From Spirochaetia bacterium (lineage in GTDB: Bacteria > Spirochaetota > Spirochaetia > Sphaerochaetales > Sphaerochaetaceae): DNA of 64,000 bases. Shown one piece after another: positions 1 to 64,000 of this stretch. Position 1 is the stretch's first letter; each line of letters opens with the position of its first letter. The position numbers were made by a program, and so were the translations under genes. The DNA lies in contig JAKVOU010000001.1 of assembly GCA_022482625.1 (NCBI GenBank), positions 2,466,784 through 2,530,783 on the forward strand, read 5' to 3'. Below the pieces are notes generated by a model. It did not search any database, had not been told where the DNA came from, and worked only from the letters and a program-made list of their open reading frames with translations.

Positions 1-747
1 CAGAAAGGGCGTCCTGCCCGATGTTACCGACTCAATGGAGCTTTTTCATTGACGTTGGTACTTGCCTTGTACCGTCGGAAAGAAAAAAATGTGATTGATC
101 TCAGATTGTTGGACCTGCTGGGTACTTGCCTTGCTGAAGAAAGACAGTGGATATGCCCTGCGGATGTACCGGCATTCCTGTTGCAGCTTGTTACGGATTT
201 CAAGCAACAGTATCCTGCTCTTTCCCTTGTTGTCTTTGGTATTCCCGGTGTCTGTACTGATGGGAAGATTACAAGATGTGATTGCTCTAGCCTCATAGGC
301 TGGGACCTTGGCAATTTTCCTGTAAGGACCATTGTCGAAAACGATATCAATGCAATGGTATATACACATGCAGGTACCGATGATGTCTGTGTCGGTATGT
401 ATGTACCGGACGGTGATGCCCCTGGTGTCGGTATCTGCATACATGGACATATCTTCAGGGGATTTGCGGGGCTAGCCGGTGAAGTAGATGCACTTTTGCC
501 TGATTGCCAGTGGTATAGGCCTGAAGATAGGGCAGCTTCATTGTCAGTGCTTGTCAGAGCCATTGCTTTCCTTTTGAATCCCAGTCGTCTGATAGTCTAT
601 GTACAGCGTCCTGACCAAGCAGAGGAAGCTTTGTTCAGGGCTTCGCTTAGTGACAGGCAATTGGGTAGCATCGAATTTATTTCTTCTATGGAAGAAGATT
701 ATCTTGCAGGGCTTGCCGCCCTAGGTCTTGAGGAGTTTTTCAGATGA
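1..747 (+). CDS. ROK-family protein, 5' end outside window
   Basis: The frame is open from base 1. The first visible residues (KGRPARCYRLN) resemble the linker that follows the winged-helix domain of ROK/NagC-type repressors, so the DNA-binding part probably lies upstream of the window. The visible part is the actin-like ROK fold: VENDINAM matches the conserved vENDanaa segment, and GVGICIHG...GLAGEVD matches the sugar-pocket and GEIGH region. The final GH of GEIGH is replaced and the CxCG zinc motif is absent, so it is probably a regulator rather than a sugar kinase. TTG at 49 is an internal codon, not a convincing start. Its stop overlaps the next gene by 4 bases (ATGA), indicating translational coupling to the MFS transporter, which is its likely functional partner. 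Confidence 0.75.
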   Translation, partial: QKGRPARCYRLNGAFSLTLVLALYRRKEKNVIDLRLLDLLGTCLAEERQWICPADVPAFLLQLVTDFKQQYPALSLVVFGIPGVCTDGKITRCDCSSLIGWDLGNFPVRTIVENDINAMVYTHAGTDDVCVGMYVPDGDAPGVGICIHGHIFRGFAGLAGEVDALLPDCQWYRPEDRAASLSVLVRAIAFLLNPSRLIVYVQRPDQAEEALFRASLSDRQLGSIEFISSMEEDYLAGLAALGLEEFFR

Positions 748-1889
748 CTGTCCTGTTGATCATCATATATTTGTCTTTCATCAGCCTTGGACTTCCTGAT
801 AGCCTATTGGGTGCAATCTGGCCCTCGCTTCATCTGAGCCTGTCTGTTCCCGTAAGTTATGCCGGAATACTAAGCTTTATTGTGTCGGGAGGAACTGTCG
901 TCTCAGCTTTGAGTGCCATGTGGCTTTTCAAACACGTGGGAACTGGCAAAACGATTGCCTTTTCTACACTGTTGACGTCTTTGGCACTGTTCGGTTATTC
1001 CATTGTTCCTTCCTTTTGGTTCCTGTTACCCATTTCTCTCGTGCTTGGACTTGGTGCCGGTGCCATTGATTCCGCTCTCAACAACTATGTCGCAGTCCAT
1101 TACAAGGCACGGCATATGTCGTTCCTTCATTGCTGTTGGGGACTTGGCGCTTCGATAGGGCCGTTGATTTTGTCAGCATTCCTTGCAAAGGGGAGCTGGC
1201 AGGCAGGATACAGGACTATCGCTTCCATCCAACTTTGCCTTGCTGCCGTACAGTTTGTTTCTATGCCGTTATGGAAAAGAAACCAACAGTGTGAAGTTAG
1301 GGGAGAAGTCTTGCAGGTTGCAGAAAGGAATTCCAAGACCATACCTTTGGCTTGTCTGGCTTTCTTTTTCTATTGTTCCTATGAAACGGGGAGTATCCTG
1401 TGGATTGCGACTTATTTTGTCAAGGTACTTGGTGCGGATCCTGTCTTTGCTGCAAAGGCTACTTCTGTCCTGTTTATTGGCATTACCGGTGGCAGATTCC
1501 TTTCTGGGCTTGTTTCTGATACGGTAGGTGTAGTCCGTATGATTTATATCGGTATTCTGCTTGCACTTTTGGCAACAATAGGTTTCCTGTTTGTCTCTGC
1601 TCTGTATGTTGCTTTGACTTTTGTTTTTCTGATAGGTCTTGGTATGGCTCCACTTTATCCTTCGATGATTCACCGTACGCCGCGCCGTTATGGGGCTGTG
1701 GATTCTCCTAGGGTAATAGGGCTGCAGATGGCCACTGCCTATGTCGGATCTTCAATAATGCCTCCTGTCATAGGTATCATATCTGTACGGGTAGGTTTCC
1801 GGATGCTTCCGATTATCGGTTTGGTCTGTCTTCTCTGTATGTTGGCCTGTACATGGATAGTGGAACATTCGAAGCCGATTCTTATCTGA
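744..1889 (+). CDS. MFS transporter
   Basis: A 381-residue protein made almost entirely of hydrophobic segments, consistent with 12 membrane helices. The N-terminal SLGLPDSLLGAIWP and the GLGAGAIDSALNNYV stretch resemble the sugar-type (FucP/GlcP-like) MFS families. The gene starts inside the stop codon of the ROK gene, so both are read from one mRNA. A ROK regulator coupled to such a transporter suggests sugar or amino-sugar uptake, but the substrate is not readable from sequence. No terminator is obvious before the MATE gene. Confidence 0.8.
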   Translation: MTVLLIIIYLSFISLGLPDSLLGAIWPSLHLSLSVPVSYAGILSFIVSGGTVVSALSAMWLFKHVGTGKTIAFSTLLTSLALFGYSIVPSFWFLLPISLVLGLGAGAIDSALNNYVAVHYKARHMSFLHCCWGLGASIGPLILSAFLAKGSWQAGYRTIASIQLCLAAVQFVSMPLWKRNQQCEVRGEVLQVAERNSKTIPLACLAFFFYCSYETGSILWIATYFVKVLGADPVFAAKATSVLFIGITGGRFLSGLVSDTVGVVRMIYIGILLALLATIGFLFVSALYVALTFVFLIGLGMAPLYPSMIHRTPRRYGAVDSPRVIGLQMATAYVGSSIMPPVIGIISVRVGFRMLPIIGLVCLLCMLACTWIVEHSKPILI

Positions 1890-2077
1890 GTTATAGGGAC
1901 TGTCTACCTGTTTTTTAAAACTTTACGGGAAATGATGTGTTTTCTTTGTTTGGGACTTGGCTTTTCTGGAAAAAAAATATATGTTCTGCAGTAATCCGTC
2001 CGTAAGTTTCGGTAGATGGTCTCTGCCAATATGACCGGTTGTGTATTTCAGGTTTTATATCTGGGGTGAGGTCTATA

Positions 2078-3427
2078 ATGACAAAAGATTTGACTGAAGG
2101 AAAACCTTTGCCGCTTATTCTGGGATTTGCTTTCCCTGCGTTGCTTGGGTATCTGTTTCAGCAGTTTTACAGTGTGGTGGATACTTTGATAGTCGGTAAG
2201 AGCCTTGGAGTGGAGGCACTTGCTGCCGTCGGGTCAACAGGAGCTGTCAATTTCCTGATCATCGGATTCTGCATGGGACTGTGTGGTGGTTTTTCAATTC
2301 CCGTTGCACAGAAGTTCGGAGCCAAGGACTATCGGACGATGCGTCAGTATGTGGTTAATTCCGGCTACCTGTCCATAGTATTTGCAATCGTGATGACAAT
2401 ACTCACGGTTATTTTCTGTCGCCCGATTCTTGAGATGATGCTGACGCCGGCAGATATCATTGATGATGCGGTTGCTTATATCCGCATCATTTTCTGGGGA
2501 ATTCCCTTGATCATTCTCTACAACATGGTTTCAAGCATCATCAGGGCGCTTGGAGACAGTCGGACTCCGGTATTGTTCCTTATCTTGGCATCTTTGCTGA
2601 ATATCGGTTTGGACTTGTTCTTTATCCTGGTACTGGGGCTTGGGGTTGCAGGAGCTGCCTTGGCTACGGTGATCAGCCAAGGAGTATCGGGGATTGCTTG
2701 CTTTGTTTTCATGTTGCATAAGTTTGATGTCCTTGTATTTTCCATTGATGACAAGAAGTTGCGTCCTTATCATTTCAAGACATTGTGCGGGGTAGGGGTT
2801 CCGATGGGACTTCAGTACTCAATTACAGCTATCGGAAGCGTCATTCTGCAGGCATCCGTAAACTCTCTTGGTTCCGGTGCTGTAGCGGCTGTTACCGCTG
2901 CTTCCAGGATTTCCATGTTTTTCTGTACCCCGTTTGATTCCCTTGGAACGACCATGGCTACCTACGGTGGACAGAATACCGGTGCAAACAAACTGGAGAG
3001 GCTCAAGTCAGGAGTCGGAGGCAGTTCCGTGATAGGACTGGTCTATTCCATCTTTGCTTTTCTTGTCATGCTTCGCTTCGGTGACAAACTCAGCTTGCTT
3101 TTCCTTGATGTGACTGAACAGACGATTGTAGCTGAGGCACATCAGTTCCTCGTTACTATCAGCGCCTTCTATTTCCCTTTGGCTTTGATAAATATCCTTC
3201 GTTTCATGATACAGGGCATGGGATACAGCAGGTTTGCTATTTTCTCTGGCATCTTCGAAATGGTTGCGAGGATTCTTGTTGCTCTTTTTGCTGTGCCGGT
3301 ATGGGGATTCAGTGCGGTCTGCTATGCTTCACCTTTTGCTTGGATACTGGCAGATATGTTCCTGATTCCGGCTTTCTTTGCCTGCTATCGCAGGCTTGAA
3401 AGGAAACTGAACAGGATACCGGAGTAA
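2078..3427 (+). CDS. MATE family efflux transporter
   Basis: A 449-residue multidrug and toxin extrusion-type exporter, expected to use a Na+ or H+ gradient. The N-terminus (TEGKPLPLILGFAFPALLGYLFQ) and the following YSVVDTLIVGKSLG are characteristic of the DinF/NorM-like clade, and two homologous halves of about six helices can be followed. I chose ATG 2078 because GGGGTGAG lies just upstream; the same frame extends to a TTG at 2039 without a better ribosome site. It stands alone between the MFS gene and the decayed yoaP region. Confidence 0.88.
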   Translation: MTKDLTEGKPLPLILGFAFPALLGYLFQQFYSVVDTLIVGKSLGVEALAAVGSTGAVNFLIIGFCMGLCGGFSIPVAQKFGAKDYRTMRQYVVNSGYLSIVFAIVMTILTVIFCRPILEMMLTPADIIDDAVAYIRIIFWGIPLIILYNMVSSIIRALGDSRTPVLFLILASLLNIGLDLFFILVLGLGVAGAALATVISQGVSGIACFVFMLHKFDVLVFSIDDKKLRPYHFKTLCGVGVPMGLQYSITAIGSVILQASVNSLGSGAVAAVTAASRISMFFCTPFDSLGTTMATYGGQNTGANKLERLKSGVGGSSVIGLVYSIFAFLVMLRFGDKLSLLFLDVTEQTIVAEAHQFLVTISAFYFPLALINILRFMIQGMGYSRFAIFSGIFEMVARILVALFAVPVWGFSAVCYASPFAWILADMFLIPAFFACYRRLERKLNRIPE

Positions 3428-3443
3428 GTGACTTGCCGATCAC

Positions 3444-3476
3444 ACCGGATTCCCGTGCAAATCACGAAAATCCGGT
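3444..3476. repeat. REP-like hairpin, copy 1
   Basis: Inverted repeat with 14-nt arms around a CAAAT loop (ACCGGATTCCCGTG and CACGAAAATCCGGT, two mismatches). The same hairpin recurs at 5531-5563 and, diverged, at 5459-5489. It lies 16 bases after the MATE stop and marks the left border of a duplicated segment. There is no T-run, so it is not a typical terminator. Confidence 0.7.
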
Positions 3477-4197
3477 GCCTACTAGAGTTCAAGGGAATAT
3501 CCTTGGAACTGGTGAGGAAAAGGAGAAGGTATCATAGGTCTGGCAGGAAAGATTCTCCATACATCTGCAATCCTGTACATGGGGGAACATATCAGGCAAT
3601 CCTGCCGATTGATAGATCAGGAATTGACTGTGCCCAAAGCCAGCAAGTGCTTGATCTGCTGTTCGGGGTATGATCCTGATAATCAATCAGAAGACGAGGC
3701 TGTAGTTTCATTTTTTGAGGATTCTCTTCAAGTAGGCAAGGTCCAGTAGGTTTACTGCCTCAAAATTTCCTTTATAGAACACTCCCCAGTTATTGAAGAC
3801 ACAAGGCAGGTCCTTTGCCTGTTGCAATGTATCTACTTGAACCAAGGATACAGGAATATCATTCATTTCACAGTATTGCCTTACCTTTTCAATACTTTGA
3901 GAGATGTAAGGACATTGCATGTCATAATAGATTGTCAGTTCTTTGCTGTCGATTTTTTCTTTTTTTGCATTTCGTGCAAATTTCGGTGTCGTTCCGTCAA
4001 AAGAAAGTGCAAGCAGTCCATATCCGTTTTCAGTAGCATCGACGGTTTCAAAACCAAAGTCATTGCAAAGGATTGGTTAGAAAGCCATTGCCGTTTTGCC
4101 TCAACACCTGGATGAGGTTTTTTACTGCGGATGATGCAGCATAGATGTTCATAAGAAAGGTTTTCTGCGGTCAAGTTTATAAAAGCAGTATGCAAAG
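3477..4197. repeat. Left copy of direct repeat flanking the AAA+ ATPase
   Basis: This stretch is repeated in the same orientation and order at 5564-5940, with internal deletions in the second copy. Shared blocks include the segment near 3535-3700 (matching about 5615-5790) and the segment near 3960-4050 (matching about 5800-5880). It contains the larger yoaP remnant. Together with the right copy it brackets the ATPase gene, an arrangement that could allow excision by homologous recombination. Confidence 0.75.
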
Positions 4198-4201
4198 TCA
4201 A
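3708..4201 (-). pseudogene. yoaP-like GNAT acetyltransferase remnant
   Basis: Reading leftward, the first part (FINLTAENLSYEHLCC, then EAKRQWL) matches the N-terminus of YoaP-type GNAT proteins. After a deletion of roughly 100 codons and a frame change it resumes as TENGYGLLALSFDGTTPKFA and runs through the YoaP C-terminal domain (YYDMQCPY ... CVFNNWGVFYKG) to a stop at 3708. The acetyl-CoA binding core is gone, so it cannot be active. Its original start is lost where the ATPase gene ends at 4198. A second, more reduced copy lies at 5799-5944. Confidence 0.75.
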
Positions 4202-5451
4202 AGCTCCAAGCTATCCTTCTTCAAAAGAAAGTCCCAAATCCCCATGGTGATGATACCATCATCATCTCTCTTCAACTTGATGTCATCCTTGACCACAATG
4301 ATCTTTTTGAATGAATCACCGATTCCAAGCAATGGACGGCGTTCCTGCTTCAATTTTTCCTGCGAAGACATTTCAAAAGCGGATTGAATATAGTATTTCT
4401 GCCCTCCTCGATTCGCAATGAAATCTACCTCAAGCTGCTTATGTTTCCGTAAACCTCCAGGCAGGGTTTCTGTAAAATCCACGATACCGACATCTACCCG
4501 ATACCCTCGGACCCTAAGCTCATTGTAGATAATGTTCTCCATTATATGATTTTCTTCCTGTTGTCGAAATCCCAACCTGGCATTCCGCAGTCCGACATCG
4601 GTAAAGTAATATTTTTGCGGAGTTTCAATATATGCCTTGCCTTTCACGTCATACCGCTTGGCTTTCTCCAACAAAAAAGCATCTTCAAAAAAACTGATAT
4701 ACCTGCTGATTGTCTTATCAGTAATCCTACTATGCTTGACCGTTTGAAACGTCTTTGCAAGTTTGCTTGGATTGGTCAGAGAACCTATCGAGGAAGCCAG
4801 GATATCTACAAGCTCTTCAACTTCGCTTTCATTCTGAACCCTGTTATGTTCCAGGATATCGCTGAAATAGACCTTTCTGAAAAGAGAATCAAGATATTCA
4901 GCCCGAGTAGTATCGTCATCCATCCTAAGGATCAGAGGAAGCCCACCATACGTGTAATATTCCTTCCATGCTTGTGATATGGAACCGTCATAGGCACTGC
5001 AATATTCTGAAAAATTCAAAGGATATACACGAATCTCATCACTGCGCCCCCGTAACTCAGTAAGGATATCGCTGGAAAGAAATTTCGAGTTGCTTCCAGT
5101 AACATACAGATCTACATTGTCAATATGATTGAGTCCGTTGACAAGGTCAGAAAAATCTTTTACGAACTGGATTTCATCCAAGCAGACATAATAAGTATCA
5201 GAATCCTTTATCAGAGCCTTTATGTAATCATAAAGAGCATGTTTGTCCCGAAGCGATTCATTTTTTAAATCATCCAGGGCAATTTGGACAATATGATCCT
5301 CTTTTATTCCTTTGGCGATAAGATAATCACGATATAACTTGAATAGCAAATATGATTTGCCACATCTCCTTATTCCTGTGATAACTTTCACCAGTGTATT
5401 TTTTTCACGCTTGATAAGCTTATCCAGATATTCATCTCTTTTGATTTCCAT
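4198..5451 (-). CDS. AAA+ ATPase with DUF4143-type C-terminal domain
   Basis: A 417-residue protein of the AAA_14/DUF4143 group. The P-loop is GIRRCGKS (residues 26-33) and the Walker B is YYVCLDEIQ, followed by the sensor-like VTGSNSKFL. The C-terminal half carries QLEVDFIAN and YIQSAFEM, the arrangement seen in PD-(D/E)xK-like DUF4143 domains. The family is widespread in bacterial accessory DNA and its role is not settled; links to toxin/antitoxin or mobile islands are inference. It lies between two direct repeats of yoaP debris, with a hairpin (5459-5489) in its 5' region. Its 3' end abuts the truncated yoaP start, suggesting it arrived by insertion or rearrangement. Confidence 0.85.
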   Translation of the reverse strand: MEIKRDEYLDKLIKREKNTLVKVITGIRRCGKSYLLFKLYRDYLIAKGIKEDHIVQIALDDLKNESLRDKHALYDYIKALIKDSDTYYVCLDEIQFVKDFSDLVNGLNHIDNVDLYVTGSNSKFLSSDILTELRGRSDEIRVYPLNFSEYCSAYDGSISQAWKEYYTYGGLPLILRMDDDTTRAEYLDSLFRKVYFSDILEHNRVQNESEVEELVDILASSIGSLTNPSKLAKTFQTVKHSRITDKTISRYISFFEDAFLLEKAKRYDVKGKAYIETPQKYYFTDVGLRNARLGFRQQEENHIMENIIYNELRVRGYRVDVGIVDFTETLPGGLRKHKQLEVDFIANRGGQKYYIQSAFEMSSQEKLKQERRPLLGIGDSFKKIIVVKDDIKLKRDDDGIITMGIWDFLLKKDSLEL

Positions 5452-5458
5452 ATACTCT

Positions 5459-5489
5459 CCGAATTTCCGTGTAAATCACTGAAATTCGG
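5459..5489. repeat. REP-like hairpin, diverged copy
   Basis: Thirteen-nt arms (CCGAATTTCCGTG and CACTGAAATTCGG, one mismatch) around TAAAT. It sits 8-38 bases upstream of the ATPase start codon and would form in its mRNA leader if transcription starts upstream. It is clearly related to the hairpins at 3444 and 5531. Confidence 0.65.
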
Positions 5490-5530
5490 TATCAGTATAG
5501 CTTAAATGAACTAAATTGCAATAGAAACTT

Positions 5531-5563
5531 ACCGGATTTCCGTGCAAATCACGAAAATCCGGT
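5531..5563. repeat. REP-like hairpin, copy 2
   Basis: Arms ACCGGATTTCCGTG and CACGAAAATCCGGT with a CAAAT loop, one mismatch in 14 pairs. It is nearly identical to the copy at 3444 and, like it, heads a copy of the direct repeat. Confidence 0.7.
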
Positions 5564-5940
5564 GCCTACTAGGGTGCAAGGGAATATCCTTGGAACTGGT
5601 GGGGAAAAAAGAAGGTATCATAAGTCGAGCAAGAAAGATTCTCCATACATCTGCAATCCTGTACATGGGGGAACATATCAGGTAATCCTGCTGGTTGATA
5701 GATCAGGAATTGACTGTGCCCAAAGCCAGCAAGTGCTTGATCTGCTGTTTAGGGTATGCTCCTGATAATCAATCAGAAGACGAGGTTGCAATTTCACTTT
5801 TTTTGCATTTTGTGAAAACTTCGGTGTTGTTCCGTCAAAAGAAAGTGCAAGCAGTTCATATCCGTTTTCAGTAGCATAGATGTTCATAAGAAAGGTTTTC
5901 TGCGGTCAAGTTTATAAAATCAGAATGCAAAGGTAAAGTT
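5564..5940. repeat. Right copy of direct repeat flanking the AAA+ ATPase
   Basis: Shortened duplicate of 3477-4197. The first roughly 230 bases align nearly base for base with the left copy. It then skips the YoaP C-terminal domain and part of the N-terminal region, and keeps only the blocks encoding TENGYELLALSFDGTTPKF and FINLTAENLSYEHLC on the minus strand. The deletions are nested inside those of the left copy, so it is the more decayed of the two. Confidence 0.72.
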
Positions 5941-5944
5941 TCCA
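5799..5944 (-). pseudogene. Second yoaP-like remnant
   Basis: It begins with an ATG at 5944 and reads METLPLHSDFINLTAENLSY before a stop. The codons for TENGYELLALSFDGTTPKFS follow in another frame. This copy preserves the original start codon region that the other copy lost, but lacks the catalytic domain and the whole YoaP C-terminal domain. Confidence 0.65.
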
Positions 5945-6173
5945 TGCTACCACCTTGTTGCTGGTCAGATAATCATATTGTATTCCTGTATTTGAAAAAG
6001 AATTTACGGCAGAGTTTATCATACTGCAGGATAATTTTCTTCATGAAACGACTCTGGGAAGATATATCGGTATATTGCATCTTCTACAGAAGGAACTTAA
6101 ATTTTTTTTGTAAAGACCAGCATCAATTCTACATTGGCATTGGCGTGTATGCAAGGACAATACATTTTTTATA

Positions 6174-6785
6174 TTACTTTGTACCGACGACAACGAACCA
6201 TTTTCCATTTGCATGGATATGCGTTTCTATGGAACTGAAACCGGTTTGTTCCATTGTATCGGCGATTTCAGTGGGCGAATATATCTGTAGGTCGATATAT
6301 TTCTTCCATAGTCTTGTATCTTTTTCCGCATAGGCTTCATTTGCTACCATGAAGTGTCCACCGGTTTTCAACACTTTGGCCACTTCTGCAAAATTTTGGG
6401 TGAGGTCAGGCCAGAAATAGACTGTCTCGAAAGCTGTAACACCATCAAAAGTATCAGAAGAGAAAGGCAATTGGGAGACATCGCCTAAGGCAATCTTTAC
6501 ACTGCCGTTTGCTATTGCTTTCTTATTATATTTCTTTGCTTTGTTGATGCTGGCTATCGAATAATCTAGGCCAAAAACAGTATTTTGGGTTTTCTTTGCC
6601 ATTATGCTGATATTCCGACCTCCGCCACAGCCGATATCCAGCAGACGGTCATGGTTTTTGATAGGGAAAAACTGCAAGGACCATATGGCACCTCTATGAT
6701 GTCCTACATTCATTATCCAAAGCATGGATTTGCCGGAAAAAGAGGTTTGTGGCTTTCTTGTATTAGATAGAAAATTTTTAAACAT
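6174..6785 (-). CDS. Class I SAM-dependent methyltransferase
   Basis: A 203-residue Rossmann-fold methyltransferase. Motif I is LLDIGCGGGRNI, the acidic residue of strand 2 is in FGLDYS, motif II/III is ALGDVSQLPFSSDTFDGVTAFET, and AEVAKVLKTGGHFMVANE is the post-motif helix and strand. This is the general UbiE/small-molecule methyltransferase pattern; the substrate is unknown. The gene stands alone between the yoaP debris and the methionine operon. Confidence 0.82.
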   Translation of the reverse strand: MFKNFLSNTRKPQTSFSGKSMLWIMNVGHHRGAIWSLQFFPIKNHDRLLDIGCGGGRNISIMAKKTQNTVFGLDYSIASINKAKKYNKKAIANGSVKIALGDVSQLPFSSDTFDGVTAFETVYFWPDLTQNFAEVAKVLKTGGHFMVANEAYAEKDTRLWKKYIDLQIYSPTEIADTMEQTGFSSIETHIHANGKWFVVVGTK

Positions 6786-7043
6786 ACTCTATTTTTTTTA
6801 CACGAAACAGAATTTGTCAAGGGCCTGTTTGTCCAACAGAAAATAGAGATAGTGGAAAAGGTTGTATGTGACGGCCGTATTTACCTAGGTATACGCATTT
6901 CGTCTGCGTGTTTAGTTTTCGAGGTTGCATCCTTATGGACAACCTAGCCTTTGCAGTTTTTCTTTCTGTTCTATGTCCTTATTGATGATTGATGATTTGT
7001 AAGTGCATGTATTTGGTTACGGTATGCAAGGCCAGAGAAAAAA
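6786..7043. other. Non-coding stretch after the methyltransferase gene
   Basis: No convincing ORF. A small inverted repeat (GGTTG at about 6923 with CAACC at about 6940) is the only structure noted. The left part should contain the promoter of the leftward methyltransferase gene, but no strong hexamer pair was found. Confidence 0.4.
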
Positions 7044-7067
7044 GGAATCCGGCAAGGACCGGATCCC
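7044..7067 (-). terminator. Terminator of the methionine operon
   Basis: Inverted repeat GGAATCCGG ... CCGGATCCC just beyond the aminotransferase stop (7086). Read leftward it is followed by TTTTTT, so it fits a rho-independent terminator for the metQ-to-aminotransferase transcript. Confidence 0.7.
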
Positions 7068-7085
7068 CTTTTCTTGCATGAAATA

Positions 7086-8264
7086 TCAGATGGTATAACC
7101 TTTCTCTTTCCAGATATCTCTTAGCTTGAGCAATCTCTTGCCTGCAGCATGGAGTGTTCCTTCCTGTTTTGCAAAATGGAACCTGATGAGGTTGTGTACT
7201 GGTTCCCTGAAGAAACTGGACCCAGGGACTGCGGCTACGCCGACTTCCTTGGCAAGCCACTCGCAAAAACGCGTATCATCATGGCTGTCAAATTGGCTGA
7301 TATCTACCAGGACGTAGTAAGCTCCCTGGGGACGGGTATAAGGCAATTGTATCTGATCCAGGTATGAGAGGAAGACATCACGTTTCTTTGTATAAGCCGA
7401 AAGGAGGTCGGTATAGTAGGAAGGGGGAAGCTCCAGACCTGCTACTGCTGCTTCCTGCAATGGTGCTGCGGCTCCGACGGTGAGGAAATCATGGACTTTC
7501 TTGATGCTGTCCATGGCCTTTTCAGGGCCGATTACATAGCCTAGCCGCCATCCTGTGATGGAGTAGGTTTTTGACAGGGAACTGCAGGTGATCGTCCGAT
7601 CCCACATGTCAGGCAATGTTGCAAAATGAATGTGCTTGTATGGTTCGTAGACGATGTGTTCATATACTTCGTCTGTAATTACCCATACATCATGTTTCTT
7701 TGCAAGGTCTGCAATGTAGTCAAGTTCGCTTCGGGTAAAGACCTTTCCCGTCGGGTTGCTTGGGTTGCAGAGAATGAGGGCCTTCGGATGCTGCTCAAAG
7801 GCCTTTGCAAGTACTTCCTTGTCAAATGAGAATTGAGGAGGAACCAGAGGCACATAGATGGGAATTGCTCCGCTGAGTATGGCATCTGCTCCATAGTTTT
7901 CATAGAAGGGAGAAAAGACAACTACCTTGTCGCCAGGGTTCACTACAGAAAGCATTGCAGCCATCATGGCTTCGGTTGATCCGCAGGTAACTACGATTTC
8001 CTTGTCAGGATTGACTTGCCGTCCACTGAAGTATGCTTGCTTTTTTGCCAAGGCTTCCCTGAATGTCTGTGATCCCCAGGTCACTGCGTACTGATGGGGA
8101 CCCTTGAATGCAATCTTGGAAAGGGCTTTCTGCAGTTGCATGGGAGGATCGAAATCAGGGAAGCCCTGCGAAAGATTGATGCTTCCGTATCTGTTTGCCA
8201 CGCGGGTCATGCGGCGTATGACTGACTCGGTAAAACCGTGTGTTCTGTTGCTTGTTTCTGGCAT
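7086..8264 (-). CDS. PLP aminotransferase, YbdL (methionine transaminase)-like
   Basis: A 392-residue fold-type I class I/II aminotransferase. It has the N-terminal GSINLSQGFPDFDPP, ILCNPSNPTGKVF, VITDEVYEHIVY and the PLP-lysine motif SSLSKTYSITGWRLGY. The pattern is closest to the kynurenine/methionine aminotransferase subgroup that includes E. coli YbdL. I chose ATG 8264 because GAGGAG lies 6 bases upstream; an in-frame ATG at 8282 overlaps the previous stop but has no better site. It is last in an operon with metQNI and an HcxA-like dehydrogenase, so a role in interconverting methionine and its 2-oxo acid is likely (inference). Confidence 0.82.
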   Translation of the reverse strand: MPETSNRTHGFTESVIRRMTRVANRYGSINLSQGFPDFDPPMQLQKALSKIAFKGPHQYAVTWGSQTFREALAKKQAYFSGRQVNPDKEIVVTCGSTEAMMAAMLSVVNPGDKVVVFSPFYENYGADAILSGAIPIYVPLVPPQFSFDKEVLAKAFEQHPKALILCNPSNPTGKVFTRSELDYIADLAKKHDVWVITDEVYEHIVYEPYKHIHFATLPDMWDRTITCSSLSKTYSITGWRLGYVIGPEKAMDSIKKVHDFLTVGAAAPLQEAAVAGLELPPSYYTDLLSAYTKKRDVFLSYLDQIQLPYTRPQGAYYVLVDISQFDSHDDTRFCEWLAKEVGVAAVPGSSFFREPVHNLIRFHFAKQEGTLHAAGKRLLKLRDIWKEKGYTI

Positions 8265-8278
8265 GATAGGCTCCTCGA

Positions 8279-9361
8279 TCATACAAGTGATTCGACTTTT
8301 GCAATTGCTGTTCTGACTAGCTTATCGTCGACGGGAAAAGGAAGCAAGTGGATTGATTCATGAGGGACGAGTGTCGCTTCAATGACTGCATCTATTTTCT
8401 TTGTATCGGTAGCGTCAACGCCTAGATCAGCAAATTTTGTGGGCAGGCCCATGACTTTGAATTTGTCATAAAGCTTTTTCAGTTCTGCATCATCTCCAAG
8501 CAATGCAGCTTGGACAAGGGTGCCATAGGCTACCTTGAGACCATGCAGCCTGTCATGTGTCTCCTGAAGTACTGACATGCCGTTGTGCAAGGCATGGGCA
8601 GCAGCGACTCGTGTAAAACGTTCTCCAAGTCCACCGACCAGACCACCTCCTGCAATGACTGCATCGACGACTTTGATGAATGTAGGTGTCAATTCTTTTG
8701 CTTTCATGGCAGCAAAAGCCTGTGGACCTTCATCCAGCAGTACTTCGCCGATCATCTTGGCTGTACGAAGTCCCAGTTCCACTGTCAACGGCAGGTTTTC
8801 CAATCCCTTGGTGAGGATATCAGCTTCGTACCATTTTGCAATGGTATCGGCTACCCCAGCTTGCAGATACATCTGTGGGGCATCGAGGATGATCCTGGGT
8901 TCGATGAGCAACAGGAAAGCTGCCTTTGAAAAGATTTCGTATCCCAAAGCCTTGCCTTCCATCGAATACCATACGGAAAGCGGGGTCCAGGCTGCACAGG
9001 TTGCTGCGATGGTCGGGATGGCGACGAATGGTTTGTGCGCTTTTTCTGACAAGGCTTTTGCTGTATCAAGGACTGTACCGCCGCCGATTCCTATGATGGC
9101 TGGAGCAGTTGTGGCTTCTTCTGCGAGGGCATTGACTGCTTCATGGGTACAATGGCCTTTGATTACATGACTGCGTGTCCCTTCTGCTGTATATGCTTCA
9201 GGCAGGTATGGGGCAGCTGCCTTTCCTGCTTTTTCGCCATGCAGCCATAATGAGTTCTTCAATTCTTCTTCCGTAAAGAATGTGTTGAGTTTTTCCAATG
9301 AGCCGGCATAGGAAAAACAGTTGTCCGGTCCCGGTTGGATCCTTATAGATGGATATTCCAT
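8279..9361 (-). CDS. Iron-containing/glycerol dehydrogenase-family oxidoreductase, HcxA (YbdH)-like
   Basis: A 360-residue member of the GldA-like group III dehydrogenases. The dinucleotide-binding IIGIGGGTVLDTAKALSE and the PTIAATCAAWTPLSVWY loop are visible. Metal-ligand positions fall in GVADTIAKWYE and AAHALHNGM/ETHDRLHGLKVAYG. In E. coli the related ybdH (hcxA) lies next to ybdL, a methionine aminotransferase gene. Here the same two families are adjacent and overlap, behind metQNI. HcxA is known to reduce 2-oxo acids; use of the oxo acid of methionine is inference. Confidence 0.78.
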   Translation of the reverse strand: MEYPSIRIQPGPDNCFSYAGSLEKLNTFFTEEELKNSLWLHGEKAGKAAAPYLPEAYTAEGTRSHVIKGHCTHEAVNALAEEATTAPAIIGIGGGTVLDTAKALSEKAHKPFVAIPTIAATCAAWTPLSVWYSMEGKALGYEIFSKAAFLLLIEPRIILDAPQMYLQAGVADTIAKWYEADILTKGLENLPLTVELGLRTAKMIGEVLLDEGPQAFAAMKAKELTPTFIKVVDAVIAGGGLVGGLGERFTRVAAAHALHNGMSVLQETHDRLHGLKVAYGTLVQAALLGDDAELKKLYDKFKVMGLPTKFADLGVDATDTKKIDAVIEATLVPHESIHLLPFPVDDKLVRTAIAKVESLV

Positions 9362-9438
9362 GATGATGCCTCCGATAGCAGGAGAAACGCCAATTCTGCT
9401 GACGTTTCTTTTTTTATAAATATGTGCAGGATGCCGTA

Positions 9439-10101
9439 TCAGTGTACGAACTTTCCTGCAATCTTGTCGCCGATGATTTGGGCGACCTGGACGATGATGA
9501 CAAGCAGGACAACTGTCACGATCATGACGCCTGTCTCATAACGATAATAGCCGAACTGAATTGCAAGATCTCCTATGCCTCCGCCTCCGACGATACCTGC
9601 CATGGCCGAATAGCCGATGAGGCTGACTAAGGTTACGGTAATTGCCCGTATAATGCCAGGTCTTGCCTCTACAAGCAGGACATGGGAAATGATGAGTTTC
9701 ATGGATGCTCCCGTAGCGACGGATGACTCGATGACTCCTCGGTCTATATCTGCAAAAGCTCCTTCGATGAGTCTTGCATGGAAGGCTATGGCACAGAATG
9801 AAAGGGGAACCGAAGCTGCAAGAGGTCCGATTGTCGTGCCTGCAATGAGTTTTGTCAGAGGAATCAACACGACCAGCAGGATGATGAAGGGAATCGACCG
9901 GATAAGGTTGACTATTGCCCCCGCGATGATGTTGATCGTCCTGTTCTTTGTCAGTAGTGGAGTCTCCGTCATGTAGAGCACAAGACCCAGCAACGTACCG
10001 AATACCAAGGCTGCCAGCAGTGATATGATGACCATCTGGAATGTCTCATATGTGGCTTTCCAAAGATATTGGTGAAGGATTTCCAAGGTTTCTTCAAGCA
10101 T
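9439..10101 (-). CDS. metI: Methionine ABC transporter permease MetI
   Basis: A 220-residue integral membrane protein with about five helices, the usual size for MetI. NLIRSIPFIILLVVLIPLTK and the cytoplasmic ESSVATGASMKLIISHVLL loop, which contacts the ATPase, are typical. The start overlaps the end of metN by 8 bases. It forms the channel for the MetQ-delivered substrate (methionine and some derivatives in known systems). Confidence 0.9.
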   Translation of the reverse strand: MLEETLEILHQYLWKATYETFQMVIISLLAALVFGTLLGLVLYMTETPLLTKNRTINIIAGAIVNLIRSIPFIILLVVLIPLTKLIAGTTIGPLAASVPLSFCAIAFHARLIEGAFADIDRGVIESSVATGASMKLIISHVLLVEARPGIIRAITVTLVSLIGYSAMAGIVGGGGIGDLAIQFGYYRYETGVMIVTVVLLVIIVQVAQIIGDKIAGKFVH

Positions 10102-11170
10102 TGGATTGCTCCTTTGTCAGCAGTTCTACTGACGATGTGTTTTCCTTCAGGTAGATGAGGGCCTGGCTTCTGGCGTCAGGAGCTCCGGTGAGGCAGACTA
10201 CCAGGATACCGAAAGGTTTTCCGTCGATGTATTCGATCTTGCCATGCACGATTGAAAGGGAAATGCTGTAGCGTTGGGCTACGGTTGCAATGACCGGGTC
10301 AAAGGCTTTTTCTCCGACATAGGTCAGCTTGAACAGCTGTCCGTCTGCAGGGATTGCCAGCTCGTCAGGAACTTCGATATCGATGACTCTTGCCACCATT
10401 TTCTGGGTAACTGTCTGTCTGGGAGAAGTAAAAAGCGAGTAGGTGTCATTGACTTCAATGATATGCCCATGGTCCATGACGGCGATCCTGTCAAACAGTT
10501 TCTTTGCTACTTCCATCTGATGGGTGATGAACATGATGGTCAGGCCCATCTTGCGGTTGATCGAGCGCAATATGGAAACGATGCCTTCCGTAGTTTCAGG
10601 ATCCAAGGCACTTGTTGCTTCGTCACAGAGCAACAGTTCCGGGTTGTTTGCAAGGGCCCTTGCAATGGCTACCCGTTGTTTTTGTCCTCCTGAAAGCTGG
10701 GAAGGATATGCATGCAGTTTGTCAGACAACCCGACCAGGTCAAGCAATTCCTTGACTCTGCCTGGGATATCTTCTTTCTTCCAACCTGCTGCCAGCAGGT
10801 TGAAGGAAATGTTCTTTTCTACTGTAGAACCTGAGATCAGATTGAAATGTTGGAAGATCATGCCGATTTTCTGCCTGAGGGCTTCCAGTTGTTTCCCTTG
10901 CAGCCCTGTGATGTCCTGTCCGTCAACCAGTACATGTCCCGCTGTAGGTGCCTGCAGGAGATTGACGACCCTTGCTAGCGTACTCTTACCTGCTCCGCTT
11001 GGACCGACGATGCCGAATATCTCACCTTTCCTGACTGTCAGGTCAACACGGGAAACGGCATGTATCTCAGTACCTTCTGCAGTAGCAAAGGAAACTGAGA
11101 TATCCTTGAGCTCAACCAAGGCTCTGCCTTTTTCGGGTAGAGCCGTTGTCTGCTTTTCCTGCATTGTCAT
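10094..11170 (-). CDS. metN: Methionine ABC transporter ATPase MetN
   Basis: A 358-residue ATPase. The Walker A is GIVGPSGAGKST (about residues 53-64), the signature LSGGQKQR, and the Walker B ELLLCDEATSALD, with an ITHQMEV switch histidine. About 80 C-terminal residues beyond the ATPase core match the NIL/ACT-like domain that binds methionine and inhibits transport in known MetN proteins. The start overlaps the metQ stop as ATGA. It pairs with MetI and MetQ. Confidence 0.93.
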   Translation of the reverse strand: MTMQEKQTTALPEKGRALVELKDISVSFATAEGTEIHAVSRVDLTVRKGEIFGIVGPSGAGKSTLARVVNLLQAPTAGHVLVDGQDITGLQGKQLEALRQKIGMIFQHFNLISGSTVEKNISFNLLAAGWKKEDIPGRVKELLDLVGLSDKLHAYPSQLSGGQKQRVAIARALANNPELLLCDEATSALDPETTEGIVSILRSINRKMGLTIMFITHQMEVAKKLFDRIAVMDHGHIIEVNDTYSLFTSPRQTVTQKMVARVIDIEVPDELAIPADGQLFKLTYVGEKAFDPVIATVAQRYSISLSIVHGKIEYIDGKPFGILVVCLTGAPDARSQALIYLKENTSSVELLTKEQSNA

Positions 11171-12021
11171 TCACCTTCGCCGTAGGTATCGATCCACCAC
11201 TGCGGGCGGTCAAAGGAATTGAACAGGCTGCCTTCCTTTGTAATGGCATCATGGAAATCCTTTGACTGTATTGCTTCCTTGAGTACTTTACCCAATGGGG
11301 AATCTACGTCTGCAGTCCTGACGGCCATGACATTCTTGTAGCCTTCTGCCAGTTTTTCTATGGCCAATGCCTTTGAATAATCCAGACCTGCAGCTATGGC
11401 ATAGTTCCCAGGGACGATGCCGATGGCAACACTGTCCAGGCTGCGGGCAATCTGAGCGCCATCCAGGGTCTTGAACTGCAGATGCTTGGGATTTTCCGCT
11501 ATGTCGATCAAGGAAACCTTTGTGGGGTCAATGTTGTCCTTGAGGGTAATGACATTGTATCTTGCAAGGATGCCTAGGCTGCGGGCAAGGTTGGTGACAT
11601 CACTTGCAATTGCAATCTGGTCCCCGTCCTGAAGTTGGTCAAGTGAGGTGTATTTCTTGCTGAAGACTCCGGCTCCGGCGGTCGGGACGGTGATGATCGG
11701 AGAGATGTCAAGCTTGTTGGCCTTTGCGAATGCTGTGAGGTAAATGGTATGCTGCATCAGGTTGGCTTCGATTTCTCCTTCACTCAGTGCTTGGTCCGGC
11801 TGTACCCAATCGGAGAACTGGACAACGGAAACTTTGTATCCCTGTTTTTCCAAGTAAGGGGCAATTGCCTGCTTGACCATGTCTCCATAAGGGCCAGGAC
11901 TTACGCCGATCCTTATATCCTTGCTTGTCGTTGCTGTCTGTGTTTCACTTTTTCCGCTTGCAAAGGCAAGGGAGCCGATTGCCAGTAAGATGATGCTGAA
12001 TATGGCTGTTCTTTTCTTCAT
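11167..12021 (-). CDS. metQ: Methionine-binding protein MetQ
   Basis: A 284-residue NlpA-family substrate-binding protein. It has a signal peptide ending LAFASGKSE, a spirochaete-type end without a lipobox cysteine. DIRIGVSPGPYGDMVKQAI, NLMQHTIYL and NYAIAAGLDYSKAL are family hallmarks. I chose ATG 12021, which gives a clean signal peptide and has AAGGA upstream, rather than the in-frame start at 12057. It is the first structural gene of metQNI-hcxA-ybdL and lies 126 bases after a methionine-rich leader ORF that probably controls it. Confidence 0.92.
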   Translation of the reverse strand: MKKRTAIFSIILLAIGSLAFASGKSETQTATTSKDIRIGVSPGPYGDMVKQAIAPYLEKQGYKVSVVQFSDWVQPDQALSEGEIEANLMQHTIYLTAFAKANKLDISPIITVPTAGAGVFSKKYTSLDQLQDGDQIAIASDVTNLARSLGILARYNVITLKDNIDPTKVSLIDIAENPKHLQFKTLDGAQIARSLDSVAIGIVPGNYAIAAGLDYSKALAIEKLAEGYKNVMAVRTADVDSPLGKVLKEAIQSKDFHDAITKEGSLFNSFDRPQWWIDTYGEGE

Positions 12022-12059
12022 GATTTTTTTCCTTATGCCATTGTTGAAGATGACCATTT

Positions 12060-12083
12060 GATAAATCCTCTGAGGATGATATC
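12060..12083 (-). promoter_or_regulatory. Hairpin in the metQ leader
   Basis: Read leftward, GATA TC ATCCT CAG AGGAT T TATC folds into two stacked stems about 40 bases before the metQ ATG. It follows the methionine leader ORF and could be one of the alternative structures of an attenuator. It lacks a U-run, so it is not a classic terminator. Confidence 0.35.
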
Positions 12084-12139
12084 TGGGTCACTGTTGTTAC
12101 GATAAAAATATAGAGATGTGGTGGATATGGGGGGTATAC

Positions 12140-12155
12140 TGCGCTTTTCAGCGCA
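12140..12155 (-). promoter_or_regulatory. Hairpin at the end of the methionine leader ORF
   Basis: TGCGCT GAAA AGCGCA on the minus strand: a 6-bp stem closed by a GAAA tetraloop. The TGA stop codon of the leader ORF lies inside it. A ribosome stalled on the two Met runs would decide whether this hairpin forms. Confidence 0.6.
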
Positions 12156-12225
12156 TCATCATGAAGAAGCACATCATCATGCAAAGAGAAGAAACGGTTG
12201 TGAAGCTTGTGGTAAATGTACTCAT
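12148..12225 (-). CDS. Methionine-rich leader peptide of the metQNI operon
   Basis: A 25-codon ORF on the minus strand, preceded by AAAGGAGAAGGAC. This is a ribosome-binding site as good as any in the window, 8 bases from the ATG at 12225. Residues 16-18 and 22-24 are Met-Met-Met, with Cys at 15 and 19, so ten residues (15-24) hold six Met and two Cys. The stop at 12148 falls within a GAAA-loop hairpin, and metQ begins 126 bases further on. Clusters of the regulated amino acid just before a hairpin are the classic design of attenuation leaders (his, trp, leu, phe operons). A methionine-sensing leader fits the operon behind it. The mechanism, transcriptional or translational, cannot be told: no U-tract terminator is seen. 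Confidence 0.75.
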   Translation of the reverse strand: MSTFTTSFTTVSSLCMMMCFFMMMR

Positions 12226-12276
12226 GTCCTTCTCCTTTGCGGTTTTCCGCTTGATGTGTTGCCGTAACAATTGCAG

Positions 12277-12282
12277 ATTATA
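12277..12282 (-). promoter_or_regulatory. Possible -10 element for the methionine operon
   Basis: A perfect TATAAT on the minus strand, 52 bases upstream of the leader ATG. A TTGACA lies only 7 bases upstream of it and cannot be its -35. The hexamer at the correct distance (TTAAAT, 12300-12305) is weak, so the promoter is plausible but not firm. Confidence 0.4.
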
Positions 12283-12399
12283 CAGAATGTGTCAAGAGGA
12301 TTTAAAAAAATCCAGTGGTTCTTGACGTTCTTTTTTTCTCCTCTGTATGGTCAAGACAGCAGAGGAGGCTATGGTATGCTTTGTGTTGACAGCGATCCG

Positions 12400-12468
12400 T
12401 GCAAAGTCTGATTAGGACGGAACTGCATGGAGGCTATCGGAACATCATTCCGTCCTGAAGACTTTGCA
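12400..12468 (+). promoter_or_regulatory. Large inverted repeat in the leader of the MFS gene
   Basis: Two nested perfect arms: TGCAAAGTCT (12400) with AGACTTTGCA (12459), and GGACGGAA (12415) with TTCCGTCC (12448). A 5/3-base internal loop separates them and a 25-base apical loop closes the structure. This gives 18 base pairs between a TTGACA (12386) and the MFS start (12513). It may be a structured mRNA leader; I do not recognise a known riboswitch class. Confidence 0.6.
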
Positions 12469-12512
12469 TTTCACTGATGTATAACTCAATGAAATAAGGA
12501 AGCAAAGTCAAA

Positions 12513-13391
12513 ATGAAACTACATAGTCTTGATCTGAGGGAACTGAAAACTTTTTTCATCCTTTGGATTACACAATCTTTTTCTCAACTCGGCAGTGCAA
12601 TGACAGCCTTTGCACTGATCATCTGGCTCTATGGTCAAAGCGGTTCTGCGCTTTCGACAGCCCTGCTGTCCGTCTGTTCCTATGCACCATATGTATTGCT
12701 TAGCCTTTTTGCAGGCGCACTGAGTGACCGCTGGAACAAGAAGGTCACTATGTTGGTCTGTGACAGTCTTGCAGCCATAGGTACGGTGGTACTGCTGATT
12801 CTTTTTCTTGCTGCAATCAATCTGACGGCTTCGATGTATGAGACTGCATTGTCTCCTATGTTGCTGTCACGGCATGGAGGGGGTGCTGAAACTTTAGGAA
12901 TGGTGACTATGTGTACGGGATTGGCAACATTGTTCGGTAGCATCATTGCTCCATTGCTGCCGGAACCCAAAAGTAGGATCAAGGTAATCTGGTGGACGCT
13001 GTTTTTTCCCATGAGTACCGAGAATTTTCTTCTTGCTTTGGGAAGGACAACGGCTGTTTGGTGTTTTGGAACAATACTGGGATGGATGTTGATTCCTATC
13101 ATGCAGACCAACATGGAAACCGTTCTTCGTCTGCATATTCCCATTGATATGCATGGACGTGTCTATGCTGCAAGGAATTCTTTTCAGTTTTTTTCAATAC
13201 CGGTCGGCTATCTGTCAGGGGGCATCTTGATTGACAAGGTATTCGAACCTTTTGCAGCAAACAAGGCTTCTGCACTTTTCCGATTGGCTTTCGGCACGGG
13301 AAAAGGAACCGGAGCTGCATTTCTCTTTGCTGTCTTGGGCATGGCTCGTATCGTTATCTGCCTGGTGTTTCATAAAAATAGGGTTTTATAG
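12513..13391 (+). pseudogene. MFS transporter with large internal in-frame deletion
   Basis: The frame is open for 292 residues. Both ends match a family of MFS exporters of about 410-430 residues: N-terminal FFILWITQSFSQLGSAMTAF and AGALSDRWNKK, and C-terminal SMYETALSPMLLSR, MSTENFLLALGR, HGRVYAARNSFQFFSIPVGY and FGTGKGTGAA. The middle is missing. After the third helix (GTVVLLIL) the sequence jumps directly to the helix before ASMYE, losing roughly 130 residues and several helices. It still has a fair start and no stop, so it may be expressed, but a working MFS fold is unlikely. A strong inverted repeat precedes it. Confidence 0.7.
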
Positions 13392-13524
13392 GAGTTTGAA
13401 AATAAAGCTATTGCTTTAGAAAATATAAAGTAATTAATAATAAAGTTCCTTTAACGGAATATAAATAAGGTGTTATATGGATCAGGATAAGTATTTCCCC
13501 GCTGCTATCTCAGATACATGGGAG

Positions 13525-14457
13525 CTAAGGTCTGTTCCTGTGGTTTGGTTGAAGGAGCGTCTTTTTACTTCTGAACAGGATTTTCCTACTCAGAAGAGGA
13601 AACAGGAAGGTTACCCAGATACCTGAAAGGCTATAGCGAAGAAAAGCACCAGGGATATAGAGTGCTGCAGGAAGCAACAGCTTGATGCCTGCCAAGAAGA
13701 CGATGACTGCTGTTATGCAGGATGCTATTCTGATTGCCTTGGTGGTTTTTGTTCCTCTGAGGTCTATATCCAGATAAGCGGTTTCAAGGGCAAATCCCAA
13801 GTAACCTGTTCCTCCGAAAGCCATGATCTTGAAAAGATCGGTGAACGCTACAGCCTCAATCAGCTTTGCCTGCAGCAGAAATCCCAAAGCCAATGCACCG
13901 GCAGTCAGTATGCTGCCCACAATTGATGAAAACTTGATTTTTTTCTTTTTGTTCCTGCAGAGATCCAGTAGCCTATCTGGCAGCAGAAAGGTACAGGCAA
14001 TGCCTATGAGATAACCTACAGCTACGTCAACCGGCCAATGGACTCCTAGGTAAAGTCTGCTGATGGCAACCAGGACAACCATGATGCTTGCAACGACCCA
14101 GGCCTTTTGGGTCTTGATGTATCTTGCCAATGAATTGTAGGTAACTGAGGCTCCCGTAGTGTGTCCGGAAGGAAAGGAGTAACCGGTTGCCGTGGCAAGT
14201 CTTTTTCCTTTGATGCTGTCCAACACTTGGAAGGGCCTAGGAGCCTTCACGATTGCCTTGATGCAGCCCATGGAGAGGATTGCCGCCAATATAGTCGTGA
14301 CGAGGGCGAATCCCTCATCCTTGTCCATGGCATACAGTACCGTGATACCTACCAGGATAAGGATGCCCTGTTCGCCGAACAGGGTAATGACCTGAAAGAA
14401 GATATCAAGGGCAGGATTTCCGATATGCTGGAAGAACATGAGGATTGCTTGTTGCAT
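13525..14457 (-). CDS. PAP2-family membrane phosphatase
   Basis: A 310-residue protein with several hydrophobic helices and the three PAP2 motifs: KAIVKAPRPF, YSFPSGHTTGA and SRLYLGVHWPVDVAVG. These supply the conserved Lys/Arg, Ser-Gly-His and Arg/His/Asp of the active site. Such enzymes remove phosphate from lipid phosphates or undecaprenyl pyrophosphate. The C-terminal 150 residues add further helices. The start lies about 105 bases after the GT4 gene ends, so it may be the last gene of that leftward operon. Confidence 0.85.
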   Translation of the reverse strand: MQQAILMFFQHIGNPALDIFFQVITLFGEQGILILVGITVLYAMDKDEGFALVTTILAAILSMGCIKAIVKAPRPFQVLDSIKGKRLATATGYSFPSGHTTGASVTYNSLARYIKTQKAWVVASIMVVLVAISRLYLGVHWPVDVAVGYLIGIACTFLLPDRLLDLCRNKKKKIKFSSIVGSILTAGALALGFLLQAKLIEAVAFTDLFKIMAFGGTGYLGFALETAYLDIDLRGTKTTKAIRIASCITAVIVFLAGIKLLLPAALYIPGAFLRYSLSGIWVTFLFPLLSRKILFRSKKTLLQPNHRNRP

Positions 14458-14562
14458 GGCATCTCCGAGTTTTCTGTTTTGTTTCCATTGTGGATGCTCA
14501 ATCTCAGTTTGTCCAGTTTAAAATGACTTGGATGTGATGATATCGTATCGTTAGCTTCCATG

Positions 14563-15921
14563 TCACTTGATGATGTCTTCCAGAAGTACCTCCAAATTCT
14601 GCATGGAAAAATGCCGGCTGCCTATGTTGAAGTTGGTATTGACCGATGTAGTCCGCTTTTCTTTGTCGAACAAATAGGATATGCATTTTTCACAGGCAGT
14701 TTCCATGGCTTTTTCATTGATATGGATAAGCTGACGTGTTTCGTCACGCTGGAAAGAAGAGCCGAAGCTTGCATAGTCAAAACCAAACGGGCGGATGTCC
14801 GTGCAGAATACCGGATACTCAAAGACAGCCATAGGTACCCGGGCAAAAAGCCCTTCAAGGAACTGGTTGCCCCAGCCTTCCCAATATGAGGGATAGGTAA
14901 TGAGATCGGCATGGGCATAGGTATCCCACAGGCTGTAGACCTTGTGTCCGTCTGCATGGCCTCTGTCATGGCTGATATACCGGTGGGCGCAGATAAGGCG
15001 TACTCCTTTTTCCTTTGCATATGTTTCAAGCCTTGCAAGGTACGTACCAGTTCCATCGTCTCCATCGTACCCTGCAAGCACAAGAGTGAAGGTGCTCTTT
15101 TCTGTAAATATCCTGCCATCATAGAGCTTCTTGCCCAATAATGAAGTTCTGTGTGCTTCCAAGTGTGCAGCCAAGTCAATTGCCAGTTCTATTCCCTTTC
15201 TTTCTACGATCCTGGTAGCCTGCAGGAGCAATACTTCATCATCACTGATGCCGAGTGTTTTCCTGAAGTCCATGTTGAATGCGTCACGGACCCATGGAGC
15301 TCCGTCAAAATCGAAGACATTGGGGATAATGGTACTCTGCAGCCCTGTCTTTTCAAGCAAGGTAGCCTGACCCTGATGATTTATGACTACGTGTCCGTAG
15401 GCTTTGTCCCTGGGCGGAATGTACATTTCTGCAATTTCTTCCATGAACCGGCAGCCGAAATGAACGCCTCCGATCCTTTCCCAATAAAAATCATGATGTT
15501 GGGCGAGGACGGTAAGCTGCCGTTTCCTGCATACCTGTTCCATTGCTATGGCAACTGCAGGATTCATTGCCACGGACCAGATGTTTTCAGGAATGACCAT
15601 ATCAATGTGCTTTTCTGTTACGAATCTGTCGATGACCCTTTCAGCCTTTTCTGCTTCATCCATCAGGACGTTTCTGAATGTGGCTTCATTGCTGAAGGTC
15701 GGCTGTGCACAGAAAGCAAACCCATACAGTTTCCTTGCTATGGAGGAAGTGTGGAGCAGGCTTTCATGGACTATGTTGCCATTGTCGCCGATCTCTCCTC
15801 CAAGTTGGTGAACCGTATGTCCCAGTGCCCGGAGAGCTTTTTCCCATTTGTCCATTTCCAAGGAGACACCGTCTGTTCCTTTGATCTTGTAGTGGATCAT
15901 TGCTATGGTATGTAGCTTCAT
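14563..15921 (-). CDS. GT4-family glycosyltransferase
   Basis: A 452-residue GT-B retaining glycosyltransferase. The N-terminal domain opens with MIHYKIKGTDGVSLEMDKWE, where the flexible Gly loop sits. The C-terminal domain has LLLQATRIVERKGIELAIDLA (donor-binding Arg/Lys) and ITYPSYWEGWGNQFLEGLFA (an E-x7-E-like motif). It starts 5 bases after the GH13_18 phosphorylase stop and is clearly in its operon. A nucleotide-sugar transferase beside a sugar phosphorylase suggests joint handling of one disaccharide or glucoside, for instance its synthesis and breakdown; the acceptor is not readable. Confidence 0.82.
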   Translation of the reverse strand: MKLHTIAMIHYKIKGTDGVSLEMDKWEKALRALGHTVHQLGGEIGDNGNIVHESLLHTSSIARKLYGFAFCAQPTFSNEATFRNVLMDEAEKAERVIDRFVTEKHIDMVIPENIWSVAMNPAVAIAMEQVCRKRQLTVLAQHHDFYWERIGGVHFGCRFMEEIAEMYIPPRDKAYGHVVINHQGQATLLEKTGLQSTIIPNVFDFDGAPWVRDAFNMDFRKTLGISDDEVLLLQATRIVERKGIELAIDLAAHLEAHRTSLLGKKLYDGRIFTEKSTFTLVLAGYDGDDGTGTYLARLETYAKEKGVRLICAHRYISHDRGHADGHKVYSLWDTYAHADLITYPSYWEGWGNQFLEGLFARVPMAVFEYPVFCTDIRPFGFDYASFGSSFQRDETRQLIHINEKAMETACEKCISYLFDKEKRTTSVNTNFNIGSRHFSMQNLEVLLEDIIK

Positions 15922-15925
15922 TTTC

Positions 15926-17608
15926 CTATACCTCCAACCATGCTACTTGATACGGGGCAAGTACTCCTTGGAAAACAGAACCAAGGAGATTCCTTTTCCC
16001 TTTGTAGCCGATCTGTACTTCAGTACTGCTGACGTTTATCAGACAGCATATAGTTCTGCCGTTTATGCTGCGTTCCAAGGCGAAGACCCGTTTGTCAATA
16101 TCCTTGAGTACCTGTTGGCCGGCATAAGGAGAGAAACAGGGTTCTTCCTTCCTGATATCCAGCATTTTCCTGTAGCCTTTGAGTACCTTTGCATTGATGG
16201 AACTCCCATCCTGCAGTTTCTGTGTCAGGCTATCATAGTCCAGTTTTTCTCTGTTGATCGATCGGTAGCAACCGGTGGACTGTACACCTTCCGTATCATT
16301 CCGGTTTCCTAGCAAACTATGTATATAAATACCGGGGACGCCTTTCAGAGACAGAATGATAGCCTGTGAAGCAAGGAACCTGCATATTTCAGCATCCTCT
16401 GGTATTTTACCGGCAATATTCAGTGCGTCGAAGAAATTGATATTCAGTTCATATCCGCTTTTGGTACCGTTGCCGTTATCCTTGAATGAAACATGTCCGC
16501 CCTGTTCCTGGACCCTGTCGGCCATCAGCACAATTTCTTCTTTCGGTATGATACCCCGTGCCGACATCAACCCGATACCATCGTGGCTGGCTAGGAAATT
16601 GAAGAATGCAGTATCTGGTCCGGGTGTTTCCAATGTCGCAGCCCAATTGGTCAATATCGTCGTATCCTGGCGCATGAAAGTATAGAGGGTAAGCGGTGGC
16701 AGCGGAAAATTGTAGACCATGGTAGCTTCGTCCGACCCGTTGCCGAAATAGGAAATGTTTTCCTTATGCGGGACGTTTGTTTCAGTGATTATCTTGACAT
16801 CCATCTTTCCCATTTCCAGCATCTTTCTCATCAGCCTGATGATACTGTATACCTGCGGTTGATGCAGACACCGGGTACCGGCCTGTTTCCAGATGAAGGC
16901 AATGGCATCAAGCCTGATTATCGAAGCACCCTTGATGGCATAGAAACATAGGACATCAAGTATTTCCATGAGCAGATCAGGATTGGCGTAGTTCAAATCG
17001 ATTTGGTCACTGGAAAAGGTCGTCCACACATACTTCTTGCCCTCTGTTGTGTCTACAGGCGTAAGCAATGGTTGCAGCCTGGGTCTGAACACCTTGCAGT
17101 AATCAGCTTCCGGATCACAGGTAATGAAGTAGTTGCTATAGGGTCGCCTGCATGCCAGATATTCCTTGAACCATCTGCTGCTTCTTGAGCAATGGTTTGC
17201 AACAAGATCAAACATCAGCTTATAATCCTGCCCCAGGCTTTCTACATCCTGCCAATTGCCGACCTTCGGGTCGACTTCCTTGTAGTCGACGATGGAAAAA
17301 CCATCATCTGAGGTATACGGGAAAAAAGGGAGGATATGTACAGTGCTGATGCTGTTTCCTACATATGTACATAAGAAATGGTGCAAGGTCACAAGGCTAT
17401 GGGAGGCATGCCTTTTTCTGATGTTGTCACCATAGGTAATCAGTATCGAATCTTTTTCGCTGAGCCGCTTCCTTCCTGAAGTGCTTTTCTGGGAGGTCCG
17501 GAGGCGACTGACCTTTTCCAAGACCTTGGGCAGATATGCTTCGGCAGTTTCTGTCCCATAGAGGAAAGTCAGTTCCTCCTTGATCAGATGATCGTCTGTT
17601 TTCATCAT
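15926..17608 (-). CDS. GH13 subfamily 18 sugar phosphorylase (sucrose/glucosylglycerate phosphorylase-like)
   Basis: A 560-residue (beta/alpha)8 enzyme. The nucleophile Asp234 is in IIRLDAIAF, the acid/base Glu276 in IITETNVPH and the stabilising Asp343 in FLASHDGIG. The N-terminal HILPFFPYTSDDGFSIVDY motif marks subfamily 18, which splits alpha-glucosides with phosphate to give glucose 1-phosphate. Members include sucrose, sucrose 6-phosphate, glucosylglycerol and glucosylglycerate (E. coli YcjM) phosphorylases. Here, as in the ycj operon, it follows an ABC sugar importer. Length and context fit the YcjM-like branch, but specificity needs a phylogeny. The start overlaps the permease stop (TAATG). 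Confidence 0.85.
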   Translation of the reverse strand: MMKTDDHLIKEELTFLYGTETAEAYLPKVLEKVSRLRTSQKSTSGRKRLSEKDSILITYGDNIRKRHASHSLVTLHHFLCTYVGNSISTVHILPFFPYTSDDGFSIVDYKEVDPKVGNWQDVESLGQDYKLMFDLVANHCSRSSRWFKEYLACRRPYSNYFITCDPEADYCKVFRPRLQPLLTPVDTTEGKKYVWTTFSSDQIDLNYANPDLLMEILDVLCFYAIKGASIIRLDAIAFIWKQAGTRCLHQPQVYSIIRLMRKMLEMGKMDVKIITETNVPHKENISYFGNGSDEATMVYNFPLPPLTLYTFMRQDTTILTNWAATLETPGPDTAFFNFLASHDGIGLMSARGIIPKEEIVLMADRVQEQGGHVSFKDNGNGTKSGYELNINFFDALNIAGKIPEDAEICRFLASQAIILSLKGVPGIYIHSLLGNRNDTEGVQSTGCYRSINREKLDYDSLTQKLQDGSSINAKVLKGYRKMLDIRKEEPCFSPYAGQQVLKDIDKRVFALERSINGRTICCLINVSSTEVQIGYKGKRNLLGSVFQGVLAPYQVAWLEV

Positions 17609-18579
17609 TACCCCTTTACGCCACCCTCAGCTACATTGCCGGAGAGGAATTTCTGGACGAACATGAACAGGATGACAACAGGGATTGCCGTCAGCAACGA
17701 TGCTGCGCTTACTCTGTCCCATATGGCGTTCTTGGAAACGAACAAGGCTTTCAATGCGATAGGCAGCGTATACATATCCTTGAAGGACTTGAGGAATACG
17801 GAAGCAAACAGGTATTCGTTCCATGCAATCATGAAAGAGTATACCCATACAGTTGCAATTGCTCCGAACGACAAGGGAATGATAATCTTGACGATGGTCT
17901 GGAAACGTGAATAGCCTTCAATGAATGCTGCCTCTTCAATCGAAAAGGGAATTGAACGGAAAGAATTTCCTAGCATATAGAGGCAGACAGGAAGTGTCTG
18001 GACAATATATATGATTATCAAGGCGAACATGGTACCGCCTTCGGTTGCTGTCAGTCCCAAAGCCGTAGCTATCTTATACATGGGAATGAGCAGCAGTATA
18101 CCTCCGACCATGTAGACGAAAAGTACACCTCTTTGGATCAATGCCCGGCCTCGGTATTTCATCCTTGCGATCGAATAGGCTCCGAAGATTGCTATGATGA
18201 GTGCACAGATTGAAGCGGTGAGCGAAAACTTAAGTGAAGTGGCGAAGTACTGGGGAAAGGGAAATACGTCGCTGGTATCAGTATACTTGGCCAAGATTGA
18301 TTTTTTCTGTGCCTCGGTCAGGTTCGGGGTCGAATCAAGCAGTTTCTGTACCGAATCCGGGATTTCGACAGTTGAAGAATCGTTTCCGATCCCAAGGATT
18401 TCCTGATAGGACTCAGTGTTTACCTTGGTCGGTATGAGAGAAGGATTTCCCCAATCCCAGGAATATTTGAGCGAAGTCGACAACATCTGTACAAATGGAA
18501 AGATGCTGAACAGAACAATGAAAATGACGAGTATGAAGAAGCCGAAAGCCTTGAGGCGATGATGTTTACTTTTTACCAT
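17608..18579 (-). CDS. ABC sugar transporter permease, MalG type
   Basis: A 323-residue inner-membrane permease. The coupling-helix EAA loop is EEAAFIEGYSRFQTIVKIIIPL and the protein ends NVAEGGVKG. The segment between the first and second helices (about residues 40-110) is longer than usual for MalG, as in MalG-like proteins with an extended periplasmic loop. Its start overlaps the preceding permease stop by 7 bases. It works with the permease at 18573-19448 and the binding protein at 19548-20936; the ATPase is not encoded here and is probably a shared MsmK/UgpC-type subunit. Confidence 0.88.
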   Translation of the reverse strand: MVKSKHHRLKAFGFFILVIFIVLFSIFPFVQMLSTSLKYSWDWGNPSLIPTKVNTESYQEILGIGNDSSTVEIPDSVQKLLDSTPNLTEAQKKSILAKYTDTSDVFPFPQYFATSLKFSLTASICALIIAIFGAYSIARMKYRGRALIQRGVLFVYMVGGILLLIPMYKIATALGLTATEGGTMFALIIIYIVQTLPVCLYMLGNSFRSIPFSIEEAAFIEGYSRFQTIVKIIIPLSFGAIATVWVYSFMIAWNEYLFASVFLKSFKDMYTLPIALKALFVSKNAIWDRVSAASLLTAIPVVILFMFVQKFLSGNVAEGGVKG

Positions 18580-19448
18580 TTCAATACCTTCTTTACGTAC
18601 AGGAGAATAAGGATGATGAGCAGGGCAAACTGCACGACGACCAGGGCCGATCCTTGACCGAGCTGCATGCTTCCGGTGAAAGCCTTGAAGTAGGTATAGA
18701 CCGAAAGGACCTTGACGTTGTCAGTGAGCAGGTAGACCTCCTCGAATTTGTTGAAGTTCCAGATGAATCTCAGAAGGACCAGTGACCCGATGACGAAGTA
18801 GAGTTCCGGTATGGTAATGGACCAGAATTTCCGCCATGCACCTGCACCGTCTATCTCTGCGGCTTCATAGAGGTTTTGGTCGATGGTCTGAAGCCGGGAA
18901 AGGATCATCAGGTAAGTAAAGGGAAAAGCCTTCCATACACTGAAGATGACGGCAACCCAAATGGCATACTTGGGATCTCCGATGAGATTGAAACGGGTAT
19001 CGCTGAGATGAAGGACATCGACTACAATATGCATGAAGATGCCGTTCACCGGATCAAAGAAGAACTGCCAGGCGTATACGGTAGAGATTACCGGCGCAAT
19101 GTAAGGCAAAAGTATGATGGAACGGACTACTGGACGGCCTTTGAATTTCTTGTTCATGACCATGGCTACGATCAGCCCCATTGCCGTCGTGAGGACCGTA
19201 GTTGCTATCACATAGACGAAAGTCGTCAGTACCGATGCCCAGAATGTCGGGTCGGTAAGCACCTTTATGTAATTTGCTGTTCCTATGTAGGTTGTTTCTC
19301 CTGTAATTTTTACATTGAAGAAACTAAGATAGATATTGTAGAAAATCGGGTAGATGATCAGCATGCCGATGATCACTACCGAGGGCAGGACAAGTTTCAC
19401 TCCAAGTCGTGCATCCTTCTGTTCAAGGCTGAGCTTTGCTGCCGGCAT
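18573..19448 (-). CDS. ABC sugar transporter permease, MalF type
   Basis: A 291-residue permease with six predicted helices and the EAA loop EAAEIDGAGAWRKFWSITIPEL. I chose ATG 19448, which has GGAGGT 8 bases upstream; the frame remains open to 19511 through a strong hairpin, which would be an unlikely start region. It is first of the two permeases after the binding-protein gene. Confidence 0.88.
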   Translation of the reverse strand: MPAAKLSLEQKDARLGVKLVLPSVVIIGMLIIYPIFYNIYLSFFNVKITGETTYIGTANYIKVLTDPTFWASVLTTFVYVIATTVLTTAMGLIVAMVMNKKFKGRPVVRSIILLPYIAPVISTVYAWQFFFDPVNGIFMHIVVDVLHLSDTRFNLIGDPKYAIWVAVIFSVWKAFPFTYLMILSRLQTIDQNLYEAAEIDGAGAWRKFWSITIPELYFVIGSLVLLRFIWNFNKFEEVYLLTDNVKVLSVYTYFKAFTGSMQLGQGSALVVVQFALLIILILLYVKKVLKW

Positions 19449-19477
19449 GTGGTTTACCTCCGTTATGGTCTTTTTGA

Positions 19478-19512
19478 AATGCAGGAGAAGAGTCCTGCTC
19501 TTCTCCTGCATT
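19478..19512 (-). promoter_or_regulatory. Intercistronic hairpin between binding-protein and permease genes
   Basis: A perfect 15-bp inverted repeat (AATGCAGGAGAAGAG with CTCTTCTCCTGCATT) and a 5-base loop, between the SBP stop (19548) and the permease start (19448). There is no following U-run. Such hairpins commonly protect the 3' end of the upstream message or reduce read-through, giving more binding protein than permease. Confidence 0.8.
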
Positions 19513-19547
19513 GTTTTGTCGTTGCCTCTGCGTGGATGTCAGCAGGA

Positions 19548-20936
19548 TCAGTTGATTGCCTTTATTTCGGATTCAGCCCATGCCATTGCTGCGTCAACAT
19601 CCATGTTTTCCTGTGTGATCTTATAGATCATCTGCGGGATAATCTGCTGGGATGTCACGGAAGCTGCCTTTTCAATCTTTACACCGTCGACGATGCCGAA
19701 GGACTTGATGTCCTGCATACCGTCGATGAGATCATCGATTGACTTTTTGCCATAGCGGGAAAGTACCGGATTGTTCAGGAATTCAGGATTGTCGGCAATT
19801 CCTTTTATGACGGGATTCATGCCACCGGGAGCCATATGCAGGAACGTGATGTAGCTGTTGGGCTGATAGAGGAATTGTATGAATTTCTCTGCAGCCTGTG
19901 TCTTTGCTGTATCATCTTGCTTCAGGATGCCAAGGGAAATGATGGTTCCATAGGAAGCTGAATCAGTATGGGTAATGGTCGGTACCATGCCGGTATGGGA
20001 AGCAAGTTCAGGATCGAACTTGGAACCCTGGAGATCCTTGAAGTTGTCACTGGTCAATGAAGATGCTGCTGCATCCTGGATTGCCAGATCATCCATGATA
20101 TAGGTCGAGTAGAAGAACATTGCCATCTTGCCTTGCAGATAATAGTCCCGAGCTCTCCATGTCTGTGGCCCAGGTGGGTTGTATTTTGCAAGCCTTGCAT
20201 AGTATTCGATGGCTTCCTTCATCTGGGGGGTATCAAAGGTAAGATTTCCCTTGCTGTCGAAGATATTTGCACCATTGGATAGGGCAATCGGTGTAAAACA
20301 CTGCTCGGTAAATACTTCTGATTTTGTACCGACGAGAATGCCATAGGTGTTTTCCGAAGGTTTGTAGAAATATTTTGCAGCTTTCTCGATGTTTTCCCAT
20401 GTAGTCGGCGGTTCCAGTCCTGCCTGTTTGAACCAGTCGGTCCGATACCAGATGCCCTGCAGCCAGCCATGGTAGGGGACACCATAGGGCTGTCCGTCAG
20501 GAGACTCGTTCATTTTCAGTGCGCCATCGAAGAACTTGTCTTTTCCGATTGCATCTATGGTTTCCTGATTTGCCTTGGTATCCATCAGGCCGTCTGCACC
20601 GAAGGCGACCATAGAGTCTGAGGAACCTTCGATGATGGTCGGGGCAGTGTGGGCGTTTGTTGCCGTAGCCAGCTGGGACGCCAGGTCGTTTTCATCAACG
20701 GCGATAAGCTTGACCTTGATATTCGGGTTTGTTGCCTCAAAAGTATCAATCAGAAGCTGGATGGTTGCCTGTCGGTCCGTCTGTGTCTGTGAAGTCCAGT
20801 ACTCGATGGTTACCGGTTCCTGCGGAGCTGCTGCCGTAGGTTGTGATGTAGCAGTCTCACTGTTTCCGTTTGCAAACAGAGCAAACGGTGCCATTGCTGA
20901 TATCAGCAGCAATGTAATTAATCTTGTACGTTTCAT
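19548..20936 (-). CDS. ABC sugar-binding protein
   Basis: A 462-residue family 1 extracellular solute-binding protein. The signal peptide ends ALFANGNSETATS, the spirochaetal pattern without a lipobox cysteine. The mature part begins VTIEYWTSQTQTDRQATIQLLIDTFE, and GVPYHGWLQGIWYRTDWF is the typical hinge/ligand segment. It is the first gene of the phosphorylase operon, downstream of a 7-1-7 palindrome (20969-20983), and probably delivers the glucoside cleaved by the GH13_18 enzyme. Confidence 0.9.
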   Translation of the reverse strand: MKRTRLITLLLISAMAPFALFANGNSETATSQPTAAAPQEPVTIEYWTSQTQTDRQATIQLLIDTFEATNPNIKVKLIAVDENDLASQLATATNAHTAPTIIEGSSDSMVAFGADGLMDTKANQETIDAIGKDKFFDGALKMNESPDGQPYGVPYHGWLQGIWYRTDWFKQAGLEPPTTWENIEKAAKYFYKPSENTYGILVGTKSEVFTEQCFTPIALSNGANIFDSKGNLTFDTPQMKEAIEYYARLAKYNPPGPQTWRARDYYLQGKMAMFFYSTYIMDDLAIQDAAASSLTSDNFKDLQGSKFDPELASHTGMVPTITHTDSASYGTIISLGILKQDDTAKTQAAEKFIQFLYQPNSYITFLHMAPGGMNPVIKGIADNPEFLNNPVLSRYGKKSIDDLIDGMQDIKSFGIVDGVKIEKAASVTSQQIIPQMIYKITQENMDVDAAMAWAESEIKAIN

Positions 20937-20968
20937 GATTCCTCCATTGTGTTCTTTCCTTTTTCATC

Positions 20969-20983
20969 ATTGGCAATGCCAAT
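20969..20983 (-). promoter_or_regulatory. Candidate operator of the phosphorylase operon
   Basis: ATTGGCA A TGCCAAT: a perfect 7-1-7 inverted repeat, 33 bases before the binding-protein start and just downstream of the LacI-family gene. Position suggests repression by the neighbouring regulator (21086-22087). Confidence 0.5.
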
Positions 20984-21059
20984 GCCTTTGCATATCCATG
21001 GTGCAGGGCCAATTGTCTCCTGCTGGTTATAAATTGAAGGAGTAGATTCTTGATGTCAG

Positions 21060-21074
21060 TCGGACCTTGTCCGA
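21060..21074 (-). terminator. Small hairpin after the LacI gene
   Basis: TCGGAC CTT GTCCGA lies 12 bases past the regulator stop codon. It is short and lacks a T-run, so it is only a weak terminator candidate. Confidence 0.35.
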
Positions 21075-21085
21075 TGACGATGCTG

Positions 21086-22087
21086 TTATTTCAGAGAAGT
21101 CCTGATGATCAACTTGGGAGTAATGCTCATTTCATTTCGTACGTCGCTATAGGTATTTCTGTCTATGTATCCCAGCCTGCCAAGTAAGTAGGAGACGACG
21201 ATCTGGCATTTGAGCTCGATGGACTGATCCATGGTCGTGAGGTCAAGGACCTCAGCGACCGCTGTATTATCAAAACCCATGATTCCCATATCTTCGGGAA
21301 CCTTGAAGCCGTGTTGCTTAAGATATTTATATCCTCCGGCTGCCATATCATCACAGCCGAAGAAAATTGCCTGCGGTGGTGTCGGAAGGGCCATCAGTTG
21401 TTCAGTAGCTGCAAAGCCTCCCTTGCGTGACAGGGGAGCTGTCAAATGATAACATTCCTGCATCGGGTGTCCTTCAGCAGCCAGTGCAGCAGAAAATCCC
21501 ATGTACCTTTGCTCAATATGTTCGTCTGCCGGTTCCCAGCCGACAAATGCAATGTTGCTGTAACTTCGGCTGATCATGTACCTTGCTGCATCCTGGCATC
21601 CTTGGAAATTGTTGTTGTGAACGCTGAACTCGCCCTCGCAGCGAGTCTGCAGCAAGGCAAGGGGAATGCCGAAGCTTTCACAGAACTGGCTGGCTTCGTC
21701 ATCTACCACAGCAGATGCCACCACAAGTCCATCGACCTTGCTGAGAAAATCAGGATGTTTTGAAAAGTAAGTCTTGATGTTCTGACGTTCCTTGATGTCA
21801 AAGACCAGTAGCTGATAAGGCGTATCAGCCAATAAGGATGAAATGGTAGAGGTCAGCGACATGGAAAATATGGAAGTTGGATCAGAAAGGGTAAGGCCGA
21901 TGATCATCTGCTGCTTTTTCTTATTGTCAGGGATCCTGTAGCCTATTGATTTCAGCCTGGAAATTATTTCTTCCCTTGTCTCGGCCTTGACCAATTCAGG
22001 ATGGTTGAGCACCCGTGAAATGGTGCTTGCACTTACGCCTGTTTTTGCTGCCAGTTGCTTCGATGTCAGTTTCTGTTCCTTTTCCAT
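21086..22087 (-). CDS. LacI-family transcriptional regulator
   Basis: A 333-residue regulator. The helix-turn-helix is LTSKQLAAKTGVSASTISRVLNHPELV (residues about 7-33), with the hinge at SIGYRIPD. A periplasmic-binding-like sensor domain follows (IIGLTLSDPTSIFS ... FFGCDDMAAGGYKYLKQHGFKVPEDMGIMGFDNT). It lies directly upstream of the phosphorylase operon in the same direction and is its probable local regulator. The promoter-like hexamers place transcription start at or next to the ATG. AGGA 8-11 bases upstream is the only possible Shine-Dalgarno site and overlaps the -10. Confidence 0.9.
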   Translation of the reverse strand: MEKEQKLTSKQLAAKTGVSASTISRVLNHPELVKAETREEIISRLKSIGYRIPDNKKKQQMIIGLTLSDPTSIFSMSLTSTISSLLADTPYQLLVFDIKERQNIKTYFSKHPDFLSKVDGLVVASAVVDDEASQFCESFGIPLALLQTRCEGEFSVHNNNFQGCQDAARYMISRSYSNIAFVGWEPADEHIEQRYMGFSAALAAEGHPMQECYHLTAPLSRKGGFAATEQLMALPTPPQAIFFGCDDMAAGGYKYLKQHGFKVPEDMGIMGFDNTAVAEVLDLTTMDQSIELKCQIVVSYLLGRLGYIDRNTYSDVRNEMSITPKLIIRTSLK

Positions 22088-22093
22088 AGCTAC

Positions 22094-22122
22094 ATCCTAG
22101 TATGGGTATTTCAGTCTGTCAA
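22094..22122 (-). promoter_or_regulatory. Promoter of LacI gene, ending 6 bases before the ATG
   Basis: TTGACA, 17 bases, TAGGAT, then 6 bases (gtagct) and the ATG at 22087. With normal spacing, +1 falls on or beside the A of the start codon, which would give a leaderless mRNA. Confidence 0.55.
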
Positions 22123-22296
22123 GAAAAAATTTCACAATTTTTAGATATTTAACTGAAATATTTCATAGATAATTATGAATTATTTCAGAATTTGTTCTGT
22201 TTGAATTTTCTCTTTTCTGATGGTGCTGTTGGAGAAAAATATATCTCTTGGCCTAGTATTTTTTTTGCAGGATCTGACGGATGAGGGGACTTGTGG

Positions 22297-23031
22297 CTAT
22301 CTGAAAATCAGCAGATATGAGAAGATTGCAATACAAGCTGACAGCAATGTACCCAGCAGATAATACTCAGCAAAAACCTGATCCTTTGTAATTCTGTCAA
22401 ACCTTGCAATTGACTTTGCTGTAAGCACCAATCCTATTGCTGCATACTGATTCATGTAGATCAGCAGGAATATGAGCAACCGCTCAACTGTACCGATAGA
22501 GGCTCCCGTATGCTGTATGCCGAGCTTTGCAATTTCGTTTCCAGCGGGACGATAGTCCGAGAGTAGATATTTCAGCAGGATATTGCAGGGTTTTGCCAAG
22601 AAAAAAACCATGGTACAGCCTTTCAGCAGTATGGAAGGGTTGATATCTTCTTTTTCCAGTAAGATTGCTGCGTTGCTGACGTAGGATTTTGGCAGCTGCA
22701 TTGAAAGAAAACCAGCACAGACTGCAATAATGGCTATGTGCAGCAATTGGTCGATGATGAATGGGCGGGAAGTATCTTTACTATGGTCCTTTAATAAGAA
22801 GAACTTGGTGATGTCTATGGCAGCATGGCTGATTACCATTGCCATGAAGATGTCAAAAGCCTGTATTCCATAGGTGAGAGGGACTAGAAGGCAGCAAATA
22901 CCGTAGATGCCGCAGTGCAGCAGTACGGCAGAAAAATCCTTTTGCTTGCGTGCTGCCAGGCTTTGTGTCTGCAGGTAAAAGTCTCCCAGCAGATGCAAGA
23001 GGAAAAGAAAGACGAAGCTTTCAGTAAACAT
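22297..23031 (-). CDS. DUF3307 family membrane protein
   Basis: A 244-residue hydrophobic protein. FLFLLHLLGDFYLQTQSLAARK and MVISHAAIDITKFFLL match the DUF3307 pattern of short helices with conserved D and H residues. The rest adds several helices. The ATG at 23031 overlaps the end of the SatD-like gene (ATGTTTACTGA), so the two are translated together, as seen for satD/DUF3307 pairs elsewhere. The function is unknown; the name derives from an acid-tolerance locus in Streptococcus mutans. Confidence 0.75.
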   Translation of the reverse strand: MFTESFVFLFLLHLLGDFYLQTQSLAARKQKDFSAVLLHCGIYGICCLLVPLTYGIQAFDIFMAMVISHAAIDITKFFLLKDHSKDTSRPFIIDQLLHIAIIAVCAGFLSMQLPKSYVSNAAILLEKEDINPSILLKGCTMVFFLAKPCNILLKYLLSDYRPAGNEIAKLGIQHTGASIGTVERLLIFLLIYMNQYAAIGLVLTAKSIARFDRITKDQVFAEYYLLGTLLSACIAIFSYLLIFR

Positions 23032-23701
23032 TGCCTTGACCTTGGCCCTGCAGGAAAATGTCATCAATGCTTTGCTGGGCAGCTTCCATTGCTTCAAGAT
23101 AAGCAAAATAATCAGCTGCCTTTACTGTCTTACTGACAGAAGGCTGGGATATCTTGAGCTCTTTTGCCGTATCCTGCTGGCTTTTACCCAGTTGCCTGAA
23201 TCTTGCAACTATTTCTCTCTGTCGATAGGTCCAGTGGGATTTCAATGCAATCATGAGCAGAAATACGGCATTTATCATGCTGTCTTGGTGTTTCCTGTTG
23301 CTTTTTATCTGCATTGATGCAATGGCCTTTCCGTTTCTTCTCTCTCTGTCATGCAGGTCCGTGATACAATTCCTGGCTCTGTAATAGGCCGGACCATCTG
23401 CACCAAGAGGCATGGTCTTATCTATTTCTGTGGTTATTTCACCGATTCCTATTCCGAATCTGAACCGAATAGGGAACATTTGCTCGGCTATGGTTTCTAT
23501 GATTGCAAGTACATGGTCGGGTATGGCAAGCAGTCCTTGGAATTCATCTCCTATGGTTACCATGAAAGGAGAAGCAAGCTGGTCACTGTAGGTACTGTTG
23601 ATGTCTTCAAGTACTTGCTTGAATTTCTTCTGTATGATGCTTCTGTTGGCAAGACTCCTGGAATCAATCATGTCGCCGATGAGTGCAATATACTGTTTCA
23701 T
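23021..23701 (-). CDS. SatD-family protein
   Basis: A 226-residue cytoplasmic protein. The N-terminal part (QYIALIGDMIDSRSL, FMVTIGDEFQGLL, RFRFGIGIGEITTEI) matches SatD. A C-terminal helix-turn-helix (RQLGKSQQDTAKELKISQPSVSKTVKAA) suggests DNA binding. I chose the internal ATG at 23701, which has AGAGG upstream and matches family length; the frame extends to 23776 without a site. It is coupled to the DUF3307 gene. The domain resembles a cyclase/GGDEF-like fold in layout, but that is not established here. Confidence 0.75.
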   Translation of the reverse strand: MKQYIALIGDMIDSRSLANRSIIQKKFKQVLEDINSTYSDQLASPFMVTIGDEFQGLLAIPDHVLAIIETIAEQMFPIRFRFGIGIGEITTEIDKTMPLGADGPAYYRARNCITDLHDRERRNGKAIASMQIKSNRKHQDSMINAVFLLMIALKSHWTYRQREIVARFRQLGKSQQDTAKELKISQPSVSKTVKAADYFAYLEAMEAAQQSIDDIFLQGQGQGNVY

Positions 23702-23867
23702 GTCATACCTCTGCCCACAAGTATAGAACTGAAAATTGCATAAGTCAAATTTATTCATGTTTTTTGCTATAAACATATTTTATACATAATTTTAAACTTA
23801 TTTTCAGTTGGTTTTGGAGTAAGAGTTTGTCTGTTATATTAATTCGTTTAGCAGTGAATATGCTGAC

Positions 23868-24466
23868 TTGAAAAAGAAATGCCATTGGACTATGGAATTG
23901 TCTTTGCGGGCAAAGGCCTCGGAAAAACTGTTGCCCTATATTACAAAAACATTTGTCCTTGCTGCTGCGCTTATCAAGCCGAAAGAAATCAAACAGCTCA
24001 GGCGGAGCATAAAGTTTGATAAGGCACTTGCGGACAGGTGTCTTGTAATCTCTTTGTTCATTTGTAATATGGCTTTTACCTTCTGGCTTACGTCCGATGT
24101 TATAGGAAGTTCGCTTAGCCATCTTCTGGCTGCTGGCCTAGGCAAGCTAAGTACATCGTCTGCTGGCTGACTTATGTATATCGGTTTACATCCTGTGGCT
24201 GATAGCTCTCAGATCATGCTTGCTTCCCTAGGGTGTGTGATTTCATTGCTTTTCATTTCGTTGGGTTTCAGTGATTGGCGGGCTTCTGTGACTCTTTTGA
24301 CAGAGTTTGCAGCAAAGGAGGTGATTATCAGCACTTTTGCTATCCTGGCAGGGGATGGGCTACAAGGTTGCCTGCTGCACTTCCTGCTATGTTTACGATG
24401 CTTACGGCTTTTGTTTTTTTACTAATTAACTTATATTTGTCAGTATCCCTATCTGAATTGCACTAG
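23868..24466 (+). pseudogene. feoB: feoB remnant
   Basis: Two adjoining frames hold pieces of the ferrous-iron transporter FeoB. FDKALADRCLVISLFICNMA followed by TFWLTSDVIGSSLS matches the first helix after the G domain. The sequence then jumps, after a stop near 24168, to LGFSDWRASVTLLTEFAAKE, the second gate region. A frameshift near 24350 leads to ALPAMFTMLTAFVFLLIN from the C-terminus. The G domain and roughly 300 central residues are absent, so no transporter can be made. It converges on the LacI gene at 24463. Confidence 0.7.
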
Positions 24467-25521
24467 GTGATTCGTTTTTTTCGTTTTGCTACGGTAGATT
24501 TCTGAATTATCAGATTGACGTCCAGGCAAATATCGGAAACGGGTTGCCTGTTGATTTTCTTGTTCAGGAGTCGTACGGCAATCTGACCCATTTCAAAAAG
24601 GTGCAGGTTGATGTAGGTGTAATATTCTGAATGGACCATTTCTGATTCAAAGACTACAATGGATATGTCGTTGGGAACGCGTATACCTTGGTTGCCCAGC
24701 TGGAAAGAAAGTCCTTCTGCAACGGTGTGGGTCATGGCAATGATTCCATCGCAGCCCGTAAAACCTTCAATCAGTTCCTTTGCGACTTTTTCCCCATCGA
24801 CGAAATCATAATTGGTAAGATATACAAGACTTGGATCGAAAGGAAGGTCTGCTTCCTTAAGTGCTTTCAAGTAACCTTTGAACCTTTCCAGGGAAGAGAA
24901 TTGATAGTTGTTTTTATCTGCAACAAAAAGCAAGAGATCTTCTTTCTTACATGGAGCTTCCCAAAAGCTTGCAATAAAGGCGATTCTTGTCCGACCGAGG
25001 GAAATCAGGTACTTGGTTGCAAGGTAGCCGCCCTTTTCACCATCATGATATACATGGGGAATATCTGCAATCAAGTTCCTGCGGGCTGCAACTACAAGAG
25101 GCAAGTCCCTGAATTTCTCAATTTCTGGAATATTTTCTGCTTTCGCAATTGGTATGTAGATCAACCCATCAAGAATAGAACTTGAAAACCTGTTGATTGT
25201 TCTTGCTTCATTTTCCAAAGTGCCATAACTTGACCCGAGGATAACCAATTGATGGTTATTTCTTGCTTCTGAAATTACACCTTCTGCTATGATTGAGAAA
25301 AAATGATGGGCTATTTCCGGTAGGATGAGGCCTATTATCCCTGTTGAACTTCCCTTCATGAATCTTGCAGCAGCATTCGGCGTGTAGCCTGAAGTTTCCA
25401 GAACTTTTTTAATTTTCTGTTCAGTGGACGGCTTGACTGACTGTCCGTTGAGGTATCTGGAAATCGTAGGGACAGAAATGCCACTCATTTTTGAAATGTC
25501 TTTCAATGAATATCGGTTCAT
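24463..25521 (-). CDS. LacI-family transcriptional regulator
   Basis: A 352-residue regulator. The HTH is YSLKDISKMSGISVPTISRYLNGQ, then the hinge TSGYTPNAAARFM, then the sensor domain GIIGLILPEIAHHFFSIIAEG. It is transcribed away from the EPSP-synthase-like/TRAP operon and probably controls it through TAAACGTTTA at 25732. I chose ATG 25521; the frame's TTG at 25536 lies inside the -10. No Shine-Dalgarno site is visible, and a -35/-10 pair ends 6 bases before the ATG. Confidence 0.88.
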   Translation of the reverse strand: MNRYSLKDISKMSGISVPTISRYLNGQSVKPSTEQKIKKVLETSGYTPNAAARFMKGSSTGIIGLILPEIAHHFFSIIAEGVISEARNNHQLVILGSSYGTLENEARTINRFSSSILDGLIYIPIAKAENIPEIEKFRDLPLVVAARRNLIADIPHVYHDGEKGGYLATKYLISLGRTRIAFIASFWEAPCKKEDLLLFVADKNNYQFSSLERFKGYLKALKEADLPFDPSLVYLTNYDFVDGEKVAKELIEGFTGCDGIIAMTHTVAEGLSFQLGNQGIRVPNDISIVVFESEMVHSEYYTYINLHLFEMGQIAVRLLNKKINRQPVSDICLDVNLIIQKSTVAKRKKRIT

Positions 25522-25527
25522 GGATGA

Positions 25528-25556
25528 AGTATACAACCGAATGGAAAAAACGGCAA
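25528..25556 (-). promoter_or_regulatory. Promoter of LacI gene, ending 6 bases before the ATG
   Basis: TTGCCG, 17 bases, TATACT, then tcatcc and the ATG. This is the same geometry as the promoters at 22094 and 56683. No ribosome-binding site is present, supporting a leaderless start. Confidence 0.6.
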
Positions 25557-25685
25557 GAAGAATATTAAAACGATGATATTTATTTGGTAAATAAAAGAGA
25601 TAAAAATATATCTTTTTATACTATAGATTAAGATTAAATTTTAATAAATTTTATTATTTACTTTATATATAAGTAAATAAATTTC

Positions 25686-25713
25686 TTGACAAAGCGCTGA
25701 TGTGTTGTATAAT
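25686..25713 (+). promoter_or_regulatory. Strong sigma-70 promoter of the aroA-like/TRAP operon
   Basis: Consensus TTGACA and TATAAT separated by 16 bases, in a very AT-rich divergent intergenic region. The expected +1 is near 25720, followed at once by the candidate operator. Confidence 0.8.
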
Positions 25714-25731
25714 GATGGACTGAAATAATTT

Positions 25732-25741
25732 TAAACGTTTA
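25732..25741. promoter_or_regulatory. Candidate LacI operator
   Basis: Perfect palindrome TAAACGTTTA with the central CG typical of LacI/CcpA-type operators, about 12 bases after the expected transcription start. A protein bound here would block the aroA-like/TRAP operon. The divergent LacI gene is the obvious source. Confidence 0.6.
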
Positions 25742-25774
25742 TCATTTTATACTTAGAACATTTGGGAGATAAGC

Positions 25775-27064
25775 ATGATATACCAAATCAAACCTTCAAC
25801 GTTATCTGGCGAACTACGAATTCCAGGGAACAAGTCGGGAACGGCACGAGCGATTGTTTTCGGCAGTCTGGCCGATGGTCGGTCTGTGTTGCACAATCCA
25901 CTGACTAATCTGGATAGTTATTCTATCGTCAAGATGATGTCGGCCTTAGGTGCGAAAATTGATACTTCAGACGATAGTCTATGGACAATTGATGGTTTTG
26001 CTGGGAAGCCTCAGGTACCTGCCTGCGTGTTGGATGCTGAGAATTCAGGAACAGGATTCTATTTTGCTCTTGCTGTCTGCTCATTGATAGATGGTTGCAG
26101 TGTACTGACCGGAGACTATCAGATATGCTATCGGCCTGCACAGCCGATGATTGATGCTATCAATGCAATGGGTGGCAAAGCCTTTTCAACAAGGGAAACG
26201 GGAACTGCTCCCATTGTCGTCAAGGGACCGATCAAAGGAGGAGAATTCAGCATGCCTGGTGTTAACTCACAATGGATGACACCATTCCTTTGTGCCTGTA
26301 GTCTTGCAAAAAAAGATACAGTCATCCATGAGACCAATTTACTTGAAAAACCGTATGTAGATATGACTATCGGTATGCTGGAACTGGCTGGAATCAAAAT
26401 TGAAAATCATAATTATGTTGACTTCTTTGTAAAAGGCAATCAGCAGTTCAAACCTTTTGAATATACGTTGCCTGGTGACTGGGGTTCAAGTGGTTACCCT
26501 ATGATTGCTGCGGCAATAACAAAAGGTTCAAAGGTCAAGTTCCTCGGTTTGGATACTGAAGATTTTGCAGGTGAAAAAGCCTTTGTCGATATCTTGAAAC
26601 AAATGGGTGCTTCTGTAACAGTGATTGAACATGGACGCGGAGGTATCGTCGTCGAAGGGAGTGATGACCTGCATGGTATTGAAATTGACTGTAGCGGTAC
26701 TCCTGATGCTGTTCCTATTCTTGCTGTACTTGGCTGTGCTGCAAAAGGTAAAACCATTCTCAAGAATATTGAAGCTTGCCATCTGAAGGAAACCGACAGA
26801 GCAAAATCAATTGCTGAGGAATTAAAAAAGATGGGGGCAAGGATAGAGATGGATGATAATTCCATGATTATCTACCATTCAATGCTTAAATGTGCAACCA
26901 TTGACGGGCACCATGACCATAGAATCGTGATGGCAACTTCCGTTGCTGGTTTGCTTGCTGATGGTATTACAAGAATTTCTGATGGCGAATATTCAGCCGT
27001 ATCTTATCCGCGTTTCAAGGAGTCGATGAACCAAATTGGTTTTGACATAACAAGCATAAAGTAA
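25775..27064 (+). CDS. EPSP-synthase (AroA)-like enolpyruvyl transferase, transporter-linked
   Basis: A 429-residue two-domain enolpyruvyl transferase. Recognisable sites are Lys20/Ser21/Arg25 in GNKSGTARA, the NSGT segment, NSQWMTPF for the Ser-Gln pair, CSGTPDAVPI for the catalytic Asp, CHLKETDRAKS for Glu/Arg and HHDHRIVMA for the last PEP-binding Arg. The usual NAGTAMR reads NSGTGFYF, losing its Arg, and the DMN approach to the catalytic Asp is also altered. GGGAG lies 9 bases upstream of ATG. It is co-transcribed with a TAXI/TRAP importer and opposite a LacI gene, not with shikimate genes, so it may act on an imported compound rather than in aromatic synthesis (inference). Confidence 0.8.
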   Translation: MIYQIKPSTLSGELRIPGNKSGTARAIVFGSLADGRSVLHNPLTNLDSYSIVKMMSALGAKIDTSDDSLWTIDGFAGKPQVPACVLDAENSGTGFYFALAVCSLIDGCSVLTGDYQICYRPAQPMIDAINAMGGKAFSTRETGTAPIVVKGPIKGGEFSMPGVNSQWMTPFLCACSLAKKDTVIHETNLLEKPYVDMTIGMLELAGIKIENHNYVDFFVKGNQQFKPFEYTLPGDWGSSGYPMIAAAITKGSKVKFLGLDTEDFAGEKAFVDILKQMGASVTVIEHGRGGIVVEGSDDLHGIEIDCSGTPDAVPILAVLGCAAKGKTILKNIEACHLKETDRAKSIAEELKKMGARIEMDDNSMIIYHSMLKCATIDGHHDHRIVMATSVAGLLADGITRISDGEYSAVSYPRFKESMNQIGFDITSIK

Positions 27065-27082
27065 AATCACAAGGAGGAAAAA

Positions 27083-28093
27083 ATGTTTAGAAAAATTTTG
27101 GCTATCTTATGTATCGGGTGTGTTGCATTGACAGCTTCTTTTGCCAATGGTGCTTCTGAGGCAAAGGCTGCCGGAGGAGCTCCGTCCATAAAAAGGATTT
27201 CCATAGGAACAGCAGGGACTGCCGGCTCTCTCTACCCAATGGGAGTAGGCATGGCAAAGACTATTACTGACCATGTCGATGGCATCGCTTGTACCGGTGA
27301 AGCAACTGCAGCTTCTGTAGAGAATATCCGTAACCTCACAAACGGTAAACTTGCAATGGGTATTTCTCAAAGTGAAATAGCATATTTGGCATACAATGGC
27401 CTTGGTGACTTCAAGGGACATCAGGCTACCGATCTCAGAGCACTTTTCAGCACGATTACCAGCTATATTCAGGCTTTTGCCCTTGCCGGCAGTGGTATAA
27501 ACAGTATAGCAGATTTCAAGGGTAAGGTCGTTGGATGTTCTGCTGCCGGAAGTGGAGGTGAAATGTGTGTCAGAATGATTCTGAACTATTATGGACTGAC
27601 CTATGATGATATCAAGCCACAGTTTATTTCTGAATCTGATGCTGTGTCAGCTCTGAAAGATGGCAGGATTGATGCATTTATCTGCACTCATCCTCTCAAG
27701 TCAGCACCTCTGGTAGACCTGACAACCAGTGCAAAGGTGAAGATGTTTTCCTTTGATGATCCAGCTTTCTATAAGGAATTCTTTTTCTGGAAACCTTATA
27801 CGATTCCTGCTGGATTCTATGACGGTGTCAATGAAGCGATTACGGTACCGACAAGCCGTATTACTATGTGTACTTCCACGAAATCCGGGTTGAGTGATGA
27901 ACAGGTCTATCAGATTGTCAAGGCAATATGGGATAACCGAAGTGAATGGTCTGGAGTTGCAAAGTCTGTTTCAACTCAGGCAGTGTTTGCAACTGCTACT
28001 GATGGTATTCCTATCGTGATGCATCCGGGTGCAGTCAGATACTTTAAGGAAAAAGGTGTGGAAATTGATCCATCTTTGATTCCACAGAATTGA
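27083..28093 (+). CDS. TAXI-family TRAP transporter solute-binding protein
   Basis: A 336-residue exported protein with a signal peptide ending ASFANGASEA. The TAXI family signature follows: ISIGTAGTAGSLYPMGVGMA, then ENIRNLTNGKLAMGISQSEIAY. It begins 19 bases after the aroA-like stop with AAGGAGG upstream. It captures an unknown, probably carboxylated, ligand outside the membrane and hands it to the fused permease encoded next. Confidence 0.9.
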   Translation: MFRKILAILCIGCVALTASFANGASEAKAAGGAPSIKRISIGTAGTAGSLYPMGVGMAKTITDHVDGIACTGEATAASVENIRNLTNGKLAMGISQSEIAYLAYNGLGDFKGHQATDLRALFSTITSYIQAFALAGSGINSIADFKGKVVGCSAAGSGGEMCVRMILNYYGLTYDDIKPQFISESDAVSALKDGRIDAFICTHPLKSAPLVDLTTSAKVKMFSFDDPAFYKEFFFWKPYTIPAGFYDGVNEAITVPTSRITMCTSTKSGLSDEQVYQIVKAIWDNRSEWSGVAKSVSTQAVFATATDGIPIVMHPGAVRYFKEKGVEIDPSLIPQN

Positions 28094-28160
28094 TTATCCT
28101 TTTCATAACTAAAATTTATTTGGGGTTTCTGTCTGGACAGAGGATCCCGTTGGAGAAATC

Positions 28161-30041
28161 ATGGATAAGTCCTATGCAGAATATACGTTAGTTGATTGCC
28201 TGATATTGGCAGTATCGGCATTCATCTGTTTTTTCCATATTTTTATTACTGTCTCAACTTCCGTAAGCATGATGCAATGCAGGATTATCCATGTATTTTC
28301 CCTTGCATTGGTCTGGTATCTGTTTAAACTGCGAGATACGAAAGCAAAATGGCAAAAAGCCGTATTATTTCTTATACTTTGTATAATTGCCTTTGCCACT
28401 TTCTATTACATGAAAGGGGCTGCTCCGGATGCAATCAGGGAAAAAGGTGTTTGGGGTATTTCTCAATTTGATGTCGCCATGGGTGTTTTGTTGATTTTGA
28501 TGGTACTTGAAATATCGAGGGAAACCATTGGATTGGCATTGCCGATATTGGCTGTTATTTTTATCATATATGCTTTCGTAGGACCTTACTTACCCGAAAT
28601 CGTTGCCCATAGAGGATACGATATTCCGTATATTTCCAATTATATAAGTTGGACGACCGAAGGGATTTTTGGTATTCCCATCGGTGCTTCTGTGTCGTTT
28701 GTAGTTCTCTATATTATTTTCGGCGAGCTGTTGGATAAATTCGGTGCAGGAAAGTTTTTTATTGATATTGCCTATGCCTTGACTGGTCGGATGCGGGGAG
28801 GTCCTGCAGAAGCTTCGGTCCTGTCCAGTGCAATGATGGGGTCGATAAACGGAAGTGCTGTGGCAAATGTAGTGACAACAGGTACCTTTACGATTCCTCT
28901 GATGAAAAAGATCGGTTATTCCAACGAATATGCAGGAGCTGTAGAAGCTGTTGCTTCTACAGGGGGGCAGATCCTTCCTCCTGTTATGGGAGTTGCTGCA
29001 TTCGTTATGGCAGATCTTACGGGAATCCCTTATTCAACTATTATACTTGCTGCTTTGATTCCTGGATTGCTTTACTATATTTCTTTGGGACTTGCAGTAT
29101 ATCTTGAGGCTGGTAAACTGGGGATGCAACCTGAAAGTGCCGAAAAGCTCAAGAAAGCACGAGTAATATTGCGACAGGGATATTATTATCTAATTCCTAT
29201 TATTATTCTTATTTGCTGTTTGCTTGCATTGAAACTTTCAGCTAGTTATTCAGGTTTCTTTGCCATTTTATCAATTCTTGCCATTGGTATTACAAAAACT
29301 TCTGTTGTAGAGCATAGGTTTCCTTGGAAAGAATTCAAGGCTGTAGCATTAGGTGCCGCAAGATCCGCAGTTCCAGTAGCTATGGCATGTGCTTCTGCCG
29401 GTATTGTAATCGGTATTGTGAGTATGACAGGACTTGGAGTCCGGTTTGCAGAAATTGTATTTGAGGTCTCACATGGCAACTTGTTTCTCATGCTATTGAT
29501 GACGATGGTTGCCTGTATCATTCTTGGTATGGGTTTGCCTTCTACGGCTGCGTATGTCATTGCGGCTACTGTCGCTGCACCGGCATTGTTGAAAGCGGGT
29601 ATTCCTGATCTGGCTACCAACCTGTTTGTCTTTTATTTTGCTATAATTTCTTTTATTACGCCGCCAGTAGCAATCAGCGCATATGCAGCAAGTGGTATTG
29701 CAAACTCAGATGCAATGAGAACCGGATTGCAGGCTTTCAAGCTCGGAATTGCCGGCTTTATAATTCCGTATCTTTTTGTTTTCTATCCGGGATTGTTGAT
29801 TGTTGATGCTACAGTAACTGGTGTTTTGCTTGCAATTACCATTGCGGTATTGTCTGTTATCCTCATGGCTATAGGTTTTGAGGGTTGGTTTGGGAAAACC
29901 GTACCGATGTCTTTGCGTGTAGTTGCACTATGTCTTGGTGTACTTTTGTTGGTTCCCAGTACAGTGTTGCATGTTATAACTGTATCCTTTGCAGTTGTAC
30001 TGGTAATATTCTTGGTATCCAGGTCAAAAAAACAGATGTAG
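28161..30041 (+). CDS. TRAP transporter fused permease (4TM-12TM)
   Basis: A 626-residue membrane protein combining the small and large TRAP subunits, as usual for TAXI systems. The DctM-like core includes MRGGPAEASVLSSAMMGSIN, GGQILPPVMGVAAF and ACIILGMGLPSTAAYVI. The first 100 residues give the four-helix DctQ-like part. It uses an ion gradient in characterised members. It is last of the aroA-like operon and is followed by a terminator at 30097. Confidence 0.9.
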   Translation: MDKSYAEYTLVDCLILAVSAFICFFHIFITVSTSVSMMQCRIIHVFSLALVWYLFKLRDTKAKWQKAVLFLILCIIAFATFYYMKGAAPDAIREKGVWGISQFDVAMGVLLILMVLEISRETIGLALPILAVIFIIYAFVGPYLPEIVAHRGYDIPYISNYISWTTEGIFGIPIGASVSFVVLYIIFGELLDKFGAGKFFIDIAYALTGRMRGGPAEASVLSSAMMGSINGSAVANVVTTGTFTIPLMKKIGYSNEYAGAVEAVASTGGQILPPVMGVAAFVMADLTGIPYSTIILAALIPGLLYYISLGLAVYLEAGKLGMQPESAEKLKKARVILRQGYYYLIPIIILICCLLALKLSASYSGFFAILSILAIGITKTSVVEHRFPWKEFKAVALGAARSAVPVAMACASAGIVIGIVSMTGLGVRFAEIVFEVSHGNLFLMLLMTMVACIILGMGLPSTAAYVIAATVAAPALLKAGIPDLATNLFVFYFAIISFITPPVAISAYAASGIANSDAMRTGLQAFKLGIAGFIIPYLFVFYPGLLIVDATVTGVLLAITIAVLSVILMAIGFEGWFGKTVPMSLRVVALCLGVLLLVPSTVLHVITVSFAVVLVIFLVSRSKKQM

Positions 30042-30096
30042 CAATGGCGTAAAGTATAACTGGATTTAATCAAAAGCTATAACTTTCTGTACATAT

Positions 30097-30126
30097 AAGA
30101 CAGGTTTTCATCGGCCTGTCTTTTTT
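30097..30126 (+). terminator. Rho-independent terminator after the TRAP operon
   Basis: AAGACAGG, a 10-base loop and CCTGTCTT running into TTTT. This is a clear 8-bp stem with a U-run 56 bases after the permease stop. Confidence 0.85.
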
Positions 30127-30375
30127 ATTTGTGGCTATGTAAAATAAGTATAATTGATATCTATAACTTATAGTCATCTTATTTAGTCTCGGAATTTGAA
30201 AGTCAAGAATATCTTAGCCTGAGTAGCCAGGAATCCTTGTGTAATATGCAACAATATTACTAGGTTATATTAATTTTATTCAATTATCGAGAAAAATATA
30301 TCGATATTTCTTGCATAATAGCCATGATGGAAGTAGCCTATATAGTATAATATAGATAAAGGAGAATCTATTGAG
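30127..30375. other. AT-rich intergenic region before the NuoE-like gene
   Basis: No gene seen. It contains ATATCGATAT (about 30298) and a TATAAT at about 30350 just upstream of the AAGGAG of the next gene. The -35 for that TATAAT is not clear. Confidence 0.4.
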
Positions 30376-30858
30376 ATGAAGGAACTTGAGCAGGAATTTT
30401 CTCCGGAACAGATTCAGCAACTGGATACGATAATTGAGCAATATGGAAAAGAGCCCGGTTGCCTTATTCCGTTGCTTGAAAAAGTACAGCAAGTATTGGG
30501 ATACCTACCGCTGAATGTTCAGGAACGCATAGCAGATAAACTCGGTATGGCACCGAACAGAGTGTACGGTGTGGTGTCTTTCTATTCGTTCTTTACCATG
30601 AAGCCTCGGGCAAGACATAGGGTGCAGGTCTGTATGGGAACCGCTTGCTACGTCAAGGGTGCCCAGAAAATTGCAGACAGGATTGAGAGTGAGTATCACC
30701 TGCAAATCGGTGAAAGTACACCAGATGGACGTTTTACCTATGAAAGGGCCCGTTGTTTCGGAGCCTGTGGATTGGCACCGGTGATGATTGTTGACGGCAA
30801 GGTCTATGGCAAGATGACTGCGGCACGGGTTGATGAAATCCTGGCTCAGTATAAATGA
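30376..30858 (+). CDS. NuoE/HydC-like [2Fe-2S] subunit
   Basis: A 160-residue thioredoxin-like ferredoxin subunit. An N-terminal helical part (LIPLLEKVQQVLGYLP) precedes the cluster domain with Cys in CMGTACY and CFGACG, the four-cysteine 2Fe-2S pattern of NuoE and HydC. AAGGAG lies upstream of the ATG. In known complexes it passes electrons to or from the NuoF-type flavoprotein encoded immediately after. Confidence 0.9.
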   Translation: MKELEQEFSPEQIQQLDTIIEQYGKEPGCLIPLLEKVQQVLGYLPLNVQERIADKLGMAPNRVYGVVSFYSFFTMKPRARHRVQVCMGTACYVKGAQKIADRIESEYHLQIGESTPDGRFTYERARCFGACGLAPVMIVDGKVYGKMTAARVDEILAQYK

Positions 30859-30874
30859 TCCAATAGGAAAAATT

Positions 30875-32608
30875 ATGAAAAAGATACAGACAACAGCAGA
30901 TCTGGAAGCTGTAAGGCCGAAGATGAAACAGCTGGATGCACAGAAAAAGACAAAGATCTATGTGCATATGGGGACATGTGGAATTGCATCGGGAGCCATG
31001 GAAGTCTTGGTTTCTTTACGTCAGAGCATAAAGGATGCAAAAGTTGATGACGTCAGTATAATTACGACAGGATGTGCTGGCATATGCTGCAGGGAACCTC
31101 TTGTAACCGTTGCACTTCCGGGACAGGAACCGATTATCTATGAATATGTAGATGCAAAGAAGGCTTCTCGGATTTTTTCGGAACACGTGATAGGAAAACA
31201 GGTGGTCAAGGAATATGCTTTTGCCAGAGGTATGGAATGCCAATTGCCTGAACGTATCAAGAATCACGGGAATATACCAGGAGAGAAAAGCGCTTCAAAA
31301 GAGATTCCCGGCATTGAAGATATTCCATTCTTTGCATTGCAGCATCAGAGGGTCATGCACAACAGGGGAGTGATAGATCCGAACAATATCGAAGACTATA
31401 TAGGAAGAGGCGGTTACTTCAGTGCTGCCAAGGCTCTTGATTCCATGACCTCTGAAAAGATTATCGAAGAAGTACTTGATTCAGGTCTGAGAGGCCGTGG
31501 TGGCGCAGGTTTCCCTACTGGCCTGAAATGGAAGTTTGCCGCAAAGGAACCAGAAGGTGTCAAATATGTCCTTTGCAATGCTGATGAAGGGGACCCTGGT
31601 GCATATATGGACAGGAATGTCCTTGAAAGCGATCCTCACAGTGTACTCGAAGGAATGCTTATTGCGGCAAAGGCCATCGGGGCCCATCGGGGATACATCT
31701 ACTGCAGGGCAGAGTATCCTCTGGCTGTAGAGACCTTGAACAAGGCAATCAGGCAGGCAAGGACCTATGGCCTTCTCGGTGATGACATCCTTGGCTCTGG
31801 CTTTGATTTTGATATTTCAGTCTATGAAGGTGCCGGTGCCTTTGTCTGCGGGGAAGAGACTGCCTTGATGCGTTCCTTGGAAGGCAAGAGAGGCAATCCC
31901 CGTCCTCGGCCGCCTTTCCCAGCCCATGCGGGGCTTTGGGAGAAACCTACGGTACTCAACAATGTGGAGACCTTGTCAAATGTACCGCAGATCATTGCCA
32001 ACGGAAGCAAATGGTTTGCATCCGTCGGGACGGAGAAGAGCAAGGGAACCAAGGTCTTTTCCATTACCGGTGATCTTACGAATGTCGGATGTGTAGAGGT
32101 TCCGTTCGGCACGACATTGGATACCATCGTCAATAAGATCGGCGGCGGCATTACTGAGGGCAAACACCTGAAAGCCGTACAGCTGGGTGGCCCTTCGGGA
32201 GGATGCATCCCTGCCGAACATATGGATGTCCCTGTTGATTATGAAACGTTGCAGCAGTATGGGGCAATCATGGGTTCGGGTGGCCTCATCGTCATGGGCG
32301 ATGACAAATCTGCCATAGATATAGCCAAGTTCTTCATGGAATTCTGTAAGGATGAAGCCTGTGGGAAATGTATTCCTGGCAGGGAAGGCACGAAGCAGAT
32401 GGTGGAGATACTCCGTACGATTGCTGCTGGCAAAGGTTGTGCTGCAGATATTGCCAAGTTGGAAGACCTTGCGGATGTCGTACAGAAAACGGCATTGTGT
32501 GCCTTGTGCAAGACTTCTGTGAATCCGGTAATGAGCACCCTGAGATATTTCAGGAATGAATATGAGGCTGCCGTAGCCTGTAATGATGCAAAGGAGTGTG
32601 CCAAATGA
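30875..32608 (+). CDS. NuoF/HydB-like NADH-binding flavoprotein subunit
   Basis: A 577-residue subunit. The N-terminal thioredoxin-like 2Fe-2S domain (HMGTCGIASGA, TTGCAGICCREPL) is followed by the FMN/NAD core (GRGGAGFPTGLKWKF, NADEGDPGAYMDR, CGEETALMRSLEG), an SLBB-like domain and the C-terminal 4Fe-4S domain. In that last site the normal CxxCxxC reads CGKCIPG: Cys496, Cys499, then Gly502 (codon GGC). The later SLCALG-type loop reads ALCALC, with Cys542 and an extra Cys545. One ligand has in effect moved. I chose ATG 30875 (AGGAAA upstream) over the in-frame start at 30830 inside the NuoE gene. There is no extra C-terminal ferredoxin domain. Confidence 0.9.
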   Translation: MKKIQTTADLEAVRPKMKQLDAQKKTKIYVHMGTCGIASGAMEVLVSLRQSIKDAKVDDVSIITTGCAGICCREPLVTVALPGQEPIIYEYVDAKKASRIFSEHVIGKQVVKEYAFARGMECQLPERIKNHGNIPGEKSASKEIPGIEDIPFFALQHQRVMHNRGVIDPNNIEDYIGRGGYFSAAKALDSMTSEKIIEEVLDSGLRGRGGAGFPTGLKWKFAAKEPEGVKYVLCNADEGDPGAYMDRNVLESDPHSVLEGMLIAAKAIGAHRGYIYCRAEYPLAVETLNKAIRQARTYGLLGDDILGSGFDFDISVYEGAGAFVCGEETALMRSLEGKRGNPRPRPPFPAHAGLWEKPTVLNNVETLSNVPQIIANGSKWFASVGTEKSKGTKVFSITGDLTNVGCVEVPFGTTLDTIVNKIGGGITEGKHLKAVQLGGPSGGCIPAEHMDVPVDYETLQQYGAIMGSGGLIVMGDDKSAIDIAKFFMEFCKDEACGKCIPGREGTKQMVEILRTIAAGKGCAADIAKLEDLADVVQKTALCALCKTSVNPVMSTLRYFRNEYEAAVACNDAKECAK

Positions 32609-33081
32609 TCTTTACGAAGGCATTGCCATATGAACAGATCAAACAGCAACTGGATGCAAGAGCTGATGTCATCATGATCATTGGCTGTGAGTCCTGCGTA
32701 AGGGCTTCCGGTTGCGGTGGCGAGGAAAAAATGAAGGAACTTGCACTGAGACTCAGGAAAGATGGTTTTGATGTAAGGGACGGCTATATGGTACCGGGAT
32801 CCTGCTCACCGAAGGTCCTTTTTGCAAAGGTCGGGAAGGACGTCAATACTATTGTTTCGCTTGCCTGCAGTGCAGGTCTTTCCAATGTCAAACGTTATTT
32901 CTCCGGCCGGTGCAAGATTGTATCTACGACGGTTGACGTAGGGCTGATGGTATCAGACAGTGAAGTTGAGAAGCTTCAGGTAACAATTCCTTACAAAGGG
33001 CATGAAGCTGAAACGGAACATGCCTATGGACTGTATACCGGAAAACCGGTTGATACACTTTTGCTTAAGGAGGCACACTGA
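32605..33081 (+). CDS. MetV N-terminal-like (MTHFR_C-type) protein
   Basis: A 158-residue soluble protein. IIGCESCVRASGCGGEEKMK followed by an alternating alpha/beta region (SPKVLF, IVSLACSAGLSNVKRYF, IVSTTVDVGLM) resembles the N-terminal half of MetV, the partner of methylenetetrahydrofolate reductase in acetogens. The Cys-rich zinc end of MetV is missing. ATG 32605 overlaps the NuoF stop (ATGA) with AAGGAG 8 bases before it. It is homologous to the first domain of the next gene product. Family assignment is by motif only. Confidence 0.6.
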   Translation: MIFTKALPYEQIKQQLDARADVIMIIGCESCVRASGCGGEEKMKELALRLRKDGFDVRDGYMVPGSCSPKVLFAKVGKDVNTIVSLACSAGLSNVKRYFSGRCKIVSTTVDVGLMVSDSEVEKLQVTIPYKGHEAETEHAYGLYTGKPVDTLLLKEAH

Positions 33082-34292
33082 TGATTATCTCACTTCGGTC
33101 TATAAGTTATGATGATTTGAAAAAACAGCTTTGTCCTGAAGACAAGATTGTCATCCTCAGCTGTGATACCTGTGTAAAAGCTTGTGGTATCGGTGGTTCT
33201 GCAAGGATGAAACAGCTGACAGGAATGTTGCAGGCGGATGGTTACACCGTCTTGGGTATAGATTTGATCAGCATCGGCTGTACGATGAACTTGGTTGCAC
33301 ATCATAGGGACAATAGAAAAGAAGTATATGACGAGGCAACGGTTGTCATTCCGCTTATCTGCGAAGATGGATTGGTCGGTGTGCGCAAGGTATTTGCTGA
33401 CAAGAAGATCATCCAGGTTGCCAAGACTGTCGGGATCGGAAACTTCACGATGGACAAAGGTGTCGTGTTGACCCATCCGTTTGAAAGTACCGGCCTTGCA
33501 CAGAACGATGATGGCTATCCTTTGGCTGAAGTAGCCAAGGCATTGCAGCTGTTTCCAGGTTTCTTCGATGAAAAGGATGGGTCTCCTTCTGCAGACCAGA
33601 TGGTAAAGCTGACGGTAGATGGGAAGGAAATTGCCGCACCTGCAGGCCAGAACCTGCTTGCCGCCTGTCTGGCCAATTCCATAGATGTACCGCATCTGTG
33701 CTTTCAGGAAGATCTGTCAGCATACGGAGCCTGCCGTCTGTGCCTGGTAAAGATCAAAGGCCGCAAGGGTTTGGTCCCTGCTTGTTGTACCCATGTTGAA
33801 GCTGGTATGGATGTCTGTACGGATGATGCGGAACTGCAGCATTGCCGTCGTATTATCCTTGAGCTTGCGATGGCTTCCGGGCATCATGATTGCCTGACTT
33901 GCGTGAAGGGCGTTCCGTCTCCTTTTGCTACCTGTGAACTGCAGAAATATGTCCGTGCAGCTGATATTACTGAAAGTCGGTTTGCTTCTTTTCCTGTAAA
34001 GTTGCCGGAGGATGATTCAAGTCCTGTAATATTCCATGATCCCAACCGCTGTATCCTTTGTGGACGTTGTGTAAGGGCTTGCCAGGAGCTTTCAGGACTC
34101 AGTAACTTAGGCTTTGTCAATCGAGGTGACCGTACTGTAGTGGTTGCAGGGCTCAATACTGAGATGAACCAGAGTGACTGTGCTGCCTGTATGGCTTGTG
34201 TCAATGTTTGTCCGACAGGAGCTCTTACGGAAAAAGTCGTGTATTTCAGCGGGAAGGACTGGACTCCTTCAAGGAAGTTCATGTCTCTCTGA
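33081..34292 (+). CDS. Fusion of MetV-like domain and NuoG/HydA-like iron-sulfur domains, no catalytic domain
   Basis: A 403-residue protein. Residues about 1-150 repeat the MetV-like fold (LSCDTCVKACGIGGSARMK, IPLICEDGLVGVRKVF). Residues about 175-255 form a 2Fe-2S domain (HLCFQEDLSAYGACRLC, VPACCTH). An HCCC-type 4Fe-4S site follows (HHDCLTC, then TCELQ) with C-x2-C-x10-C instead of the usual C-x2-C-x5-C. Two ferredoxin clusters follow (CILCGRCVRAC, CAACMACVNVCPTGAL). The chain stops where the H-cluster of HydA or the molybdopterin domain of FdhA/NuoG would begin. The start overlaps the previous stop. It is likely an electron-wire subunit that passes NADH electrons to an external partner (inference). 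Confidence 0.78.
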   Translation: MIISLRSISYDDLKKQLCPEDKIVILSCDTCVKACGIGGSARMKQLTGMLQADGYTVLGIDLISIGCTMNLVAHHRDNRKEVYDEATVVIPLICEDGLVGVRKVFADKKIIQVAKTVGIGNFTMDKGVVLTHPFESTGLAQNDDGYPLAEVAKALQLFPGFFDEKDGSPSADQMVKLTVDGKEIAAPAGQNLLAACLANSIDVPHLCFQEDLSAYGACRLCLVKIKGRKGLVPACCTHVEAGMDVCTDDAELQHCRRIILELAMASGHHDCLTCVKGVPSPFATCELQKYVRAADITESRFASFPVKLPEDDSSPVIFHDPNRCILCGRCVRACQELSGLSNLGFVNRGDRTVVVAGLNTEMNQSDCAACMACVNVCPTGALTEKVVYFSGKDWTPSRKFMSL

Positions 34293-34327
34293 TTGCCTTT
34301 TGAAAATTACCGAACCATTTTTCTACT

Positions 34328-34360
34328 ACAGCCGCTTTTGCCTTGGGTAAGAGCGGCTGT
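34328..34360 (+). terminator. Terminator after the redox operon
   Basis: ACAGCCGCT and AGCGGCTGT, 9 bp perfect, with a 15-base loop, 35 bases past the stop. Only a short T-run (TTTC) follows, so efficiency may be moderate. Confidence 0.65.
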
Positions 34361-34478
34361 TTCGTGTACTGTTTACCAAGAATTCCTTTTGTGTCTGCCA
34401 GTGATGGCGAGTATGTACAGTTATCTTTATAATGTTTGTAAATATTGATAAATATGCATATTATGTTTATTTTTATAA

Positions 34479-34652
34479 ACGTCATGGGGAAAAACTGTAG
34501 TATTACTTCCGTCTACCCAAAGAGTACTTCAGCAGATGGGAGCACAAATCAAATCGGCACGGTTGAGACGCCGTCTCAGTGCAGATATTGTTGCAGATCG
34601 GGCAGGCCTCAGCAGAGCTATGGTATGGGCTATCGAGAAGAGAGCTCCTAGG
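34479..34652 (+). pseudogene. HTH (XRE/HipB-like) antitoxin remnant
   Basis: In the frame ending at the TAG near 34650 the sequence reads VVLLPSTQRVLQQMGAQIKS, then ARLRRRLSADIVADRAGLSR and AMVWAIEKRAPR. This is a helix-turn-helix of the HipB type. No ATG or GTG start with a ribosome site is available before it, and it stops just after the recognition helix, so both ends are truncated. It lies 200 bases upstream of an intact hipBA pair and may be the relic of an earlier toxin-antitoxin locus. Confidence 0.6.
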
Positions 34653-34760
34653 ACATAGTTGGATTTTTTATATAAGTAAAATACAACCAAAAATCAAAAA
34701 CAAAGATATTTCCTTAGTTCATACCGAATACTACGTTATTCTGTAAGGAATATAAAAATT

Positions 34761-34830
34761 ATACCTTATAGGGTAAAATAACTTAATATACCCTACGGGG
34801 TATATTTACAATATATACCTTGTAGGGTAT
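34761..34830 (+). promoter_or_regulatory. Three phased operators of the hipBA module
   Basis: Three related 16-bp dyads, ATACCTTATAGGGTAA (34761), ATACCCTACGGGGTAT (34788) and ATACCTTGTAGGGTAT (34815), share the core TACC-N6-GGTA. They begin exactly 27 bases apart, and the last ends 22 bases before the antitoxin ATG. Known HipB operators are TATCC-N8-GGATA, similar in design but not identical. Autorepression by the HTH protein encoded next is the likely role. Confidence 0.8.
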
Positions 34831-34852
34831 TTTTACTGTTGAGGAAATAAAG

Positions 34853-35092
34853 ATGACGTATCACACGAGGACTCCTTATCAACTTGCAATGGCTTTGAAG
34901 GACAAACGCAAGACTTTGGAACTTACACAAAAGGAAGCAGGGCGTAAAATAGGACTTCTGCCAAAGACGATCTCAGCTTTGGAGACGCATCCGGAGCGCT
35001 GTACCCTTGAGAGTCTTTTCAAGCTCATTTCGGCCTTGGATCTTGAAATAGAACTGCATGAAAAATCACAGGAACAAAAAGGAGAATGGTAA
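34853..35092 (+). CDS. HipB-like antitoxin (XRE-family HTH)
   Basis: A 79-residue protein. RTPYQLAMALKDKRKTLELT leads into the helix-turn-helix QKEAGRKIGLLPKTISALETHPERCTLESLF, followed by ALDLEIELHEK, as in HipB. GAGGAAATAAAG lies before the ATG. Its stop is followed directly by the HipA-like ATG, the usual tight coupling of toxin and antitoxin. Three palindromic operators lie upstream. Confidence 0.85.
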   Translation: MTYHTRTPYQLAMALKDKRKTLELTQKEAGRKIGLLPKTISALETHPERCTLESLFKLISALDLEIELHEKSQEQKGEW

Positions 35093-36394
35093 ATGGCCCA
35101 GAAACGGATTCTGTCAGTTCTGATGAATGGCGAACCTGTCGGTTCATGGATTCATGTTTCCGGCAGGGAAGCCTCGTTCACTTATGAGAAATCATGGCTT
35201 GATGCAACTGGTAGCCGACCTATTTCTCTTTCCCTTCCACTTAGCTCCCGTCCGATTATAGGAAGACAGGTTGACTCTTTCTTTGATAACTTGCTTCCTG
35301 ACAATTCTGAGATAAGAGGTAGGTTGCAACGGCGTTTCAATTGTCCTTCAAGGAATCCCTTTGACTTGCTTTCTGCAGTTGGAAAAGACTGTGCCGGAGC
35401 TTTGCAGATTCTACCGGAAAATAGTTCGATTCAAAGTATCAGAAGAATTGATGCAATTCCTTTGTCCGAAGCTCAGGTTGCATCTGTTTTGCGTACTATA
35501 TCGATAGGTCAGATACCCGGGGATGTGCATGATGAAGCTTTTCGTATTTCCATTGCCGGAGCTCAGGAGAAAACAGCTTTGCTCTATTATGGAAATGCAT
35601 GGTGCATACCACAGGCCACTACGCCGACAACTCATATATTCAAGCTCCCGCTAGGGATTATAGGTGGTGGAATCAATCTGTCCCAATCAATTGAAAACGA
35701 ATGGCTTTGTTTGCAGATTCTTAAAGCTTTCGGACTTCCTGTTGCAGATGCAAAGATAGTGCAGTTTGAAGATCAGAAGGCATTGTGTGTAAAGCGATTT
35801 GACCGGTGCTATGCATCAGACAAATCGTGGATCATACGGATCCCGCAGGAAGATATTTGTCAGGCTACGGGGATATCTCCAGAAAAAAAGTATGAAAGTG
35901 AAGGCGGTCCTGGAATCAGCTCAATATTGAAATTACTTCAAGGGTCACATAATGCCCGGTATGACCGGAAGACTTTTTTGAAAGCACAGTTGTTATACTG
36001 GTTACTGGCTGCATCAGATGGTCATGCCAAGAATTTCAGCCTTTTCATAGAAGCAGAAGGTGCGTATCATCTTACGCCTTTATATGATGTGATTTCAGCA
36101 TATCCTATATCAGGAAAGGTCAAGAGCAATATATTTCCACAAAGACTGAGACTTGCTATGTCAGTCGGAAAACAACGTCATTATGAATGGAGAAAATTTC
36201 AGAAACGGCATTGGATTGAAACTGCAGCGTTGACTGATACCCAAGATATGATTTCTGAGATCATAGGAGAAATCATTGATTCGAAAACTTCGGTAATCAA
36301 CCAGATCAGTTCAAATCTACCTGATGGATTTCCTGAGTATCTGGCCGAGTCGATTCTTTCTGGACTGGACGAGACTTCCAAATTGTTGGAATAG
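35093..36394 (+). CDS. HipA-like serine/threonine kinase toxin
   Basis: A 433-residue HipA-family kinase. The N-terminal HipA_N-like region includes PLSSRPIIGRQVDSFFDNLL. SIAGAQEK (residues 153-160) is the loop carrying the autophosphorylated serine in E. coli HipA. LAASDGHAKNFS holds the catalytic Asp near residue 308, and TPLYDVISAYP has the metal-binding Asp. E. coli HipA phosphorylates GltX and causes persistence; the target here is unknown. All key residues are present, so it is probably active and kept in check by the preceding antitoxin. Confidence 0.9.
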   Translation: MAQKRILSVLMNGEPVGSWIHVSGREASFTYEKSWLDATGSRPISLSLPLSSRPIIGRQVDSFFDNLLPDNSEIRGRLQRRFNCPSRNPFDLLSAVGKDCAGALQILPENSSIQSIRRIDAIPLSEAQVASVLRTISIGQIPGDVHDEAFRISIAGAQEKTALLYYGNAWCIPQATTPTTHIFKLPLGIIGGGINLSQSIENEWLCLQILKAFGLPVADAKIVQFEDQKALCVKRFDRCYASDKSWIIRIPQEDICQATGISPEKKYESEGGPGISSILKLLQGSHNARYDRKTFLKAQLLYWLLAASDGHAKNFSLFIEAEGAYHLTPLYDVISAYPISGKVKSNIFPQRLRLAMSVGKQRHYEWRKFQKRHWIETAALTDTQDMISEIIGEIIDSKTSVINQISSNLPDGFPEYLAESILSGLDETSKLLE

Positions 36395-36488
36395 TATTTC
36401 TTATTAGTAAAAACATGCTTGTATTAATAATAAAAACTGATGTATATTAATGATATAAATATAACAAAACATCAGACAGAGGGTAAAC

Positions 36489-37739
36489 ATGCTTACAAAA
36501 TTGCTTTTGAAACATATTTATGACCAGCAACAAGAAGTAATTGGTATAGACAACGAACTCGACAGGACTTCAGCAATATCGTTGTTACCTCCCAAAACGG
36601 CATTTGCAAGGATCATTACAGGTGTCAGACGATGTGGAAAAAGTACTTTGCTCAGACAAATCTTGAAGAAAACGTATCCACGGGGATTCCTTTTTAATTT
36701 TGATGATCCACGTTTGGTCGGTTTTACTGTAGCAGATTTTGAACTTTTGGATGAACTTATTGAAGATGAGCATGCAACTGCCTTGTTTTTTGATGAAATA
36801 CAACTTATTCCTCATTGGGAACTGTATATAAAACAAAAACTTGATGCCAAGGTCCCTGTGTACCTTACGGGATCAAATGCTGCACTTCTTAGCCAAGAAT
36901 TAGGGACTATGTTGACAGGACGTCATTTGGATACTGTATTGTATCCTTTTTCTTATAAGGAATACTGTAGTTTCATGAAAGCAGAGATAGGCCTGCAAAG
37001 TTTTTCTTCATTTTTGCAGGACGGTGGGTTTCCTGTTTATTTGCAGTTCAAAGATCCGCAGATACTAACTGCTTTGTTCTCTGATATCATTTATAGGGAT
37101 ATTGTTACCAGATACAATTTGAAACAAGCAAAGCATTTGAAATTGCTTGCTATATTTTTACTCTCAAATGTTGGCTCTCAAGTTTCAGCAAACCGACTTG
37201 TGAGCGTTGCCCAAGTCAAAACTGCAAAGACTATCTTGGAGTATTTTTCATACTTGGAAGTAACTTATTTGTTTGCGTTCGTTTATAAATTTGATTATTC
37301 ACTGCGAGCCCAAATAAATGCACCGAGAAAAGTCTATGCAATTGATACTGCCTTGATACAGAACCTCAGTGCAAACGTAACATTGGACCAGGGACATATC
37401 ATGGAAAATGCTGTTTATCTGGAATTATGTAGGCATTTTTCTCATATATATTACTTTAGGGCTCCTGTAAGCAATGGTACTCAAGGCAACGAGGCTGAAT
37501 GTGATTTCATCTGTTGGAATGAAGTCAAAATAAAATCGGCTATACAGGTCTGTTATGAATGGACTGCTGAAGTCCGTTATCGGGAAATCCGGGGTGTCCT
37601 TGCTGCAATGGACTTTTTCCATTTGGGCGAAGGAACAATTGTTACGCTTAAAGATAAAGACAGTCTGTTTGACAATGGCAGGAAAATCAAGGTTATACCG
37701 GCTGCAGAATGGTTTTTTGGCACATTTCCTCAAAGCTGA
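36489..37739 (+). CDS. AAA+ ATPase with DUF4143-type C-terminal domain
   Basis: A 416-residue ATPase with P-loop GVRRCGKST (residues 45-53), Walker B ALFFDEIQLI and VYLTGSNAALL. The C-terminal half (HIMENAVYLELCRHF, EAECDFICW, AIQVCYEW) is the DUF4143 nuclease-like region. It is a distant paralogue of the gene at 4198-5451. GAGGG lies 4 bases upstream of the ATG. Its last 47 bases overlap, tail to tail, the end of the DUF234-type ATPase gene on the other strand. Confidence 0.85.
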   Translation: MLTKLLLKHIYDQQQEVIGIDNELDRTSAISLLPPKTAFARIITGVRRCGKSTLLRQILKKTYPRGFLFNFDDPRLVGFTVADFELLDELIEDEHATALFFDEIQLIPHWELYIKQKLDAKVPVYLTGSNAALLSQELGTMLTGRHLDTVLYPFSYKEYCSFMKAEIGLQSFSSFLQDGGFPVYLQFKDPQILTALFSDIIYRDIVTRYNLKQAKHLKLLAIFLLSNVGSQVSANRLVSVAQVKTAKTILEYFSYLEVTYLFAFVYKFDYSLRAQINAPRKVYAIDTALIQNLSANVTLDQGHIMENAVYLELCRHFSHIYYFRAPVSNGTQGNEAECDFICWNEVKIKSAIQVCYEWTAEVRYREIRGVLAAMDFFHLGEGTIVTLKDKDSLFDNGRKIKVIPAAEWFFGTFPQS

Positions 37740-39102
37740 CCAAGCGTACATCTTTTTTCTTGTTTGCTTCATCCTGTAAATCTGTAGTAAAACCAGTCTT
37801 GGAAAATATCATAAGAATTTTATGTTGCTGGGGAAACAGGGAAGCACGACGTCTGAGTGTTGCCAGTACACCCTTGTCTGCCGGGTCGTTCTTCCATTTA
37901 CATTCCGCTACAAGCAGAGCCTTCCCGTCAGTACCGATGATATCGATTTCTTCCTGCTGCTTGGTATTTGGATTCGTACCCCACCATGAAGAGAGTTGCT
38001 TGAATTTGATTTCCAGTCCTGCATATACCTTCGGTTGCCAGAGATATTGCATACAGATTGATTCGAATACAGGTTCCATGAACTGTGCCAGTTGCTCTTT
38101 GATATGATCTTGGTAGAATTTCATTCCATTACCCATTGCAATCAGGCTTTGATTAGGCATGACGAAACGGTACCAGAATCTGAACATTTGGTCTTCAAAC
38201 CTGTAGATTGATTTCTTGGCTTGTCCTGATTCCTTGAATGGATAACATTTTTTGATCAGATGTAGTTCTTCCAGGCTTTTCAGCTGATTTGTACAACTTG
38301 AAGTAGATATATGTGCAGCAGTAGCGATTTCATTGAGTCTGCTGGCACCGTTTGACAGTGCCGTAAGTACGGTAAAATAATTGCCTGGATGCCTCAGTTC
38401 CTGCAGCAATAGATTATGGGGTTCTTCCACTAGGCGTCCATTGCTGTCAAAAAAGAGATTGTAGATATTGTCATCAGTACTTTTTTTCAAATCCAGGGCT
38501 GAAAGATATTCAGGAATGCCTCCTGTTATGGCATACAGCAATGCTTGGTCTTGGCTTGAAAAGCCTTCAAGCATGGATCTGCTTTGGAAGAACGTAAACG
38601 GTTGTATCTTGAACTGTGCAGTTCTTCTGCCATACAAGGGACTTTGGTAGCCTAGTAGCTGATGTTCCATGAAACTCATTGATGAACCACAGAGAATCAA
38701 CAGCATACGGCCTGATTTCCATTTTAGATCGATATGTTTCTGAATCATTGAAGATATCGGAGGATAACTTTTTGCCAAGTAGGGATATTCATCGATTGCA
38801 ACTATAAGTTTGCGTTCAGATAACTTGTCAATTCTGCTGAGTATTGTTTCAAAATCCTTATAGGTTTCAAGTGTCTCCCCTGGATATAGATAGCTCTGAA
38901 TTTCTTTTGACAAAGCTTCCAAATTCCCTTGTCTTGTTGCATCGATTGACAAGTAATAAATTGCTTCCTTATCTTTGCAGAATTCTCTGATAAGGGTAGT
39001 TTTGCCAACTCTCCGTCTTCCATAGATTATTGCCAGTTCGAATTTTTTGCTTTCATAGAGCTCTTGTAATTTTTTCAGTTCATCAGTTCTTTCACAAAAC
39101 AT
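37693..39102 (-). CDS. AAA ATPase with DUF234-type C-terminal domain
   Basis: A 469-residue ATPase. Walker A is GRRRVGKTT (residues 28-36), Walker B KLIVAIDEYPYL, and ILCGSSMSFME is the sensor. A winged-helix-like middle follows (RLNEIATAAHISTSSCTNQLKSLEELHLI). The C-terminal DUF234 region holds EEIDIIGTDGKALLVAECKW, again a PD-(D/E)xK-like pattern (D, E-x-K). The group is common in archaea and spirochaetes with unclear function. It converges on the DUF4143 ATPase and is preceded by two identical palindromic boxes. Confidence 0.85.
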   Translation of the reverse strand: MFCERTDELKKLQELYESKKFELAIIYGRRRVGKTTLIREFCKDKEAIYYLSIDATRQGNLEALSKEIQSYLYPGETLETYKDFETILSRIDKLSERKLIVAIDEYPYLAKSYPPISSMIQKHIDLKWKSGRMLLILCGSSMSFMEHQLLGYQSPLYGRRTAQFKIQPFTFFQSRSMLEGFSSQDQALLYAITGGIPEYLSALDLKKSTDDNIYNLFFDSNGRLVEEPHNLLLQELRHPGNYFTVLTALSNGASRLNEIATAAHISTSSCTNQLKSLEELHLIKKCYPFKESGQAKKSIYRFEDQMFRFWYRFVMPNQSLIAMGNGMKFYQDHIKEQLAQFMEPVFESICMQYLWQPKVYAGLEIKFKQLSSWWGTNPNTKQQEEIDIIGTDGKALLVAECKWKNDPADKGVLATLRRRASLFPQQHKILMIFSKTGFTTDLQDEANKKKDVRLVSFEEMCQKTILQPV

Positions 39103-39126
39103 AAGAGGCCTCGGGATTACTCAATC

Positions 39127-39153
39127 TAACTTTACTAAAGTATACTTGAGTAA
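39127..39153. repeat. 27-bp box, copy 1 (palindromic)
   Basis: First of two identical 27-base boxes, 25 bases upstream of the DUF234 ATPase start. Here the box extends to 39156 as a 28-base dyad (ACTTTACT ... AGTAAAGT around AAGTATACTT) with one mismatched pair. Confidence 0.75.
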
Positions 39154-39257
39154 AGTTGTCAGGTCAAGGTAAATTGTAGCAAGGTATGGAACGGTATGGG
39201 GGAAACTTCATAGGTTGCTCTTGGTAAGTAAATTTAAAAATTTCAAAATAGTCAAGT
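39154..39257. other. Spacer between the two 27-bp boxes
   Basis: About 104 bases with no ORF. The paired boxes and the non-coding spacer fill the ATPase-aldolase divergent region together with 39285-39465, where no clear promoter was identified. Confidence 0.35.
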
Positions 39258-39284
39258 TAACTTTACTAAAGTATACTTGAGTAA
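39258..39284. repeat. 27-bp box, copy 2
   Basis: Exact repeat of the box at 39127, 131 bases away in the same orientation. Here the outer right arm is changed (GTAATATG). It lies between the divergent ATPase and aldolase genes, where it could serve as an operator. Confidence 0.75.
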
Positions 39285-39465
39285 TATGTTCCAGGTGGAA
39301 GTTGCAATGGCGTCGAGATGTTGGAATTCAGGATTTGTGTAGGATTCTGATGGTTTATATGTTGTTTGTGGAGTTCACAGTCTTTTGTTATTGCTTTTGT
39401 AGCAGAAAATGAGTAAATTGATTATGTGTTAAATAATGCTAACAAAGTATTGGGAGGCACCTGTG

Positions 39466-40353
39466 ATGAATCAAGCACAATTTAATCGGATGAAAAATGG
39501 AAAAGGTTTCATAGCCGCATTGGACCAGAGCGGAGGAAGTACTCCGAAGGCATTGAAACTCTATGGCATCAGTGAAGATCGCTATGGTACTGAAGAAGAA
39601 ATGTTCAAGTTGGTCCACCAGATGAGGACGAGGATCATCACTTCACCTAGTTTTACAAGTAAACAGATTCTTGGCGCAATTCTTTTTAAAGTAACTATGG
39701 AAAGCAAGATCAAAGATCTGTACAGTGCAGATTATCTATGGAAAGAAAAAGGTATCGTACCGTTTCTCAAGGTAGATAGCGGACTTGCCGAGGAACAGGA
39801 CGGTGTCCAGATGATGAAGCCGATTCCTGACCTTGATGCATTGCTCAAGGAAGCAAAGAAGAAAAATATATTTGGGACAAAGATGCGTTCCGTAATCAAG
39901 CATGCGAATCCTGTCGGTATCAAAGCCATCGTAAGCCAGCAGTTTGAATTGGCCCGGCGGATCATGGCATTCGGTCTTGTTCCGATTATTGAGCCTGAAG
40001 TCGATATACATGCTTCGGACAAACAGGCTTGTGAAGAACTGTTGCTGGCTGATATCAAGGAAGAAATGGCAAAAATGAAGGCTTCTGATTATCTTATCTT
40101 CAAATTGACCATTCCTACGGTTCCGAATTTCTATAAGGATCTCATGGTGTATCCCGATGTAGTGAGGGTCGTTGCTCTTTCCGGTGGCTATCCACAGCAG
40201 GAAGCAGTTGAAAAACTGAGTGAAAACAATGGCATGGTTGCAAGTTTCTCACGGGCATTGAGCGAAGGCCTGAAGGCTGAACAGAGCCAGGAAGAGTTTG
40301 ATGCAAAATTAGCAGATTCTGTAAAGATAATTTATGAGGCATCACTGACCTAG
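39466..40353 (+). CDS. Fructose-bisphosphate aldolase class I
   Basis: A 295-residue class I (Schiff-base) aldolase of the short bacterial type. [25 protein letters not shown] is the family N-terminus. LKVDSGL and [12 protein letters not shown] hold candidate active-site lysines, and [15 protein letters not shown] is the phosphate-binding loop. I chose ATG 39466, preceded by GGGAGG. It cleaves fructose 1,6-bisphosphate in glycolysis. It is a single gene ending at the convergent hairpin 40399-40435. Confidence 0.88.
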
Positions 40354-40398
40354 GAGCTTTTCCAAGACAAGCGGTGACAATGTTCATTTCAAATGAAA

Positions 40399-40435
40399 TA
40401 TTGACCAGTAAGAATAAAAATCTTGCTGGTCAATA
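40399..40435. terminator. Bidirectional hairpin between aldolase and decarboxylase genes
   Basis: ATTGACCAGTAAGA and TCTTGCTGGTCAAT form a 14-bp stem with one mismatch, plus a closing T-A pair, around ATAAAAA. It lies between two convergent genes and probably ends both transcripts, although no long T-run follows. Confidence 0.6.
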
Positions 40436-40490
40436 GCTTAATAGTGCAATTTGTTGTAATATATTTACATTAAATGCCTGATATGGGATA

Positions 40491-41951
40491 TCAGGCAGAT
40501 TGTCTTATCAGTTGCAATCCTATTTTTTTGATTATTTTTACAAGTTCATCCAGATGGTCATGTGTGACAAGAGGATTGAGAAGGGTGAATTTCAGATAAG
40601 TCTTACCCTGATAAACAGTCTGGCCGATTACGATACCTTCGTTAAGGAGCAGTTGCCTTCTGATTTTCTTATTTGTCTCATCATTTGCGTCAAGCCGGAA
40701 TACCACTGAAGATATTTCAGATTTTATGGCAACTTGAAAAACACTATCCTTGTTGAGCTGATCATACAGATATGCAGCATTTTCAACACAAGTATCGATG
40801 ATTTTTCCAAAACCATCCTTTCCTCTTGTCCTGAAAGCTATCCAGACTTTCAAAGCATCGAAACGACGGGTAGTCTGCATGGATTTTCCGACCAGATTGA
40901 CATAACCGTCTGCTTCATCTTCTTCCCTGTTGAGATAATCTGCATGAAGCTGGAAAGCATCGAGCCTGCTGCCATCCTTGACGAGAAGGGCACTGCAGCT
41001 GATCGGAAGCAGGAACATCTTATGGAAGTCTACTGTGATGGAATCGCAGGAGGAAAGGTCTCCCAATCTGGAACCGTAGGTGTCTGATACGATCAAGCCT
41101 GAACCGTAAGCCGCATCTGCATGCAGATAAAGGCCATAGCGCTTGCAGATTTGTCCTATAGCCTGCACATCATCAATCGTGCCATAGTCGGTCGTGCCGA
41201 TGGTAGCAACTACACAGAACGGCAGATTGCCCTTGTCCAGGTCTTCCTTGATCATTTTTTCCAGACATCGGGTGTCCATCTTGCCGTTTGCATCAATCGG
41301 AACTTTCCGTACTGCCTGATAACCTAGTCCAAGCATATGTGCACTCTTTTCCATTGAAAAATGCGAGACTTCGGAAGCATAAAGCCTGAATTTTGCGTAG
41401 CTGGCAGGTAAGCCATCTTTCTTGATGTCGTGGTGGAGTACTCTGTTGCAATAGCCATCTCTGGCAAGCAGCAAAGCGCAGAAATTTGTCTGGCTTCCTC
41501 CCGAAGTGAAGACGCCGTCACTCTGTTTTCCGTAACCGAACATCCTGCAGAGATTCTTGATGACTTCGACTTCGATTTCTGTTGCAATAGGTGCCTGATC
41601 CCATGAGTCCATCGATTGGTTGAATGCCGTGATCATAAGTTCTGCACTGATGGATTCCAACAATGCAGGGCTATGAAGATGTGCCATATAGGATGTCGAT
41701 GAGGGCCGAAGGCAATTAGGGAGAATAAGTTTCTTCGCTTCGTCGAGCATGGCTTCAAACCCGATGCCATGCTTTGGAAGCATTGAAATAGCTTCCAGTT
41801 GTTGCTGGAGTTGTTGTGGTGATCTTCCCGTGTATGCCTTATCATCAACAAAGGTTGCACAGATTGCATCTGCCGTTGCATCCAGTTGTTTCTTGAAAGC
41901 TTCCTGACTTTTTTTTTCGTTGGTCAGCAGCAACGGTTCAACAGCGTACAT
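40491..41951 (-). CDS. ddc: L-2,4-diaminobutyrate decarboxylase-like PLP enzyme
   Basis: A 486-residue group II (DOPA/glutamate-type) decarboxylase. HLHSPALLESISAELMITAFNQS, FTSGGSQTNFCALLLAR, YLHADAAYG and the PLP-lysine motif SITVDFHKMFLLP are visible. ATG 41951 overlaps the aminotransferase stop by 14 bases and has GAGG upstream. Together with the preceding aminotransferase it matches the dat-ddc pair: aspartate semialdehyde to 2,4-diaminobutyrate to 1,3-diaminopropane. This is a polyamine or norspermidine precursor route. Confidence 0.8.
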   Translation of the reverse strand: MYAVEPLLLTNEKKSQEAFKKQLDATADAICATFVDDKAYTGRSPQQLQQQLEAISMLPKHGIGFEAMLDEAKKLILPNCLRPSSTSYMAHLHSPALLESISAELMITAFNQSMDSWDQAPIATEIEVEVIKNLCRMFGYGKQSDGVFTSGGSQTNFCALLLARDGYCNRVLHHDIKKDGLPASYAKFRLYASEVSHFSMEKSAHMLGLGYQAVRKVPIDANGKMDTRCLEKMIKEDLDKGNLPFCVVATIGTTDYGTIDDVQAIGQICKRYGLYLHADAAYGSGLIVSDTYGSRLGDLSSCDSITVDFHKMFLLPISCSALLVKDGSRLDAFQLHADYLNREEDEADGYVNLVGKSMQTTRRFDALKVWIAFRTRGKDGFGKIIDTCVENAAYLYDQLNKDSVFQVAIKSEISSVVFRLDANDETNKKIRRQLLLNEGIVIGQTVYQGKTYLKFTLLNPLVTHDHLDELVKIIKKIGLQLIRQSA

Positions 41952-43299
41952 CGGCGTCAACCTCACGTGTGATCCTTGTGAAGGTATCAATCATAATATC
42001 GACTTCCTCATCGGTGACGTTCAGCGCACACAGACAGCGCATGACAGAGCCGTTGCGTCCGCCTTTTTCCATGATGAGCTTGTCTTCAAAGCATCTGTGC
42101 TGTATTTCTGCTGCGATTTTCCCGCTGGGAAGATAATGTCCCATGATGTCCTTTTCTCCACGGGGATCAATGAATTCGACGCCGAGCATCAGTCCTTTGC
42201 CACGTACGTCCCCGATGATGGATACTTCTTTCTTGAGTTGTTCCATGCTTTGTTTGATCTTATTGCCTTTCCTGACGACATCAGCAAGGAACTGGGGCTG
42301 GCTTACCCGTTCCATGACAATGGTTCCGGCTGCCATGGCAAGTTGGTTGCCGCGGAAGGTACCTGCATGGGCACCAGGTTGCCAGGTATCGAGGGCTTTG
42401 TCGTAGATGACCAACGACATCGGCTGTGAACCGCCGATTGCCTTTGATGTCAGAATGACATCAGGGATGATGTCGGCATATTCAAAGGCAAAGAACTTGC
42501 CGGACCGGCCGATACCGCATTGGATTTCATCAACGATCATCGGTATGCCCAGTTCCTTGGTAACCCTTCTTACTGTCTGTAGAAATTTGATAGGTGCCGG
42601 AATGACACCGCCTTCGCCTTGGATTGGTTCAAGTATGACTGCTGCAGGAGTCGGAATACCTGATTCCGGATCTTTGAGGACTCTTTCAAAATATGCACAG
42701 GCAGCATCTGTACCTGCATCTCCACCGAGTCCGAACGGACAACGATAGGAGTATGGATATGGGAAGAACTGGACGCCTGGCATCAGGTTCTGTACACAGC
42801 TCTTTGCGGCCAGGTTGCCTGTCAGTGCAAGTGGTCCATGTCCCATGCCGTGGTATGCCCCTGAGAATGCAATGACAGTCCCTCGTCCGGTAGCTGTCTT
42901 GCACAGTTTGAGGGCTGCATCGGTCGCATCGGTGCCTGAAGGGCTGCAAAATTGCACTTTGCAGTTATCTTTCATATTTCCGGGTAATAAATTGAGTATG
43001 GTATGGACAAAACGGTCTTTTGTAGGAGTAGTCAGGTCTAAGGAATGAAGCGGAGCGTTACTCTCCAATAATTGTATCATGGCCTGGTTGACTTCACTGT
43101 CATTGTGTCCTAATGCAAGTGTTCCTGCTCCACATAAGAAATCAAGATATCTGTTGCCTTCAACATCTGTTACCCATGAGCCTTTTGCACTTTTCAAAGC
43201 AAACGGAAACTTTCTTGGGTAGCTTCTTGCATTGGACTCCGTCTCAATCTGACGGTCGATGTAGTACTGATTGGTCTGCGTGGATTGTGCTTCATTCAT
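41938..43299 (-). CDS. dat: Diaminobutyrate-2-oxoglutarate aminotransferase
   Basis: A 453-residue class III PLP aminotransferase of the EctB/Dat group. YLDFLCGAGTLALGHND, FCSPSGTDATDAALKL, FSGAYHGMGHGPLALTG, EPIQGEGGVIPAP, VDEIQCGIGRSGKFFAFE and the lysine in LTSKAIGGSQPMSLVIY are visible. I chose ATG 43299, with AGGAAG upstream. There is no ectA or ectC nearby, and ddc follows with overlap, so diaminopropane synthesis rather than ectoine is indicated. Confidence 0.85.
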   Translation of the reverse strand: MNEAQSTQTNQYYIDRQIETESNARSYPRKFPFALKSAKGSWVTDVEGNRYLDFLCGAGTLALGHNDSEVNQAMIQLLESNAPLHSLDLTTPTKDRFVHTILNLLPGNMKDNCKVQFCSPSGTDATDAALKLCKTATGRGTVIAFSGAYHGMGHGPLALTGNLAAKSCVQNLMPGVQFFPYPYSYRCPFGLGGDAGTDAACAYFERVLKDPESGIPTPAAVILEPIQGEGGVIPAPIKFLQTVRRVTKELGIPMIVDEIQCGIGRSGKFFAFEYADIIPDVILTSKAIGGSQPMSLVIYDKALDTWQPGAHAGTFRGNQLAMAAGTIVMERVSQPQFLADVVRKGNKIKQSMEQLKKEVSIIGDVRGKGLMLGVEFIDPRGEKDIMGHYLPSGKIAAEIQHRCFEDKLIMEKGGRNGSVMRCLCALNVTDEEVDIMIDTFTRITREVDADVRC

Positions 43300-43380
43300 C
43301 TTGTCCACTTCCTTTGTCACATAAAAATATTTCACCAATTTTTAACCAGTGGCCTTGCATATGCGGCTGGTATTAGATTT

Positions 43381-43397
43381 GCATTTCGACGAAATGC
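43381..43397. promoter_or_regulatory. Perfect 8-1-8 palindrome upstream of dat
   Basis: GCATTTCG A CGAAATGC, about 82 bases before the dat start codon. This is a possible operator for the dat-ddc operon; no local regulator gene is adjacent. Confidence 0.45.
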
Positions 43398-43585
43398 GAA
43401 CTGATGATAGCAAGAAAATCTGTGTGTGACTATATGCTGGAGGCAAAAAAAACAAAAAATATCAAATTAGTTTCTAAAGCTTGGCAAAACGGAAGTTAGG
43501 TGAGCAAAAAATGCGCAATACTGCAAAAATTAGACAAGCAGAAATGTTTTGTTGCTTACTAGCAGAAAAAAGCCATATTATAGCT

Positions 43586-44099
43586 TTATTTGCGTAGCAG
43601 AGAGCAAATCGAGTACTCACTCTTTGGTTTTGAGTCATCATATTTTTTAAGCACTGCAATCAGATCATCAACTGATACATTTTCTGTAAAGTAGTGGGTG
43701 TCTCGTGTTTTTTTGTAGTTATATTTTGCCTTGCAGTATGCACTGGCTTTCATGCCTGTCTTATGAAAGGTATCAAGTTCATCATGCATCATGATGAGCA
43801 AAATCTCAATCTTAGGTCTGGTGTAAGAATCATATTGGATAGTATACATTTCTGAGTAAGGCTTGGGCAGGATGAATTTTTCTTTCCGTGAATCTATGAC
43901 TCTGATTATTACTACGGGTCGTTTAAATTCGTAATTCAGGTATCTTTCCGCTATGTGTTTCCCTGATGCACGTCTGACAAGTTCTGTATTGATCAAGTCA
44001 TCTCGTGTAAATGACAATTTATCTGCATCAAGAAGCATTTCAAGTATTTCTTTTTCAGCATTACCTTCATATATGCAAAGGATATTTGATTCTGTTATA
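43586..44099 (-). pseudogene. EGxxE-motif (Toprim-like?) protein, 5' end cut off by IS
   Basis: The remaining 170 codons read ITESNILCIYEGNAEKEILE..., later VVIIRVIDSRKEKF and IEILLIMMHDELD. The EGNAEKE segment and the later D-x-R look like Toprim motifs, but I cannot confirm the fold. Removing the IS (44100-45934) and one GTTATA copy joins this frame without change to the ATG at 45960. That gives a 177-residue protein whose start overlapped the ATPase gene's stop. An ATPase followed by a small Toprim protein is the plan of OLD/PARIS-like defence pairs (inference). A TTG inside the IS end could still permit a slightly altered product. Confidence 0.65.
44094..44099. repeat. Target-site duplication, left
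   Basis: GTTATA, repeated exactly at 45935-45940 on the other side of the IS. Confidence 0.8.
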
Positions 44100-45934
44100 T
44101 AATGGTTTCCCAAATCTCAACACTATATAGTGCCTCAGACAGGGAAACCGTCATAGCCTATTGGACTGGCAACGGGTTCTTCCTCGGTCTCCCCGGACGT
44201 CTCTTCGGCCTGTCTGGATCGACGGGCTTCCTGGGCCTTCCTCTTTTCTTGGGTTCCGGAGAAACGTCCCGGGGTAGGATGCCCAATATCCTGAGGGTTT
44301 CTTCCGTGTGGGCAGTGAAACGGACGAACAGCCAGTCCCCGCCGTCGGTGATCCTGGCCTTCTTGGCGGACTTGAGCTCGCCCATTATCTCCGAATAGCT
44401 CATCTTCCGTGACAGTCCCGTATCATCAAACTCCCTGACCAACCTCATGGTCATCACCGAGGAGATGAAGTTGATGAATTCACTCCCTATGACCGAATAG
44501 TCCGAATGGACCTTGGTGTCGTCGAACTCCGTCGCCACCTTGTAGTAGCGGAAGCATTCCTCTATGAGCCACCTCCGGTCATACAGCCTGTAGACAAGGC
44601 CAGGACAGACGTCCAGGTCAGACTCGAAGACCACCGTGCCGAACTTCCTGCCTTTCTCCTCCATGGCCCGGGCGTCGTAGCCGTCCCTGCCCTTTATCCT
44701 TGCAAAGTAGTCCCTTTCCTCCTTCGCCGCCCTCTTCCTGTCATAGAAGGAATAAAGGTAGCAGCCCCTGGCCTTTGCCTTCTTGTACAGGACATCATGG
44801 TCCCTGTCTGCCAGCACGCCCTCATAGTCGTACATCCTGTTGTTCCCGATCCTCCTGTCGCTCCTCTTTATCGGGTTCAGCCAGCTGAGGCCGGGATTTT
44901 CCCTGAACACTTCTTCGGCCTGGCCCTTCGGGAACCCCTTGTCACCCATGAGGATGCCCTGCCGTATGCCTGTTTCCCGCAGGAATGCCTCATAGGCACG
45001 TCCGTCCACGATGTTGCCGGGGAAGACCTTCGAGCATACCGGCTCGTCGGTGTCTATGTCGTAGGCGAACAGGACGGATATGTCCTTCGTGCCTTTTGTC
45101 CTGGCTTTCCGTGAATAATGCGAAAGTGAGTTCACTGTGCTGCTGTCGGTCTTCAGCGTGCCGTCTATGGCTATGTGCTCTTCCGCCGCTATCCGCCCGG
45201 CCCTTGTCCTCATGAAGGTGGCTATGAGGGCACAGGACTTGCCCAGGTCCTGCAGGAAGCTGCAGATGCTGTTCTTGCCCATGGGCAGGGACGGGAACAG
45301 GATGCTCACCCAGCTCAGCTCGTACTTCAGGCAGGCCTTGTAGTAGGGCATGCCCCCATAGGCGACGCGAAGCATCGCCAGCACATAGATCCTCCTCGCG
45401 TCTGCCGCACTGAAGACGGCATCCAGCTCCGCCAGCAGGCCGGATGACAGCCGGTCCATGAGCTCGATCTCGGCAAAGTCCTTCAGGTCTATCGCCCTTG
45501 CTGAGACAGCCGTCCTTTCGGGGACGAATCTGCCGCCGATGATGTGGCCGACGGTCGCCCCGTTGACGGGGATGTTCCGCCCGTCCACCCTCCTGCATCC
45601 GATCCTCTGGATGACGGAGTACTTGCATATCCCGTTGCCCCTGTTCGCGACGACGATTGTATTCTTCGGTCTCTCGACCTTTCTGACAGCTTCCGGTACA
45701 GCCATTGTAAGACCTCGTTTATATAGTTTATATTATTGCATAATCTAAACTATATTTCAACGGGCTGGAGGCATAGCTGGAGCTTTTTCCCAAAGAAAAG
45801 GACCTCCATGGGAACACATCTGCAGCAGAAAGATGTTGGTATCAAGGGCTTGCAACTGATTTGTTGGACAGACAGGCGTATTATTCGGACATTTCAGGCC
45901 AGATTATATAGTGTTGAGATTTGGGAAACTATTA
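44100..45934. mobile_element. IS4-superfamily insertion sequence, 1835 bp
   Basis: The ends are 30-bp inverted repeats with one mismatch: TAATGGTTTCCCAAATCT at left and TAATAGTTTCCCAAATCT at right (first 18 bases), continuing through CAACACTATATA. It is flanked by 6-bp direct repeats GTTATA. It carries one transposase gene, which is visibly richer in G+C than the surrounding genes, indicating recent arrival. It lies inside the 5' end of the EGxxE gene of an ATPase pair. Confidence 0.92.
44158..45705 (-). CDS. IS4-family DDE transposase
   Basis: A 515-residue transposase. Catalytic Asp residues are in AIDGTLK and LMGDKGF. The third is in YDRRWLIEECFRYYK, an exact Y-(2)-R-(3)-E-(6)-K signature of the IS4 group (IS1634-like length). 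The C-terminal tail holds two GRPRK AT-hook-like repeats, which would help bind AT-rich DNA. It appears intact and probably functional. Confidence 0.92.
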   Translation of the reverse strand: MAVPEAVRKVERPKNTIVVANRGNGICKYSVIQRIGCRRVDGRNIPVNGATVGHIIGGRFVPERTAVSARAIDLKDFAEIELMDRLSSGLLAELDAVFSAADARRIYVLAMLRVAYGGMPYYKACLKYELSWVSILFPSLPMGKNSICSFLQDLGKSCALIATFMRTRAGRIAAEEHIAIDGTLKTDSSTVNSLSHYSRKARTKGTKDISVLFAYDIDTDEPVCSKVFPGNIVDGRAYEAFLRETGIRQGILMGDKGFPKGQAEEVFRENPGLSWLNPIKRSDRRIGNNRMYDYEGVLADRDHDVLYKKAKARGCYLYSFYDRKRAAKEERDYFARIKGRDGYDARAMEEKGRKFGTVVFESDLDVCPGLVYRLYDRRWLIEECFRYYKVATEFDDTKVHSDYSVIGSEFINFISSVMTMRLVREFDDTGLSRKMSYSEIMGELKSAKKARITDGGDWLFVRFTAHTEETLRILGILPRDVSPEPKKRGRPRKPVDPDRPKRRPGRPRKNPLPVQ

Positions 45935-45940
45935 GTTATA
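45935..45940. repeat. Target-site duplication, right
   Basis: GTTATA, the partner of 44094-44099. Confidence 0.8.
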
Positions 45941-45941
45941 T

Positions 45942-47111
45942 TCAGTTTATTTTTTTGCATAGGGTAGTTCTCATGTTATTGATAGCCTCGTAGTCTGGTG
46001 CAGTATTACCGAAATAGTTTGAAAGCAATGCTTCACTTTTCTTTATGTCATTTCGCGTAATATTGTCTGAATAACGGGTTGTGGTTAAGGAAAAATCATT
46101 ATCTTTTCTAAATACATAGATAGCATCTTTCCTATCAATTGCGTCAAGAATTTCAAGATAATGAGTTGAGAAAATCAATACAGCACCTTTCTTATTGATA
46201 TTTTTGTTTTTGAATAACCCAATGATTGTATCAACCAATGTCTTGTTGAGATGAATTTCAATTTCGTCAAGCAGAAGATAGTCGCCGTTCCTTAGTATGA
46301 TTTCGATTGCTGACATAAGAAGTATACCTTTTATTGTTCCGGAAGACAAATAATGATAGACATCATCTGTAGTTTTCAGTGAATATGTTTTGTCATTTCT
46401 CTTGAATCTTACACTGCCAGGTTTCTTTCCTGGTAATCTGATTGTCTCAATACGTTCATCAAAGAGGTTGATGTAGTCCTGTTCCAAGGAAAGAGTTTCA
46501 GGTAAGATGTTGAAATTTGCCGTATCAATCAATCCAAGATGTCCAAAAACAGCTTTTTGTGGTTTGATTACCATTATGACGATACTGTGATTGTCATTTA
46601 AGACTTCAAGTATCTGTGGATTTAAGGTGCTGCGTATAATCCTTTTATCATGTTCAGTCCAGTCAAAAAGAGCTTTTTTTGTTTTGACTGAGGCAAGTTC
46701 CTTGGAATAGATTGTTTCTTCTGCATAGTAGAAGCGAGGCTTTTCAAGTATATTGGGTGTTTCCGGAGTCTGTATGCCGATTGAACTATCCAAGCGATAC
46801 ATTTTTTCACCAATAATGAAATCAATGATTATTCTGGAACCCTTGGAAAATAAGCTACAGGAATCGGAAGATGTTGCAAGGTAGGTATTGTCATGCAACA
46901 GACCCAATGCAAAATTTACTAGACGCATGGCCGTTGTTTTTCCTGTAGCATTGATACCTGCAAAAGCAATTACTTTCTGCAGGCTGAGAGCATCTGAGAT
47001 CCTGTGAACTTGTTCCGTATTGACTATTCTGTCTTTGGCTGTCAAGTCAAGAACGAATCCCTTTTTGAAAAGTTCAATGTGCTGATATTCAATACGCAAT
47101 ACTTTGTTCAT
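45942..47111 (-). CDS. ATP-binding protein, AAA_15/AAA_21 (OLD-like) type
   Basis: A 389-residue SMC/ABC-like ATPase. Walker A is GINATGKTT (residues 52-60), the signature-like LSSGTIKG, Walker B YLLLDEIEIHLN, and the switch histidine in IFSTHYLEIL. ATPases of this shape act in OLD, PARIS, Septu-like and RloA-type phage-defence pairs with a nuclease or Toprim partner. Here the partner is the small EGxxE protein encoded downstream, now split by an IS. The start codon is followed by a typical N-terminus, with AGGAGG upstream. Confidence 0.82.
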   Translation of the reverse strand: MNKVLRIEYQHIELFKKGFVLDLTAKDRIVNTEQVHRISDALSLQKVIAFAGINATGKTTAMRLVNFALGLLHDNTYLATSSDSCSLFSKGSRIIIDFIIGEKMYRLDSSIGIQTPETPNILEKPRFYYAEETIYSKELASVKTKKALFDWTEHDKRIIRSTLNPQILEVLNDNHSIVIMVIKPQKAVFGHLGLIDTANFNILPETLSLEQDYINLFDERIETIRLPGKKPGSVRFKRNDKTYSLKTTDDVYHYLSSGTIKGILLMSAIEIILRNGDYLLLDEIEIHLNKTLVDTIIGLFKNKNINKKGAVLIFSTHYLEILDAIDRKDAIYVFRKDNDFSLTTTRYSDNITRNDIKKSEALLSNYFGNTAPDYEAINNMRTTLCKKIN

Positions 47112-47440
47112 ATATGACTCCTCCTGTTTTTACTATATCCTGAGTGCAATATTATGTAAACAGATTTTTTGATTATAATTCAAATTTTTTTTATTTTAAT
47201 TAAGACTTTTTCTATTGTAATATCTTTATTTATAAGTAAATAATATTTTAATATAAAAAATTTTAAGTTAGATAATACAAATTAAAAACAGTAAATATGG
47301 TTATATAATCATAGATATTTCTTATTTTCTAGGGAAAGTCTTGGCATTTCCTTTTCGACAGGTTTTGCATTGAGTCAGCTATCGCTGTGCCAAACCAAAA
47401 CAGATTTTTTTGGAAAACCAATGCATTGCTATGTTGTTTT
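47112..47440. other. Very AT-rich intergenic region
   Basis: No gene seen. The central part (about 47160-47320) is almost pure A/T. A small inverted element (GGGAAAGTC and GGCATTTCC region near 47331) is not a clear terminator. The promoter of the ATPase gene should lie at its left edge. Confidence 0.4.
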
Positions 47441-47935
47441 TTATTTGCTATGTGGCTTTGAAGGAAAACATCGGTTGACTTGTTTCTTGTAGTCCAGATA
47501 TTTTTTGCCGAACTTTTTTCCCAGCCATTTTTCTTCGGTATGTATCATCAGCAGGGTAAGAAAAAGCCAATAGAGAAAGGGGAGGAAAAGCAGAAGCAGA
47601 TTGTTGCACAGCAGTAGAGTTCCTGTACAGATAAACAAAAAAGCTGTATAGATCGGATTTCTTACCCATGCATAGATTCCTGAGGTTACCAATCTGTTGT
47701 GCTTGATCTGTCGGTCAATCTTTGAAACAAACACTGCTTTTGTCCAAATATAGATGCCTGTGGCTATGAGAAGTACTGCAAGGATGGCTATAAGGGGGTA
47801 GAAGATGCCGAAAGATACGGCACGTACCATATCTCTTACTGTGACATATGTGGCTGCAACAGTAATGAAAAGAACTGTAGCAACATAGATAGGACCGACA
47901 CCCATGAAGGGCAAAGGCTTGGCCTTGTTGTCCAT
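47441..47935 (-). CDS. Isoprenylcysteine carboxyl methyltransferase-like membrane protein
   Basis: A 164-residue protein with four to five helices. The C-terminal HNRLVTSGIYAWVRNPIYTAF and EEKWLGKKFGKKYLDYKKQVNRCFP match the ICMT/PEMT family (R-x-P-x-Y and the E-x-L-x3-F-x3-Y-x2-Y pattern), which binds S-adenosylmethionine within the membrane. The substrate is unknown. I chose ATG 47935, preceded by AGAGG; a GTG at 47941 is in frame. It stands alone. Confidence 0.78.
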   Translation of the reverse strand: MDNKAKPLPFMGVGPIYVATVLFITVAATYVTVRDMVRAVSFGIFYPLIAILAVLLIATGIYIWTKAVFVSKIDRQIKHNRLVTSGIYAWVRNPIYTAFLFICTGTLLLCNNLLLLFLPFLYWLFLTLLMIHTEEKWLGKKFGKKYLDYKKQVNRCFPSKPHSK

Positions 47936-47941
47936 AAGCAC

Positions 47942-48211
47942 CTCTGGCTGATTGGATTTCTCTTTATTTGTTCGCTAAATATAACAAATTTGAAAGAATA
48001 TTTCTACAGCAAAATATCACTTGCCTAACGAAAATATTAAGAAGCTTTCTTATACACTGGGAAATGACATGTTTTGTGGGCTAATGTACCGATGTAGCAG
48101 AAAGGCATTGATTCTTCCTTATAAAAGAAAAGCCTTTGCCTTGGGTACCATAGAAAGTACTTGGTACTGTTCCTGATCTCTCCTTGGAGAAGATTGATGA
48201 CTATAGTAGAA
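47942..48211. other. Intergenic region downstream of the GH116 operon
   Basis: No ORF or clear hairpin terminator found. It separates the end of the GH116 gene (48212) from the promoter side of the leftward methyltransferase-like gene. Confidence 0.35.
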
Positions 48212-50578
48212 TCAACTCAATAGGAACCAGATGGCAAGCGGCCTGGTGTTCATCGGAGCACGGAACAGATGCTTTTCTGCATTTACTGCTGCAGGAGTCC
48301 TGAATTGGAGTGCCCCTTCTTCCTGGGTAGCAAGCAGGGCACTGCTGATATGCCTTGCTTCATCTTCCAATCCGAATTCTTTCATCATCGCTGTAGCCAT
48401 CCATGCAGATCCGATGAGGATTTCATTGACCTGGACCTCAAGTGCATCTCCGCCGTCTGCCTCAAAGTGGGTCCGTTCCGGGGTTGCTATGAGCAGTGGT
48501 CCTCGGGTGCCATCCATATAGTTCATGAAATTATATTTGTAGAATGCCTTGAGATGTGAGACGATCATCTGTTGGGTGACGTAGTGCAACTTGTCGAAGT
48601 ACCCTGCCTTTTTCAGCAGATAGAAGCCGAATACAGCATCGGAACTAGTACAGTCGAAGTATTTGCCCTGGTCACACAATCGGAAATATTCTCCGTTGTA
48701 GAGGTGCTGGGCCATGGTCTTGTCAGCTTTTTTTGCAAGTACGGTGCACTCTTCTGCAAAATCCTGTTCTCCTTGCTTTGCTGCAAGGGAGGCCAGGACA
48801 AGAAGGGCGGCAAGCGTAAGTGAACCACTGAATGATGAATGTCCCTTGATCCCTAGGTTGTCCCATGTCGTATCACCGAATACCTGATGGTCAGGCAGTC
48901 CTGTCTGATCCAGTTGCCCGATCATGAAAGTTCCACAGGACTTCAGTTTTTCCCAGGTATCCTTGTCTATTTCTTTTGCAGTCAGTTTCGCATAGAGGTA
49001 ATAGCTGAGGATAAAACCTGGGTTGTTGTCTTTCCAAAGGTTGGAGTCATCCCGCATCTGGTACCCGTTGATCTTGGCAAAAGGATCTTCTGCCGCACTG
49101 CCCATGTCATGGGGTAACTTTCCTTCTACCAGGTTCTTTCGTAGTTCTTCTCGCCTGTAGATCATATTCATGTGGGGAATTTCCAATGGGATGGCATTGA
49201 GATAGTCCCTGAAGATGCAAGCTGTGAAATCCGGCCAGAACTTTGCCAGAGGGTACCATACGTAGGGCCAGATGTCGGAAGTATTGTAATAATAATAGCC
49301 GATGTCAAAACCTTCGATTATGGCTGCATGCTCACAGTTGCCGAGTATCGGTTCTTCGAACCCTTCATTGACTTGGCTGACACAGCCGGTCATCCATGCA
49401 GTTCCTGCATTGACGAAATACAGTTCGTTGATGGCTGCAGCTATCGTTTGCTTGGAGCATGAGGCAGCTTTCAGGAGCAGGGAAGTATGCCATCTGTGTA
49501 TCCTTTCTCTGAAAAGAGGTCCTGATAACATGGCAAGACGTCCGATGTCCAACGCATTTCTTCCGTTTGGACCGAAGTACTGTGTGTATTTTCGTAACCA
49601 TGCTCTTCCTTCGCCGAATTGGACCTGTGGAAAATCAAAGGCAAGGCAGAAACGGAAAGTGCAGGAACGGTTGCCGGCTATTTCTTCTCCTGACGTCACT
49701 GCCATGGCAAGAGCTTCATCCCAATGGGCCTGCCATGTGCAGCCAGTCTGGGGCAGCAGGCCTGTCATGTCGAACTGATGTTCTACCCAGGCTCTGGTAT
49801 ATTTCTGTTCTTCTGGTTTTTTTTCGACCATGTTCTGTCCGGCAAGGAAGCAGGCTTCACTGCTTTTCCTGCTGCATCCGTTTGCAGCGGCAACAAGCAG
49901 TTCTCCTTCCATTTCACCTCTGAGCAGGTGTTTTTCATGTCTTGTACCTATCGTTCCATGGAATAGGTCGGTTGCTACATAGGTTCCTGAATTTCCGGCA
50001 CTTGTCTGTGCCGGATAGAGCCTGCCACCTCTGTCGATGGTAGTCATAGGTCGGAATTTCCAGCCTAGAAGGTTTGGAAAGCACAGCAGACAGTCTACCA
50101 GCAGGGATTCTTCACCACGGTTGTCTACATATACATCGATGAAGGTTACCGGTAGGGATGAAGCTTTGTCGTCTTCAGGGATGATCGATGAGTAGAATTC
50201 GACGGTGATGTCGAACGGTACATCTTTGCCCTCATAGCGTTCCTGACAGACAGGAAAAAGCGAATGTACCGAGCGCTCGAATCTATTTGCAATGGCTCCT
50301 TCTTCGTTCAGATAAAAAGATCCCGATTTGTCTCCGTATTGCCATCGTAACTTAAGGAAGCAGGTGTCGATGTCCTGCTTGATATGAATGCCGCTTTGCA
50401 ATTGCCATCTGGAAAAATGTCCGTCCAGGTCCCTGCTGAAGACCGGGGCTCCTATGCCTCCGAAGAACATGCCGCATTTTGGGCCATCATCGTGGTTCCG
50501 TGCCTTGGGACGGTAACCTGTCCTGCCTTTTTCATATGACTGACCGTAATCCAATACTTCGCTGTATCTGTTCTTCAT
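48212..50578 (-). CDS. GH116-family glycoside hydrolase (GBA2-like)
   Basis: A 788-residue two-domain enzyme. An N-terminal beta-sandwich (GMFFGGIGAPVFSRDLDGHF ... WQLQSG) precedes an (alpha/alpha)6 barrel. In family 116 the nucleophile Glu sits in a segment like IIEGFDIGYYYYNTSDIWPYV, and the acid/base Asp in one like VFGDTTWDNLGIKG; both are present. There is no signal peptide, so it acts in the cytoplasm on imported beta-glucosides, beta-xylosides or similar. It is the last gene of an operon with a LacI regulator, an ABC importer and a second barrel protein. Confidence 0.82.
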   Translation of the reverse strand: MKNRYSEVLDYGQSYEKGRTGYRPKARNHDDGPKCGMFFGGIGAPVFSRDLDGHFSRWQLQSGIHIKQDIDTCFLKLRWQYGDKSGSFYLNEEGAIANRFERSVHSLFPVCQERYEGKDVPFDITVEFYSSIIPEDDKASSLPVTFIDVYVDNRGEESLLVDCLLCFPNLLGWKFRPMTTIDRGGRLYPAQTSAGNSGTYVATDLFHGTIGTRHEKHLLRGEMEGELLVAAANGCSRKSSEACFLAGQNMVEKKPEEQKYTRAWVEHQFDMTGLLPQTGCTWQAHWDEALAMAVTSGEEIAGNRSCTFRFCLAFDFPQVQFGEGRAWLRKYTQYFGPNGRNALDIGRLAMLSGPLFRERIHRWHTSLLLKAASCSKQTIAAAINELYFVNAGTAWMTGCVSQVNEGFEEPILGNCEHAAIIEGFDIGYYYYNTSDIWPYVWYPLAKFWPDFTACIFRDYLNAIPLEIPHMNMIYRREELRKNLVEGKLPHDMGSAAEDPFAKINGYQMRDDSNLWKDNNPGFILSYYLYAKLTAKEIDKDTWEKLKSCGTFMIGQLDQTGLPDHQVFGDTTWDNLGIKGHSSFSGSLTLAALLVLASLAAKQGEQDFAEECTVLAKKADKTMAQHLYNGEYFRLCDQGKYFDCTSSDAVFGFYLLKKAGYFDKLHYVTQQMIVSHLKAFYKYNFMNYMDGTRGPLLIATPERTHFEADGGDALEVQVNEILIGSAWMATAMMKEFGLEDEARHISSALLATQEEGALQFRTPAAVNAEKHLFRAPMNTRPLAIWFLLS

Positions 50579-50591
50579 CTATGTGCATCCT

Positions 50592-52613
50592 TCAAAACAT
50601 GTCTGGAAAGTTGACCGTTATCCTGTTGATACAGTCCAGCATGAGCACATGTACCCATGCTATGTCAATACCGAAATTTCCAAAGAAAGCCGATGGAGAA
50701 CCGAAATAATCCCATTGTGTCTGGTTGATCTGTTCAGGAACCCAACCATAGTATGCACTGCTTCTGCCAAGGGTATCTCCAGGACGGGATATGAGTTGTG
50801 ATGAAGCTTCTATGATAGTCCCTGCTTGCTTTGCATAGATATGATCCTGCGTGTAACGCGAAAGCCTGAGCAGGCTCCATGCAATCTGCGGTCCATAGAA
50901 ATCCAAGTGATGATGGGCTATGGAAACGGCTGACAGGCCCCTGGTATGGAAATTCCTTTTACCAAGCATTGAACCTTCCGGGAACACTATGTTGTCTTGG
51001 AAGATCCATGTGATGAGGAAATCTGCACAGGTTTTGATGAGGTCCAGGCAATCTTCGGTATGGAAGTCCGGAAGTTCATAACAATCGAGCATGGCATCCA
51101 TCAAAGCTAGTCCGGCTTCCTTGTCACATGAATCAGCATCGAGCGTGTCCGCATAGAATTCGCCTTTTCGAATCAGATCGGCGTAGTATGCATAGGCTTT
51201 CCTGATAGATTCGGTTATAGTTGCATCAGATACAATCCGGCTGTAGTTGACCATCAGCGAAAGAATATGTGCACCGTTCGTACCGATTGCGTTGACACAG
51301 GTTCCCTGGCAGTCCCACCACCTGCCGTAACTTCCGTCCTGTAGCTGATGCTCTGCATAGAATGCAACGACTCTTCTTACCACATCGAGATATTTCCTGC
51401 CATTTTTTTCGCCGAGGAGGGTATAGATCCGCAGGTATGCAGACATGGCTTCTCCGTTGCATCTGGCGTTGATCAGATTGCGGAATTCATTGTGTTCCCC
51501 TATGCCGAGGTACCCGCCCCAGATATCCTTCCGTAGGTCATGGCAGTCCATGAAATGCCCTGGGCTCCGTTCTGCCTGAAGAAAATACTCTGCAATGCCT
51601 ATGCCTAGGTCATGATAGAGTTGATCTGGCGGCAGACTGAACTTTTGTTCTTCTTTTTTGAGAATGTCTGCAATCTGCGGGGACATCCCAGCCTTGAGGT
51701 CTCCTATGTCCGTTTCAAGGAAAATGCAGGCAGCTTCAAGGCTTTTGACCAAGAAAGAAGCACTTGTGAATTCATAGATAGGCTGGTAGTCTCCGTTACC
51801 TTCGCCCATTTTTACATATGCCAGTTTTCCTTCCTTTCTGGTCAAAAAAAGCAGATGTCTGAGTAGAAGTCCTCTGAAATCTGCAAGGTTGAGTGCGGGT
51901 TTTTGTAAATCTTTTTCTGAAGAAAAGAAAGCCGTGACAAATCTGTTATAGAAAGCAAATTGCCTTGTCTGTTCTGCAAAACCTATATAGTATTCCTGGC
52001 TTATTTCCTGGCCAGCTTCCAGAGCTATGGAAGAGGAATCTTCTGAAGCTGAAGTGTCTTCAAGTGTCTGTTTGCCTCCGTAGCAGTATGGCCATTCTTC
52101 TGCCGGCAGCCGATAGGTGACACTGCCAGTGTCCCAGCTGACGCTGGTCTTGATGGTATTTGCCCTATGGCCTGCAATAAAGACATTGTTTCTGTCTGTT
52201 TTCTGAATGCAACCCGGTATGGACATCCTTGTTTCGATGAAGGACCATTGCCTTGCAATATCCAGATTGGGGAAAATACCTTTGCCTTTGAGATTTTTCC
52301 TGTACAATACGCAAGGAATGAATATTTCAGCATCGTCATCCAGCCCTTGGTGCGCTATTGATAGCTTGAGTTCATAGTTGCCGGCTTGGCGTACCTGTAC
52401 ATGCCTTGTTATCTTCATGAAAGGGCCGCCTGTCTGGATTTCATCATCAATTGACAGTTTGTTGAAATCATAGCGAAAGATTCCATCTCGCTGTTCTGTC
52501 CTATGGCAAGCCAGCTCAGTCCTATTGCACCGTACTTTGGTGGTAAGGACTATGCTTCTTGTTTCTGAGAATGAAAATTCAAATCCGTCTTCCATCGGTT
52601 TTTCCTCGAACAT
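50592..52613 (-). CDS. Unassigned (alpha/alpha)-barrel glycosidase-like protein
   Basis: A 673-residue protein with no family I can name. The first 260 residues are beta-rich (SFSETRSIVLTTKVRCN, KLSIAHQGLDDDAEIFIP), like a sandwich domain. The rest alternates helices with glycine/aromatic loops (GIGEHNEFRNLINARCNGEAMSAYLRI, GSYGRWWDCQGTCVNAIGTNG, GPQIAWSLLRLSRYT) as in six-hairpin glycosidases. There is no signal peptide. ATG 52613 follows the permease stop by 7 bases; the frame also extends to 52658 inside that gene. Its position between ABC genes and GH116 suggests it acts on the same imported glycan. Confidence 0.7.
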   Translation of the reverse strand: MFEEKPMEDGFEFSFSETRSIVLTTKVRCNRTELACHRTEQRDGIFRYDFNKLSIDDEIQTGGPFMKITRHVQVRQAGNYELKLSIAHQGLDDDAEIFIPCVLYRKNLKGKGIFPNLDIARQWSFIETRMSIPGCIQKTDRNNVFIAGHRANTIKTSVSWDTGSVTYRLPAEEWPYCYGGKQTLEDTSASEDSSSIALEAGQEISQEYYIGFAEQTRQFAFYNRFVTAFFSSEKDLQKPALNLADFRGLLLRHLLFLTRKEGKLAYVKMGEGNGDYQPIYEFTSASFLVKSLEAACIFLETDIGDLKAGMSPQIADILKKEEQKFSLPPDQLYHDLGIGIAEYFLQAERSPGHFMDCHDLRKDIWGGYLGIGEHNEFRNLINARCNGEAMSAYLRIYTLLGEKNGRKYLDVVRRVVAFYAEHQLQDGSYGRWWDCQGTCVNAIGTNGAHILSLMVNYSRIVSDATITESIRKAYAYYADLIRKGEFYADTLDADSCDKEAGLALMDAMLDCYELPDFHTEDCLDLIKTCADFLITWIFQDNIVFPEGSMLGKRNFHTRGLSAVSIAHHHLDFYGPQIAWSLLRLSRYTQDHIYAKQAGTIIEASSQLISRPGDTLGRSSAYYGWVPEQINQTQWDYFGSPSAFFGNFGIDIAWVHVLMLDCINRITVNFPDMF

Positions 52614-52620
52614 ATTAGCT

Positions 52621-53451
52621 TTAACCTTTGATGCCTGATAATGCAATGCTTTCGACAATCTGTTTTCTGAAAATTACATAGAAGATGAACTGTGGTACCG
52701 AAGCGATGACGGCTCCTGCAAGTATCAAGGCGTATTGGGTACCGTGGCTACCTTGGAAGTTGGCTATGCCGACTGTAATGGTATACTTTTCCGTATCATT
52801 CAGGACGATCAGGGGCCAGAGGAAATCGTTCCAGCTGTTGATGAATGACAGAATGGTGACGGTAGCCAGTGCCGAAGATCCTAAGGGAAGTATGATTGAC
52901 CTGAATATCTTGAAACGGTTTGCCCCATCGATGAATGCTGATTCTTCAAGTGCATCAGGAATACCTTCGAAGAATTGCTTGAGGATGAAGATGCCGATCG
53001 GCAATGAAACCCTTGGCAAGACAGCTGCCATGAAGTTGTTTATCAATCCATAGCTGTTGAACTGCAGGTAAAGAGGAATGATAAGTACTTGGAAAGGCAC
53101 CATCATACCGGCCATGACCATCCAGAAGAGGATGTTCCGACCTTTGAATTTGATCTTTGCGAAAGCATAGGCAATCGGTGCATCGACGATAAGCGTCATC
53201 ACCATGGTAAGGCCTGCGATCACTATGCTGTTCAGCAACCAGTTGAGTATGTAGGTGGAGGTGAAGGCCTTGATGTAATTCGCCAATGTAGGATGCTGGG
53301 GAAAAAAGTGGAAAGTCTTTGCTACTACTTCATCTTCCAAATGCAGGGAGGTAAGCACCATCCATAGGAAGGGAAAGACCCAAACTGCGAGGATGAACAG
53401 CTCGAAGATCCTGAGAAGTATCCGACCTGCCGAGTTTCTACTGGTTGTCAT
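52621..53451 (-). CDS. ABC sugar transporter permease, MalG type
   Basis: A 276-residue permease with six helices. The EAA loop is EESAFIDGANRFKIFRSIILPL and the end is VESIALSGIKG. Its start overlaps the preceding permease gene by 14 bases. It belongs with the permease at 53438-54310 and the binding protein at 54373-55641; no ATPase gene is present. Confidence 0.9.
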   Translation of the reverse strand: MTTSRNSAGRILLRIFELFILAVWVFPFLWMVLTSLHLEDEVVAKTFHFFPQHPTLANYIKAFTSTYILNWLLNSIVIAGLTMVMTLIVDAPIAYAFAKIKFKGRNILFWMVMAGMMVPFQVLIIPLYLQFNSYGLINNFMAAVLPRVSLPIGIFILKQFFEGIPDALEESAFIDGANRFKIFRSIILPLGSSALATVTILSFINSWNDFLWPLIVLNDTEKYTITVGIANFQGSHGTQYALILAGAVIASVPQFIFYVIFRKQIVESIALSGIKG

Positions 53452-54310
53452 ATTTGCCTCCGAGTTTGTTCAGCAGTAAGGAAGAAACGAGGATGATAAT
53501 GAAGAGAACGTAGCTCATAGCTGCGGAATATCCCATCTTGAAGTATTGGAAGCCGGTTTCGTAGACATATTGGATAAGCACCCTTGTCGTTCCATAAGGG
53601 CCTCCTCCTGTCATGACGAATACCTGACCGAAGACATTGAATGAAGCAATTACCTGGAGAATCAGACAAAGGCTGATGGTCGGCATAAGAAGCGGTATGG
53701 TAATCTTTGTCACTTGTTGCCGATAAGAAGCTCCGTCCATTTCTGCCGATTCATAGATTTCCTTTGAAATCTGTCGTATACCGGCTGACATCAGGATCAT
53801 ATTGAAGCCTGCGGTCCACCAGAATGTGGCGATGCAGACCGACCACATGGCCCATTTGGGATCTGTCAGCCAGCCGACAGGCTTTCCACCCAATGAGACG
53901 ATTACATGGTTGAAAAGTCCGTACTGTTTCTGCATCAGCCAAGCCCAGAGGGTGCTTACTACGGTCATGGAAAATATGTAAGGGACGAAGAAGATGTTTT
54001 CTCCTGCTTTTCTGAACGGAGACTTTGAATTTACGTACAATGCCATCAGAAATCCCAGGGCAAGCAGGACCGGAGTAGTGATGAGTACGAATTCAAGTGT
54101 ATGCCAGAGGGAAGAATAGAACTTGCTGTCATGGAACATGGAGATGTAGTTCTTTATTCCTATGAATGTACTGCTTCCCAATATATTGTACTTGAAGAAG
54201 CTGATGTACAGTCCGTACATCAATGGATAAATCATGAAGAGAGTAAATACAATCAGAAAGGGAAGACTGAAAATAAGGCCATCCCTATTGTTCTTGTTGC
54301 CTGGAATCAT
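53438..54310 (-). CDS. ABC sugar transporter permease, MalF type
   Basis: A 290-residue permease. The EAA loop is ESAEMDGASYRQQVTKITIPLL, and FVMTGGGPYGTTRVLIQYVYETGF is the typical C-terminal segment. TTAGGGG precedes the ATG. An intercistronic hairpin (54326-54350) separates it from the binding-protein gene. Confidence 0.9.
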   Translation of the reverse strand: MIPGNKNNRDGLIFSLPFLIVFTLFMIYPLMYGLYISFFKYNILGSSTFIGIKNYISMFHDSKFYSSLWHTLEFVLITTPVLLALGFLMALYVNSKSPFRKAGENIFFVPYIFSMTVVSTLWAWLMQKQYGLFNHVIVSLGGKPVGWLTDPKWAMWSVCIATFWWTAGFNMILMSAGIRQISKEIYESAEMDGASYRQQVTKITIPLLMPTISLCLILQVIASFNVFGQVFVMTGGGPYGTTRVLIQYVYETGFQYFKMGYSAAMSYVLFIIILVSSLLLNKLGGKYDNQ

Positions 54311-54325
54311 GTGTTGCCCCTAACA

Positions 54326-54350
54326 GGCGGGGAAAAGGAATTTCCCCGCC
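54326..54350 (-). promoter_or_regulatory. Intercistronic hairpin between binding-protein and permease genes
   Basis: GGCGGGGAAA, AGGAA loop, TTTCCCCGCC: a perfect G+C-rich 10-bp stem ending 16 bases before the permease ATG. It has the same placement as the hairpins at 19478 and 60304. Confidence 0.8.
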
Positions 54351-54372
54351 ATATGTGTTGTTGTTTGCCCGA

Positions 54373-55641
54373 TCAGTATGTTGCGATGATCTCGTTGATC
54401 TTCTTTTCCATACTGGCAAGAGCTGTCTTGGGATCGGTATTGTTGGCTACTGCATATTCGAGCAGGTCGCTTATCGTCCCGTAGATTTCGTTCCATGCAG
54501 CAGTATCAGGAGGTGCTACGGTACTTGCAGCTGCAGCTGCATAGCCACTTCTGTACGGCATGGCCTTGAATGCTTCGCTTTCCTGTACGGATGTCCTTGT
54601 AGGAATATGTCCTGCTTTTGCCCACATTTCGCCATGTGCTGTTATCCAGAGCATGCAGTCGAGGGTATCCTTGACAAGTTGGGGGTCACTTGCTTTGTCT
54701 GCAGGAATAGCAAGGGTATGGCTACCTGTCCATGCGGCAGGTTTGCCAAGAAGTCCTGGAAGAGGAACAGCGGTAAAATGCAGGTCTTGAGCCGATTCGA
54801 AGGTACCGGTTGCCCAGACACCATTGAAGTGGAATCCGGCTTCACCGAGCTTGAAGGTGTTTACTGAAGTATCATAATCGAGTCCCTTGGGTGTGACTCC
54901 TTCATTTACCATGTCCTGCAAAGCTGTCAAAGCCTTTATACCATACTCGTTGTTGAAGTTGGCTTTGCTGTTGTCTGCAGTAAGGAAGGTACCGCCTTGC
55001 TGATAGATCATGCTGAAGAACAACCTGGTCAGTGTATAGGCCTTGTAGACTGCGGTGGTATTGTCACATGCAATACCCATGTTGCCGGTTGCCTCAATTG
55101 CCTTTGCATCGGAGAGCAACTCATCCATTGTCTTCGGCAGTTCCGTGATTCCTGCTTTCTTCATCAGATCTGTATTTGCATACATGATCAGAGGATGTAC
55201 ATCCAATGGGAGTGCATAGAGCTTTCCGTCTGTCTTGCAGGCATTGAGAGGGGCTGCAACGAAATCATCCAGAGGTGCATTCATTGAAGAAAGGTAACCG
55301 TCCAAGGCAAGCAATTGCCCGTTGGGGACGTAATTCCTCAGATTTGCCTGGTGGATGACGACCATATCAGGGGCAGTTCCTGCAGCCAAGGCTGCAGTCA
55401 GCTTCGTGTAGTAGTTGTCAAATTTGACAGTATCGGTCTTCATCTGGATATCCGTATGGGTAGCATTGAACTTGTCGATGATAGCATCGAAGAATTCTCC
55501 GTCCCCACCTGTAAACAATGACCAGAATGTTACGACCCTTGGTCCTTTTGCTGCGGCTGTTTCAGGTTGTGCCTGTGCACCGACACTGAAAGTTGCCAAG
55601 CTGGCTGCCAATAGCATGGCCAACAGCTTTTTTGTTTTCAT
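54373..55641 (-). CDS. ABC sugar-binding protein
   Basis: A 422-residue family 1 solute-binding protein. The signal peptide ends SVGAQAQPE, with no lipobox. The mature chain begins VVTFWSLFTGGDGEFFDAIIDKFNATHTDIQ, then TAPDMVVIHQANL and the C-terminal WITAHGEMWAKAGHIPTR. GGAGG lies upstream. It follows the LacI gene by 33 bases and is probably on the same transcript. It delivers the substrate for the GH116 and barrel enzymes. Confidence 0.9.
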   Translation of the reverse strand: MKTKKLLAMLLAASLATFSVGAQAQPETAAAKGPRVVTFWSLFTGGDGEFFDAIIDKFNATHTDIQMKTDTVKFDNYYTKLTAALAAGTAPDMVVIHQANLRNYVPNGQLLALDGYLSSMNAPLDDFVAAPLNACKTDGKLYALPLDVHPLIMYANTDLMKKAGITELPKTMDELLSDAKAIEATGNMGIACDNTTAVYKAYTLTRLFFSMIYQQGGTFLTADNSKANFNNEYGIKALTALQDMVNEGVTPKGLDYDTSVNTFKLGEAGFHFNGVWATGTFESAQDLHFTAVPLPGLLGKPAAWTGSHTLAIPADKASDPQLVKDTLDCMLWITAHGEMWAKAGHIPTRTSVQESEAFKAMPYRSGYAAAAASTVAPPDTAAWNEIYGTISDLLEYAVANNTDPKTALASMEKKINEIIATY

Positions 55642-55674
55642 AAATTTTCCTCCTGTTTTTTGCTTTCGCCATAT

Positions 55675-56676
55675 TTATTCAGGGCAAGATTCCCTGAAAA
55701 TTAACCGCGTCTTGAGTTCTATGCTTTTGTAATCAAGCTGTGGGTCCTCGATATGTCTCATCAGTTCTTCTGCTGCCGTGGCACCTAGGGAAAATTTCTG
55801 TACGTCAACGGTACTGAGACTTGGTTGCAGGAACTGCGATATCTGCAGGTTGTCATAACCAAAGACTTCGATATCAGTGGGTACGCTGAATCCATTTTCG
55901 CTGAGAGATTTCAACACGCCGATGGCAAGCAGGTCATTGAAGCAGCAGATAGCTGTGAAATTACGTGATTTGTTCACATCATGGTTGACTGCACTGTATC
56001 CGTCTTCTATATGTCCGACGGTCCTGTGTACATATTTCGGATCCTCCGACAGTCCGGCATCTCTCATGGCCTTCAGATGTCCCTGAAGTCTCAGTTCTGA
56101 GTTCCGTACGTTCTGTGGACCTGCAATATAGAGTATATGCCTGTGGCCTTTTGCTATTAGTTTTTGTGTAACCCTATACTGGGCATCAAAATCATCATGT
56201 ACGATTGAATGATCGTCTATGCCCTGGATACCTCTTCCTACGAAAAAGTAAGGTATTTCCAGGTTCTTGTAAAATTGTAAGGTTGCTTCATTGAGATCTA
56301 CAGGGACAATCAGCAGGCCATCGACGTTTCTGCTTGAGAAAAGCTTGACATCTGCCAATTCCTCTTCGGCTTTTTCCTCCGTGTTTACCAGAATCATGTG
56401 GTAGCCGTAGCTCCTTACTACGCTTTCGATTCCTCTTACTACATCTGCAAAGAAGGGATTTGATGAATCTGCTGAAACTACTCCGATGATTCTGGAATGC
56501 CTGGAGCGGAGACTGGAAGCTATGGAATTATAGATATACCCCATTTCATTGGCTTTCTGCCGTATGGTATTCCTGGAAGTCTCACTGAGCTTCCTGTCTC
56601 CCCTCAAGGCTCTGGAAACTGTGTTGATTGAGTATCCGGTAGCCTCTGCAATATCTTTCATCAATACCCTGCTCAT
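55675..56676 (-). CDS. LacI-family transcriptional regulator
   Basis: A 333-residue regulator. The HTH is LMKDIAEATGYSINTVSRALRGDRKLS, with hinge EMGYIYNSIASSLR and sensor domain IIGVVSADSSNPFFADVVRG ... CCFNDLLAIGVLKSL. It appears to head the operon lacI-SBP-permeases-barrel protein-GH116. No ribosome-binding site precedes the ATG, and weak promoter hexamers end 6 bases before it. A CG-centred 14-bp palindrome lies 79 bases upstream. Confidence 0.9.
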   Translation of the reverse strand: MSRVLMKDIAEATGYSINTVSRALRGDRKLSETSRNTIRQKANEMGYIYNSIASSLRSRHSRIIGVVSADSSNPFFADVVRGIESVVRSYGYHMILVNTEEKAEEELADVKLFSSRNVDGLLIVPVDLNEATLQFYKNLEIPYFFVGRGIQGIDDHSIVHDDFDAQYRVTQKLIAKGHRHILYIAGPQNVRNSELRLQGHLKAMRDAGLSEDPKYVHRTVGHIEDGYSAVNHDVNKSRNFTAICCFNDLLAIGVLKSLSENGFSVPTDIEVFGYDNLQISQFLQPSLSTVDVQKFSLGATAAEELMRHIEDPQLDYKSIELKTRLIFRESCPE

Positions 56677-56682
56677 GGATTA

Positions 56683-56711
56683 ATAGTAACATGATAGTGT
56701 AGGTAATGCAA
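56683..56711 (-). promoter_or_regulatory. Possible promoter of LacI gene, ending 6 bases before the ATG
   Basis: TTGCAT, 17 bases, TACTAT, then taatcc and the ATG. It is weaker than the other two LacI promoters (3/6 and 4/6 matches) but has identical spacing. Confidence 0.4.
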
Positions 56712-56754
56712 GAAAAATATTGTTATAATTTATTTGTGTATAAAAAGATACTTA

Positions 56755-56768
56755 GATTAACGTTAATC
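56755..56768. promoter_or_regulatory. Candidate LacI operator
   Basis: GATTAACGTTAATC, a perfect 14-bp palindrome with central CG, in the AT-rich gap upstream of the LacI gene. Probably the autoregulatory site of the GH116 operon. Confidence 0.6.
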
Positions 56769-56794
56769 CTATGGTCTGACTTTAACATCCAATT

Positions 56795-58117
56795 TCATAC
56801 TAATAAATCCTTTAGGGCCGTACCGTCAGTATCTTTCAGTTCCCCTCCCAGGATTGCTGCAAAGGTCGGGGCTTCATCTACCAGTTTGGATTGTTTCAGG
56901 ATTGCTCCTTTTTTGAACGAAGGACCTTTTGCAAAGAAAATCGGTTGGGGGCCTTTTGATGGCAGGTAACCATGGGTGGCATGTCCTCTTCTATAATCAG
57001 AAGTGTCAAAACTACTGATGACTGGCCTGATGCAGCTTTCCCCGAAAGAGGTATATCCGTCCGTTTCAATTACGAACGAGAAATCACCTGCCAGTCCCCG
57101 CTCATGTGCCGCTTCTTTGTCAAATACTTGGGAAATACCATAGATTCCTTCATCGGCAAGATGATGCAGGTAGTGTTCCAGGCGTTCCGTTTCCATCCTG
57201 TTGTCAGGATGCTTCATGTAGACCAGGCCGCTCATACCGGTAGATTGGCTATAAGCTGTCCAATCCGTCACATTCCCAAGCTTGTCTGTCTTTATATAAC
57301 CGGCATCGGCAAGGAATACGTTGAAATTAAGTATCCTTTGGATGTCCATCTGTCCGTGATCACTCAGGACGACGAAATCCGTGTCATCGAGGACATGTCT
57401 GTGTTCCAAGGCTTTTCCTATGGCACCGAGGTAGGCATCACAGTATTCGATGCCTTTATGCACATGTGCGTTGAAGAGGCCGAATTCATGTCGGAGGCTG
57501 TCTATGATCCCCACATGGAGGAACATCACTTCCGGCGCATATCTTTCTATGACATCAACGGCACACTGGACTTGGAAGCTGTCAATTTCCGGTTGCTTGG
57601 CGATATAGTCCTTGCCGTATATATGGTCGATGGGAGGTGCAATGAGATGTTTGTTTTTCGTTATGATATCAAGCATGTCATTCCCAGAACCTCTTCTGCG
57701 GAAGTTCTCCTCAATTGAAACGGAACCGTCCAACAACCAATATTCGTCGATGAGATAGTCAATGTTCTTGTTTTTGCCGGTAACTGGCCAGAAGACTGAG
57801 CCTGTTGAATAACCCAGCTTCTTTGCCAAGGAAAAGATGTCTTCCCTTTTGACGCCGTCACTGTCCCATACCCATTCGCCTGTTTTTTCCTGTGGTTCAA
57901 ACGGGCAGTTTGCTACGATGCCATGTTTTGCAGGATAGCAGCCTGTTGCAATCGTCGTATGGGCGGGGTAAGTAATGGAAGGGTAGATGCTTTCGACACT
58001 GCTGACACTGCAGCAGTCACTGAAATATTTGCGATAATTGGGCAATGTCCTCAGATAGGCAAGGTCTTCCTGTACGGTTGCATCCAACGATATGACCATC
58101 AGTCTTTTCTTTTCCAT
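56795..58117 (-). CDS. Alkaline-phosphatase-superfamily phosphodiesterase (nucleotide pyrophosphatase type)
   Basis: A 440-residue enzyme. Metal and nucleophile sites are MVISLDAT (Asp), YPSITYPAHTTIATG (Thr nucleophile), HVGIIDSLRHEFG (Asp/His), VLSDHGQ (Asp/His) and ATHGYLPS (His). These are the NPP-type pattern that hydrolyses phosphodiesters or pyrophosphates. There is no signal peptide. AAAGGAG precedes the ATG. It is upstream of, and co-directional with, the LacI/GH116 operon, separated by the candidate operator, so it is probably a separate unit. Confidence 0.85.
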   Translation of the reverse strand: MEKKRLMVISLDATVQEDLAYLRTLPNYRKYFSDCCSVSSVESIYPSITYPAHTTIATGCYPAKHGIVANCPFEPQEKTGEWVWDSDGVKREDIFSLAKKLGYSTGSVFWPVTGKNKNIDYLIDEYWLLDGSVSIEENFRRRGSGNDMLDIITKNKHLIAPPIDHIYGKDYIAKQPEIDSFQVQCAVDVIERYAPEVMFLHVGIIDSLRHEFGLFNAHVHKGIEYCDAYLGAIGKALEHRHVLDDTDFVVLSDHGQMDIQRILNFNVFLADAGYIKTDKLGNVTDWTAYSQSTGMSGLVYMKHPDNRMETERLEHYLHHLADEGIYGISQVFDKEAAHERGLAGDFSFVIETDGYTSFGESCIRPVISSFDTSDYRRGHATHGYLPSKGPQPIFFAKGPSFKKGAILKQSKLVDEAPTFAAILGGELKDTDGTALKDLLV

Positions 58118-58872
58118 GGTGATATACTCCTTTGTTGGTTTGTCATTATAGGCAAATCAAAACAAACGTCAATAGGAAACAAGTCTTTTTATCACAATAA
58201 TTTACAGTGTTACCGATAACCCTGATGCATATGGTTCCCCCGATGTTGCGACGATAAGTAGGAATGGAGGTGAGTTTTTTCCCCGAATGCTTTTTTATTT
58301 GAAATCCATTTCTGTACCATGTGGCAAAATGACAGGTTGCAGATTGCCGGAACAATATAGAGAAAAATACAGGCCTGATGGTTTCGATGAAGTAGTTTCC
58401 TATCGATAAATTTTCTTTCCTATAAGGGAACATTACTCTTGAATACAATCAGCTATAAATCCTACAGATGAATCCAGTTCCATGACAGTGAACGGATTTC
58501 CTATCTGGCCTACTATACCTACAGCTATGAAAAATTGGTAGTATTATGGGGCAGAAGTGGTTTTTAGCATAATTCCATGGAGAGATTGTTCCTTTTATTC
58601 CCAATGTTTATTTGTTCGGTAACTATTCGTGTCAACTATAATGAAAATATATACTAACTAGAAAGCATATTACTTGCTCTCATGAGACTGATTAAGGGAA
58701 TTCAATGTCAGTGGGCTATTATATCTTGTATTTTCTCAAAATTGATGTATTAAGAGAAAATGGATTACGATTGGATTATGCCAAAGGCTTTAATAAATAA
58801 TATAATTTATTATTGTATATATACCTAGTTGTAAAATTATTTCTATACTTACTTGATTGGATAACTTTTTGC
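58118..58872. other. Long gene-poor region
   Basis: About 750 bases with no credible gene. An open frame on the minus strand (58146-58448) has no family resemblance and no ribosome site. The right half is AT-rich. It may hold decayed sequence or untranslated leader. Confidence 0.45.
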
Positions 58873-58901
58873 TTGACAGATATACAACCTGATGGTATAC
58901 G
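58873..58901 (+). promoter_or_regulatory. Promoter of the third ABC sugar operon
   Basis: TTGACA, 17 bases, TATACG. The spacer is framed by GATATAC (58879) and GTATATC (58901), an extra inverted repeat across the -10. Confidence 0.7.
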
Positions 58902-58910
58902 TATATCAAT

Positions 58911-58924
58911 TAGATGCGCATCTA
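58911..58924. promoter_or_regulatory. Candidate operator of the third ABC sugar operon
   Basis: TAGATGCGCATCTA, a perfect 14-bp palindrome starting about 10 bases after the -10, where bound protein would block transcription. It is GC-centred. No regulator gene is within the window on this side, so the binding protein is unknown. Confidence 0.55.
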
Positions 58925-59031
58925 AAACATTGTCAGTGGATATGGCTGAAAGGATAAAATCCCTAGCATGTTTCTGATATTTTTTCGTAATGGGTAGGTG
59001 CGATAATTCTACTCAAAGAGGAGGTTTTGAG

Positions 59032-60267
59032 ATGAAAAAGATCTGGTTGATATCTGTATTTATTATTTTTGGAAGTTGTTTCCTGTTTGCGAATGGAACA
59101 CAGGAGGCAAGTCCCATTGAGTTGACTTTCTTCTGTGGTCATGGTGATTTGGAACAGGGGACAAAAGAAATTGTTTCTGCATATGAACAGGAACATCCTA
59201 ATATCAAAATCACGACTATTTTTAATTCAAAGGATTATTCGACACAGTTTCAGTCAATGATGGCAACAAATACATTGCCGGATATTATTATGGTCGATCA
59301 GGAGCGTTTGGCTGAATTGGTAAAGACCAATATTTTACTTGACCTAAGTGATAGACCTGTTGCCACGCGTTTGTTCGATGTAGCCAAAGAACCAAACACA
59401 ATTGATGGTAAATTATATTCAGTTCCATTCCATTTGCAGGGATATGGTTTGCTTTATAGTCCTGAATTGTTGAGTAAGGTAAAAGTTGATAAGGCTCCTG
59501 CAACTCTGGAAGAATTGAAAACTGATGCGAAAAAACTAAAAGATGCTGGTATTACGCCGTTTACTCCGATGTTTAATGAAACTTGGGCAGATGATCAATA
59601 TTTTCTTTTTGGCATAAGTGCCATGTTACAGGAAGATCCTAAACTTATTGCGGGTCTTTATAATGGTTCGATAAAGTATACGGATGCCAGATTTGCAAAA
59701 GTATTTGATTATATCGACGTATTGAAAAACAATACGGTGGAAAATCCGTTTTCCTATGGATTTGGTGAAGGTGCGAGTTATTTTGGACAAGGCAAGGCTT
59801 CCTTTGCTGTACATGGGGATTGGATTCTTAGGACTGCACTGAAAGTAAATGCCAATCTTGATGTTCACCTTGCTCCATTGCCGTGGTCTGATGATGCAAA
59901 GCAAAATAAAGTTATCATTGGAGTCGCAAATGGTATGGGTATCAACAGGAACAGCAAACATCTCAAGGAGACAGAAAATTTCTTTGATTACTATACCACG
60001 CTTGATTCTGCACAAAAGCTTTCAAAGTATAATTTTGCCTATGTACCACAGAAAGGCTTTGATACCAAGGATTTACATGAAGTTTATGCAGATATTACTT
60101 CTGCATTGGAATCTGGAAATGCAATTTCTTGGGAATGGTTAAAAGTGGCACCCGGTGGTGTCAAGCTTGAAGTGGGTCAATCTATGCAGGCTTATCTTAG
60201 TGGTCAACTTACAAGACAACAGGTACTCGAAAATATTCAATCTGCATTTGAAGCTGCCCAGAATTAG
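59032..60267 (+). CDS. ABC sugar-binding protein
   Basis: A 411-residue family 1 solute-binding protein. The signal peptide ends CFLFANGTQEASP. The mature part starts LTFFCGHGDLEQGTKEIVSAYEQEHPNIKI, then TLPDIIMVDQERLAEL, VPFHLQGYGLLYSPELL and SFAVHGDWILRTAL. I chose ATG 59032, with AGAGGAGG upstream; the frame extends to 58990 without a site. First gene of a rightward operon. Confidence 0.9.
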   Translation: MKKIWLISVFIIFGSCFLFANGTQEASPIELTFFCGHGDLEQGTKEIVSAYEQEHPNIKITTIFNSKDYSTQFQSMMATNTLPDIIMVDQERLAELVKTNILLDLSDRPVATRLFDVAKEPNTIDGKLYSVPFHLQGYGLLYSPELLSKVKVDKAPATLEELKTDAKKLKDAGITPFTPMFNETWADDQYFLFGISAMLQEDPKLIAGLYNGSIKYTDARFAKVFDYIDVLKNNTVENPFSYGFGEGASYFGQGKASFAVHGDWILRTALKVNANLDVHLAPLPWSDDAKQNKVIIGVANGMGINRNSKHLKETENFFDYYTTLDSAQKLSKYNFAYVPQKGFDTKDLHEVYADITSALESGNAISWEWLKVAPGGVKLEVGQSMQAYLSGQLTRQQVLENIQSAFEAAQN

Positions 60268-60303
60268 CTTTGTATCAGTGTGGATTTTAGTTTTATTGAT
60301 AAT

Positions 60304-60347
60304 TTTCTTCCGATTGTTTGATTGTTATTGCTTGCAGTCGGAAGAAA
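60304..60347 (+). promoter_or_regulatory. Intercistronic inverted repeat overlapping the permease ribosome site
   Basis: TTTCTTCCGA (60304) pairs perfectly with TCGGAAGAAA (60338) across a 24-base loop. The right arm contains GGAAG, the likely ribosome-binding site for ATG 60352, so folding would lower permease translation. Confidence 0.6.
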
Positions 60348-60351
60348 TTGG

Positions 60352-61242
60352 ATGAGTTCAATGACAAAACACAAGCATTTGTATTCAATAGATTATTTTC
60401 TGTTTATTTTTCCTGCCCTTTTGTTTTTTACCGTCTTTTTTCTTATTCCTGTGTTCAATGGTATATGCTATAGCTTTGTTCGATGGAATGGCTTATCACA
60501 AACAAAAGTATTTGTCGGAATTGATAATTACAAAAGAATTTTTTCAGATGAAATTTTTCTTTCGTCATTCGGGAACACTATCAAATTTACGATTTATCAT
60601 GTTATAGCGATCAACATATTGTCCTTGTTCCTTGCTTTGCTGCTTACAAGACAGGTTTTACATGGACGTTTCTTTTTCCGTGGAGTATTTTTCTTACCCA
60701 ATGTGCTGAGTCTTATCGTAGTTGGACAGATATGGAAATTTATTCTTGGGCAAGCTTCTTTTGAACTTGGAAAGAAAACAGGTCTCTGGCTTTTTTCAAT
60801 AGGATGGCTTAGCAATCCAAAAGTTGCTTTGTATTCTACGATTATTGCATCAATATGGCAGGCTGCAGGTTGGTATATGATGATTTATATTGCAGGTATT
60901 CTTGCCATTCCAAGCAGTCTGTTTGAAGCTGCTACTCTTGATGGGGCCGGCAGTGGATATGTATTCCGTCATATCACTTTCCCGTTGATTATACCCTCGT
61001 TGACGATTTGTCTTTTCCTTTCGACAATAAATTCCTTGCGTGTTTTTGATATCGTATATGCAATGACAGGAGGGGGACCTGGACATGCAACGGAAACAGC
61101 TTTACTGAATATCTATAACACGACATTCAATTCATTGCAGTATGGATACGGGACTGCAAAGGCAATTATATTATTAGGTATTATTGTCATTGTCTCTTTT
61201 GGTCAGCTCATATTGCTGAAAAGAAAGGAAGTTGCCTTATGA
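60352..61242 (+). CDS. ABC sugar transporter permease, MalF type
   Basis: A 296-residue permease with six helices. The EAA loop is EAATLDGAGSGYVFRHITFPLI, and YAMTGGGPGHATETALLNIY is the conserved C-terminal motif. ATG 60352 follows GGAAG by 7 bases; ATG 60361 is a close alternative. It overlaps the next permease gene by 4 bases (ATGA). Confidence 0.88.
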   Translation: MSSMTKHKHLYSIDYFLFIFPALLFFTVFFLIPVFNGICYSFVRWNGLSQTKVFVGIDNYKRIFSDEIFLSSFGNTIKFTIYHVIAINILSLFLALLLTRQVLHGRFFFRGVFFLPNVLSLIVVGQIWKFILGQASFELGKKTGLWLFSIGWLSNPKVALYSTIIASIWQAAGWYMMIYIAGILAIPSSLFEAATLDGAGSGYVFRHITFPLIIPSLTICLFLSTINSLRVFDIVYAMTGGGPGHATETALLNIYNTTFNSLQYGYGTAKAIILLGIIVIVSFGQLILLKRKEVAL

Positions 61243-61829
61243 AATACAGGACTTCCATTAAATCGTTTGCAATATATTGTATTCTTATTGTTGGTGCCAT
61301 TATTTTTCTTGCACCGTTTTTCTTTGTTATCATCAATTCTGTAAAGAGTGATTCTGAATATCTGGTTTCAAAGCTCAGCATACCTAAGACAATATGTTGG
61401 AACAACTATGTCGCTTCAATGGCAATGATGCAGTATGGCAAAGCTTTGTTCAATTCCCTAGTCATTACAATTCTTTCTCTTTGCGGTATCTTGGTCGTAG
61501 CTTCCATGGCAGCTTATAAGATTGCCAGAACTGCAGGTAAGTTCAATACTTTTGTTTTTTTCTTATTTTTGAGCGTATTTGTCGTACCCTTTCAATCTGT
61601 AATGATTCCAATTGTCGTAATGGTCCGTAATCTACATCTTATGGATTCTCTTTTGGGAATGATTCTGGCATATATCGGACTTGTTGCACCTACGGCTATT
61701 TTTCTATATCGGGGATTTGTACAGACCATTCCGATTTCATTGGAAGAGTGTGCCCAGATTGATGGAGCTACACCTTTCCAAGTCTTTTCACGAATTGTTT
61801 TGCCTTTGTTGATACCGATTACCAGCACT

Positions 61830-61834
61830 ATAAT
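61830..61834. repeat. Target-site duplication, left
   Basis: ATAAT, matched by 63599-63603. Removing one copy with the IS restores the permease reading frame. Confidence 0.8.
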
Positions 61835-63598
61835 CCCAAGATGCCCGAAATTGTAGCACTACATTTTTAACCCCAATGCTTCCTTGAACTTTCCTGAGTC
61901 AAGACTTGAGGGAACATCAATCCCAAAGGCCCTGTAGCATTCCTTTACTTGCCTGTTCGGAGTTTCGACTATGACTGTTCCGTCTTGTTTCCTGAAGCAC
62001 ATCAGGGACTGTGTCCTGCCGATGATTTCCGCAAGCGGATGGCCATCCCCATTCGCTTCCTTCCTGAACAGAAGCGTGATGATGAGGCAGATCATATCTG
62101 CAAGGATCTTGCCCCGTACCGTACAGTCGGTCCACTTTGCAAGGGGAAGCAGCTTGAGATATGCCTTGGATGTCTTGAAGGCTCCTTCTATGTCGGCACG
62201 GTCAAAGTAGCGGGAAAGAATGTCCTTGGGGGCAGCCCGGTAGTTTGCAATGAGTACGAAATATCCGAATTTCACTGTCAGGAAGTCCTTGTCCCTGGCA
62301 CTTAGCTTCCCGTATGCATCCTCATCCCTCAGGATGCTGTCACGGAATCCCATGAGCGCATTTTCCTTGTCGACGAACGGATAGAGGAACATATGCGCAT
62401 CAAAGAGCCTGCCCTCCTGGCAGGTCCCGAAATAAGTATGCCTGTTGCGGACAAATGCATATTTGCCCTTTGGGATCTGCTCCTTGTGCCTCCAGTACAG
62501 TTCCTTGTATGGATATCCCTTCCTTGCCGGCATCCTCAGTATCAGGGACTTGTCCCCGCAGTCAGAAAACGCCCTTATGATTTCCTTTGATGCATATCCG
62601 GCATCAAGGGTGAGGGAGCCGACGCTGATGCACAGGCTTGACTCCACGTCTTCCACGATGCCCATCACCGTGCTCACGTCAAGCAGGTTCCCCGGGATGA
62701 TGTCGAACCATACCGGAAGGGAATGCCGTGCGTCCAGTACCAGGACAAGCCTCATCATGCAGGCGCTCCCATGTACCCCGTGGCTGCACAGTGCATCGAA
62801 GGGATTGTCCGCCATGCTGTTCGGCAGGGGGGTCGAATCCACATAGCACGCATTGCCGAAACCAGGATCCTTCATCTTCATGAAGGACACGAACCCCTTG
62901 AAGAATGCCATCTTCACACGGTCATCCCCCAGCAGGGAGAAGAAGCCCGAATCACAATGCAACGAGGCTGTCCCTATGTCATCAAGGAGGTAGGCTGCAA
63001 AGGACTTGTCCAGGAAGCTGTCACACGATATCGCACTTCCGTTCCTCAGTATCCCATGCAGGAGATGGGCATACACCCTCTGGAGGTCCTTTTTTTTCGT
63101 AAAGACGTCCTCCAGGAGCCCTGCCAGCCCCTGTTTCCTCAGAAACTCCAAAAGGAGATAGGCATCCCCGAAGACGGTGTGTACCTCCTTCTTCAGTTCC
63201 CCGTGCGACATGATCCTCCCGTCATCGTCATCAACGGGACTGAACTCATCCTTTTCCACATCATAGGAGACAAGGCCCCTGGTCGGAGAAACGAAGACCC
63301 CCCTTTTCTTTGCAGCATCAAGGAATATTATCTTCCCCAGCACTTCCCTTGAAATCTGCCTGGAATGATATTTCGCTCCACGGACGTAGGCAACGTCCTT
63401 GATCGAAGCCGAACCGGATATGAAATTGCCTGCGGCATCGCAACAAGTCTTCTGAGTTTTGATAAAAGCCATGTTCGCCTCTTAAGTAGTCCCTTATATC
63501 ACTACATAATATACAGCGTATTACAACTTATATCAATAATTCAAAAGAAAATATTCAAACTATTTGGAATGTAGTACTACAAAATCATTCATCTAAGG
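61835..63598. mobile_element. IS4-superfamily insertion sequence, 1764 bp
   Basis: Imperfect terminal inverted repeats: CCCAAGATG ... TTGTAGCACTACATT at left and CCTTAGATG ... TTGTAGTACTACATT at right, with 5-bp target duplication ATAAT. One transposase gene is present on the minus strand. It is unrelated at the ends to the element at 44100, so two separate IS families have been active here. Confidence 0.88.
61859..63472 (-). CDS. IS4-family DDE transposase
   Basis: A 537-residue transposase. Catalytic Asp residues are in YVDSTPLPNS and LTLDAGYAS. The C-terminal motif YFDRADIEGAFKTSK is an exact Y-(2)-R-(3)-E-(6)-K signature. A long N-terminal domain and IS1634-like total length are visible. 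The frame is intact, so the element may still move. Its base composition is richer in G+C than the permease gene it interrupts. Confidence 0.9.
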   Translation of the reverse strand: MAFIKTQKTCCDAAGNFISGSASIKDVAYVRGAKYHSRQISREVLGKIIFLDAAKKRGVFVSPTRGLVSYDVEKDEFSPVDDDDGRIMSHGELKKEVHTVFGDAYLLLEFLRKQGLAGLLEDVFTKKKDLQRVYAHLLHGILRNGSAISCDSFLDKSFAAYLLDDIGTASLHCDSGFFSLLGDDRVKMAFFKGFVSFMKMKDPGFGNACYVDSTPLPNSMADNPFDALCSHGVHGSACMMRLVLVLDARHSLPVWFDIIPGNLLDVSTVMGIVEDVESSLCISVGSLTLDAGYASKEIIRAFSDCGDKSLILRMPARKGYPYKELYWRHKEQIPKGKYAFVRNRHTYFGTCQEGRLFDAHMFLYPFVDKENALMGFRDSILRDEDAYGKLSARDKDFLTVKFGYFVLIANYRAAPKDILSRYFDRADIEGAFKTSKAYLKLLPLAKWTDCTVRGKILADMICLIITLLFRKEANGDGHPLAEIIGRTQSLMCFRKQDGTVIVETPNRQVKECYRAFGIDVPSSLDSGKFKEALGLKM

Positions 63599-63603
63599 AT
63601 AAT
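63599..63603. repeat. Target-site duplication, right
   Basis: ATAAT, the partner of 61830-61834. Confidence 0.8.
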
Positions 63604-63854
63604 TATTTTACTTGGCTTGCAAATTTGGAATGACTTCTTATTGCCTTTGCTTATTTTACAGAATCCCAAAAACTATACATTGCCATTGTCTACAATGCGT
63701 TTTTTCCAAGCGTATAACACTGCCTGGGGAAATATTCTTGCAGCTACGGTATTATCTTCCCTGCCGATGGTAATTGTTTTCTTTATTGGACAAAAACAGA
63801 TTGTACAAGGTGTTACATCTGGTGCAATCAAAGAATGATATGTAAGGAAAAAAT

Positions 63855-64000
63855 ATGGACGAAAAAATGCCATTCAGTGTTGAATCGACCAAGATAGTTT
63901 GGAAAAGTGGTCGAGAAACTGTTGTTGCCAGTGCTGTTTTGCCTGGTATTATTAGAATCAGAGCATGGTATGTTCCAACTTGTACCGACGATTATGTTAC
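63855..64000 (+). CDS. Unidentified gene, 3' end outside window
   Basis: It starts 17 bases after the interrupted permease with TAAGGAAAAAAT before the ATG. The visible 48 residues (for example TKIVWKSGRETVVASAVLPG and IIRIRAWY) resemble the beta-sandwich start of some glycosidases such as GH31, but this is too short to assign. Its position makes a carbohydrate-active enzyme likely. Confidence 0.5.
   Translation, partial: MDEKMPFSVESTKIVWKSGRETVVASAVLPGIIRIRAWYVPTCTDDYV

Follow-up and report, generated by a model that had tools for sequence, protein, structure and literature searches.

Met-rich leader peptides before methionine genes in one spirochaete family: a probable ribosome-mediated attenuator

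How the methionine uptake operon metQNI is controlled in a member of the Sphaerochaetaceae is the question raised by a short open reading frame (ORF) with clustered Met codons lying immediately before metQ. Amino-acid attenuators, in which a leader peptide is translated, are textbook systems for Trp, His, Thr, Leu, Ile/Val and Phe, and the supply of methionine is also needed to start every protein. Methionine genes can also be controlled by a Met-specific T-box, which senses the charging of tRNA-Met. In the window analysed here (the whole stretch of 64 kb from a Spirochaetia bacterium), an Rfam search at gathering score returned no riboswitch, T-box or match to any other family, in agreement with a preliminary description of this DNA that had seen neither a SAM riboswitch nor a T-box. 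Similarly, a SAM-I covariance match is absent from the genome to which the window belongs.

The leader ORF (Table 1) has 25 codons, encodes the peptide MSTFTTSFTTVSSLCMMMCFFMMMR followed by a stop codon, and is preceded by AAAGGAGAAGGAC, a good ribosome site. It lies 126 nt upstream of metQ, whose ATG start codon is at 12021, and metQ is followed by metN and metI. The preliminary description, made from the letters alone, had proposed a 25-codon ORF with a good ribosome site directly before metQNI (without stating the strand), two Met-Met-Met runs, two Cys residues and an end inside a GAAA-loop hairpin. All of these were recovered, the ORF being on the minus strand and its UGA stop (12150-12148) falling within the hairpin UGCGCU-GAAA-AGCGCA. 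Its claim that such an ORF had a small chance of arising here also held up: the window contains 116 mini-ORFs of 12-40 codons that follow a good Shine-Dalgarno sequence (SD), and none apart from the leader, which has six, reaches four internal Met codons; five or more occur in none of 1,990 SD-preceded mini-ORFs from Markov-shuffled windows, an estimate based on the 64 kb window. The Met-rich leader ORF before metQ is not due to chance.

Table 1. Coordinates of the leader element and the downstream genes within the window (position 1 is the first nucleotide of the window)
Feature	Position	Strand	Basis
Candidate promoter TTTAAA, 18 nt, TATAAT	12277..12306	minus	Consensus scan, 10/12 matches; match alone no evidence of function
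P1 5' strand GCAAAGGAGAAG, contains leader Shine-Dalgarno AGGAG (12236-12232)	12229..12240	minus	Sequence; predicted fold; family co-variation
Leader ORF	12148..12225	minus	Translation; conserved family
P1 3' strand CTTCTCTTTGC, inside ORF, adjoining Met run 1	12181..12191	minus	Predicted fold; family co-variation
Met codon run 1 ATGATGATG	12172..12180	minus	Sequence; relatives Met-enriched at codons -7 to -5
Met codon run 2 ATGATGATG	12154..12162	minus	Last codon opens P2 hairpin arm; sequence
P2 hairpin UGCGCU-GAAA-AGCGCA, holds stop codon	12140..12155	minus	Sequence; predicted fold
G-free C-rich 38-nt tract with CCACCACATC (12124-12115)	12101..12138	minus	Sequence; candidate Rho-loading tract
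metQ, methionine-binding lipoprotein, first operon gene	11170..12021	minus	PF03180 225 bits; NCBIfam MetQ best family, below curated cut-off
metN, ATPase with NIL domain	10094..11170	minus	NCBIfam/Pfam
metI, permease	9439..10101	minus	
ybdH-type iron-alcohol-dehydrogenase-fold oxidoreductase, probable fourth gene	8279..9361	minus	NCBIfam PRK10586 468 bits, above cut-off

Upstream regions supplied by a MetQ search of 61 genomes (the window's own and 60 relatives) contain an SD-preceded ORF with Met runs in 13 of 30 cases. A covariance model built from ten leader sequences with the window's sequence excluded (R1) gave its best score in the 64 kb to the window leader (30.6 bits, E 0.0026) and, at E up to 1, identified 85 of 139 family genomes as carriers, with a few false matches among them; a second model of 58 sequences (R2) found the element in 83 of the 139 at E up to 0.05. 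The preliminary description had proposed a check for a conserved short ORF with Met runs in relatives. Instead of being lost there, the SD-preceded ORF and its same-frame Met runs are kept upstream of methionine genes at about 90 loci. The carriers have to be narrowed from spirochaetes to one family, several genera of which are without the element; in these, metQ directly follows metI. No convincing member beyond the family was found by R1 in 393 genomes of the phylum or by R2 in 395 genomes of the class, the weak matches (L169 with R1, L195 and L196 with R2) failing inspection, and a scan of IMG/VR with MetQ gave no match. Weak matches within the family (L149, L151-L154, L192 and L193) were also rejected on inspection.

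Selection in these leaders acts on the Met codons. The 90 loci encode 86 distinct peptides in which Met makes up 26.5% of residues, and, upstream of codon -4, ATG accounts for 21.6% of codons in frame vs 0.5% in the other two frames. The Met codons occupy positions -7, -6, -5 and -2, -1, 0 relative to the hairpin, with Met at the latter three in 83-99% of relatives. The family combines a short SD-preceded ORF upstream of an operon with clustered, conserved codons for methionine, the amino acid handled by the genes that follow. Sensing of cysteine was rejected: Cys is only 3.1% of leader residues and forms no run.

Two helices accompany the ORF. In P1 the leader's own SD is paired with codons just 5' of a Met run, as in GGAGGACAUC with GAUGUCCUCC (L062) or GGAGAG with CUCUCC (L098). 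Each leader's own pair averages -15.4 kcal/mol vs -12.8 kcal/mol for within-genus swaps, and none of 2000 permutations was as strong. The 5' arm of the second helix, P2, begins with the last AUG codon of the leader, and its core, AUGCCC-NNNN-GGGCAU, is near invariant in relatives. Past a two-base bulge, a 4-bp extension co-varies (GAUG with YAUY; GUGC with GUAC in genus g8). In the resulting 10-bp form 90.7% of cells are paired and 16 both-side changes are found vs 4.4 ± 1.8 in shuffled alignments, numbers that serve as a guide and not as a probability because the shuffle control keeps relatedness. The pairing of the SD by its own ORF and the placement of sensor codons in a hairpin arm are two points on which the preliminary description was silent. 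In the window copy a small hairpin, GCGG-AAAA-CCGC, is also present at 12250-12239 on the minus strand, immediately 5' of the leader SD.

The classical layout has the stop codon upstream of the terminator hairpin, whereas here it lies in or just after P2. No antiterminator competing with P2 was established, P1 being real but not competing with the P2 core. A further candidate pairing, P0, joins a CAUC segment at the 5' end with the last GAUG in the consensus fold of genus g12 and partly in that of g17. CATC occurs at only 52 of 92 loci. Competition between this segment and the P2 extension is conceivable; genus g8, in which GAUG is replaced by GUGC and the segment is unchanged, gives this no support.

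The sequence following P2 is of two types. In most relatives a U-tract starts at the end of the extended P2 stem. Positions 6-12 after the extension average about 68% U, with almost no G over 12 positions. The tails have a median U-score of 3.2, compared with 1.4 at random gene positions and 3.8 at the best hairpin downstream of metQ genes, as would suit a pause or a weak intrinsic terminator. In the window copy and in L003 and L004, two of its closest relatives, the tail is instead C-rich, and the window's U-score of 1.4 is not terminator-like. Its G-free run of 38 nt compares with a control median of 11 and a 95% limit of 16. Since this tail is C-rich and G-free, Rho-dependent termination would be the likelier output there, and the genome encodes rho. 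A CCACCACAU-like motif is found 12-25 nt 3' of the hairpin in leaders of quite different sequence and with both tail types. No consistent pairing partner for this motif was found, either for the window copy (12124-12115) or in relatives.

In nearly all loci the gene after the leader is metQ, and the usual order is metN-metI-leader-metQ. The leader is also found before metNIQ (L146), before metA (L148; PF04204, 388 bits) and before metY (L194; TIGR01326, 637 bits, above cut-off). The presence of metA and metY among the targets fits a methionine signal. The methionine attenuation logic put forward in the preliminary description is supported by the conserved Met leaders before metQ, metA and metY; its output step and its response to methionine are proposed.

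Its Met codons and its target genes both indicate a switch operated by translation. The element is very probably a ribosome-mediated attenuator as such, and the following account, in which it is specific for methionine, is likely in full. A short transcript would start close upstream of the leader ORF. When charged Met-tRNA is scarce, the ribosome would slow or stall on the runs of Met codons, where it would exclude P1 and, from the last run, P2 as well. When methionine is plentiful, the ribosome would leave and P1 would shut off further leader translation, limiting the leader to few rounds, while P2 and its tail would stop expression of the downstream methionine genes. Termination is favoured as the output, if somewhat less firmly than the account as a whole: P2 would act as an intrinsic terminator in most relatives, and perhaps termination depends on Rho in the window copy. 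In constrained folds, placing a ribosome on run 2 lowers the probability of P2 from 0.85 to 0, whereas one placed on run 1 leaves it at 0.78. The position of the stop codon in or just after P2 means that a closely coupled, fast ribosome would block P2 too. Many loci carry TTGCA-18-TATAAT-like boxes before the leader, with the -10 box about 30 nt 5' of the start codon. A local sigma-70-like promoter before the leaders was rejected as a general feature, its overall score being barely above that of shuffled sequence.

An early stall on run 1 leaves the P2 core free and by itself predicts termination in starvation, so that slow ribosomes would allow P2 and methionine would induce the genes. This geometry is the argument for the opposite sign, which is nonetheless improbable: metA and metY are biosynthetic genes expected to be induced on starvation, and it is because of these targets that the attenuator is read as ON in starvation. 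Another reading places control at translation of metQ, the last Met run and the codons preceding it (TTCTTCATGAT) pairing, when idle, with the metQ start (ATCATGAAGAA) and a stalled ribosome freeing it. Predicted folds agree with this: the probability that the metQ AUG is unpaired is 0.001 in the window and 0.0006 in L004, and a ribosome occupying run 2 raises it to about 0.35. Both also have an 11-nt match between leader and metQ. The match has p ~0.015 in L004 but p 0.09-0.14 in the window. Moreover, leaders across the family show no preference in pairing for their own downstream ribosome-binding site (RBS) over one from another species (1873 of 2000 within-genus permutations were as good), and RBS accessibility stays almost the same. 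As a general mechanism, pairing with the metQ RBS was accordingly rejected, and the sequestration of a downstream RBS with release by stalling, as in ermC-type systems, is not found family-wide. Translational attenuation is thus unlikely to be the explanation, although sequestration of the metQ start limited to the window and L004 is plausible from the folds.

The remaining readings dispense with the charging of Met-tRNA. The nascent peptide itself might arrest the ribosome on free methionine or SAM, in the manner of TnaC or CGS1, and some leaders do end in MMMP before the stop or carry Met runs near it. However, the non-Met residues vary across the 86 peptides, and the common C-terminal MPxRA is simply what the hairpin AUGCCC-NNNN-GGGCAU, whose loop is often GNNA, encodes; peptide-specific arrest is slightly less probable still than the opposite sign. 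The last AUG belongs to the near-invariant P2 arm, and it could be supposed that the AUG repeats serve pairing only in a structured RNA whose ORF is incidental. Of the alternatives this has the lowest probability: the SD and start codon are kept in frame with the Met codons even though the distance from start to hairpin varies, and in-frame Met codons also occur outside P1 and P2. The methionine-specific attenuator remains the preferred reading.

Compared with the classical attenuators (trp, his, thr, leu, ilv and phe), the element shares a short ORF, preceded by an SD, in which codons for the supplied amino acid form a run, overlapping hairpins and, in most relatives, a terminator-like hairpin. 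It differs in its amino acid, in the last Met codon forming part of a hairpin arm, in its occurrence in spirochaetes, in a stop codon in or just after the hairpin, in a leader SD paired to its own ORF and in having no competing antiterminator found. It works like amino-acid attenuation but is not filed as a classical transcription attenuator, because of the placement of the stop codon and because an antiterminator was not established. In contrast to a Met-specific T-box, of which the window has no match, the sensor here is a translated ORF. The nearest architectures are among actinobacterial leaders, in a 2005 survey that reported no methionine elements (PMC1262725). The ilvB leaders described there similarly have a short ORF with runs of regulatory codons overlapping a candidate terminator hairpin, but use Ile/Val/Leu codons and belong to another phylum (PMC1262725); in S. 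coelicolor ilvBNC, substitution of upstream codons left regulation unchanged (PMC1262725). The actinobacterial cys leaders resemble the window copy in the run of codons close to the stop, the lack of a clear terminator and the pyrimidine-rich tracts from which Rho is suspected, whereas their amino acid is cysteine and they have no conserved hairpin (PMC1262725). According to a 2010 survey, which added Firmicutes, no phyla other than Proteobacteria and Actinobacteria had until then been known to have leader-peptide systems (PMC2965389).

No described methionine leader-peptide attenuator was found in the literature searched, which was mostly without subscription papers and where absence is not proof; the preliminary description had likewise known of none in spirochaetes. 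The present elements may well be the first described attenuator family that reads methionyl-tRNA by leader translation, with AUG codons serving both as sensor and as part of the deciding hairpin, and that controls a small methionine regulon (metQ/metNIQ, metA, metY and ybdH) in one spirochaete family in the place of the SAM riboswitch. Such a family would extend leader-peptide control to spirochaetes, and its approximately 90 natural Met leaders make sensing of elongator Met-tRNA directly testable. The covariance model can be used to annotate methionine genes. In an outgroup (L005), a SAM-I (S box) riboswitch (RF00162, 90.6 bits), which senses SAM by an aptamer and not by translation, occupies the leader's place before metQ, indicating a swap of sensors at the same gene. 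SAM-I is above cut-off in 19 of 139 family genomes, and where the gene after it could be read with confidence (L170, L175 and L177) it was metK-like by inspection.

Several loci show variations on this arrangement. The MetQ of the window resembles enterobacterial MetQ-like proteins (48-52%) more than the family's usual MetQ (30-37%), suggesting horizontal transfer of the metQNI-ybdH operon. The divergent ybdH-type gene of G022, a relative of the fourth gene in the window's operon, is likewise preceded by a Met leader (MNISSFATKYLLSSMCISMLMPGRA followed by a stop; L003 1024-1080, minus strand), which lies back to back with the metQ leader. At L131 and L135 the gene behind the Met leader encodes a binding protein of the oligopeptide type (SBP_bac_5), a hint that peptides containing methionine may be taken up. 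At six loci (L113, L115, L125, L130, L132 and L147) the leader is followed by an oddly arranged MetQ-like protein and then an M20-type amidohydrolase, named by inspection, so that these operons possibly serve the uptake and deacylation of acyl-methionine. The window's own genome also carries a second Met leader, MVFYVDDTLMCTLSLLMMPVWA followed by a stop (L150, G000:C1:2233154-2234147), upstream of a metQ paralogue with a reading frame broken into two pieces, which represents either a pseudogene or an assembly error.
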